Shown: positions 1 to 41,120 of the stretch, piece by piece
How positions within the stretch are numbered: position 1 is the stretch's first letter
Layout: the number at the start of each line of letters is the position of its first letter
Source of the DNA: Caedibacter sp. 38-128
Lineage (GTDB): Bacteria; Pseudomonadota; Alphaproteobacteria; Caedimonadales; Caedimonadaceae
Direction of reading: 5' to 3'
DNA length: 41,120 bases
NCBI GenBank assembly: GCA_001898705.1
Contig: MKUU01000041.1
Location: 1-41,120, forward strand
Program-made: the position numbers and the translations under genes
The notes under the pieces: generated by a model
What the model was told of the DNA's origin: nothing
Databases searched by the model: none
The model's input: the letters and a program-made list of their open reading frames with translations, nothing else

Positions 1-627
1 GGATGTATATTTTGAAGGAAGGCTCAAATTGAAGCTGAGCAATTAAACGCTGACACAGTTAGTCGAACATTCCCATTGTTGTGACAGAACGGAGTAAATG
101 CATTTTATATCTCGATACTTCCTCGTGTATAGCATGTATATAGCATAGCCTCTTTACTTATATAAACCCTTGGCTTCTTGTAGAAAAAAAAAACTTTACT
201 CACTCTATTAATTGTTTGAAAAAACTTTACTTTCTTTTTTTCCTTTGCCCACCCATACCTAAAAATTCTTTATCTCTTCAGCATCTCCTGCATCCCCGCT
301 TCTCGCCTCGGCGAAGCCTGGATCGTAGGGATGACAAGAAAGAGTATTCTTCCTCTCTCGGATCTTTTCCATGCCTTTCCTCTTTTCCAAAGAAAAAGCC
401 AGAAAAAGTGTTCTCTGGTTGTCACTCACTTCATGACTTTCCTAGCTTCCGCCTATCACACACGTTTTCACTACACTTCTCCTCCTCCTGGCCCGTACCT
501 GTTATGCGCATAATCATATTTCTCACTATCTCTTTTTCTCTTCTTTTCTTTGACATTGTTGCCTCCTTCTGTTGTTTTTATCGTTATCTGTTGTTATCGC
601 CCTCATTGCCTTCCTTCCATTTTCGAG

Positions 628-648
628 ACCGTGCCTGCCACATACGGT
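628..648. repeat. Palindromic repeat, type A hairpin, copy 1
   Basis: A 21-bp element whose ends ACCGT and ACGGT are complementary, with an inner GTG-CCTGC-CAC stem-loop. The copy at 721-741 has AGCGT and ACGCT at the same places, so both sides of the stem changed together. A third related copy lies at 40837-40856 near the other end of the window. Confidence 0.6.
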
Positions 649-680
649 TGAGGGATTTTGGTATCTTGCCTCAGTATGTC

Positions 681-700
681 ATTCCCACGGGGGCGGGAAT
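681..700. repeat. Palindromic repeat, ATTCCC/GGGAAT hairpin
   Basis: ATTCCC and GGGAAT form a 6-bp stem around a C/G-rich loop. It resembles the class of short palindromic repeats reading like 'TCATTCCC...GGGAAT' that are dispersed in many alphaproteobacterial genomes. It lies between the two type A hairpins. Confidence 0.5.
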
Positions 701-720
701 TCATCCCATTCCTTTCTGCA

Positions 721-808
721 AGCGTGCCTCTCACGTACGCTTGGGACTTTCTGGCCCCTTTCAGCTTCCTCTGGCTGCCTGAGATCCTCGGTACAAGACC
801 GAGGATGA
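721..808 (+). repeat. Composite dispersed repeat: type A hairpin, linker, type B hairpin
   Basis: An 88-bp unit. It starts with the type A hairpin (721-741, AGCGT/ACGCT ends), continues through a linker containing CCTCTGGCTGCCTGAGATCC, and ends in a perfect 9-bp stem, ATCCTCGGT-acaag-ACCGAGGAT (784-806). The first part and linker recur at about 40837-40880, and the linker end plus type B hairpin recur inverted at 938-977. Translated on the minus strand it gives the string VILGLVPRISGSQ, familiar from spurious ORFs over alphaproteobacterial palindromic repeats. Confidence 0.65.
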
Positions 809-934
809 CCGTGTGGTGGTTGTACTTGCAGCTCATCAGTTTTAATTCTTTTATTTCCAAAAATTTTTCCTCCTTTTTTCTTGTTCTCTTTTCTATTCAG
901 ACCTCACAGATGATCTTCAAAACTTGCATCCTTC

Positions 935-982
935 GTCATCCTAGGCCCTGTGCCTAGGATCTCAAGCAGCCGAAAGACTTCT
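935..982 (-). repeat. Dispersed repeat, inverted copy with type B hairpin
   Basis: On the minus strand this reads CGGCTGCTTGAGATCCTAGG and onward, matching the linker and type B hairpin of the unit at 721-808. The stem is ATCCTAGGC-cctgt-GCCTAGGAT as read on +, a perfect 9 bp at 938-960. Relative to the other copy, two stem pairs are replaced by other complementary pairs (C-G to A-T and T-A to C-G), so the palindrome is preserved while its sequence drifts. Confidence 0.65.
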
Positions 983-990
983 CCTGTCAC

Positions 991-1275
991 CTAAAAAAGT
1001 TCTTCATATAAATCTTTCCAATCCCCATTTTTTTCTTGGATAAGGTTTACTTTCCATTCTCTTGAGTAACACTTAAGACTTTTCTCACGTTGAATCGCTT
1101 CTCTAGGTGTTTCGAAAAGTTCATAAAAGACAAGTGTGGTTACTTTGTATCTTTTTGTAAAACCATCAACGATACCTTCTTTATGCTCCCAAACACGCCT
1201 TACTAAGTTATTAGTTACGCCAACATAGAGAACTCCATGAGGCTTATTTGTCATGATGTAAACGTAATGAGTCAT
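991..1275 (-). CDS. GIY-YIG nuclease family protein
   Basis: A 94-residue single-domain protein of the small GIY-YIG endonuclease group (COG2827, YhbQ/UPF0213-like). The signature is visible as VYI near residues 5-7 and LYVGV at 16-20, followed by NLVRRVWEHK (the arginine of the active site) and a C-terminal REAIQREKSLK helix typical of the group. The length matches the family. ATG at 1275 is preceded by AAAAGG about 8 bases upstream. The family's cellular role is not settled; a structure-specific DNA nuclease role is inferred from the fold. It stands alone inside a repeat-rich, gene-poor stretch, a setting that suggests an accessory locus. Confidence 0.85.
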   Translation of the reverse strand: MTHYVYIMTNKPHGVLYVGVTNNLVRRVWEHKEGIVDGFTKRYKVTTLVFYELFETPREAIQREKSLKCYSREWKVNLIQEKNGDWKDLYEELF

Positions 1276-2292
1276 CTCGATTACCTTTTCTTATTTTTCT
1301 TCTCGCACCTTTTAGCAGCCTCTTGTCGCCATTCGTTGCCCGTCTGCCTTCCCTGGATCCCGACCTTTCGCCGCGGCAAAGTCTTTGGTGTAGCCTGGTC
1401 CTCGGAGATGACAAGAAAAAGGATCCTACCTCCCTCATCAAAGATCAGATCCCACCATCGATTGAAGATCTGGTGCCACTCACGCCTTCGCTTGTCGCCT
1501 TGAGAAGCTTTGAAACAGCATGCTTCTCGCTTCAAATCCTCTTTGAGTAACCTTTTCATTATCGTTGACTTCCCGAGGCCTGTTTGTGACCCGTGATTCT
1601 TCGTAAAGTTTGTTTTTTGTTCATCTATGTTCATCATTTTATATCTCCCTGTTTATATTTTTTTTGTTTCTATTATTTGCCCCTTTCCCTTCCTATGTAG
1701 TTTGCCCACAGGAAAGAATCGGGAAGCCTTTTTCTCTTACGTTAAGAAGTTAAGATAAGGACAGAACCAATCATTTCTTTCATCTCATGATGAGGCCTGC
1801 CTTTATCCTTCCCTCGACCACTCAGGGTTTTATGATTCCCGAGATAAGCGTTTGATCAGGACGCTTTTGGTATTCTTTTCCCTGAAGAAACGCCCCTGGA
1901 AAAAGACAAAGCAAAAGCATTCACTCAAAAAGAGTGTTAAAAGGCTTATACTCTTTAATAATTTAGGTTGTTATCCCTGCCTTATTATTCTTTTTATTGA
2001 GACGATTGAGACAGACTTTATGAAAGAATTATGAAACTTTTTTAAGGTTTCATAAGAGAAGAAAATCATCTCTGACCATCTATTATCAGGCTATCATATA
2101 CAGATACAAAAATCAAGAAAATTCGACACAAGAACAAAAGAAATAAAGATGTAATATCAATAAGTTATAAAATAATTTTGCGATTATTTTTCAGTCTTTT
2201 TATCCCGCATGCAACAAGGTAAGTTTTTTCATTTTAGACCAACAAAATTGCGACCTCTTCGTCAACACAGTTTTTGCTCGTAACTTTCTCAC
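1276..2292. other. Gene-poor stretch between GIY-YIG gene and mutS
   Basis: No firm gene is seen. Repeat remnants occur near 1350-1410: CCTGGATCC, then CCTGGTCCTCGGAGATGACA, related to the piece at 310-335. A minus-strand frame from 1637 to 1281 has a good ribosome-binding site (AGGGAGATATAAA before ATG) and begins with a P-loop-like GSQTGLGKST, but it runs into repeat-derived sequence after about 60 codons. If it ever was a gene, it is a remnant. The stretch 1840-2292 is AT-rich, with one hairpin at 2029-2055. Confidence 0.5.
2029..2055. terminator. Possible weak terminator hairpin downstream of mutS
   Basis: A perfect 9-bp inverted repeat TTATGAAAC / GTTTCATAA with a 9-base T-rich loop. 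Read on the minus strand it is followed by TTCTTTCAT, a broken T tract. It lies about 240 bp past the mutS stop. The stem is AT-rich, so termination strength is doubtful; it may be just a local inverted repeat. Confidence 0.3.
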
Positions 2293-4917
2293 TTAAGCGA
2301 CATTGCTGTCCTTTATCAAAGCCCGCAACTCATATAAAAGTTCCAAACCTTGACGCGGTGTTATTTCATCCAACGATAAAGACTTCAATTTATTTTCAAG
2401 CGGCGACTGATAAGAAAGAGGAACCCCTGAAGGAATGGTAAATAAAGGGAGTTCAGAGATCTTTACCTTCCCTTGTTTTGCCTTTTTATTCTCAAGGTCA
2501 TTTAAAAGGATTTCTGCGCGCTTTAAAACAGCAGAAGGCATCCCAGCGAGTTTTGCCACATGAAGCCCATAAGAACGGTCTGCAGCGCCTTCAATGATCT
2601 CGTGTAAGAAGATAACGTCGCCCTGCCACTCTTTGACGCGCATCGTGTAGCATTTTAAATTCTTGAGCTTCTCTTCAAGTTCCGTGAGTTCATGATAATG
2701 TGTGGCGAAAAGAGCCCGGCTTTGATTCACATCATGCAGATGCTCTAACGTTGCCCAAGCAATTGAGAGCCCATCATAGGTTGAAGTCCCACGCCCCACT
2801 TCATCAAGGATCACAAGGGAATGCTTCGTTGCTTGATTCAAAATAGCAGCAGTCTCGACCATTTCAACCATGAAAGTTGAATGTCCACGCGCCAAATCAT
2901 CGGACGCGCCGACGCGAGAGAAAAGGCGATCAACAATTCCAATGTGCGCTTTCGCAGCTGGCACAAAAGAGCCTATTTGCGCCAAGAGAACCATTAGCGC
3001 ATTTTGCCTTAAAAACGTGCTCTTTCCTGCCATGTTTGGCCCTGTCAGCAACCATATATTTTCTTGCTCGGCCATCACACAATTATTCGTCACAAACTTG
3101 CTTGCATTGGCTTGTTTAAGCGAAGCTTCCACTACAGGATGCCGTCCCTCAATAATTTCAAAAGCGGTTGAATCATCGATCTCGGGACAACAATAATTTT
3201 CAGTCTCGGCAAGATGTGCTAAGGACGCTGACACATCTAAATTCGCAATTGCTTGGGCGGCTTCCTGAATTTCGTGAGCTCTACCAAGCACTTCCATCAC
3301 GAGATCATCAAATAACTTTAACTCAAGCGCCAACACCTGTTCAGAGGCTGAATTGAGTTTTTGCTCAAACTCCGTCAGCTCAACCGTGGTAAAGCGCATC
3401 GCATTTGCCATTGTTTGTCGATGAATGAAGGTGGGACCAATTTTTGCGGCTTGGGCTGCTGTTACTTCAATATGATAGCCAATAATATTATTATGCTTAA
3501 CTTTTAAGGAAGGAATGCCAAGCTCTTGCGCGTATTTTGTCTGCAAATTAATAATTAATTTTCGACCTTCTTCTTTTAAAAGGCGCGCTTCATCCAGCCC
3601 TTCATGATATCCTTTTTGAATAAACCCCCCATCCCTGGCAAAATAAGGAAGATCATCTGCAAGAGCTCTTGCCAACCGATCGATTAGAAGGGAGTGCTCA
3701 CCCAAAGAACGTTGAATTTTTACTAAACCTTGAGGTAGCTCTTGAAAGGATTTTAAGCGAGTTTGAAGAAGGGAAGCAATCTTCACCCCTTCCCGTAACG
3801 CAGCCAAATCTCTTGGCCCGCCACGCCCAAGACTCAAGCGCGATAAAGAACGTTCAAAATCAGGGGTGGCTTTTAAAATTTCCCTGATATCTGTTCTTAA
3901 TACATTGTTTTCTTTAAAGAGTTTAACTATTTCAAGCCTCATTTTAAGGCGCGTAATATTGGTTAAAGGATGGGAGAGATGCAAAGCCAAGAGCCTGCCC
4001 CCTTGTGCCGTCAATGTTTTGTCGATCACACTGAGAAGGCTTCCTTTATACGCCCCTTGTTGGGTCATGGTCAGCTCAAGATTACGTCTTGTTGCTGCAT
4101 CGATTTCCATAAATTCTGTTGCTTTAAGGCGCCGTAAAGGACATAGCTTTGGCATGCCTCCTTTTTGCGTCAAAGACACATATTCTAATAAAGCCCCAGC
4201 CGCGGTTATTTCATGCGGCAGGAATGCCCCAAATCCTTCTAGCGTTTTGATGCCATAAATTTCCTCAAGTCGTTTTTGGGCATTCCGGTGATCGAAACGG
4301 CTTTCTGCTTGGGGGTAAAGAATATTTTTCCATATCGAAAAAATTTCAAAGAGTTCTTCTTTTTGACATAACTTTTCTGAAACGATAAGTTCTGAAGGAG
4401 AGATCCTTGCGAGCACTTCCGGTAACTTCTCACGGGCACAACTCTCAACAAAAAAAGAACCCGTTGAAATATCCATAAAGCTTAAGGCAAATTTATGCCC
4501 TTTTTGCAGGGGGTCTTCGATAAGAACACAAAGAAAATTATGACGGCGCGCCTCTAATAAATTATCTTCTGTGAGCGTGCCAGGCGTGACAAGGCGTATG
4601 ACATCGCGCGCAACAACAGCTTTAGGGCCTCTTTTTTTAGCCTCTTCAGGGTTTTCCACTTGCTCACAAATCGCAACTCGAAATCCCTGCCTGACAAGCC
4701 TCGCAAGATATCCCTCAACAGCATGAGCCGGCACCCCACACATGGGGATATCTTCACCCTCATTCTTACCACGCTTTGTCAGCGCAATGTCGAGGGCTTG
4801 AGCGGCTTTAATGGCATCCTCAAAAAAAAGCTCATAGAAATCCCCCATCCGATAAAACAAAAGGTCATCTGGGTGATCGGCTTTAATTCGATGATATTGC
4901 GCCATCATTGGCGTCAT
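2293..4917 (-). CDS. mutS: DNA mismatch repair protein MutS
   Basis: An 874-residue MutS, the ATPase that recognises mismatched bases and starts mismatch repair with MutL. The N-terminal mismatch-binding motif GDFYEL is at residues 25-30, with the wedging Phe27 and partner Glu29. The connector, lever and clamp domains follow. The P-loop GPNMAGKST lies near residue 626, followed by [15 protein letters not shown] (Walker B and signature) and FATHYHEL (switch His). Length is normal for the family. ATG at 4917 begins [12 protein letters not shown]; an internal start at residue 4 or 5 is possible. It is divergent from the UbiH-type gene across 124 bp, and no mutL lies in the window. It appears intact. 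Confidence 0.98.
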
Positions 4918-5041
4918 TGATGTATCCCCTTATCAGTCACTACATATCTCTAACCTATTAAATATATCTTTGCAAACTTATGACCCTTTGAGGATAGAAA
5001 TAATGGTATTTAAAATTTTTTAAATCGTCTATTCTCTCAGA

Positions 5042-6262
5042 ATGATGAAGAATTCTTTAGACGTTAGTACACTTATTGTTGGGGCTGGCCCCGTTGGCGC
5101 AATGCTTGCATTAGCACTTGCTCAAGCCGGGGTTAAAAGTGCGATTGTTGACACCTGTGATCCGGCTCAAGTTGTTGAAACAACTTTTGATGGGCGCACA
5201 CTTGCAATTTCTCATGGTTCTCACCTTATTTTTAAAGCGCTAGGACTCTGGGAAGAAATTTCAGCTTTTGTTGAACCCATTAAAAAGATTCATATCTCTC
5301 AAGCCAATCACTTAGGATATGTTCATTATGATGAAAAGGATTCAAATGGTTTTGCAATGGGATATATCATTGAGAATCGCCATTTGCGTCGAATCCTTTT
5401 TAAGGCGATTTTCAATCATCCTCTTATTCAGTGCTGCATCCCTGATGAGGTCAAAAGCTTAAACCGACAACCGTTCTTCATTGAGGCCACACTTGAACAA
5501 CAAGAAAAGATAAAAGTACCTCTGGTTGTTGCTGCAGATGGAAGGAATTCTATCACGCGACAACAAGCTGGCCTTAAAGCGCACGCTTGGTCATATCATC
5601 AACTCGCTCTTGTTGGCATGCTTAAGACTGAATTTCCGCATGAAAATATTGCTTTTGAACATTTCCTTCCCTCAGGCCCGCTTGCATTGCTCCCAATGCA
5701 GAATAACCTTTGTTCATTTGTATGGAGTGTTGACAGACAATATGGCGAGCACCTTTTAGCTCTGTCAGAACAAGAATTTTCTGCTCAACTGCAAGCAACT
5801 TTTGGTGATTACCTTGGAAAATTTGAATTGGTTAGCCAAAGATGGTCTTATCCTTTAGGAGGCGTCTTAGTTCCGCAATTAATTGCGGAAAGGCTTGCTC
5901 TCATAGGGGATGCTGCCCACGTGATTCATCCCGTGGCTGGACAAGGCTTAAATCTCGGGTTTCGAGATGCTGTGACGCTGGCAGAAGTCCTTGTGGATGC
6001 CGCCCGCGTTGGCATGGATATAGGAAGCGCTCAAATCTTAGAGAGATACCAAAGATGGCGCCGATTTGATGTCCTCACATTAACAGGCGTCACCGATCTT
6101 TTAATTCGGTCCTTCTCAAATGATTCTAAACTCCTCGGAAATCTACGGATGATAGGATTACGCCTTACTAATCGATTGCCTGTCTTAAAACAGGTCATGA
6201 CGCAGCATGCGATGGGGCTTTTAGGTGAAAAACCTCGTCTTTTGCAAGGGTTACCCCTTTAA
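5042..6262 (+). CDS. UbiH/UbiF/COQ6-family FAD-dependent hydroxylase
   Basis: A 406-residue flavoprotein monooxygenase of the ubiquinone-biosynthesis group, which hydroxylates the aromatic ring of the quinone precursor using FAD, NAD(P)H and O2. Visible motifs are the dinucleotide-binding GAGPVG at residues 14-19, the mid-protein DGRNS at about 168 and the FAD-ribityl motif [18 protein letters not shown] at about 292. Together these define the family, but sequence alone does not say which ring position is modified (UbiH, UbiF, UbiI or alphaproteobacterial UbiL/UbiM), so no symbol is given. ATG at 5042 is followed by a second ATG, and either may be used. The stop codon shares a TTAA with convergent rnhA. 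ubiG, of the same pathway, lies 15 kb away. Confidence 0.9.
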
Positions 6263-6753
6263 CGCTGAGGATTAATTTCCTGAGACATCATAATTTGCAC
6301 AATAGCGTTTCTTGCTAAAACATCGGCACGCTCATTCTCAGGATGCCCTGCATGTCCCTTAACCCAATGCCATTCAATGTCATATTGAGCGGCTAATGCA
6401 TCAAGCTTTTGCCAAAGATCCATGTTTTTAACATCATCACGCCCAGCTGTCTTCCAGCCATTGCTTTTCCATTTAGAAAGCCAAAGTTTCATTCCATTTT
6501 GAAGATATTGACTATCCGTGTAAAGTTTAACAAAAGTTGGTTTTTTAAGCGCTTCAAGTCCTTTAATGGCTGCAATCAACTCCATACGATTATTGGTGGT
6601 ATTGAGGTCTCCGCCGGCGAATTCTTTTTCTTCGCCACTTTCCGACCGCAAAATAACACCCCATCCTCCGGGGCCGGGATTCCCACTACACGCACCATCT
6701 GTAAAAATTTCAACGGTGTTCTTCTGAACGGATGTTTGTTCCATATTTACCAT
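6259..6753 (-). CDS. rnhA: Ribonuclease HI
   Basis: A 164-residue RNase HI that cleaves the RNA strand of RNA-DNA hybrids. All four carboxylates of the two-metal site are present: Asp19 (FTDGAC), Glu58 (NRMEL), Asp80 (YTDSQY) and Asp144 (ERADVL), plus the flexible-loop His134 (KGHAGH). The basic handle [16 protein letters not shown] is retained. Two starts are possible, ATG 6753 or ATG 6744; neither has a strong Shine-Dalgarno sequence. The stop codon overlaps that of the convergent UbiH-type gene in one TTAA. Confidence 0.97.
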
Positions 6754-6946
6754 CTTGTGTTAAAAGTTATGCTTCAGTAAGCTATGCACGTCCCTAAAAT
6801 GGAGTATAAATTATGACAGTTCCCCATATGATGCAAACTCATCCCCATATAAGGTTGAAAAAGGTAAAGCCTTCTTTCGGTGTACTTGGGGTTCAGGGAC
6901 AAATCAACCCTTTTATCATAACACTTATCACCAATTTTGAGTAGAG

Positions 6947-7474
6947 ATGATCATGCACTATTTTTGGCCAATTTTATTAATAACCCTGCTTCCGTTAGGT
7001 GGCTGTCAAAACTCTCAGCCAACAGACTATCGTTCTTGCTTTTCTCCCCCAACAAATATTATCCATGAACTTTCGCGTCAGAGTTTTTTTGATCCCACAT
7101 TAACGCATGAAGTTGCCCGCCTTGAAATTGAATCCCTCAAAGAACTGGCTGAAAAAGATGAAAAGGAAGCGCTGCTTAGCTTTCAAATAGTCTTTGGGGC
7201 GTTAAGAAGCACAACAGAAACCAAAAAACTTAATGGAAACTATTTTATTACGATCACTGATCGAGAAGGAAATCCCTTGCTTAAGCAAACTTTCCCTCTA
7301 GAAATCACCTTTGAAGGCAAGAAAAAATATCAGCGAAAAATAAAAGAAGTGACGATGCCCGTTCCACTCGCCATCATTAACCAATGTGAGAAGTATCAAG
7401 TCCTGATTGGGTTTGACTTAAAAGGCCATGACCTTGAGCATAACTTGCGTCGATTAGAGCGAAAGCCTTCTTAA
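6947..7474 (+). CDS. Putative lipoprotein of unknown function
   Basis: A 175-residue protein with a short hydrophobic leader ending in LPLGGC. Cys20 fits a signal-peptidase II lipobox, so the mature protein is probably a membrane-anchored periplasmic lipoprotein. The mature part is hydrophilic. Residues around 70-150 contain alternating segments (FQIVFGALRS, NYFITITDREGNPLLKQTF, then FEGKKKYQRKIKEVTMPVP) that look like a beta-rich domain. I recognise no family. It has its own 190-bp upstream region and ends in a TTAA shared with the convergent reductase gene. A second ATG at codon 3 is possible as start. Confidence 0.75.
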   Translation: MIMHYFWPILLITLLPLGGCQNSQPTDYRSCFSPPTNIIHELSRQSFFDPTLTHEVARLEIESLKELAEKDEKEALLSFQIVFGALRSTTETKKLNGNYFITITDREGNPLLKQTFPLEITFEGKKKYQRKIKEVTMPVPLAIINQCEKYQVLIGFDLKGHDLEHNLRRLERKPS

Positions 7475-8502
7475 GCTGCAGCCGTTTCTTTATGAGGCAC
7501 GCCCTGAGTCGTTGAATGCTCAAAATGCCATACTTCACCAGGATGCACTAAAGTCCGTGCAGTATGGGCAGCCTGGGCAGCCTCAGCAAAGCCCGTTAAA
7601 ATAAGTTTTAACTTATGGGGATAAGTTGCGATATCGCCGATTGCAAGAATACCTGGCTGATTGGTTGCACACGTCCCTGGTTCAACTTGGATATGGTGTT
7701 TCTCAAGGGTCAGCCCCCAATCATTAATCGGACCTAGATTCATGGAAAGTCCGAAAAAAGGCAAGAGATAGTCTGTTTCAAGTCTTCGACTTTCACCGTC
7801 GAGAGTCTTCACAATGACCGTTTCAAGCTGACCATTATGTCCTTCCAGTCCCTCAAGCTGATAGGGCACAACAAGTTCTATCTTTCCTTGAGCGACAAGG
7901 CGATGCAGTTGCTCTTCAGACTCTGGTGCTGCTCGAAATTTTGGGCGCCTGTGCACGACCATGACTTTTTTTGCAATCTCGGAAAGGGATAGAGCCCAAT
8001 CTACAGCAGAATCCCCCCCACCTGCGATGACAACACGCTGATTGGTAAACTGTTCACGCTTCTTAATATAGTAAAGAACACTCTTGCCTTCATAAGCTTC
8101 AATCCCCGCTAAAGGAGGGCGATTAGGGCCAAAAGCGCCACATCCTGCAGCAATAATAACCACTTTTGTATTAATTTGCGTGCCGGCAGAGGTTTGCACG
8201 AACCACCGATTATCCTCAAGAGGTTGAAGGACTTCTACCTGCTGATTAAGATGGTAAACAGGATTAAAAGGCTGTGCTTGCTTCTCTAAATTCTTAATAA
8301 GCTCATTTGCCTCAACACGCGGAAATCCTGGAATATCATAAATTGGCTTCTCAGGATAAAGTGCGGCACATTGTCCCCCGACCATTTCAAGAGCATCTAC
8401 CACATGACATTTAAGACGCATCATCCCACATTCAAAAATGGTAAATAAACCAACAGGGCCGGCCCCAATAATGACAACATCTGTTTTTATCGCTGTATTC
8501 AT
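7471..8502 (-). CDS. Thioredoxin-reductase-like ferredoxin/flavodoxin-NAD(P) reductase
   Basis: A 343-residue FAD/NAD(P) oxidoreductase of the TrxB-like ferredoxin-NADP reductase type (YumC-like), which passes electrons between NAD(P)H and ferredoxin or flavodoxin. The FAD motif GAGPVG is at residues 13-18, the NADP-binding GGGDSAVDWA is mid-protein, and AIGDIATYP is the C-terminal FAD-contacting motif. The CxxC redox pair of true thioredoxin reductase is absent: the equivalent site reads GGGDSAVDW. That supports FNR over TrxB. The C-terminal extension after the GD motif also fits this group. It sits 17 bp after the MFS gene and is probably cotranscribed with it. Confidence 0.88.
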   Translation of the reverse strand: MNTAIKTDVVIIGAGPVGLFTIFECGMMRLKCHVVDALEMVGGQCAALYPEKPIYDIPGFPRVEANELIKNLEKQAQPFNPVYHLNQQVEVLQPLEDNRWFVQTSAGTQINTKVVIIAAGCGAFGPNRPPLAGIEAYEGKSVLYYIKKREQFTNQRVVIAGGGDSAVDWALSLSEIAKKVMVVHRRPKFRAAPESEEQLHRLVAQGKIELVVPYQLEGLEGHNGQLETVIVKTLDGESRRLETDYLLPFFGLSMNLGPINDWGLTLEKHHIQVEPGTCATNQPGILAIGDIATYPHKLKLILTGFAEAAQAAHTARTLVHPGEVWHFEHSTTQGVPHKETAAA

Positions 8503-8519
8503 TAAATTAGACTCTTTAT

Positions 8520-9728
8520 TTAACGTTTTGCTTTTTGAGAAGATTCAAGAAATGGCAGAAAGAGCAAGGCAATCCCAGCAACACATGCACTCAACCAAAA
8601 TGCAGCAGAAGGACTTTTATGGGTAAAAATCCATCCTGTGAGGGTGTTTGAAAGGAAAATCGTTACTCCAACGATCAAGTAGTAAATTCCAAAACCTGTG
8701 CCTCGAATTTCAGTAAAAGTTGTATCCGCAACTTTTGTTAAAAGCAAACTTTGCGTCATCCCCATCTGCAATCCCCAGAGGCTTGCACCAATCAAGACAA
8801 AGGTTGGCTCATGAGCCATCGCGAAGAATGCATTTGAAATCATTGTAATGATAAACCCAACCCCAATTAAAATACGTCGATCAAAACGATCTGAAAGACG
8901 CCCCATCGGATAAGCTGATGCAAATGCAAAAAGATTTTGCAAAACCATGAGAATAGGAACCTGACTCGGAGAAAGACCTTGGTTTGTCCCTTGCAAAATC
9001 ATATAAGCGCCACTGTAGTTTGAAAACATAAAAATCCCGGCAACAAAGACAACGCGCCAATACTGCTTATTAAGATGCCGCGTATGCCTAAGATGAGCCC
9101 AGAAAGAAATTTTTGCATGATGACGCTCAGCAATCGGAGAGTCTTGCACAAAAAAGATGAGCGCCAAAACAGCTAAAATGGGAGGAACTGCAGCCACCCA
9201 AAAGATGATCTGATAGTTCTCATTCGTGTGATGCATTAAAAACATAACAATGCCGGCGCCTGCAAAAGAACCAACCATAGATAATGTTTGGCGCAAGCCA
9301 AAACAAGCACCTTTCAAGCTTTTAGGCGCCAAATCTCCAACCAAAGCTTCTCTTGGTGTTGCCTGCAACCCATTGCTAACTCGATCAATAATGCGAGCCC
9401 CTGCAATCCACCCGAGCGAAGTTGCAATCGCAAAAATTGGACGAGACAAAGCAGAAAGGGCATAAGCAAAAATAAGAATAGGTTTACGACGATAGAGATA
9501 ATCACTCAAAACACCAGAAAAAATCCTTGTAAACAAAGAAGTTGCTTCAACGACCCCCTCTAAAATTCCCAAATTAAAAGTTGAAACTCCCAAAATTGTT
9601 GTCAGATAGATAGGGGAAAGGCTAAAGATAATCACTGAAGATAAATTAACTAATAAAGTGACTAACCCTATACTCCAAATACTTTTAGGAAGAGCAAAAA
9701 CAGAATATTTTTCAACAGATTGTTCCAT
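8520..9728 (-). CDS. MFS transporter
   Basis: A polytopic membrane protein of about 402 residues with the spacing of 12 helices expected for the major facilitator superfamily. The family loop motif between helices 2 and 3 appears as GVLSDYLYRRKP, and its repeat in the second half as GRLSDRFDRRIL. The substrate cannot be told from sequence. An upstream GTG at 9737 is in frame, but ATG at 9728 has GTGGAT before it and is preferred. It is followed after 17 bp by the FNR-like gene on the same strand, so the two probably form one transcript. Confidence 0.85.
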   Translation of the reverse strand: MEQSVEKYSVFALPKSIWSIGLVTLLVNLSSVIIFSLSPIYLTTILGVSTFNLGILEGVVEATSLFTRIFSGVLSDYLYRRKPILIFAYALSALSRPIFAIATSLGWIAGARIIDRVSNGLQATPREALVGDLAPKSLKGACFGLRQTLSMVGSFAGAGIVMFLMHHTNENYQIIFWVAAVPPILAVLALIFFVQDSPIAERHHAKISFWAHLRHTRHLNKQYWRVVFVAGIFMFSNYSGAYMILQGTNQGLSPSQVPILMVLQNLFAFASAYPMGRLSDRFDRRILIGVGFIITMISNAFFAMAHEPTFVLIGASLWGLQMGMTQSLLLTKVADTTFTEIRGTGFGIYYLIVGVTIFLSNTLTGWIFTHKSPSAAFWLSACVAGIALLFLPFLESSQKAKR

Positions 9729-9920
9729 TAAATCCACGTATTAAATAAGATAATTAAGAGTTGTGATGAGCATTTTTAAATTCAAGAAACCAAGCTAAAA
9801 TATGTTCGTTCAGGATATTACCAAAGCACTTTCCACTCGGCTAGGAAAAAATATACTCGAAAGAAGGTTTTTTCTAAGCTACTTTGCATCTAATTGAAAT
9901 TTAATAAGAGGAAAAGCTTT

Positions 9921-11120
9921 ATGTCTCTACCCAATCTCAGTCAAGCCGCTCTAAAAAATAAAAAAATTATTTTACGTGCAGACCTTAATGTTCCAATGAA
10001 AGACGGTGAAATCCTAGATGATTCTAGAATCATGAGCCTTTTGCCAACAATTGACTATCTCTGCATGGAAGGAGCAAGCATTATTTTAATCTCTCATTTT
10101 GGCCGCCCCCAAGGAAAAACGGTCCCGGAGATGTCCCTTAAGCAGCTTTTACCTGCCTTAGAAAAATGTTGGAAAAAACCTATTTTCTTTGCCGAAGATT
10201 GTATTGGCTCTCAAGCCGAAAAAGTGACTCAAAATCTCAAGAGTGGTGAGATTGCCTTATTAGAAAATCTTCGTTTTCACCCTGAAGAAGAAGAAAACGA
10301 TCTTCATTTTGCCCAAGCTCTTGCAAAGCTAGGCGATATTTATGTAAACGACGGATTTGCTGTATCACATCGCGCTCATGCGTCCGTTCACGCCATTACA
10401 CAATATTTACCTTCCTTTCCAGGCCTTCTCATGTCAAAGGAAATCAATGCCCTCTCTCAAGCATTACAGGCCCCCCAAAGACCTCTTGCAGCTATTGTTG
10501 CGGGCTCTAAAATATCAACAAAGTTAGATCTTCTAAAAAATCTTTTAAATAAAGTTGATGTCCTTATGTTGAGCGGCGGAATTGCAAACACATTTTTAAA
10601 AGCACGCAATATTGAAATTGGAGCATCCCTTTATGAACCTTCAATGCTTGAAACGACGCAAGAGATTGAAAAATTAGCGGGCGAAAAGCAAGTTGAAATT
10701 GTCCTTCCTATTGATGCGACAGGCCCTCTTAATGCTGAGGATTTTATAACAATCAATCTGGCTCACGCCCCAAAAGAATTTAAGATACTTGATATTGGCC
10801 CTGAGACTGTTTCTCTTTTTAGCTCTAAGCTCACTCAAGTTCGTACTCTGGTCTGGAATGGCCCTCTTGGCGTGTTTGAAATGCCCCCTTTTGATCAAGG
10901 AACAACAGCGATTGCTCAAAAAGTAGCTGAATTAAGTCGTCATCAAAAACTCTTCAGCATTGCAGGCGGAGGTGAAACGCTCGCAGCTCTTGCTAATGCG
11001 AAGTCTAGTCATGATTTTAGCTATTTATCAACAGCTGGAGGCGCTTTTCTTGAATGGCTTGAAGGAAAAGATCTTCCTGGGATCATGGCGTTGATAAAAA
11101 GCGACCCACAGGCTGGTTAA
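9921..11120 (+). CDS. pgk: Phosphoglycerate kinase
   Basis: A 399-residue glycolytic kinase interconverting 1,3-bisphosphoglycerate + ADP and 3-phosphoglycerate + ATP. Motifs in order are RADLNVPM (substrate loop), SHFGRP, LLENLRFHPEE, VNDGFAVSHRAHAS, AGSKISTK (nucleotide domain), WNGPLGVFE and the C-terminal GGGETLAAL with STAGGAFLEWLEGK. In most family members the glycine loop reads GGGD; here it is GGGE, a conservative change. The ATG at 9921 is preceded by AAGAGGA and matches the family N-terminus; an in-frame TTG at 9894 adds only nine unlikely residues. The last 93 bp overlap the 3' end of convergent ctaA. Confidence 0.97.
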   Translation: MSLPNLSQAALKNKKIILRADLNVPMKDGEILDDSRIMSLLPTIDYLCMEGASIILISHFGRPQGKTVPEMSLKQLLPALEKCWKKPIFFAEDCIGSQAEKVTQNLKSGEIALLENLRFHPEEEENDLHFAQALAKLGDIYVNDGFAVSHRAHASVHAITQYLPSFPGLLMSKEINALSQALQAPQRPLAAIVAGSKISTKLDLLKNLLNKVDVLMLSGGIANTFLKARNIEIGASLYEPSMLETTQEIEKLAGEKQVEIVLPIDATGPLNAEDFITINLAHAPKEFKILDIGPETVSLFSSKLTQVRTLVWNGPLGVFEMPPFDQGTTAIAQKVAELSRHQKLFSIAGGGETLAALANAKSSHDFSYLSTAGGAFLEWLEGKDLPGIMALIKSDPQAG

Positions 11121-12068
11121 TAACACAATTGCGATGGCTTGATGCGATGTTGCTAAAAATACGGGCACATGCAGTAAAAGTGTTGAAATTCCTAAGCCTG
11201 CTTGAAGTATAGCAAGCGCAAAGACAACCCTATAAAAACCCTGCCTTTGAAGGGCAAGAAAGCCCAAAAATAAGAGGGTTATAATAGCTAAAAGTCGATG
11301 GACAAATTGGATACTGACAGGATTATGGATGAGATCCTTCCACCAAGGTGCTTCAAAAAATAACTCTTCAGGAATCCAAGATTTTCCCATCAATGGGAAA
11401 GTATTATAAATAAGCCCTGCCTTATGGCCAGCAACGAGCCCTCCAAATAAAATGGTCAGGGAAATAAGACTTACAGCTGTGATCACACTATAATCCCAGG
11501 TTTTTATATGAGCATACCACAATCGCAATCCTAAATTGAGTGCCCAACTGTAGGTGATAATGGCTAACATCAGATGCATAGAAAGACGATACGGACTTAC
11601 GTAAGGATCATGAACGAGGCCACTTTTAACCATATACCACCCAACCACCCCTTGAATGGCTCCTAAGCTCCACAAAGCCAAGAGAGCCCCTAAATAAGGA
11701 CGTAAAACTCTCTTTTTTAGGACATAGAAAATCAGAAAAAGAAAATAAAGACCAATAAAACGTCCCCATAACCTATGAATGTATTCAAGCCAGAAAATTT
11801 GCTTAAACTCTATTAAAGACATCCCAAAATTCACTTTTTGATATTCGGGCGAGGCTTGATACTGAGAAAAAAGTGTTGTCCAATCTTGCTGAGTGAGGGG
11901 AGGGAATATACCTTGAAATGGTTGCCATTCAACTATTGAAAGGCCTGATCCCGTTAAACGTGTAACGCCCCCCAAGACAATCATAATGAAAATAAGGGCG
12001 CTTCCAACAAACAAGAAAAGAGCAAAAGAACGGTGTGCATCAAATGGCTTCATCAAATAAGATACCAT
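11028..12068 (-). CDS. ctaA: Heme A synthase (CtaA/COX15)
   Basis: An integral membrane oxidase that converts heme O to heme A for cytochrome aa3 oxidase. The family's VTRLTGSGLSIVEWQP loop follows the first helix. Four conserved histidines are visible in EYIHRLWGR, SMHLML, QFVHRLLA and TSHQAIA, two in each four-helix half. ATG 12068 or 12053 would place the first helix as in relatives; an upstream ATG at 12110 is open but lacks a Shine-Dalgarno sequence. The hydrophilic tail (QRHDPRKIFSFKPFKKSASSC) extends past the last helix and overlaps pgk for 93 bp. carD lies just upstream on the same strand. Confidence 0.93.
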   Translation of the reverse strand: MVSYLMKPFDAHRSFALFLFVGSALIFIMIVLGGVTRLTGSGLSIVEWQPFQGIFPPLTQQDWTTLFSQYQASPEYQKVNFGMSLIEFKQIFWLEYIHRLWGRFIGLYFLFLIFYVLKKRVLRPYLGALLALWSLGAIQGVVGWYMVKSGLVHDPYVSPYRLSMHLMLAIITYSWALNLGLRLWYAHIKTWDYSVITAVSLISLTILFGGLVAGHKAGLIYNTFPLMGKSWIPEELFFEAPWWKDLIHNPVSIQFVHRLLAIITLLFLGFLALQRQGFYRVVFALAILQAGLGISTLLLHVPVFLATSHQAIAIVLLTSLWVAFYQRHDPRKIFSFKPFKKSASSC

Positions 12069-12121
12069 GAAAAAATATCTTATTCCTTGGATTAACCCCT
12101 CTGATATCATAACGCCGAAAA

Positions 12122-12619
12122 CTAAGCTGCTTGCAAAATCTCTTCAACTCGCGCAATGGCTTGATTTTCATCAATTGCTTCAATAGCTGCAATTTCGGAC
12201 GCTAAACGTTGAAGGGCTGCTTGATAAATTTGACGTTCGCTATAAGATTGATCTGGCTGATCTCCACTCCGGTAAAGCTCACGAATAACCTCTGCAATTG
12301 AGGTTAATTCACCAGAGGAAATTTTCATTTCATACTCTTGAGCGCGACGTGACCAGATTGCTTTCTTAGATTTTATTTTTTTCTTTAGGGTCCCTAGAGC
12401 ATTCTCAACTTCATTTTCCGTACTTAAAGCACGCAACCCAGCATCTTGCGCTTTTTTCATTGGCAAACGTAAAGTCATCCGATTTTTTGAAAAAGAAATC
12501 ACAAAAACTTGAAGTTCATGACCTGCAACTTCTTGTGTTTCAATTGACATTACTTTTCCAACACCATGTGCTGGATATACGACAAGATCCCCACTCGAGA
12601 AAGCACGGTTTTGAATCAT
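12122..12619 (-). CDS. CarD/CdnL-family transcriptional regulator
   Basis: A 165-residue protein with the N-terminal RNA-polymerase-interaction domain of CarD/CdnL: FSSGDLVVYPAHGVGKVMSIE, then RLPMKKAQDAGLRALS. The helical C-terminal domain follows, with WSRRAQEYEMKISSGELTSIAEVIRELYR. Family members bind the polymerase beta subunit and stabilise open complexes at promoters such as those for rRNA. The length fits alphaproteobacterial CdnL. ATG at 12619 has a strong GAGGATTTAAA ribosome site. ctaA begins 53 bp after its stop (or 11 bp if the upstream ATG is used), so cotranscription is plausible. Confidence 0.93.
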   Translation of the reverse strand: MIQNRAFSSGDLVVYPAHGVGKVMSIETQEVAGHELQVFVISFSKNRMTLRLPMKKAQDAGLRALSTENEVENALGTLKKKIKSKKAIWSRRAQEYEMKISSGELTSIAEVIRELYRSGDQPDQSYSERQIYQAALQRLASEIAAIEAIDENQAIARVEEILQAA

Positions 12620-12825
12620 TTTAAATCCTCAAGATTGTTTAGGTAATGCGCCCATAATATATCCAAAAGAACCCACTTTGTCAAACAAAGAATGAGAAAA
12701 ATAACTTATATGATAAAAAGCATTAAATCTTATTAAATACCTGACCCTAAAAAGATAATAATTTTCCTTAAACAATACAAATAACAATATAAGTAATATT
12801 AACTATCTTTCAGTATTTTTTAAAT

Positions 12826-13713
12826 TTATTTATTCTTTAACATGCCAGATTTTAATAATTGTATATTTATTTTCATCATATCGACATAAGTAGCTGCGGG
12901 TTGATTTTTTTCAGAGAGCGCATCAGAATATAACATTCCACCAATAGCAACCCCTGCTTCTTCTGCAATATGCCGAATCAAGCGCTCATTGGTAATGTTC
13001 TCAATAAAAACCACCCCTACCCGGTGTTCTTTTATTTCTTTAATCAGATCAACGACTTCCTGAACAGAGGGCTCACTTTCTGTACTCAGCCCTTGAGGTG
13101 CTAAAAATTTTATCTGGTAGGCCTCACTTAAATAGCCAAATGCGTCATGCGCTGTGATAACGGTCCTCTGATGACGAGGAATACTCTCGAGCTCTTTATA
13201 AATCCATGTTTCCAAATCTTTTAGCTGTTTACGGTAACGAGCCGCATTTTTTTGAATAAGTTCAGTCGATTGCGGGATTAACCCTAAAAGAGCCTTCTCA
13301 ATATTATCAACATAGATCATTGCATTCTTAACATCGTGCCACGCATGAGGATCTGGTGAAAACTCATTCCCTTGCACAAATGTACGAGATTTAATATTTT
13401 GCGACGCAATAACGATCTTGGCTTTTGTCTTCGTCGATTCCACGAGACGAGGTATCCACGCTTCGAACCCGAGCCCATTTATTAGGATTAAATCAGCTTC
13501 TGAGATAAGTTGAGCGCTCTCAGGTGTCGGTTCAAAAATATGAGCATCACTATTAGGACCCACCAAAGACGTAACAGTAACAGCTTCTCCGCCTACATTT
13601 TCAACGAGATCTTTAAGTATACTAAAACTCACAACAATCTTCGGCGTTGGCTGAGCACACCCCAAAGAGCTATGAATTAATAACGTTAAAAATATGATCC
13701 CCCATTTTCTCAT
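12826..13713 (-). CDS. znuA: Zinc/manganese ABC transporter substrate-binding protein
   Basis: A 295-residue cluster A-I periplasmic metal-binding protein. The start is ATG 13713, whose ATGA overlaps the znuB stop; longer in-frame extensions upstream merely read through znuB. The leader MRKWGIIFLTLLIHSSLGCA is a signal peptide, ending in an imperfect lipobox (SLGC). Metal ligands appear in DAHIFEPTP, DPHAWHD and AHDAFGYLSEAY, with an acidic residue near SDALSE. The third ligand is His, as in ZnuA and TroA, rather than the Glu of PsaA-type Mn binders. A His-rich loop is absent. Zinc is the likelier substrate, but manganese cannot be excluded. Confidence 0.9.
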   Translation of the reverse strand: MRKWGIIFLTLLIHSSLGCAQPTPKIVVSFSILKDLVENVGGEAVTVTSLVGPNSDAHIFEPTPESAQLISEADLILINGLGFEAWIPRLVESTKTKAKIVIASQNIKSRTFVQGNEFSPDPHAWHDVKNAMIYVDNIEKALLGLIPQSTELIQKNAARYRKQLKDLETWIYKELESIPRHQRTVITAHDAFGYLSEAYQIKFLAPQGLSTESEPSVQEVVDLIKEIKEHRVGVVFIENITNERLIRHIAEEAGVAIGGMLYSDALSEKNQPAATYVDMMKINIQLLKSGMLKNK

Positions 13714-14555
13714 GTGCGCCGACACCTTAAGCTGCCATAGGGACCTAAAATAACTGTCCCGAGATATAAAATACCGGCGGTCAAAATAATTGCGGGACCA
13801 GAAGGCCATCCATAGTGATAAGAAAATACCAATCCTAAAAAACCAGACAAAATAGCAAAAAGAATTGCAACAAGATAAAGAGACCATATTTCTCGCGCCC
13901 AAAAACGTGCTGTAATGGCGGGAAGCATCATCATCCCTAATGCCATTAAAGTTCCTAAGGCTTGAAAAGCTGAAACCATGTTTAAAACCACAAGCCCCAT
14001 AAAAATGAGATGATACAGGCTGCCACGCCCCCCTATGGACATCATAAAAACGGGATCAAAGCACTCAAGCACCAAAGGACGAAAGATTAAAGCCATAACG
14101 AACAAACTTAAAGTTGTAATACTCGCTATCAAGAGAAGAGAAGCTTTATCAACAGCTAAAATTGACCCAAAAAGGATATGCATGAGATCAATATTTTTTC
14201 CTTTAGTTGAGACAAGAATAGCTCCTAAGGCGAGGGCAATTAAATAAAATCCAACAAAACTAGCATCTTCTTTAAGAACAGTTTTCCGAGAGATAAAACT
14301 CGCTAAAAGAGCAACAATAAGCCCTGAAAACATTCCACCAATACCCATAGCAGGAAGAGAAAGCCCCATAAATAAATATCCCAGCGCAACGCCAGGCAAA
14401 ACAGAATGAGAAAGAGCATCGCCCATCAAGCTCATTCGCCTTAAGACAAGTAAGACACCTACCGGGGCGCATCCCATTGAAAGAGCAATACATGCGACCA
14501 AGGCGCGTCTAAGAAAAGGATAGGTTCCAAAAGGTTCTATAAAAAATTCATACAT
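13710..14555 (-). CDS. znuB: Zinc/manganese ABC transporter permease
   Basis: A 281-residue polytopic permease of the ABC-3 family starting MYEFFIEPFGTYPFLRRAL, as in many ZnuB proteins. Conserved features include GDALSHSVLPGVALGYLF and LGTLMALGMMMLPAITARFW. ATG 14555 overlaps the end of znuC by 8 bp, and the gene ends in ATGA shared with znuA. No separate Shine-Dalgarno is seen, so translational coupling through znuC-znuB-znuA is likely. A longer start at 14582 is open but less like the family. Confidence 0.93.
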   Translation of the reverse strand: MYEFFIEPFGTYPFLRRALVACIALSMGCAPVGVLLVLRRMSLMGDALSHSVLPGVALGYLFMGLSLPAMGIGGMFSGLIVALLASFISRKTVLKEDASFVGFYLIALALGAILVSTKGKNIDLMHILFGSILAVDKASLLLIASITTLSLFVMALIFRPLVLECFDPVFMMSIGGRGSLYHLIFMGLVVLNMVSAFQALGTLMALGMMMLPAITARFWAREIWSLYLVAILFAILSGFLGLVFSYHYGWPSGPAIILTAGILYLGTVILGPYGSLRCRRT

Positions 14556-15318
14556 TTTTAAAAAACTGCATTGTTTTATCATCTTCTAGATTTGCGTCTT
14601 CCCACTCACGAGAATTGCGCTTGGCTTGTTGTAAATTCTCAAGCGTAAGAACTTCCTTTGTTGAACCATAGGCTATCACATTTCGCGCCAATAAAAGTGA
14701 TTGAGGAAAATAGCTTTGCACAAATTCTAAATCATGGGACACAATAATCACAGTTCGTCTCTCAGCTGTCCAACTTTTAACAATCTTGATAAGATCTTCC
14801 ATCGTATATCTATCAACAGCTGCAAACGGCTCATCGAGGAGAATAATTTTAGCATCTTGTAGCATTGCACGGGCAAAAAGAACTCGTTGGAACTGACCGC
14901 CTGAAAGCATATGCAACGACCGATTTGCCATTTCTTTTAACCCAACCTTTTCAAGCGCTTTTTGAATAGTTGTGTCTGTTTTTTGACCTATTTCTTGGAA
15001 GAAGCCTCTTGTTTGAGACAACCCAAGCGCAACAACATCATACACCGTTAAAGGAAATGTACGATCGATCTCCGTTTGTTGCGGAAGATAGGCAATATCT
15101 TTAGGCTTTAAATGAAAATGCTGAATTTCACCATTTTGGAGGGGAACAAGTCCTAAAATAACTTTCAAGAGCGTGCTTTTTCCTCCCCCATTAGGACCCA
15201 ATATTGCCGTTAAGGATCCCTCGAAAAAGTCGATAGAAATATTTTCAAGCGCGCAATGATTTTTATAAGAGACAGAAACATTTTTAAAACTTAAAACAGG
15301 CTTTAGATTTTCAGTCAT
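14548..15318 (-). CDS. znuC: Zinc/manganese ABC transporter ATP-binding protein
   Basis: A 256-residue ABC ATPase. Walker A is GPNGGGKST, the Q-loop lies in YLPQQTEID, the signature is LSGGQFQR, Walker B is IILLDEPFAAVD, and the switch His is in IIVSHDLEF. This matches metal-type ZnuC/MntB ATPases. The frame is open up to 15465, but the N-terminal part upstream of MTENLKPVLSF is not conserved and precedes the apparent transcription start, so ATG 15318 (with GGTGGGCTTT before it) is chosen. It is the first gene of the operon, divergent from ftsE. Confidence 0.93.
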   Translation of the reverse strand: MTENLKPVLSFKNVSVSYKNHCALENISIDFFEGSLTAILGPNGGGKSTLLKVILGLVPLQNGEIQHFHLKPKDIAYLPQQTEIDRTFPLTVYDVVALGLSQTRGFFQEIGQKTDTTIQKALEKVGLKEMANRSLHMLSGGQFQRVLFARAMLQDAKIILLDEPFAAVDRYTMEDLIKIVKSWTAERRTVIIVSHDLEFVQSYFPQSLLLARNVIAYGSTKEVLTLENLQQAKRNSREWEDANLEDDKTMQFFKNV

Positions 15319-15444
15319 AAAGCCCACCATACACCTATCCATAGAAGAACCACCGCAAGAAAGACTATCTTGATTCTTTTCTGAGCACTCCAAAGAAGGG
15401 GAGAGAACATAGACCACCTTTTCTAAGTCACTTTTTATTTTTCT

Positions 15445-15484
15445 ACTATGTGAACTCAAAAGCATGTTGTCAATGTCAGTTCAC
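15445..15484 (-). promoter_or_regulatory. znuCBA promoter with flanking inverted repeat (candidate operator)
   Basis: On the minus strand a perfect -35 TTGACA (15473-15468) is followed after 17 bp by CATAGT (15450-15445), leading into znuC. An exact 7-bp inverted repeat, GTGAACT at 15450-15456 and AGTTCAC at 15478-15484, brackets the -35 region and touches the -10. Metal-uptake operons are usually repressed by a Fur-family protein such as Zur, and this is where such an operator would sit. The sequence does not match a Zur or Mur consensus I can recall, so the regulator is unknown. Confidence 0.5.
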
Positions 15485-15543
15485 CTATTTTGCGAACTTT
15501 CTCCTTGAGATTTAGACAACTTTCATCAAGTATAGTGAAATTA

Positions 15544-16263
15544 ATGGCGGGAGGAAAGGTGCATAACAGTATTGTTCAGTTTGAAAGAGTAAGCTTAAAA
15601 TATGATCAAGGGCCTTATATTCTTGAGGATGTTTCTTTTAATCTTTCCTCTGGAACTTTTCACTACCTGACAGGGGCAAGTGGCGTCGGAAAATCCTCTC
15701 TTCTTAAGCTTATATACAGTGGTTTTAAGGAATATCGAGGAACCATTCGAATCTTTGGCAGTGACCTAAGATATATGAAAAATCAAGCAACGGCTCTTTA
15801 TCGACAACAAGTTGGCGTCATTTTTCAAGATTTTCTTCTCCTCGACCACTTAACAACCTTGGATAACATTGCTCTTCCCTTGAGACTCAAAGGTGAGAGA
15901 TGGCTTGATAGCCGAAAAAAAGCTCAACAAATGATGAAATGGATTGGTCTTGGAGGCCTTGAAGAGGCAATGCCTTCAACGCTATCAGGCGGCCAGAAGC
16001 AACGCGCTGTTATCGCACGTTCCGTTATGAATAAGCCTAAAATTCTTCTCGCTGATGAACCAACTGGTAACCTCGACGACGAAAATGCGGCTAAACTTCT
16101 CTATCTTTTTGAAGAGCTTAATCGAGGTGGCATTACAATCATCATGGCCACACATAATAAAGATCTCACCACAGAATTTCCACATCCAATCATTCGTTTG
16201 GCTGAGGGCCAAGTTTCAATCCATCCCCCTTTTGGGCACGAAAGAATTGCTAATAATGCTTAA
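15544..16263 (+). CDS. ftsE: Cell division ATP-binding protein FtsE
   Basis: An ABC ATPase of about 239 residues that works with FtsX at the division septum to control peptidoglycan hydrolases. Walker [10 protein letters not shown] lies near residue 44, LSGGQKQR near 147, Walker [15 protein letters not shown] follows, then IIMATHNK. Two starts compete: ATG 15544 and GTG 15559. The GTG has GGGAGGAAAG directly before it, and a TATAGT at 15531-15536 would put the transcription start almost on the ATG, so the GTG may be the real one. It opens a tight six-gene operon. Confidence 0.93.
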
Positions 16264-17152
16264 AATGAAAACCTCGGCTGTTCGCTCTGAAATCCCTTTT
16301 AATCAAGTCAAAGGCTCTAAAATGGTGTTTGGCACCTTAGGGTTAATGGTTTTCTTGATCACCCTTTGTTTAAGTAGCTCTATTCTACTTGAACGTACTC
16401 TACAAACATGGCGCCACGAAGCAACACAAGGCTTTACAGTGACTCTTCCTCCGGTCACAGACCCACAACAACAATTTCTTCAACAAATAGAACTCTTGAA
16501 GCTTCTTAAAAAAATTCCGGGTGTCCTTAATATAGAAATTGTCACACAAGAGAAACGTACATCTATTTTTGATCATTGGGCTTATCCCGCTTCAACACCT
16601 CATTCTCCTCTTTCTTTTCAAACTATTGAGGCTACATTAGATAGTCGCGTCAAAATTGACTTTCCTCAAATTTCTTCAACTCTTGAAATATTTTTTCCAA
16701 CCATCCACCTTGAAGCAGGCCGCAAATCAAAAGAAACCTTTCTAGAGATTGTTCAAACTGCACAAATTTCCATCATGATTCTTGCGGGACTCATTGGGAT
16801 TGCCGCAATATTTACCATTGCATTTACAACACATGCAGGTCTTATTATTCACGAACGCGTTATTGAAATCCTACGATTAATTGGGGCCGAAGACCGTTTT
16901 ATTGCAAAGCAATTTCAAAGCTATGCTTTAAAGCTCTCTGTTAAGGGCGGTATTTTAGGCTTTGGTCTTTCGGCTCTCTTCTACTCCTTGTTAACGTCGA
17001 CGATTGATTTATCTTTGCTTTCAGTAACATCTAAAACTTTCCCTTATGCTGAAATCTGGAGCATTATTGTGTTTTCCCCTATTCTCGTTGCTGTCGTTAT
17101 TATGATTTCGGCACACACTACAGTTATGTTTGCACTTTCTCAGGAGACCTAA
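16256..17152 (+). CDS. ftsX: Cell division protein FtsX
   Basis: A 298-residue membrane partner of FtsE. A first transmembrane helix (VFGTLGLMVFLITLCLSSSI) is followed by a periplasmic domain of about 170 residues, then three helices, matching the FtsX permease layout. The conserved EILRLIGAEDRFIAKQF segment connects helices in the C-terminal half. ATG 16256 overlaps the ftsE stop by 8 bp; ATG 16265 is an alternative. The open frame extends upstream into ftsE, but that part is only ftsE read in another frame. The next gene begins immediately after the stop. Confidence 0.92.
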   Translation: MLKMKTSAVRSEIPFNQVKGSKMVFGTLGLMVFLITLCLSSSILLERTLQTWRHEATQGFTVTLPPVTDPQQQFLQQIELLKLLKKIPGVLNIEIVTQEKRTSIFDHWAYPASTPHSPLSFQTIEATLDSRVKIDFPQISSTLEIFFPTIHLEAGRKSKETFLEIVQTAQISIMILAGLIGIAAIFTIAFTTHAGLIIHERVIEILRLIGAEDRFIAKQFQSYALKLSVKGGILGFGLSALFYSLLTSTIDLSLLSVTSKTFPYAEIWSIIVFSPILVAVVIMISAHTTVMFALSQET

Positions 17153-17740
17153 GTGTTAGATTTAGTAATGCTTGATCGAGATGGTGTGATTAATGTAGAT
17201 CGCCGCACGTCTGTAAGATCTTGGGAAGAATTTACCTTTCTGCCTTCCGTCGAGAAAGCTATCCAAGCTTTAAATCAAAAAAATATTCCTGTTGCTGTGA
17301 TAACAAATCAGGCAGTTGTGGGACGAAATGAGTTAAGCCTTGCAGATCTTAATCATATTCATCTCCAAATGCAAAAAAGTCTTGCGGAAAAAGGAGCCTA
17401 TATTGATCATATCTTTTTTTGCACAGATACAACGATTGAACCTCATTATCGTCGCAAACCAGCCCCAGGCATGCTCTTAGAAGCCTTAAAATTCTTTAAT
17501 GCACGACCTGCTCACTCTTATATGATTGGAGATGCGTTACGAGACCTTGAAGCCGCCTATCATGCCGGTTGCCAGAGGATTCTCGTACGAACGGGCAAAG
17601 GCTTTGTGACTGAAAAAGAAGGAATTCCAAATTTTCTAGAACCTGTACCAATTTATGATGACTTGCTAACCGCGGTAAAAGCTCTTTTAGAAAAGCTAGA
17701 CGATTTCTCTGCCACCACGTATACTAACGAGCATCATTAA
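17153..17740 (+). CDS. HAD-family phosphatase, GmhB/histidinol-phosphatase-like
   Basis: A 195-residue HAD hydrolase. The nucleophile motif is LDRDGVIN (Asp8, Asp10), followed by VITNQ (motif II), RRKPAPGM (motif III Lys) and GDALRDLEAA (motif IV). This architecture is that of D-glycero-D-manno-heptose 1,7-bisphosphate 7-phosphatase, used for LPS core heptose. However, the zinc loop of classical GmhB (Cys-x-His ... Cys-x-Cys before RKP) is reduced here to CTDTTIEPHYRRKP, with only one cysteine, so substrate assignment is uncertain. GTG at 17153 directly follows the ftsX TAA. Its place in an envelope operon supports a sugar-phosphate role. Confidence 0.8.
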   Translation: MLDLVMLDRDGVINVDRRTSVRSWEEFTFLPSVEKAIQALNQKNIPVAVITNQAVVGRNELSLADLNHIHLQMQKSLAEKGAYIDHIFFCTDTTIEPHYRRKPAPGMLLEALKFFNARPAHSYMIGDALRDLEAAYHAGCQRILVRTGKGFVTEKEGIPNFLEPVPIYDDLLTAVKALLEKLDDFSATTYTNEHH

Positions 17741-17755
17741 AGGATATCACTTTTC

Positions 17756-18367
17756 ATGAAACGTTGGTTTCTCATCCTGACGCTTATAAGCGTTCTCGGC
17801 TGGAGTCTCGGTCTGTTATGGTTTGCTAATAGCATTCAAAAGAATGTCCTAGCACCTGAACAGTCAACAGATGCTATCATCGTGTTGACGGGCGGCGCTG
17901 AACGGGTGACAACAGGCTTGTCTCTTTTATCTCATGGATTAGCTCAGCGGCTTTTTATTTCTGGTGTCCATGAACATGTGAGAATAAAAGACTTATTATC
18001 GCAAATTTCTTTAAATGAACGCGAGAAAATTAATCCTGCAACAATTGATTTAGGGTATGCAGCAGCGAATACCACCCAAAATGCTCAAGAAACAGCCGAG
18101 TGGGTTCGAAAAAACCATATTCAAACACTTCGTTTGGTGACTTCTAATTATCACATGCCCCGAAGCTTATTAGAGTTTTCTCAGCGTTTACCAAATGTGA
18201 AAATAATCCCTCACCCCATTTCACCCAAAAATTTTCATGATAAAATGTGGTGGCAGTGGCCAGGTACTTTTGATTTAATTATCCGAGAATATCATAAACT
18301 TTTAGGCGCTTTGGGCCAATATTGTTTAAGAAAATTTACTTTTAAAGGAATTGAGACTTTGTCATGA
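17756..18367 (+). CDS. YdcF/DUF218 family protein
   Basis: A 203-residue protein with one N-terminal membrane helix (about residues 4-24) followed by a DUF218 domain: TDAIIVLTGG, then GLAQRLFISGVH, TTQNAQETAEW and LVTSNYHMPRS. Relatives include E. coli YdcF, SanA and ElyC, envelope proteins linked to vancomycin or lipid-II related phenotypes; the biochemical activity is not established. It overlaps plsC by ATGA, so it is part of the ftsE operon. The same order, ydcF between ftsX and plsC, is common in Alphaproteobacteria. Confidence 0.9.
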   Translation: MKRWFLILTLISVLGWSLGLLWFANSIQKNVLAPEQSTDAIIVLTGGAERVTTGLSLLSHGLAQRLFISGVHEHVRIKDLLSQISLNEREKINPATIDLGYAAANTTQNAQETAEWVRKNHIQTLRLVTSNYHMPRSLLEFSQRLPNVKIIPHPISPKNFHDKMWWQWPGTFDLIIREYHKLLGALGQYCLRKFTFKGIETLS

Positions 18368-19092
18368 TGATTTTTATCCAATCCATCATTTTCAACATTT
18401 TATTTTATATTTGGACTTTTTTCATTGTGATAAGTGCCTTACCTGCTCTCATCGTAGGTCGGCATTGGACTCACTGTGCTGCTCGATATTGGGGGCATGG
18501 TGTAACGTTGTTACTTCGCATCGTCGGCATCCAAGTTGAAATTCGTGGGCGTGAACATCTTCCTCCAGAGCCTGTTATTGTTGCCTCTAAACACCAGTCT
18601 GCATGGGAAACAACGATGATTGAAGTCTTAGTTCCCCAGTCTGTCATTATTTTAAAAAAAGAGCTCATTATGATTCCTTTGTTTGGTCGCCTGCTTTTAA
18701 ACGCAGGAATGATCAGCATTGATCGCTCTAAAGGGCGAAGTGTCATTCCACAAATGGTTGAAGGTGCAAAACGCGCAAGAGAGCAAGGACGCTCAACTTT
18801 TATTTTTCCTGAAGGTACACGTACACCCGCAGGTAAACGTGGAACCTATCGTTATGGAACCTATGCTCTGTACCATAATACAGGTATGAAAGTCGTCCCT
18901 GCTGCTCATAATGCGGGCTTTTTTTGGCCACGTCGAAAATTTCTAAAAGTACCGGGTAAAATTATTTTTGAATTCCTCCCTCCTATTAAAGCAGGGCTTT
19001 CTGAAAAAGACTTTATGAAAAGACTAGAAGATTCGATTGAAAATGCTTCAGAAAACCTCAATCCTTTGAAAAAAGGTAAACAGCCTCAATGA
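18364..19092 (+). CDS. plsC: 1-acyl-sn-glycerol-3-phosphate acyltransferase
   Basis: A 242-residue membrane acyltransferase forming phosphatidic acid from lysophosphatidic acid. The catalytic HX4E is SKHQSAWET (His77, Glu82), and the substrate motif FPEGTRTPAGKRG is at 148-160. An N-terminal hydrophobic segment (residues 3-30) anchors it. Many relatives have Asn before the His; here it is Lys, as seen in several alphaproteobacterial members. The start overlaps ydcF by 4 bp, and the end overlaps the next gene by 4 bp (ATGA both times), so the three are translationally coupled. Confidence 0.93.
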   Translation: MMIFIQSIIFNILFYIWTFFIVISALPALIVGRHWTHCAARYWGHGVTLLLRIVGIQVEIRGREHLPPEPVIVASKHQSAWETTMIEVLVPQSVIILKKELIMIPLFGRLLLNAGMISIDRSKGRSVIPQMVEGAKRAREQGRSTFIFPEGTRTPAGKRGTYRYGTYALYHNTGMKVVPAAHNAGFFWPRRKFLKVPGKIIFEFLPPIKAGLSEKDFMKRLEDSIENASENLNPLKKGKQPQ

Positions 19093-20201
19093 CCCACTCT
19101 CAAAGCTCAAAACTGCGCCGCTTACTCCCACGAATAAGTATTATTTCCCTTGTCTTGATCTTTGCGGGATATACATATTTATGGTTTAATCAGGCTCATT
19201 GGCTTGAAGAAAGAGTCAACCATGAGATTGCTTTGCTTAAGAGCCACCAAGAGACAATTCTCGAACATGAAGGCGTAACAGTTACAGGATTCCCTTGGAA
19301 ACTTGAAGTTAAAATCCTCAACCCTCGCCTCGCATCAAAACGATGGGGGTCAGGACTTCTTCAAATAGACGGCCTTCTCGAGATTGAATCAACCGTTTTA
19401 TCTCCTAAAACAATTGTTGTTAATGCCCTCGGAAAAACAAAGCTTATTTACACTCCAGCCCCTCAACTTGCGTCTCTTATGCTTGAATTTGAAGATTTTC
19501 AGGGGATCTTTAAAATTCACCATAAAGATTACCTTTTAAAAACACTTAAGTTTTATGACCTGCACTTAAAAATGCTGAAAAATAGAGTTAACATTGAGGA
19601 GTTTTCCTTCTCAGCTCTGACGCAAGAGGAAATTATCCGTCCCCCTCTAACAAGGACTTCAATGGCGGCTTCACAAGAACAAATCCTTTCAAATTCTGAT
19701 AGTTCTCGTTCTTTTGCCTTAAAAATTTATCGCATGAAGATAAATGATCATTGTGCAACAAAACTCCCCTCTCTTCTTGAATCGTTGGAAACGATTGTTC
19801 ATCTCGAAGAAACTTTTAATCTTTTTGCAGCGAATCCTTTCCAAGAATGGACCAAAAAAGGAGGTTTGCTTGAAATTGAAAAACTTGCTTTTGAGTGGGG
19901 CTCTCTCACAGGCGAAGGCAATGGAACCTTGGCTTTTGATCATGAATCACAACCGCTTGCGGCATTTTCAACAAAAATTTCTGGCTTAGAAACATTTCTT
20001 GATCAGCTTGCTCAAGAAAAAATAATTCGTAGAAACATCGCTACAATTGCAAAACTCTCTTTAGGATTATTTCAAGATAAATCTACACCCGATCGCGAAC
20101 CTCCCCGCCATACCATTGCCTTGAGTCTTCAAAAAGGTGATCTTTCAATTGGACCTTTAACAATTGCAAAGCTTCCCTCAATAAAGTGGCCATCACGATA
20201 A
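19089..20201 (+). CDS. DUF2125 family protein
   Basis: A 370-residue protein with one N-terminal signal-anchor helix (about residues 16-33, IISLVLIFAGYTYLWF) and a long periplasmic part. The order of features fits DUF2125, an alphaproteobacterial family of unknown function: GVTVTGFPWKLEVKILNPRL after the anchor, a late WGSLTGEGNGTLAFDHESQPLAA segment, and the closing LSIGPLTIAKLPSIKW. It is the last gene of the ftsE operon. A 9-bp inverted repeat overlaps its stop codon. Confidence 0.82.
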   Translation: MTHSQSSKLRRLLPRISIISLVLIFAGYTYLWFNQAHWLEERVNHEIALLKSHQETILEHEGVTVTGFPWKLEVKILNPRLASKRWGSGLLQIDGLLEIESTVLSPKTIVVNALGKTKLIYTPAPQLASLMLEFEDFQGIFKIHHKDYLLKTLKFYDLHLKMLKNRVNIEEFSFSALTQEEIIRPPLTRTSMAASQEQILSNSDSSRSFALKIYRMKINDHCATKLPSLLESLETIVHLEETFNLFAANPFQEWTKKGGLLEIEKLAFEWGSLTGEGNGTLAFDHESQPLAAFSTKISGLETFLDQLAQEKIIRRNIATIAKLSLGLFQDKSTPDREPPRHTIALSLQKGDLSIGPLTIAKLPSIKWPSR

Positions 20202-20220
20202 AAATAGTCAATTTTATCGT
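20195..20220. terminator. Inverted repeat at the end of the ftsE-DUF2125 operon
   Basis: ACGATAAAA and TTTTATCGT form a perfect 9-bp stem with an 8-base loop, overlapping the DUF2125 stop codon. The stem is AT-rich and no long T tract follows on either strand, so it may be a weak terminator or an mRNA 3'-end stabiliser shared with the convergent LRR gene. Confidence 0.35.
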
Positions 20221-20250
20221 ACATCCAAAAAAATATTACAAATCAAAAAA

Positions 20251-20778
20251 TTACAATGAATCTATAATTATTTGTACTGTAGACATTCTTGTCGCTAATT
20301 CTTCTAAGTCTTTTGGAGAAAATCTATTATAAGTAAGCTTTAGATAAGATAGATTCTTTAAAATTTTTAAAGCCTCAAGAGATGGCCAAGTAAAATTATT
20401 GTTTGAGAGATCAAGATACCGGAGTTCTGAAAACTTTCCTATTTTTTCCAACGCAGCATCAGTGAAAAAATTATCTGCAAGAGAAAGGCTACGTATCCAA
20501 CGTGCATAAGGAATTAATCGATCTAAAGCATCATTACCTAGCTTTCTATCTATAAGATTAACACTTATCGGCCCAAATTTTGTCAGTTGATTTTCAAGAC
20601 TACTCTTATCATCAGAATGAAAACTTTGAGTGTCCTTTTCAAAATTATCATCATACTGGTAAACGTATGCGGAACGAAAAAATGCTTTATCCTCTTCTGT
20701 AGCCGATGTAGCAAAACATAAAGAGTGACTTATGAGATAAGAGAAAACGCCTATAGAAAAATTCTTAAGAATACCCAT
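20251..20778 (-). CDS. Secreted leucine-rich-repeat protein
   Basis: A 175-residue protein. ATG 20778 has a near-perfect AAAGGAGGGG ribosome site; a longer open frame upstream lacks one. Residues 1-27 form a signal peptide (hydrophobic FSIGVFSYLISHSLCFA, cleavage likely near ATSA). The C-terminal half consists of LRRs with exact 24-residue spacing, beginning at about residues 71, 95, 119, 143 and 167; the clearest are IRSLSLADN, LRYLDLSNN and LSYLKLTYN. Such modules bind proteins. Secretion plus LRRs in a putatively host-associated bacterium suggests interaction with host proteins, which is inference. It is flanked by unrelated housekeeping genes. Confidence 0.85.
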   Translation of the reverse strand: MGILKNFSIGVFSYLISHSLCFATSATEEDKAFFRSAYVYQYDDNFEKDTQSFHSDDKSSLENQLTKFGPISVNLIDRKLGNDALDRLIPYARWIRSLSLADNFFTDAALEKIGKFSELRYLDLSNNNFTWPSLEALKILKNLSYLKLTYNRFSPKDLEELATRMSTVQIIIDSL

Positions 20779-20914
20779 AAAAACCCCTCCTTTATTAAGC
20801 ATATACAATAACACTATTTTAAATGGAATTTTTAGACACACAACAATGATTATAGCGTCTCAAATAAGAGAGAAAAGATAAAGAGATCTGCTCACTCTCC
20901 AAAAAGAACAGCTT

Positions 20915-21655
20915 CTAGGCTATCTTTTCAGCGCATAAGATATAGTTTACGCTTAAATTTTTTGATAGCTGCCAAGTCTTATACAAAGGTCTAAAGCGCA
21001 TTCCTTGCAGATCTTTGATAAGAAAGCCTATCTTGCGCAACTCAGCATCAACTTCAGACGGTTTAAGAAATTTATGCCATTGATGGGTCCCTCGTGGGAG
21101 AAGCCTTAGAATATATTCAGCCCCTAAAATAGCTGTTAAATAAGACGGGGGTGTCCGATTCAAAGTACTCAAAAACAAAAGTCCTTTTGGCTGCAAAAGA
21201 GAAGCACACGCTTGCAAAAAACTGCTTACATCTGCCACATGCTCTATGACTTCAAGAGCCATAACCGCATGATATTGATGGTTTTGCTGTGAGAGCTCTT
21301 CAACAGAACTCTGAAGATACGTGATATCAAGGCTTTGTGCTTCAGCTCGATTACGCGCAATCGTAAGACTTGATTCTGCTAAATCAAGACCTGTGACAGC
21401 AGCCCCTAAACGTGCCAACGGCTCCGTTAACAAGCCAGCCCCTGAACCCACGTCTAATAAAGTTAAATTTTCTAATGGTGTAAGATCTGAAACATCTTGA
21501 TGAAAATGTGCCACGAGATGATCGCGTATGAATTTTATGCGAAGCGGGTTCATTTGGTGCAAAGGTTTCATCGGTCCTTCTGGATTCCACCATTGATCCG
21601 CAAGACGCGCAAAGTTTTTTATCTCTTCTTGATCAACAGAAGCTGGATGTGTCAT
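20915..21655 (-). CDS. ubiG: Ubiquinone biosynthesis O-methyltransferase UbiG
   Basis: A 246-residue SAM-dependent methyltransferase that performs both O-methylations of ubiquinone synthesis. The family N-terminus is present (FARLADQWWNPEGPMKPLHQMNPLR), followed by the SAM motif LLDVGSGAGLLTEPLARLGA, the acidic motif VTGLDLAE, and MALEVIEHVADVSSFL. ATG 21655 with AAAGG upstream gives the normal length; the frame is open for another 68 codons upstream, but these are not conserved and run into the lysC start region. It is divergent from lysC. Confidence 0.95.
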   Translation of the reverse strand: MTHPASVDQEEIKNFARLADQWWNPEGPMKPLHQMNPLRIKFIRDHLVAHFHQDVSDLTPLENLTLLDVGSGAGLLTEPLARLGAAVTGLDLAESSLTIARNRAEAQSLDITYLQSSVEELSQQNHQYHAVMALEVIEHVADVSSFLQACASLLQPKGLLFLSTLNRTPPSYLTAILGAEYILRLLPRGTHQWHKFLKPSEVDAELRKIGFLIKDLQGMRFRPLYKTWQLSKNLSVNYILCAEKIA

Positions 21656-21706
21656 CTCTTGAGGCCTTTCTATTTTACCTTTATTGATGTTTATTATAGC
21701 TTTTTG

Positions 21707-21732
21707 TGATATAATAAGGAACTTTATATAAT
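21707..21732 (+). promoter_or_regulatory. Probable lysC promoter -10 elements
   Basis: TGaTATAAT at 21707-21715 is an extended -10 box, and a second TATAAT lies at 21727-21732. A TTGATG at 21684 is 20 bp away, too far for an ideal -35. The downstream lysC ATG at 21758 would then have a leader of a few tens of bases or less. Confidence 0.5.
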
Positions 21733-21757
21733 AAAGAATTTTTGGAACCAATTGCAA

Positions 21758-22993
21758 ATGGCGCTTATTGTTCAAAAATTTGGAGGCACTTCGGTTGCTG
21801 GAATCCCGCAAATCCAGAATGCGGCACGTCGTATTGCCTACGAATGTAAACGAGGTCACAAAGTTGTGGCCGTTGTCTCAGCAATGGCAGGTATGACAGA
21901 TCAACTTCTAAGTTATATTCAAGCAACAACCCCAAATCCCAACCCCCAAGAAATCGACGTTGTCCTGACTTCAGGGGAACAAGTAACCTGCGGATTATTG
22001 GCATTAGCTCTGCAAAATTTTAATATCTCAGCTCGATCTTATCTAGCATGGCAAATTCCGCTGGAAACAGATGACACTCACACAAAAGCCCGCGTTAAAG
22101 AAATTTCAACGCATGCCATTGAAAAAACATTAAACGCGAATACTGTGCCAATTATTGCAGGATTCCAAGGCATCGGGTCTGAAGGACGGCTAACCACCTT
22201 TGGGCGAGGTGGTTCAGATGTGACAGCCGTTGCCTTAGCCGCTGTCCTTAAAGCAGATCGCTGTGACCTTTACAAAGATGTTTCAGGGATTTATACCGCA
22301 GATCCAAAAATGGTTGAACATGCCCGTAAGCTTGACCAAATTGGTTACAAATCAATGCTCGAATTAGCCTCCCTAGGCTCAAAAGTTATTCAACATCGAG
22401 CTGTTGAACTTGCAATGGTCTATAAAATTCCTGTACGAATCTTCTCCAGTTTCGAAGAAAGTATTGGCACACAAATTATAGATGAGGAACAAATGATTGA
22501 ACGGCCTTTAATTAGTGGTATTGTTGCCAATACACAAGAAGTAAGAATTTGTTTAGAAATAACACGCGAACCTTCAAAAACAATGGCTCGTATTTTTGAT
22601 TGCTTTGCCCAAGCGCACATTGGCATTGACATGATTCAGCATGCCAAAATTTCAGAAGATCATACTTTCTCACTTTCCTTTACGGTCAATCAAACAGATC
22701 TACAGACATGCTTACGGATTTTGGGCGACGAAGGAATTTCAACATATACCATTGATGAAAAAATGACGAAGGTTTCAGTTGTTGGTGTCGGTTTACGCAG
22801 CCATAGCCATTTGACAAGCTTATTATTTCAAACGCTCGCGACGAAAAATATTGAGTTCTTTGGAATTTCAACTTCCGAGATTCGAATCAGTGTCTTAATC
22901 GATCAAGACTTCACAGAACTAGCTGTTAGGGCGCTTCACCATGCTTACGGCTTAGAACATTCTCATACTCCGCACTTGTATGCCATTGCTTAA
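21758..22993 (+). CDS. lysC: Aspartate kinase
   Basis: A 411-residue aspartokinase, the first enzyme of the aspartate pathway (lysine, diaminopimelate, threonine, methionine). The catalytic N-terminus carries VQKFGGTSVAG and the later GFQGI...TTFGRGGSDVTA and DVSGIYTADP. Two C-terminal ACT regulatory domains follow (about residues 265-400), so feedback control is likely. ATG 21758 gives the usual MALIVQKFGG start; a TTG two codons earlier is possible. The next gene has its own promoter, so lysC is probably transcribed alone. Confidence 0.96.
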   Translation: MALIVQKFGGTSVAGIPQIQNAARRIAYECKRGHKVVAVVSAMAGMTDQLLSYIQATTPNPNPQEIDVVLTSGEQVTCGLLALALQNFNISARSYLAWQIPLETDDTHTKARVKEISTHAIEKTLNANTVPIIAGFQGIGSEGRLTTFGRGGSDVTAVALAAVLKADRCDLYKDVSGIYTADPKMVEHARKLDQIGYKSMLELASLGSKVIQHRAVELAMVYKIPVRIFSSFEESIGTQIIDEEQMIERPLISGIVANTQEVRICLEITREPSKTMARIFDCFAQAHIGIDMIQHAKISEDHTFSLSFTVNQTDLQTCLRILGDEGISTYTIDEKMTKVSVVGVGLRSHSHLTSLLFQTLATKNIEFFGISTSEIRISVLIDQDFTELAVRALHHAYGLEHSHTPHLYAIA

Positions 22994-23061
22994 CAAATTC
23001 GTTCCTTTGACAACACACCTGCTTATTATTTAAAAGTCTTCTTGTTTGTTTATTTTAACAT

Positions 23062-23091
23062 TTGATTATCTATTTTATGGTAGCCTATAAG
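23062..23091 (+). promoter_or_regulatory. Sigma70-type promoter for the 23122 membrane protein
   Basis: TTGATT (23062-23067) and TATAAG (23086-23091) are separated by 18 bp. The gene's ATG at 23122 follows about 30 bp later with an AGGAG ribosome site (TTAGGAGAAACTCC). Confidence 0.6.
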
Positions 23092-23121
23092 TAAAGAAAT
23101 TGTTCACTTAGGAGAAACTCC

Positions 23122-23895
23122 ATGAGAAAATTACCAGTTCTTCAAATTACAAAAGATGCTTATAATTTTATTTTTACAGATGCAAAAAAGATCTTACCAA
23201 TGTTTGCGCAATATAGCACAAGCATGCTTTTACTTTATATCTTTCTTCATTTAATTAAGGATCACTGGACATATACTGTAGGAGCAGCGCCTAGCGCAAG
23301 TACTGCTCTCATTTTATTAGCCTTTGGGCTCTTAACAATCTTTCTTCAAATGCCTATGTATATCAGCATGGTTCGCGCTACGGCCACACAAGAAATGGTC
23401 GGAAAAGATTATTTTAATTTACTCTTAGTTTCCCGTACCCGTAAGGCTTTTTTTACTATGCTTGCTGTTAGTGGACTTAGCATTGTTGGCGTGAGCTTAG
23501 CAGGAGCACTTATTTTTGTACCTTTGCACTTTTTCTTTGCTTCTTATTTGCAGGATAATCCCATCCTATTAACCGTTGAGCTTTTAGCTATACTAATTGC
23601 AACGTTTTATGTATTTTTCCGGCTTTTTCTTGCTATTCCGAGCGTTGCTTTAGATAGTGGAAAACCTATCCGAGATTCTTGGAAAATTTCGAAAGGATGT
23701 GTAATAAGAATTTTAGGTATTTTCCTACTGACATGTCTTCCAAGCATCGCATGGGCTTCCATTGTAAATTTTTTATTTAATGTTTCTTTTCAAACGAATC
23801 CTCTTGCTTACGGCTTTTTGACTTTGCCTCAACTTTATTTGGGCTTAGTTTTGTATGCTGGATTGGGACTTGTTTATAAACACTTTAGCAAATAA
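23122..23895 (+). CDS. Polytopic membrane protein of unknown function
   Basis: A 257-residue, strongly hydrophobic protein with about six membrane segments: near residues 30-45, 58-85, 112-140, 150-175, 195-215 and 230-250. A conserved-looking cytosolic stretch, SVALDSGKPIRDSWKISKGC, precedes the fifth helix. Similar arginine-tryptophan-lysine loops occur in diverse small bacterial membrane proteins of unknown role, and I cannot assign a family. ATG 23122 has a good ribosome site. With a clear promoter before it and a clear terminator after it, it forms a one-gene transcription unit. Confidence 0.8.
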   Translation: MRKLPVLQITKDAYNFIFTDAKKILPMFAQYSTSMLLLYIFLHLIKDHWTYTVGAAPSASTALILLAFGLLTIFLQMPMYISMVRATATQEMVGKDYFNLLLVSRTRKAFFTMLAVSGLSIVGVSLAGALIFVPLHFFFASYLQDNPILLTVELLAILIATFYVFFRLFLAIPSVALDSGKPIRDSWKISKGCVIRILGIFLLTCLPSIAWASIVNFLFNVSFQTNPLAYGFLTLPQLYLGLVLYAGLGLVYKHFSK

Positions 23896-23913
23896 AAAAA
23901 GAATTTTTTATTT

Positions 23914-23945
23914 AGCTCCTAGCCATCAAGGCTAGGAGTTTTCTT
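23914..23945 (+). terminator. Rho-independent terminator
   Basis: CTCCTAGCC (23916-23924) and GGCTAGGAG (23930-23938) form a perfect 9-bp stem with the loop ATCAA, followed by TTTTC. It lies about 20 bp after the stop of the membrane protein gene. Confidence 0.85.
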
Positions 23946-24064
23946 CTATCTAATTTTCTGAGGCCTATGTTAAAAATGCATAGTTCTTTTGCATTTTTCC
24001 CTCTTTAAATTGTCAAAAAGTCACCTATATTACAAAGAGAGGGTGTTTATTTACGAAGGAACTT

Positions 24065-25243
24065 ATGATGTCTCTCAGGCCTTTAATTCAATTTATTGTG
24101 GTGCTTGTTTTTTCGACTCTCAATACAATCTATGCTTGTGATACAAAAGACCTTACCAGTATTCATGAAGAGGCAGGATTAACTTATTTTAAAGTTAGCG
24201 GTTATGCCCCTGATACTCTTCCTCTCTCTTTTTTTGAAGAATTAGCAAAGAATGGAAAAGTTACACGAGAAATCACACCAGAAAAGAAGATCACTTATGC
24301 CGTTGAGGATCAATCTCTTATGCAGGCAATGATCCCATACAACCTTATGGTAAGTGATAAGTTCATGGGACACAGAGAAAGCCTTGAAATTAAACTTCTC
24401 ACAGCAAGACCAGAGCCAATCAATAATGATTTAAGCAAGCTCGCTTTAAAATATGCTTATCAAGGAAGATGGGGTTCAGGACAGCAAATATTTACTTTCT
24501 ACGCTCACCTTAACGAGTCTGAGGACGAAGAATCTGAGGCCGAACAATATTTCAAAGAATGGACAAACACTTTAAACATTTTACAAAATTTTACTATTCA
24601 TCACCAAGAAAAAGAAGAAAATACTTTCATTGCGACCCTCTCTCTTGGAGAAGACGAAGAAAAGGTTGATTCTTTTTCTCTTCTAAAACAAGTTACAACG
24701 GCAGCTCAATTCGTTGCCCCTTATGTGCTTAATGATGTCGCTCAAAGCCTAGCGCCAAAACTTGTACCAGCCGAAGCCCTTGTCGCTCTTAACGCATTTT
24801 CTGCTAAATGCGGGTATGACACGCCTCTACACGCATTGCTCTCTCAAGGGAATGCCCAAGAAGATGAGAGTGACCCTCTTGACCAAAAACGAAAAGAAAT
24901 CACAAAAACTTCTGAAGCCATTGGGTCTGCCCTTGCTTTTATTCCTGGCGCAACAAAAGTGAGGACTGCCATCAATCTTGCCTGTCAGTATGGTGGCTAT
25001 GATAGTTTAACCCATCTGATCAAGGGGGTTCCCTCAAAACAAAAAGGCAGCACAGTGGAAGAAGATTCTTATCAAAAAAAGATCGAGCTTGCCAAGGGCA
25101 CGGCCCGACTTGCCATTGTCTTGTTCGTGCCAGGTGGAAAATTCGTGGTTATCGGCAGCCAAATCTATCAATTTGTCGTCGGTAAATCGATCACTCAAAC
25201 AGTTGTTGAAAAAGTGACAAACTCTCACGCGGACAGAACTTAA
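24065..25243 (+). CDS. Secreted protein of unknown function
   Basis: A 392-residue protein with a signal peptide (LIQFIVVLVFSTLNTIYA, cleavage after Ala24). ATG 24065 is preceded by AAGGA; ATG 24068 is an alternative. The mature protein has a charged, acidic middle (ESEDEESEAEQYF near residue 155) and two Ala/Gly-rich hydrophobic stretches in the C-terminal half, GSALAFIPGATKVRTAINLA near 295 and LAIVLFVPGGKFVVIGSQIY near 350, each containing a PG and possibly membrane-inserting. The motifs CGYDTPLHAL and CQYGGYDSLTHL look like two diverged copies of one unit. I recognise no family. It is convergent with the GGDEF-like gene, sharing a TTAA. Confidence 0.8.
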   Translation: MMSLRPLIQFIVVLVFSTLNTIYACDTKDLTSIHEEAGLTYFKVSGYAPDTLPLSFFEELAKNGKVTREITPEKKITYAVEDQSLMQAMIPYNLMVSDKFMGHRESLEIKLLTARPEPINNDLSKLALKYAYQGRWGSGQQIFTFYAHLNESEDEESEAEQYFKEWTNTLNILQNFTIHHQEKEENTFIATLSLGEDEEKVDSFSLLKQVTTAAQFVAPYVLNDVAQSLAPKLVPAEALVALNAFSAKCGYDTPLHALLSQGNAQEDESDPLDQKRKEITKTSEAIGSALAFIPGATKVRTAINLACQYGGYDSLTHLIKGVPSKQKGSTVEEDSYQKKIELAKGTARLAIVLFVPGGKFVVIGSQIYQFVVGKSITQTVVEKVTNSHADRT

Positions 25244-26211
25244 GCTTGTAAGGCTTGTTTATCCGTATGCCTTAACGTTCCTTGTCGAGATTTATAAGAA
25301 CGTTTGAAATAAGAGCTTGCTTGGGGCAATACGTAAGCAGTTCTTAAATCATTACTCTCTTGAGACTCAAATAAATAACGTTCAGCCTTTGTCATAATCT
25401 TTGCAGGCGTAAATCCTTCCCGAGGGAATACAACGCCTCCCATAGAAACAGAGACTTCAATCAGGTGATCCTCTTCATAAATTTTAAGCTCTTGGATTGC
25501 GTGAGCTATACGCTGATATGCACGGACGAGCCCCCAATGATCGCAATCCTTCAAAATAAGTCCAAATCCACATCCGTTGGATCTTCCTATGAAATCGTCA
25601 AAACGGATTGTTCCCCGTAATGCTTCTCCAACTTTTTGGATGACGGTTTGTGTAGCCTGTAATCCAAAATGACATACCACATATTCCAAATGATCAATCG
25701 TAAGTGCAATATAAGCACCGCCTTGATGATTAATAATTGCTCGATCAATAAAGCAAGAAAGCGTCTCTAGCATGAGTTCTTTTTCAGGCAAGCCAGTTGA
25801 AGTATCGTAACCTGAATGATTTTGGTCAATTTGCCCTAAAAAATCATCTTCTAAAAAGGTGAGTGTACCTTGCAATTTGTAGGGCTGACCATCTCTATCA
25901 AAAAATACCTCTCCTTCATCTAAGACAGGACAGGACTTATAGTTAGGTAAAGTCAACATATACGCGCATTGGTACTCATTGGTAATAGATTTTAAATGTG
26001 TGAGTGCTTGTACACGCTTATAGAAATTATGCGGAGATAAAAAATTATGATAACTACTTCCAGATTTAAAGGGGGCTTCAGGACTGAGAAGAAGATTAAG
26101 TGGACCTCGCCAATCCACGATGTCACGCTCAAGGTCCCATGTATACCCGATTATTCCAGCTGCTTTAATTAAATCAAGAATTTCAAGTGTTTTTAAGCGA
26201 ACTCCATCCAT
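25240..26211 (-). CDS. PAS-like / degenerate GGDEF-domain protein
   Basis: A 323-residue protein. Residues 10-125 resemble a PAS sensor fold (IGYTWDLERDIVDWRG, then EGEVFFDRDGQPYKLQGTL). Residues 135-295 follow the diguanylate cyclase pattern: DTSTGLPEKELMLE, IALTIDHLEYV, and later VSVSMGGVVFPREG. The active-site signature itself reads GRSNGCGFGLIL (residues 209-220) where active enzymes have RxGGDEF, so cyclic-di-GMP synthesis is unlikely. A regulatory or nucleotide-sensing role is possible. No EAL domain or transmembrane segment is seen. The stop shares TTAA with the preceding secreted protein gene. Confidence 0.8.
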   Translation of the reverse strand: MDGVRLKTLEILDLIKAAGIIGYTWDLERDIVDWRGPLNLLLSPEAPFKSGSSYHNFLSPHNFYKRVQALTHLKSITNEYQCAYMLTLPNYKSCPVLDEGEVFFDRDGQPYKLQGTLTFLEDDFLGQIDQNHSGYDTSTGLPEKELMLETLSCFIDRAIINHQGGAYIALTIDHLEYVVCHFGLQATQTVIQKVGEALRGTIRFDDFIGRSNGCGFGLILKDCDHWGLVRAYQRIAHAIQELKIYEEDHLIEVSVSMGGVVFPREGFTPAKIMTKAERYLFESQESNDLRTAYVLPQASSYFKRSYKSRQGTLRHTDKQALQA

Positions 26212-26397
26212 TTCTCTCTCCCGATTATTATTTTTCTTACTTCTATCTTACAGCCATAAACTTACTGACTTATTAATGATTAAAATAATTTTTTAGGGAT
26301 GAAGCACTAAAGCCAAATGCCAAAGCAAGAGCGCCCCCTTGAGAAAAGTGTACTAATTAATTCTTCTTTTTAAAAAAGGATAAAATCAAAATTTATC

Positions 26398-27117
26398 TTA
26401 AATTAATCCAAGAGCTTTACGTTGCAGCATGACAAGCGTATCAACCCCAGAGCGTGCCAACTCCATCAAAGCTTCAAAATCATGCTGATCAAAAGGCGTT
26501 TTTTCAGCGGTTGCTTGCACCTCAATGATCTGTCCTTTTCCTGTAAGCACAAAATTCGCATCAGCTTCTGCTTGTGAATCTTCATCGTAATCTAAATCAA
26601 GCACTGGCTGACCTTGATAAATCCCACAGGAAATTGCAGCAACTTGATCTACTATAGGATTTTGTTTCAGTGTCCCTTCCTTTACTAACTTATCTATTGC
26701 TTGATAAAGCGCAACGTATGCACCCGTGATTGAGGCTGTACGTGTTCCACCATCTGCCTGAATTACATCGCAATCTATCTTTATTTGTCTTTCGCCAAGT
26801 GCTGTTAAATTAAGTATAGAGCGAAGAGAGCGTCCAATTAAACGTTGAATTTCTTGCGTGCGCCCCGTTTGCTTTCCTCGAGCGGCTTCTCGGTCTGTAC
26901 GAACTTGAGTTGCACGAGGAAGCATACCATATTCGGCCGTAATCCAACCACTTCCTGTTCCCTTGACAAAAGGTGGCACCTTTTCTTCAATGGTTGCCGT
27001 GCAAAGGACATGCGTATGGCCAAAACGTACCAAACATGATCCTTCAGCATATTTTGCATAGTTCGGCTCTAGCCTTATATCTCTCAATTGAGATGTTGTT
27101 CTTCCAGAAGGGCGCAT
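26398..27117 (-). CDS. rph: Ribonuclease PH
   Basis: A 239-residue phosphorolytic 3'-5' exoribonuclease that trims tRNA 3' ends. Recognisable segments are [49 protein letters not shown], the phosphate/metal region [19 protein letters not shown], and [16 protein letters not shown]. The length is full. ATG 27117 has GGGGAGAAAGA as ribosome site. It is divergent from hrcA, the usual alphaproteobacterial arrangement. Confidence 0.97.
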
Positions 27118-27137
27118 TCTTTCTCCCCATGTAAATA

Positions 27138-27166
27138 TTGACTCTACGCTTCTGGGTTACTACATT
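27138..27166 (+). promoter_or_regulatory. Sigma70-type promoter for hrcA-grpE
   Basis: TTGACT (27138-27143) and TACATT (27161-27166) are separated by 17 bp. The predicted transcript starts near 27173, which supports ATG 27196 as the hrcA start. No CIRCE palindrome (TTAGCACTC-N9-GAGTGCTAA) is present here. Confidence 0.6.
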
Positions 27167-27195
27167 TCTATATGAAATGGAAAGTAATATTCGTC

Positions 27196-28230
27196 ATGCT
27201 TGAGAGATTAAACGTACGGTCTCGAGAAATTTTTCGCCTCCTTGTTGAGTCTTATTGCCAAACAGGAGAGGCAATTGGCTCGCGTACGCTTTCCGAACGC
27301 CTTTCTTCTTCGCTTTCACCAGCAACGATCCGAAATGTACTTGCTCAACTTGAATCTTTAGGCCTTTTATATTCTCCTCATCATTCGGCAGGCCGTCTGC
27401 CGACGATTGAGGGGCTAAAGCTTTTTGTTGAAGGCCTTCTAGAAGTTGGAACGCTAAATGAGGTAGAACGAGCCAGTCTTGAAAGCCAATGTCAGACAAA
27501 AGGTTTAAATCTTGCTCAATTACTTGAAAAAGTAAGTTCTTCTCTTTCTGGGCTTGCACGTTGTGCAAGTTTAGTTATTGCGCCTAAGCAAGATTCAAAA
27601 TTAAAACATATTGAGTTCGTCCCTTTGAATCCAGGCCGAGCTCTTGTCGTGCTTGTAACTGAAGATGGGGAGGTTGAAAATCGTCTGGTTCAAGTTCCTT
27701 TAGGCTTACCTACTTCCGTTTTTATGGAAGCAACCAATTACCTCAATGCCAGACTTTGTGGCACAAGCTTATCAGACGCGAAAACATGTATCCTTGCAGA
27801 AATTGAAGCCCACGAAGCCGAACTCAATAGTCTTGCTAAGCAAGTCGTGGAAGCTGGATTAGGCGTGTGGAGTGGCCCTCCTACACTCGGTACACTTATC
27901 GTGCGTGGACAAGCCCATCTTTTGGAAGATATTGAAGGATTAGAAGATCTAGAGCGTTTACGTCATCTTTTTTATGAGCTTGAAACACGAGAAAACTTTA
28001 TTAATCTTCTGGATGCAGCTATAAATGCAGAAGGTATTCAAATTTTTATTGGGTCCAACAATAGCCTTTTTAAAATGGCAGGTTGCTCTATGATTGTTGC
28101 GCCTTATCACAACAGGCATCAACAAATTGTTGGAGCAATTGGCGTCATAGGACCTACCCGTTTAAACTATGGCCGTATTATACCAATGGTTGATTATACG
28201 GCCCAATTAATTAGCCGCTCACTAAGCTAA
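27196..28230 (+). CDS. hrcA: Heat-inducible transcription repressor HrcA
   Basis: A 344-residue repressor that binds CIRCE operators of groESL/dnaK-type operons and needs GroEL for activity. The N-terminal winged helix appears in LNVRSREIFRLLVESYCQTGEAIGSRTLSERL and SPATIRNVLAQLESLGLL. The HrcA core includes HSAGRLPTIEGLKLFVEGLL, and the C-terminus GVIGPTRLNYGRIIPMVDYTAQ. ATG 27196 matches family length and the promoter; an ATG at 27172 lies at the predicted transcription start. grpE follows within 11 bp. Confidence 0.95.
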   Translation: MLERLNVRSREIFRLLVESYCQTGEAIGSRTLSERLSSSLSPATIRNVLAQLESLGLLYSPHHSAGRLPTIEGLKLFVEGLLEVGTLNEVERASLESQCQTKGLNLAQLLEKVSSSLSGLARCASLVIAPKQDSKLKHIEFVPLNPGRALVVLVTEDGEVENRLVQVPLGLPTSVFMEATNYLNARLCGTSLSDAKTCILAEIEAHEAELNSLAKQVVEAGLGVWSGPPTLGTLIVRGQAHLLEDIEGLEDLERLRHLFYELETRENFINLLDAAINAEGIQIFIGSNNSLFKMAGCSMIVAPYHNRHQQIVGAIGVIGPTRLNYGRIIPMVDYTAQLISRSLS

Positions 28231-28241
28231 AGAGGATGAAA

Positions 28242-28841
28242 ATGAACCAAGAACATAAGAAAACTGACGCACCAGAACTCCCTCAAGAGGAGACTCCTAC
28301 CACTCCAGGAAACGTTTCCTCTGGACAGAATGAAGAAATCACAGATGAAAATACGCCAGAAATTTCTTCCCAGTCTTCAACAGAGGAAGAGATAAATCTT
28401 CTAAAAGATCAACTTTTGCGTGCGTTAGCCGAAAGTGAGAACATTCGTAGAAGAGCCCAGCGTGAAAAAGAAGATGCCTCTCGTTTTGCGATTGCTAACT
28501 TTGCGCGAGATCTTTTAACCGTTGCAGATAATTTAACGCGTGCTCTTGAGAATATTCCGGCTGAAAAATTAGAAGCAAATGATGCCCTCAAATCTCTTCT
28601 AGAAGGAATCCAAATTACCGAACGTGAACTTAACAATGCCCTTGAGCGTAATGGTATAAAGAAAATATCTCCTTTGGGAGAGCTTTTTGATCATAATTAT
28701 CATCAAGCTATGCTTGAAGAAGAAACTGACGAACATCAACCTGGACACGTCATGCGTGTTTTACAGACAGGCTATGTGTTGAATGAGAGACTCTTGCGCC
28801 CAGCACTTGTTGGAGTTGCCAAAGCAAAATCATCTACCTGA
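28242..28841 (+). CDS. grpE: Nucleotide exchange factor GrpE
   Basis: A protein of 199 residues, the nucleotide exchange factor of DnaK. The first 55 residues are acidic, Gln/Thr/Ser-rich and disordered. A long coiled-coil helix follows (INLLKDQLLRALAESENIRRRAQREKEDA), then the four-helix/beta-wing head with NGIKKISPLGELFDHNYHQAM, ending in VLQTGYVLNERLLRPALVGVAK. AGAGG is 6 bases before ATG 28242; ATG 28236 is also in frame but too close to the AGAGG. It is the second gene of hrcA-grpE; dnaK is not in the window. Confidence 0.95.
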   Translation: MNQEHKKTDAPELPQEETPTTPGNVSSGQNEEITDENTPEISSQSSTEEEINLLKDQLLRALAESENIRRRAQREKEDASRFAIANFARDLLTVADNLTRALENIPAEKLEANDALKSLLEGIQITERELNNALERNGIKKISPLGELFDHNYHQAMLEEETDEHQPGHVMRVLQTGYVLNERLLRPALVGVAKAKSST

Positions 28842-28884
28842 GGTTGACGAACCCTTATGTTCCATTTATAAGCCGGGCCCCTAG

Positions 28885-28958
28885 GCGGGTGTAGCTCAAT
28901 GGTAGAGCAGAAGCTTCCCAAGCTTACGACGGGGGTTCGATTCCCCTCACCCGCTCCA
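28885..28958 (+). tRNA. tRNA-Gly (anticodon CCC)
   Basis: A 74-nt cloverleaf with encoded CCA. The acceptor GCGGGTG/CACCCGC is perfect, the D-stem is GCTC/GAGC, and the anticodon stem GAAGC/GCTTA has loop TTCCCAA, giving CCC at 28917-28919. The T-arm is GGGGG-TTCGATT-CCCCT, and the discriminator is T. The outermost anticodon-stem pair (27-43) is a G/A mismatch. It lies 43 bp after grpE and may be on the same transcript. Confidence 0.95.
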
Positions 28959-28977
28959 TTATATAAAGCACTGACTT

Positions 28978-30387
28978 CTAAATGTGGATCGCATGTCCTT
29001 GAACGCTTAAAGCCGCTTCTTTAACCGCTTCACTGGTTGTTGGATGTGCATGACAAATGCGAGCAATATCTTCTGCAGAAGCTTTAAATTCTAGAGCAAG
29101 AATAGCCTCTGCAATCATCGTACCTGCTTCAGTATGAAGGATGTGAACACCTAAAATTTCATCTGTTTTTTCATGAGCAAGAATTTTTACAAAGCCTTCG
29201 GTGTCATGGTTTGCACGGGCACGGCTGTTGGCTTGAAAAGGAAATTTCCCAACTTTAAAAGGTATTTTAGCCTCTTTAAGTTCTTGTTCTGTTTTACCAA
29301 CGCTGGCAACTTCAGGAGAGGTATAAATAACCGCTGGAATCGCGTTATAATTAATCTGTGGCTTTTGTCCCGCCATAAATTCAACAGCAGAAATACCTTC
29401 CTCTTCAGCTTTATGAGCAAGCATAGAGCCACCAATAACATCACCAATTGCATAAATGCTGGGGATATTTGTCTCAAAATGATTATTGACTGAAATGAAG
29501 CCGCGTTCTGTTGTCTTGATGCCTAGACGCTCAAGTCCCAAACCTTGGACAAAGGGTTTTCTGCCGACCGAAACCAACACTATTTCACTTTCTAAAATTT
29601 CTTCTTTCGAATCAAGAAGAGAACGCACACTTGTTCGGACATTGTTAGTACTGGATTCTACAGATTTCACTTGAGTTGCAAGCTTGAAATTCATCCCCTG
29701 CTTCTCTAAAAACTTCTTTAAAGCCGTTCCAGCTTCTTGATCCATAGAAGGAACAATTCGATCTAAATACTCAACAACTGTAATTTCACACCCTAAACGA
29801 CGCCATATAGAGCCTATTTCAAGCCCTATATAACCGCCTCCGATGATAATCATTGAGCGCGGCACCCCCTTAAGCGATAAAGCGCCTGTCGAACTTAAAA
29901 CTCTTTGCTCATCAATAACCACTCCTGGCAATGTTGTTGGGATAGAGCCTGTTGCAATAAGAATTTTATGTGCCCCAAGAAGCATGAGTTCACCTGTTGC
30001 TAAAGTGAGCTGCACTTCATGAGTTGAGTGTAACGAGGCCTCACCACTAAAAAATTCAATTTTATTCTTTTTAAAGAGATAAGAAATTCCTTGGACGAGT
30101 CCTTGAACAACTTTCTCTTTCTGCTGCATCATAAGAGAGAGATCAGCCCGTAAATGATCAAATACAATGCCCTGCTGATGAAAATTATCTCTTGCCTCTG
30201 CAAATTTGTGAGTCGAATGTAATAAAGCTTTAGAAGGAATGCATCCTACATTTAAACAAGTTCCTCCAAGTACATCACGTTTATCAATGCAAGCCACTTT
30301 CATTCCTAATTGGGCCGCTCTAATAGCCGCGACATACCCTCCAGGGCCAGCACCAATCACGATAAGATCAAAGTATTGATAACTCAC
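28978..30387 (-). CDS. lpd: Dihydrolipoyl dehydrogenase (E3)
   Basis: A 469-residue flavoprotein that reoxidises dihydrolipoyl groups of 2-oxo acid dehydrogenase complexes, passing electrons to NAD+. The N-terminal FAD motif is IGAGPGGYVAA, the redox-active disulfide is GGTCLNVGCIPSK (Cys44, Cys49), the NAD motif is IIGGGYIGLEIGS, and the C-terminal catalytic pair is HAHPTTSE (His448, Glu453). The start is GTG (30387), two bases after the sucB stop, so it is the last gene of sucA-sucB-lpd. It probably serves 2-oxoglutarate dehydrogenase. Confidence 0.97.
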   Translation of the reverse strand: MSYQYFDLIVIGAGPGGYVAAIRAAQLGMKVACIDKRDVLGGTCLNVGCIPSKALLHSTHKFAEARDNFHQQGIVFDHLRADLSLMMQQKEKVVQGLVQGISYLFKKNKIEFFSGEASLHSTHEVQLTLATGELMLLGAHKILIATGSIPTTLPGVVIDEQRVLSSTGALSLKGVPRSMIIIGGGYIGLEIGSIWRRLGCEITVVEYLDRIVPSMDQEAGTALKKFLEKQGMNFKLATQVKSVESSTNNVRTSVRSLLDSKEEILESEIVLVSVGRKPFVQGLGLERLGIKTTERGFISVNNHFETNIPSIYAIGDVIGGSMLAHKAEEEGISAVEFMAGQKPQINYNAIPAVIYTSPEVASVGKTEQELKEAKIPFKVGKFPFQANSRARANHDTEGFVKILAHEKTDEILGVHILHTEAGTMIAEAILALEFKASAEDIARICHAHPTTSEAVKEAALSVQGHAIHI

Positions 30388-30389
30388 TT

Positions 30390-31640
30390 TTAAATCCCAA
30401 TTAAAAGACGTTGCAAATCTTCAATATATTCTTTGACGCGAACTAAAAAAGTAACCGCTTCACGTCCGTCAATAATACGATGATCATAAGTCAGCGCAAT
30501 ATACATCATTGGGCGAATGACAATTTGATCATTGATCACAACAGGCCGCTTTTCAATTTTATGCATCCCTAAAATGCCTGTTTGGGGAGGATTGATAATA
30601 GGCGTTGACATGAGAGATCCAAAAACACCGCCATTTGTAATGGTGAAAGTGCCACCAGTAAGTTCATCAAGCGTAAGCTTACCTGTTTGTGCTCGTTGCC
30701 CCATATCTGCAATCATTAACTCAATTTCAGAAAAATTCAGAAGGTCTGCATTCCTTACAATAGGAACAACTAAACCATTGGGTGTTGAGACAGCAACACC
30801 TATATCATAATGATTTTTATAAACAATTTCATCGCCTTGGATCTCTGCATTTAAAGCAGGTATTTCTTGAAGCGCTGCAATCGTTGCTTTTGCAAAAAAT
30901 GACATCATTCCCAAACGAATACCATATCGCTTTTCAAATTTATCTCGATATAAGTCTCGCGCCATCATGACTTGAGTCATATCAATTTCATTAAAAGTTG
31001 TTAGCATGGCCGCTGTATTCTGGGCTTCTTTTAGTCTTTCTGCAATTCTCAGACGCAGACGGCTCATTTTAACGCGTCTTTCAGGTTCCAGATGTTGAAG
31101 TTCACGACGATATATAGTTTGGGATACTTGTGATGAAGCCTGATTCTCTGCTGCTGGCATCGATTGTGAAGTCACTTTTGTTTCACGATCATAAAGATGA
31201 TTTTGAATATCTTCTTTTGTAAGTCGACCCGCTTTGCCTGTTCCCTGAATATCCGAGACATCTATGCTATTTTCTGCGACCATTTTCCTAACCGCAGGTG
31301 AAAACTGATTTGTCTGAGAATCAATCTGTTCAACAGCAGGAGGTTGCTCCAACTCTGTTATCTCCTCCTTAATTGGCCCATCTTTTAACGCTTTTTCAGA
31401 AATTTCGGAATCAACAAAACCAATCACTGATCCTACTTTAACCTGCTGTCCTTGCAAAAAGCGAGTTTCACTTAAAACACCAGTTTGAGGAGAATTAATT
31501 TCGATTGTAACCTTGTCAGTTTCAAGCTCAACCAACGGCTCGTCTAATTTAATATTCTCACCAACCTGCTTGAGCCATCGACTTACTGTGGCTTCAGTTA
31601 CTGATTCGCCTAAAGGAGGAACTATTATCTCTTTAATCAT
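30390..31640 (-). CDS. sucB: Dihydrolipoyllysine-residue succinyltransferase (E2 of 2-oxoglutarate dehydrogenase)
   Basis: A 416-residue E2. It has one lipoyl domain (residues 1-77, lipoylated Lys43 in ETDKVT), a linker, a peripheral subunit-binding domain ([25 protein letters not shown] at about 115-150), then the catalytic acyltransferase domain ending in [11 protein letters not shown] (His387, Asp391). One lipoyl domain and the [10 protein letters not shown] start are typical of SucB rather than pyruvate E2. ATG 31640 follows sucA by 12 bp with a GGGAAAG ribosome site. Confidence 0.97.
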
Positions 31641-31652
31641 AAGACTTTCCCG

Positions 31653-34493
31653 CTAGTTATTGATTGTTAAAGCTTGCTCGACGAGCCATGCTTGCTCTTG
31701 TTCATGTCGCTCATAAAAGCCAGTTGCTGGAGAAGCGCTTTCCGGACGGCCAATATAATGAGGACGTAAATAAGCCCCCTTTATTTCCCTTAATACCTTC
31801 TCTATACGTCGGTCAATAAAGGTCCAAGCCCCCATATTTTCAGGTTCCTCTTGGCACCAAATAATCTCAGCTTGCGGATATTGCTTAAGTTCTTGCACCA
31901 ATTCCTCATGAGGGAAGGGGTATAACTGTTCAACACGTATTAGAGCAATATTTTGTATATTTTTTGCTTTACGAGCCTGGTATAAATCATAGTAAATTTT
32001 TCCAGTACACAGAATAACGCGCCTAATGTTCAAATCATCAACAAGTTCATCTTTTTCTGAATAAATCATATTAAAATAAGATTCTTGAGTGAACTCTTCC
32101 TGAGAAGAAACTGTCAAAGAGTGCCTCAATAAAGATTTAGGCGTCATGATAATAAGTGGTTTTCGAGTCTTCCATTTTAACTGACGCCTCAAAATATGAA
32201 AATAATTGGCCGGCGTTGTGCAATTGGCAACAATCATATTATCTTCGGCGCATAGTTGTAGGTAACGTTCAAGACGAGCAGAAGAATGTTCAGGTCCTTG
32301 TCCCTCAAAACCATGAGGAAGTAACATTACAAGTCCAGAAAGACGGAGCCATTTAGCCTCTCCTGAGGAAATGAACTGATCGATAATGACCTGAGCTCCA
32401 TTCGCAAAATCACCAAATTGCGCTTCCCATAAAACAAGAGAATAAGGATCCGATAGACTATAGCCGAGTTCAAATCCAAGAACTGAGGCTTCTGCCAAAG
32501 GGCTATCAACAATTTCTACTTCTTCTTGCACAACACGAATGTTATTCAATGGAATATAAGGAGCACCATTCTCTTGGTCATAAATCACGGCATGACGTTG
32601 AGAAAATGTCCCTCGTCCACTATCTTGACCACTCAAACGAACAGGCGTTCCTTCACACAATAAGGATCCTAAGGCAAGCGCTTCAGCAGTTGCCCAATCT
32701 AATCCTTGGCCTGTCTCAAACATTGTACTTCTTGCTGAAAAAAAACGTTGTAACCTGGGATGAAGTGAGAAATTTTCTGGGATTTTCAATAAAGCATGCC
32801 CTATTTCTTGCATCATTTCTTGAGAAATCCCTGTTCTAATAGCCATAAAGTTGCCTTGGACGTTTAATCCACTCCAAACCCCCTCCAGCCACTCACTTTT
32901 TTCACCTTCAAAATTTTGTGCTGCTAGAAATTCTTGCTGCCACTGAGCCTCAAGATCTTTTAAAAGAAGGTTCGTATCGTTTTCTTCAATAATTCCTTCA
33001 TTAATGAGCTTACTTGCATAAGACAAATGAACTGAAGGACGTTTAGCAATTGCTTTATACATAAGCGGTTGCGTAAAGCTAGGTTCATCAATCTCATTAT
33101 GTCCATGACGGCGATAACAAAACATGTCAATCACGATATCACGTTTAAATTTTTCGCGATATTGAGCTGCAAGCGCAGCCACAAACATCACAGCATCAGG
33201 ATCATCTCCATTTACATGAAAAATCGGAGCCTGAATCATCTTTGCGATATCTGAACAATAAGGTGAAGACCGTGAAAAAGAAGGTGAAGTCGTAAACCCT
33301 ATTTGGTTATTAATAACGACATGAATTGTTCCCCCTGTTTTATATCCTCTTAAGTCTGAAAGCATTAATGTTTCAGCGGCAAGACCTTGACCAGAAAAAG
33401 CAGCATCCCCATGAACAAGAAGACCTATAACAGCCGATCGAACTGCATCTCCTCGCCGTTTCTGTTTAGCACGCACCTTCCCCACAACAATCGGGTTCAC
33501 TGCTTCAAGATGGGATGGATTTGATGTAAGAGAAAGGTGAAAAATTTTTCCTTCAAATTCTCGATCAGCCGAAGCCCCTAAGTGATACTTAACATCCCCT
33601 GAACCATGAACAAGCTCTTGGGCTTTCCCCTGAAACTTACTAAAAATTGAACGTGCTGGTTTGCCTAAAATATTGACCAGAACATTTAAACGCCCTCGAT
33701 GAGCAATACCTAAAACAACTTCACGAGTCCCCAAATGTCCAGATTCCCCCAAAATTACTTCTAACAGGGGAATAAGGCTTTCACTTCCTTCTAAACTAAA
33801 TCGTTTAGCGCCTGGATGCTTTGTGTGTAAAAATTTTTCTAAGGTTGCTGCCGCTGCAAGAGTATACACACAACGTTTTCTGCGCTCTAAAGAGATAGCC
33901 CCTCTAAAGTTTTCTATTTGCTCTTGGATCCAGGCTTTTTCTTCAGGCGCTTGGATATGCATAAACTCCACACCTATAGACCCGCAATAAGTCCGATGTA
34001 GAATCTTTATTATTTCCCGCAAAGTCGCTTTTTCGCGACCTAAAACACCATCTATAAAAATTTCACGATCAAAATCGTTTGAACTAAAGCCATAAGTTGC
34101 AGGATCAAGTTCTGGGTGAGTGTTAGGCGCCTCAAGCTCTAAAGGATCGAGTTTTGCAAATAAATGCCCTCGTACCCTATACGCTCGAATCAGCATTAGA
34201 GCTCTAATTGAATCTATCGTCGTTTGCGGAATGATATTAGAAATCGAAGAAATCGTTTGTTCAGGTACGTCTTCAAGCGTTTTAAGAGGGTTGCTTTTTA
34301 GAATACTTAAAGAATCCTGAGAATCTAATTCCTTCGAAGAAAAAGGAGATGCTTTTTGAGAGAACTCAGCAAAAACAGATTGCCAACTAATATCAACAGA
34401 GGCGGGATCTTTAAGATAGCGTTCAAAAAGCTCTTCGATAAAAATGGCATTTGAACCGGTTAGAAAAGTGGCCAAAGTTTTTGAAGACTCCAT
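31653..34493 (-). CDS. sucA: 2-oxoglutarate dehydrogenase E1
   Basis: A 946-residue thiamine-diphosphate enzyme that decarboxylates 2-oxoglutarate and succinylates the lipoyl group on SucB. The N-terminal E2-binding segment (LTGSNAIFIEELFERYLKDP) is followed by the linker RAYRVRGHLFAKLDPL. The TPP region includes HGDAAFSGQGLAAETL, and the later domain contains SGQDSGRGTFSQRHA and LLPHGFEGQGPEHSSARLER. Length is close to E. coli SucA. ATG 34493 has AGAG upstream. A 950-bp AT-rich region lies before it; in many Alphaproteobacteria sucD is directly upstream instead. Confidence 0.97.
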   Translation of the reverse strand: MESSKTLATFLTGSNAIFIEELFERYLKDPASVDISWQSVFAEFSQKASPFSSKELDSQDSLSILKSNPLKTLEDVPEQTISSISNIIPQTTIDSIRALMLIRAYRVRGHLFAKLDPLELEAPNTHPELDPATYGFSSNDFDREIFIDGVLGREKATLREIIKILHRTYCGSIGVEFMHIQAPEEKAWIQEQIENFRGAISLERRKRCVYTLAAAATLEKFLHTKHPGAKRFSLEGSESLIPLLEVILGESGHLGTREVVLGIAHRGRLNVLVNILGKPARSIFSKFQGKAQELVHGSGDVKYHLGASADREFEGKIFHLSLTSNPSHLEAVNPIVVGKVRAKQKRRGDAVRSAVIGLLVHGDAAFSGQGLAAETLMLSDLRGYKTGGTIHVVINNQIGFTTSPSFSRSSPYCSDIAKMIQAPIFHVNGDDPDAVMFVAALAAQYREKFKRDIVIDMFCYRRHGHNEIDEPSFTQPLMYKAIAKRPSVHLSYASKLINEGIIEENDTNLLLKDLEAQWQQEFLAAQNFEGEKSEWLEGVWSGLNVQGNFMAIRTGISQEMMQEIGHALLKIPENFSLHPRLQRFFSARSTMFETGQGLDWATAEALALGSLLCEGTPVRLSGQDSGRGTFSQRHAVIYDQENGAPYIPLNNIRVVQEEVEIVDSPLAEASVLGFELGYSLSDPYSLVLWEAQFGDFANGAQVIIDQFISSGEAKWLRLSGLVMLLPHGFEGQGPEHSSARLERYLQLCAEDNMIVANCTTPANYFHILRRQLKWKTRKPLIIMTPKSLLRHSLTVSSQEEFTQESYFNMIYSEKDELVDDLNIRRVILCTGKIYYDLYQARKAKNIQNIALIRVEQLYPFPHEELVQELKQYPQAEIIWCQEEPENMGAWTFIDRRIEKVLREIKGAYLRPHYIGRPESASPATGFYERHEQEQAWLVEQALTINN

Positions 34494-35441
34494 TTGTATC
34501 TCTTTATCTTATCTCTTGCTTTTTACTTGTTAGACTTCCAATCATACAGCGAAAGTATTGATGATCCGTAAAATTTTAAATAGTTTTGAGTCTAACGTTT
34601 TTTTCAAATTTTACAATTCTTTTAAGGAATATGAGTGAGAAGATAAGCCTTTAAAGATTTCTCTTTAAAACTTTACAATCCCGTTAACAACGCTCTCTTT
34701 TTATTAGAAGGCATTTGATTTAAAGAAAAAAACTGAAATAGAATGAGAGTCGAAATTTTTATCTTATTTTTGCAGAAATATTCTCTAGGAGAAACTGAAA
34801 AAACAGTCAAAAGAAATGGAGGGGGGTGGTCCTTGAACCTTTAGCCTGCCCTGTTCATCTTAAAGCTCTCCCCTAGCTTGATATAGAACTTTCATACGCG
34901 GCTTGGTAACCCCCTGTTACCTTTCTGAAACTAGGCTAACAAATCCAAAATAAATTTCAAGCATAAAGCGCTTGATTTTTAAATATTTTTGAAAAATTAT
35001 TGCGATAAAAAATTAATATCTCATTTTTTGAGACCTTTAATATTTCATCAACCAAATATTAATGTATTATTAATATGGTGATAACCTTTTGTTAACTTTT
35101 AAGATTCTGTTACTCAATACCTTGTAATAGAGGTCATAAAAAATTCTTTTTAAACTCAAACAATCTTACCGCTTTCTATTTTCGATAAAATTTAAAGGAT
35201 AAATTTATCTTTAGGGTCCGAAAATAACCAAAAATTTACCTTTTATACATAAAAAACTAAATTTAGTTTTTACATAAAATTAAAATAAAATATTAATTAT
35301 TTACTAATGTAATCAATTATTTAAATTAATTAATTAGATAATTAAAATTTAAGATAAATTAAATTATTTGACTAAAAGCTAATATTAATATTATTTTTTA
35401 AAAGGTGGGGGAAAATTGTAACAACAATTGAAAGACCTTCG
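34494..35441. other. 950-bp AT-rich intergenic region upstream of sucA
   Basis: No gene is seen on either strand. It must contain the sucA promoter (minus) and that of the secreted protein at 35442 (plus). The stretch 35200-35400 is extremely AT-rich with many TTAA/ATTAAT strings. In contrast, 34815-34940 is a GC-richer block that can fold (next entry). An inverted repeat AATTGT-AACA-ACAATT at 35414-35429 sits just before the 35442 start codon. I looked for DnaA boxes and CtrA sites and found only imperfect matches. Confidence 0.6.
34841..34939. ncRNA. Candidate structured RNA or folded leader, strand unknown
   Basis: Long-range arms TTAGCCT (34841-34847) and AGGCTAA (34933-34939) enclose two hairpins. 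The first is GTTC-ATC ... GAT ... GAAC with inner AAGCT-CTCCCCT-AGCTT (34853-34889, 12 pairs with two 3-base bulges). The second is GGTAAC-CCCCT-GTTACC (34905-34921, 6 perfect pairs). Both loops are C-rich on + (G-rich on -), and a G6 tract at 34821-34826 could pair with them. This is a three-way-junction layout. On the minus strand it would lie in a long sucA leader. It matches no RNA family I know. Confidence 0.35.
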
Positions 35442-35870
35442 ATGAAAAAAACTACCCTCCCAACCCTGCTTTTGGCATTTATTTCATTTTCTTGCAGTTT
35501 ATATAGTTCATCTATGCATGAAGATATCAAGGAACCCAATTCTCATAAACGCTTGCTGACAGTATACGCAAATGATATGAGCCCAAATGAATTAGATAAA
35601 ATCCGTGAGCGGCAACTACTAACAGCCGGCCTAGCAAATTTCTTAAATGGTAATACAAAAGCTGCTTTACCTTTATTTAAACAAGCTTTGGAGTCTTATG
35701 GTTCACCGCTTGGCTATCTATATGCCGGTGTTTTGGATAATAACGATGATACATTTGAAAGATATTATACTATCGCTACTTTGGCGGTAGAAGGTAACGC
35801 ACTACAAAAAGATGTTTTTGACGAACATGTGCACTATCTTATCCAAGAAGGTTTTTTATCTAAATCTTAA
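35442..35870 (+). CDS. Small secreted TPR/Sel1-like protein of unknown function
   Basis: A 142-residue protein with a signal peptide (MKKTTLPTLLLAFISFSCSLYSS). The mature part has helical repeats: LLTAGLANFLNGNTKAALPLFKQALESYG reads like one TPR unit, and SPLGYLYAGVLDNN like the start of another. No family can be named with confidence. The ribosome site is weak. It lies on the opposite strand between sucD and sucA, with its own AT-rich upstream region and a shared terminator downstream, as if inserted into the TCA cluster. Confidence 0.75.
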   Translation: MKKTTLPTLLLAFISFSCSLYSSSMHEDIKEPNSHKRLLTVYANDMSPNELDKIRERQLLTAGLANFLNGNTKAALPLFKQALESYGSPLGYLYAGVLDNNDDTFERYYTIATLAVEGNALQKDVFDEHVHYLIQEGFLSKS

Positions 35871-35876
35871 AAAAAT

Positions 35877-35917
35877 GCCCAAGGATTAGTTGATATATGA
35901 TAATTCTTGGGCTTCTT
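35877..35917. terminator. Bidirectional terminator between the 35442 gene and sucD
   Basis: GCCCAAGGATTA (35877-35888) pairs with TAATTCTTGGGC (35901-35912) over 12 bp including one G-T pair, with a 12-base loop. On + it is followed by TTCTTTCTT; on - by ATTTTTTT. It can end both the secreted-protein transcript and the mdh-sucC-sucD transcript. Confidence 0.8.
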
Positions 35918-35969
35918 TCTTAAAAAAATTTAACTATTTTAGACTCAACTGAATAAAAACATTTGGGTT

Positions 35970-36854
35970 TTATTCTTTATTACCGTTTAATATCTTAAGA
36001 AGCTTAGCACCTATCTCAGCAGGAGAATCAACAACCGTAACACCTGCTTCCCGAAGTCGAGATTTTTTGCTCGCTGCAGTTTCCTCGCCACCAGACACAA
36101 TCGCACCCGCATGCCCCATACGTTTACCTTCGGGAGCTGTCGCCCCTGCAATAAAGCCTACAATTGGTTTTTTGATTGAAGAATGCTGTATATAATGAGC
36201 CGCCTCATCTTCAGCTGATCCTCCAATTTCACCAATCATAATAATGCTATCGGTTTGGGAATCATGAAAAAACATATCAAGACAATCGACAAATGAAAGA
36301 CCATGGATAGGATCTCCCCCAATTCCAACACATGTTGATTGCCCTAGACCTGCTTGCGTGACTTGCCATACAGCCTCATACGTCAACGTTCCTGAACGCG
36401 AGACAATCCCAACTTTACCCGGACGATGAATATGTCCAGGCATAATCCCGATTTTACAAGCTCCAGGGGTAATAATTCCAGGACAATTTGGCCCAATTAA
36501 ACGTGTTTTAGAGTCAACAAGTGCCCGCTTCACTTTGAGCATATCCAGAACCGGGATCCCCTCCGTAATACACACAACAAGCGGAACTTGCGCATCAATG
36601 GCTTCAAAAATGGCATCCGCGGCATAAGCAGGAGGCACATAAATCACACTCGCGTTTGCCCCTGTCTCCTTAACAGCGTTCTCAACAGTATTGAAAACAG
36701 GCAAATTAAGATGCGTTGTTCCTCCTTTTCCAGGCGTCACACCACCAACCATTTTTGTGCCATAAGCTAATGCTTGTTCAGAATGAAAAGTTCCTTGCGC
36801 CCCTGTGAACCCCTGGCAAATGACACGTGTATTTGAATCAATTAAAATGGCCAT
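35970..36854 (-). CDS. sucD: Succinyl-CoA synthetase alpha subunit
   Basis: A 294-residue alpha subunit that binds CoA and carries the phosphohistidine. The CoA-binding Rossmann part is [31 protein letters not shown] follows, and the active His248 is in [14 protein letters not shown] 36854 is one base after the sucC stop; a TTG three codons upstream is in frame but inside sucC. The stop is 58 bp from the bidirectional terminator. Together with SucC it makes ATP or GTP from succinyl-CoA. Confidence 0.97.
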
Positions 36855-36855
36855 C

Positions 36856-38025
36856 TTAAGCAACCCCTCTCACAGCAGCCACGCTCTTTTGTGCCGCATC
36901 TGCCAAGTCTTCTGCCGCAATAATAGAAAGGCCAGATTGTGCTAAAATCTCTTTACCTTGCTCAACATTTGTTCCTTCAAGGCGCACAATTAAAGGCACA
37001 TGAATTTGCACATCCCGAGCAGCTGCCACAATTCCTTCTGCAATGATATCACACCGCATAATTCCTCCAAAGATGTTCACCAGAATTGCTTTCACATGTG
37101 GATCTGACAAAATGAGCTTAAAGGCTATAATGACGCGCTCACGCGGCGCTCCCCCACCAACATCTAAAAAGTTAGCCGGTTCTCCCCCATAAAGTTTAAT
37201 GACATCCATCGTTGCCATGGCAAGCCCAGCGCCATTGACCATACACCCTATATTTCCTTCAAGTTTTATATAGCTCAATGAATTTTTGGCCGCTTCTGTT
37301 TCGGTGGGCTCTTCTTCTGTCAAATCTCGTAATTGTTCAATGTCTGGATGCTTAAATAGGCTATTATCATCAAACATCATTTTTGCATCTAATGCTAAGG
37401 GATCGCCGTCGGTTGTAATAATAAGAGGGTTAATTTCAACAAGCGTTGCGTCAAGCTTAACGAAGGCGTTGTAACAAGCCTCCATTAAAGAAATAATTTT
37501 AGGGATAGTTTTTCCTTCGATTCCTGCAGAAAATGCCAATCTTCTTCCATTAAAAGGCTGAAACCCAACTAAAGGATCAATAATTTCTGTAAAGATTTTT
37601 GTCGGGTCATGCGCAGCAACTTCTTCAATAGAAGTGCCTCCGGCTTCTGAAAAAACCAACATAATTTTTGAAGAAGCTCGATCCAATAAAATGCTAAAAT
37701 AAAATTCTTTAGCGATCGGTGTGCCCTGTTCAACATAAATACGTCTTACAAGTTGACCTGCTGGTCCTGTTTGGGGTGTTACCAACTGAGAACCTAACAG
37801 AGCTTGAGCATACTCTTTCACTTGCTCTTTTGTTTTTGCAAGCTTAACGCCCCCCCCTTTACCTCGCCCACCAGCATGAATTTGCGCTTTCACTGCCCAC
37901 AGCTGGCCCCCTAATTGATGAGCAGCTTTTTCTGCTTCCTCAGGCGTAGAAGCAACCTGTCCTTGCGGAATTAATACGCCAAAACGACTCAGTAATTCCT
38001 TTGCTTGATATTCATGAATTTTCAT
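36856..38025 (-). CDS. sucC: Succinyl-CoA synthetase beta subunit
   Basis: A 389-residue ATP-grasp subunit. The N-terminus [17 protein letters not shown] is canonical. Next come [19 protein letters not shown] (nucleotide loop), LVEINPLI and the metal site, [11 protein letters not shown], and the C-terminal [18 protein letters not shown]. The ATG follows the mdh stop with no gap (TAAATG), so translation is coupled in mdh-sucC-sucD. Confidence 0.97.
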
Positions 38026-39000
<975 letters not shown>

Positions 39001-39005
39001 TTATA

Positions 39006-39665
39006 TTATCTTTTGGAAAGACGCTCTCTTAAGAACCGTCCTCCCAACTCTATACCTTCCTGATTGATTCCATGTCCAAAAGCAGGACACGTATAAGTCT
39101 GTACAGGCACTTGCATAGCAGTTAAACGTTTTTGGGCCTCATCCATTGACGCGTACGGCACCACTTCATCTGCATCTCCATGAATCAAAAAGACAGGAGG
39201 TTGACTTTCTTGCCCTGTCGTTTCTCCATAAATCAACGCCCCTGAATATCCTATAACACCAGCACAGGTTAAAGGGCGCGTGAGCGCTGTATAAAGGGCC
39301 ATCATAGCCCCTTGGGAAAAACCAACAATCATCAAATTTTCATCTGTGAGTCCGCGGCTTTCAAGGCTCTCGTCAATAAATTTATTCAAATGAGGAACGG
39401 ATGAGTGTATTTGCTCTAAAAGAAACTGTGGATGCCAACTTGTAAGACTAAACCATTGATACCCTAATGTTGTCATTTCACAGGGGAAAGGTGCATGAGG
39501 CGCCAAAAATTCAGCATCAGGCACCAACGAAGCCCAATGATGGCCGAGCTCTACCAGATCATCACCATTCGCGCCATATCCATGAAGCAAAAGGACCAAC
39601 TGTTTTGCTTGGCCATGACGAGGAACCAAAGAAGGTCCCGTTAATACTGCCGTCTCATTCACCAT
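39006..39665 (-). CDS. Alpha/beta hydrolase, phospholipase/carboxylesterase family
   Basis: A 219-residue serine hydrolase of the small carboxylesterase group (YpfH/Est-like). The oxyanion region is LLLHGYGANGDDL. The triad is Ser117 in GFSQGA, Asp166 in HGDADEVVP and His198 in GHGI. There is no signal peptide, so it is cytoplasmic. The natural substrate is unknown; relatives act on short-chain esters, lysophospholipids or acyl-proteins. ATG 39665 has AGGAA before it. It precedes mdh by 35 bp. Confidence 0.88.
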   Translation of the reverse strand: MVNETAVLTGPSLVPRHGQAKQLVLLLHGYGANGDDLVELGHHWASLVPDAEFLAPHAPFPCEMTTLGYQWFSLTSWHPQFLLEQIHSSVPHLNKFIDESLESRGLTDENLMIVGFSQGAMMALYTALTRPLTCAGVIGYSGALIYGETTGQESQPPVFLIHGDADEVVPYASMDEAQKRLTAMQVPVQTYTCPAFGHGINQEGIELGGRFLRERLSKR

Positions 39666-39811
39666 TAAAATTCCTAAAAAATTATTGAGCTCTAGTCTAA
39701 TCTAGAATTACGCTAACGTCTAGCAACAGCAAGTCGTCTTCCATCATTTTTCTTAATTTTAAGATTGAAGCATCCCATTGTTCAGCTATGGTATCAGCAA
39801 GGAGCCCCATC

Positions 39812-40678
39812 ATGCCAGAAAACTTGTCTTCTCATAATAATCGCCAAGGAATTTTATATATGCTTTTGGCGGTGTTCATTTTTTGTTTAGTAAATGCGAT
39901 TGCAAAAAACATCATTGCTCAATATCCACCCTTAGAAGTTTTATTTTTTCGCTTTCTCGGTGCCTTACTTCCCGCCTGGATTCTTTTACATCGTGACGGC
40001 GGACTTACCAACTTCTCTCATCATCCTTATGGGATAAGTCTTCTAGCATCTGCAATTTTAGTCTTAGATCTGTTTTGTCTCTTTATGTCCTTCAAATATT
40101 TGCCCCTTGCCGATGCAACGGCATTGTCATTCTCTTCGATTTTTTTTGTTACCGTTCTTGCGGCAATTTTTCTAAAAGAAAGCCTTTCTTTTTCAAGAAT
40201 AAGCGTCATCATATGTGGCTTTATTGGTGTTGTTATCATCGCAAAGCCAAGTGGGAACATCTCAATTTTAGGCGCAACTTACTCACTCATTTACGCTTTG
40301 GCAGATGCAATCGTTTTGCTCTTAATTCGCGTCCTGGCCCGCACTCATAAAAGCAGTGTACTCGTTTTTTCATTCACCTTGTTTGCAACCTTAATAACAG
40401 CTGCTTTTCTTCCTTTTGCCTGGAAAACACCGACCCTCATTGACCTCAGTAAATTTGTCTTACTGGGTATTGGTGGCGGGCTCGGACAATTTTTCATTAC
40501 CCAAGCCTACCGATATGCCCCCGCGGCGATTGTCGCTCCTATGGTCTACTCTGCAACTTTATGGAGTACGTTCTTAGGGTTCATTTTTTGGGCCGAAGTC
40601 CCGGGTATCCATTTTTGGATCGGGGGTACTCTTGTGATCATGTCGGGTCTTTTCATCATGTGGCGCGAACATAGATGA
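39812..40678 (+). CDS. EamA-family (DMT superfamily) transporter
   Basis: A 288-residue membrane protein with about ten helices arranged as two EamA halves: GILYMLLAVFIFCLVNAIAK opens the first, and ATYSLIYALADAIVLLLIRVL the second. The conserved region ADATALSFSSIFFVTVLAAIFLKE is typical of the family's fourth helix. It is an inner-membrane drug/metabolite exporter or S-adenosylmethionine-type carrier; the substrate is unknown. ATG 39812 has AAGGAG 7 bases upstream and is preferred over ATG 39788. It is divergent from the esterase. Confidence 0.88.
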   Translation: MPENLSSHNNRQGILYMLLAVFIFCLVNAIAKNIIAQYPPLEVLFFRFLGALLPAWILLHRDGGLTNFSHHPYGISLLASAILVLDLFCLFMSFKYLPLADATALSFSSIFFVTVLAAIFLKESLSFSRISVIICGFIGVVIIAKPSGNISILGATYSLIYALADAIVLLLIRVLARTHKSSVLVFSFTLFATLITAAFLPFAWKTPTLIDLSKFVLLGIGGGLGQFFITQAYRYAPAAIVAPMVYSATLWSTFLGFIFWAEVPGIHFWIGGTLVIMSGLFIMWREHR

Positions 40679-41120
40679 CACGCCGTGGGCAAGAATTTGG
40701 CCAAAAGTTTTTCACTCTGTAACGATGTTTTCAAATTGATAAACTGATTCATAAAGAGATAGACGGTATGAGCGAAAACTTTCCTGCCTATTTTTTTTCT
40801 ATCCTCACCCACCGCCAATCGATATTCCTCTCCCACACCGTGCCTGCCACACGCGTTGGGGTCCTTCTGTCACCTATCAGCATCCTCTGGTTGCCTGTGA
40901 AGGGCCGTTCCTTAAATTCTTAACGCTGTCAAAGATCCATTTTGGTGAGGTCTCTCTTCCCTGGTACCAAGGGAAGTTGAGAACTTGTCCTCTTCAAAAT
41001 CATGGAAGATCCTGAAAGGGTGGTGTACATTCTTCATGTACAGTGTATTCACTCCCTAAGTCATTTTTCTCTCTTTCTTTCACTTTATTTTTATCCTTGT
41101 TTTAAGGCGCAGAAACTCAT
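40679..41120. other. Gene-free right end with repeats and hairpins
   Basis: No gene is seen. From about 40790 the + strand is again C+T rich, as at the left end. It holds the dispersed repeat at 40837-40880 and two 7-bp hairpins: CTTCCCT-GGTACCA-AGGGAAG (40956-40976) and TGTACAT-TCTTC-ATGTACA (41024-41042). Confidence 0.6.
40837..40880 (+). repeat. Dispersed repeat, right-end copy
   Basis: It begins ACCGTGCCTGCCACACGCGT, matching the type A hairpin at 628-648, and continues with TTGGGG...TTCTGTCACCTATCAGC then ATCCTCTGGTTGCCTG. The latter aligns with the linker at 741-780 with about four-fifths of bases identical by eye. The type B hairpin that follows in the left copy is missing here. Confidence 0.6.

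Follow-up and report, generated by a model that had tools for sequence, protein, structure and literature searches.

What is the G+C-richer block that lies in the intergenic region upstream of sucA, and does it act on sucA at all? The window, i.e. the whole stretch of 41,120 nucleotides of Caedibacter sp. 38-128 analysed here, had been described in an earlier note that placed a candidate new structured RNA at 34841-34939, preferably as an element of a long sucA leader and alternatively as a free small RNA. The base composition is as described there: the block has 44-46% G+C compared with mostly 8-30% in the surrounding intergenic region, and it is the G+C-richest part of the gap upstream of sucA. 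The plus strand of 34841-34939 folds at -22.5 kcal/mol (z = -2.4; 3 of 200 shuffles equally good), and the fold of the minus strand is less remarkable (z = -0.9). Taken alone, the plus-strand fold of the block is moderately better than that of shuffled sequence and is by itself weak evidence.

A DNA search of 37 genomes returned a single homolog in synteny, likewise upstream of sucA (same-genus genome G001), and, unexpectedly, a second copy from the window's own genome, on a different contig. A covariance search with a model of these three sequences (R1; window copy, second copy and G001 homolog) revealed a multicopy family. R2, a 26-copy covariance model that includes the window copy, matches 14 times in the window genome (G000), seven times in G001 and nine times in G002, its congeners, and twice in G003, a genome of the sister genus. 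The window copy itself (34812..34923, minus strand) is matched by R2 with an E value of 2.9e-15 and by the compact covariance model R3, in a class-wide search, with an E value of 1.1e-13, being in both cases part of the training set. With R3, the family extends to a second alphaproteobacterial order, in which it is detected in 15 of 17 genomes at E<=0.5, doubtfully so in the weakest cases, and 12 of the genomes reach E<=4e-4 or come near it; most members of this order carry one to seven copies per genome. Among 385 genomes across the Alphaproteobacteria, only the genus, its sister genus and the second order have matches at E<=5e-4, so the search carries a built-in specificity control. We rejected the R1 match L141 and weak matches in G005, G006, G007, G009, G313, G167 and G180, which either fall inside genes or do not have the core motif. 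The relatives of its SucA assign the organism to the Alphaproteobacteria.

Comparison of the copies moves the conserved RNA to roughly 34926-34810 (minus strand) and brings the neighbouring G6 tract into it. The window copy and its upstream region are read as follows.

35001..35022, minus strand: upstream dyad GAGATATTAATTTTTTATCGCA, a likely operator, 101 nt before P1
34955..34960, minus strand: -35 box TTGAAA, predicted from the sequence, in the same place in homologous copies
34933..34938, minus strand: putative -10 box TAGCCT, separated from the -35 box by N16 and ending 11 nt before P1
~34927 to ~34800, minus strand: probable transcript, as predicted
34812..34923, minus strand: core of the structured RNA by covariance-model match, 5' end on the 34923 side
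34905..34921, minus strand: P1 hairpin (GGTAAC 34921-34916, loop AGGGG 34915-34911, GTTACC 34910-34905)
34900..34903, minus strand: P2 5' arm AGCC, pairing with 34846-34843
34862..34892, minus strand: P4 hairpin inside P2 (AAAGTTCT 34892-34885, AGAGCTTT 34869-34862; the loop contains AAGCTAGGGGA)
34843..34854, minus strand: conserved strand ACAGGGcAGGCT, whose GGCT (34846-34843) is the P2 3' arm
34828..34839, minus strand: P3 hairpin GGTT-CAAG-GACC, with compensatory changes
34821..34826, minus strand: C-tract (the plus-strand G6 of the earlier note), pseudoknot partner of P1 loop positions 34914-34911

The consensus RNA begins with P1 (GGYARC-nGGGG-GYURCC) and P2 (UAGCC/GGCUA), which encloses a variable arm, and continues through the ACAGGGAAGGCU strand, kept across most genus copies, AAAAG, P3 (GRU..AYC) and CACCCCCACNAA, which carries the C-tract paired to the loop of P1. 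From this consensus the window copy deviates by a one-base shift after P1. In P1, 94% of cells are paired and three of six pairs show both-sided changes; P2 covaries and is 79% paired; the compensatory changes in P3 comprise GAUC/GAUC, GAUU/AAUC and GGU/ACC. A P4-type stem, CUAAAGNUCC/GGGANCUUUAG, folds around an AGGGGA loop in most long copies and is absent from the compact ones. The pseudoknot pairing is present in 26/26 copies, with a single compensatory case, in which GGGGG/CCCCC has become a GAGGG loop and a CCCUC tail (copy L114 of G002). One of the 14 copies of the window genome, L178 (G000:C25:6353-6467), is degenerate; its P1 is intact, the GGGGG loop is lost and the CCCCC tail is retained.

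Over the whole R2 alignment, 89% of cells are paired as against 38-54% in slid controls, the covariation score is 0.204 as against 0.141, and eight pairs are changed on both sides as against 4.8 in shuffles. The same pairing trend is seen in the compact set, to which second-order copies contribute. Because relatedness of the copies inflates the shuffle counts, we rely on the comparison with slid controls, on the repetition of the result in the second order and on individual compensatory cases. On the minus strand, G-U cells outnumber A-C cells by 23 to 7 (13 to 4 in the compact set), which favours the minus strand; on these counts and the direction of the predicted promoter, a plus-strand RNA was rejected. 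The minimum-energy fold of the window copy, in which pseudoknots cannot be drawn, did not return the comparative structure and favoured other pairings; the structure thus rests on comparison, not on energy. The homologous multicopy family, P1, P2, P3, the loop-tail pseudoknot, the strand of the RNA, a consistent promoter position and the shared upstream dyad are shown computationally. The window copy has what defines the new family, P1 with a GGGGG-type loop, P2, P3 and a pairing C-tract, and we regard it as very likely that a genuine family of structured RNAs is encoded on the minus strand.

A new structured RNA is present, as had been proposed, but its architecture differs from the one first drawn. 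Every stem that was quoted can be read in the sequence; the conserved stems do not include the closing one or two of the others. The closing stem TTAGCCT/AGGCTAA reads TTAATCT and GCGCTAA in the syntenic relative and is likewise missing from the second copy of the genome. Of its two arms, AGGCTAA is genuine but has another partner, its GGCT pairing with AGCC at 34903-34900, and the 5' arm coincides with the -10 region. GTTC/GAAC and AAGCT/AGCTT are both found, but are better read as the single stem AAAGTTCT/AGAGCTTT, which recurs in most long copies. Comparison among the copies bears out the hairpin GGTAAC/GTTACC, and likewise the pairing of its G/C-rich loop with the adjacent G6/C6 tract.

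Is the RNA made from a promoter of its own? Most genus copies have a TTGAAA-type -35 box and a TATGAT- or TATACT-type -10 box that ends 11-12 nt before P1. In the window copy the -10 box, TAGCCT, is weak, where sister copies have TATGAT or TATACT. Copies of the second order show, by eye, a -10-like TTTGCTAGGAT or TTTGCTATGGT just before P1. No classical GC stem followed by a U-run is evident after the C-tract, and the 3' end is therefore uncertain.

Further upstream, most genus copies share the dyad, which starts 100-104 nt before P1 and has the consensus GAGATA-N10-TATCGC, or in its fuller form GMGATAT-N5-T-N2-T-N-TCGCA. Every exact site lies upstream of an RNA copy: 7/7 in the window genome, 4/4 in G001 and 4/4 in G002, 15/15 in total. 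With up to one mismatch, the whole window genome contains ten distinct sites (14 matches when palindromes are counted twice), and the reversed pattern, used as a control, has no match in it. One further site is an overlapping pair on contig C57. In G003 and G329 there is no exact site, and matches occur at chance level only. The dyad is absent from the copies beside conjugation-type genes, the trhO copies and the hemB-side copies. The only other sites in the window genome, each with one mismatch, are at L203:2548 (G000:C43:30047) and L204:1741 (G000:C39:8240), each of them near a gene or upstream of it; the two genes are related, and one has a weak haem-oxygenase-2-like match. The presumed regulator of the dyad may also control these two genes.

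The copies are scattered singly and their adjoining genes are varied, often distant or on the opposite strand. Among the neighbours are sucA/sucD, umuC-like, trhO-like, hemB-like, LysR, EamA, nitroreductase-like and conjugation-type genes, the names being read from the sequence wherever there is no Pfam match. At several loci, the sucD side, umuC, trhO and the hemB side, the gene neighbourhood is retained across three species. The window genome, of about 2 Mb, carries a polyketide-synthase-like reading frame (L021:5038-6000, G000:C43) that lies a few kb away from the umuC-side copy.

The role that had been preferred at the outset, a cis-acting riboswitch or protein-responsive element in the leader of sucA-sucB-lpd, agrees with the strand of the RNA, which is that of sucA, and with the position of the copy upstream of sucA in G000 and G001. 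These are the only two such cases: the G002 orthologue retains its sucD-side neighbours and precedes a gene other than sucA, and in the window some 318 nt separate the end of the core from the start codon of sucA. On these two grounds, and since most copies are found away from sucA, beside many unrelated genes, and most genus copies have their own predicted promoter and upstream dyad, we give the leader reading a very slim chance. The compact copies L131, L132 and L136 lie about 45 nt before the start codon of trhO-like genes in all three congeners and have no dyad; some copies, with those at trhO as the best candidates, could act in cis. A multicopy family might also be a hitch-hiker on mobile elements, a noncoding RNA, ribozyme or guide-like RNA spread by transposition or conjugation, and several copies do adjoin conjugation-type genes (MobA/MobL in G329; TraD-like and helicase-like reading frames elsewhere). 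The loci that keep their neighbours in three species argue against such spread, no constant reading frame or transposase accompanies the copies, and neither a plasmid BLAST nor an exact pattern scan of viral contigs gave a match, which makes this origin improbable, if less so than the leader.

Could the conserved element act as DNA, as a protein-binding or cruciform site or as a homing site for introns, and not as a functional RNA? Group II introns directly follow the CCCCCACTA end in three copies from two orders, which would suit such a site, but strand-specific tolerance of G-U pairs, a predicted promoter at fixed distance and a compensatory pseudoknot change speak for an RNA, and a purely DNA-level feature is scarcely credible. 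In the three copies, L138, L211 and L212, the introns (RF01999) apparently begin with GTGCGCC or GTACGCC right after CCCCCACTA, as if the 3' end of the RNA were a preferred insertion site. In this it would resemble the terminators that serve group IIC introns (PMC7161350). The conserved strands might, moreover, be a decoy that titrates an RNA-binding protein or binds RNA polymerase through GGGA/GGGGA repeats, after the manner of CsrB-type RNAs or 6S RNA and with no pairing to mRNAs, a role with which the same observations would agree. Conserved AGGGA and AGGGGA strands, many copies and a compact fold would suit this, and ACAGGGA is similar to the consensus of CsrA sites. Yet the genome encodes no CsrA, has a separate canonical 6S gene, and each RNA holds only one to three GGA motifs; we consider a decoy rather unlikely, though the least so of these alternatives.

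We turn back to the free small RNA, formerly the second choice and now probably the right reading: the family is probably one of regulatory small RNAs rather than a sucA switch. Our full proposal, a free-standing, pseudoknotted sibling small RNA of about 115 nt, coregulated through the dyad and acting in trans, probably with Hfq, seems to us somewhat more likely than not. A dedicated transcription factor would bind the dyad and jointly control most siblings in the genus. The RNA would act in trans, most likely on mRNAs and probably with Hfq, which the genome encodes (E 8.9e-32), by pairing through exposed strands, either G-rich (AGGGGAG, ACAGGGA) or C-rich (CACCCCCAC). The pseudoknot between the GGGGG loop and the CCCCC tail would shield the RNA and would mask or free one of these strands. 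Most of the difference among the siblings is in the arm enclosed by P2, and each might thereby have a partner of its own. More tentatively, we envisage a regulon in which one regulator reads GAGATA-N10-TATCGC and controls most of up to 14 siblings, the inner arms selecting the partners and the G5/C5 core serving as scaffold, an idea that we hold somewhat short of an even chance. A candidate target, GGTGGGGG at 35405-35412 of the window, lies in the 5' region of reading frame 35442-35870, which is divergent. There, GGTGGGGGAAAATTG could pair with CCCCCACC, the family tail, to which it is complementary, and GTTGGGGG, a G5 tract, is retained in G001; the tract is altered in G002 and G-tracts are common in the window, so this target is only a lead.

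The family appears to be previously undescribed, of a known kind, the small regulatory RNAs, with unusual architecture and copy number. At the gathering cut-off, Rfam 15 finds nothing but a tRNA in the window, and nothing relevant at E<=10; in the further copies tested it finds only the neighbouring group II introns. Searches of the literature outside subscription journals and preprints, by sequence string and by presumed taxon combined with small RNA, found no account of it. In bacteria for which our searches found no small-RNA work, it combines many copies in small genomes with a common control site, and the covariance models, the aligned copies, the dyad and the expected ends make the family directly testable.

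How does it compare with known systems? The sucA-type leader motifs of Rfam, none of which matches at the gathering score or at E up to 10, have in common with it the location before sucA in the window genome, a location that is not conserved here. 6S RNA (RF00013) is likewise a free-standing structured RNA; here, however, the fold is pseudoknotted where that of 6S RNA is a long bulged hairpin, nothing in the window matches 6S RNA, and the sole match in the genome is the canonical 6S gene at C60. CsrB/RsmZ-type decoys resemble it in their GGA-containing conserved strands; in this family such motifs are few, the RNA is pseudoknotted and a CsrA gene was not found in the genome. The sibling small RNAs of the Alphaproteobacteria known as CcsR or cuckoo RNAs share with it several structured copies per genome and, as proposed here, common control. 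A single operon that also contains a DUF1127 gene, under an RpoHI/RpoHII promoter, gives rise to the CcsR RNAs by processing (PMC10253847), whereas the copies described here are scattered singly, most genus copies have a predicted promoter of their own, and the family shares a loop-tail pseudoknot.
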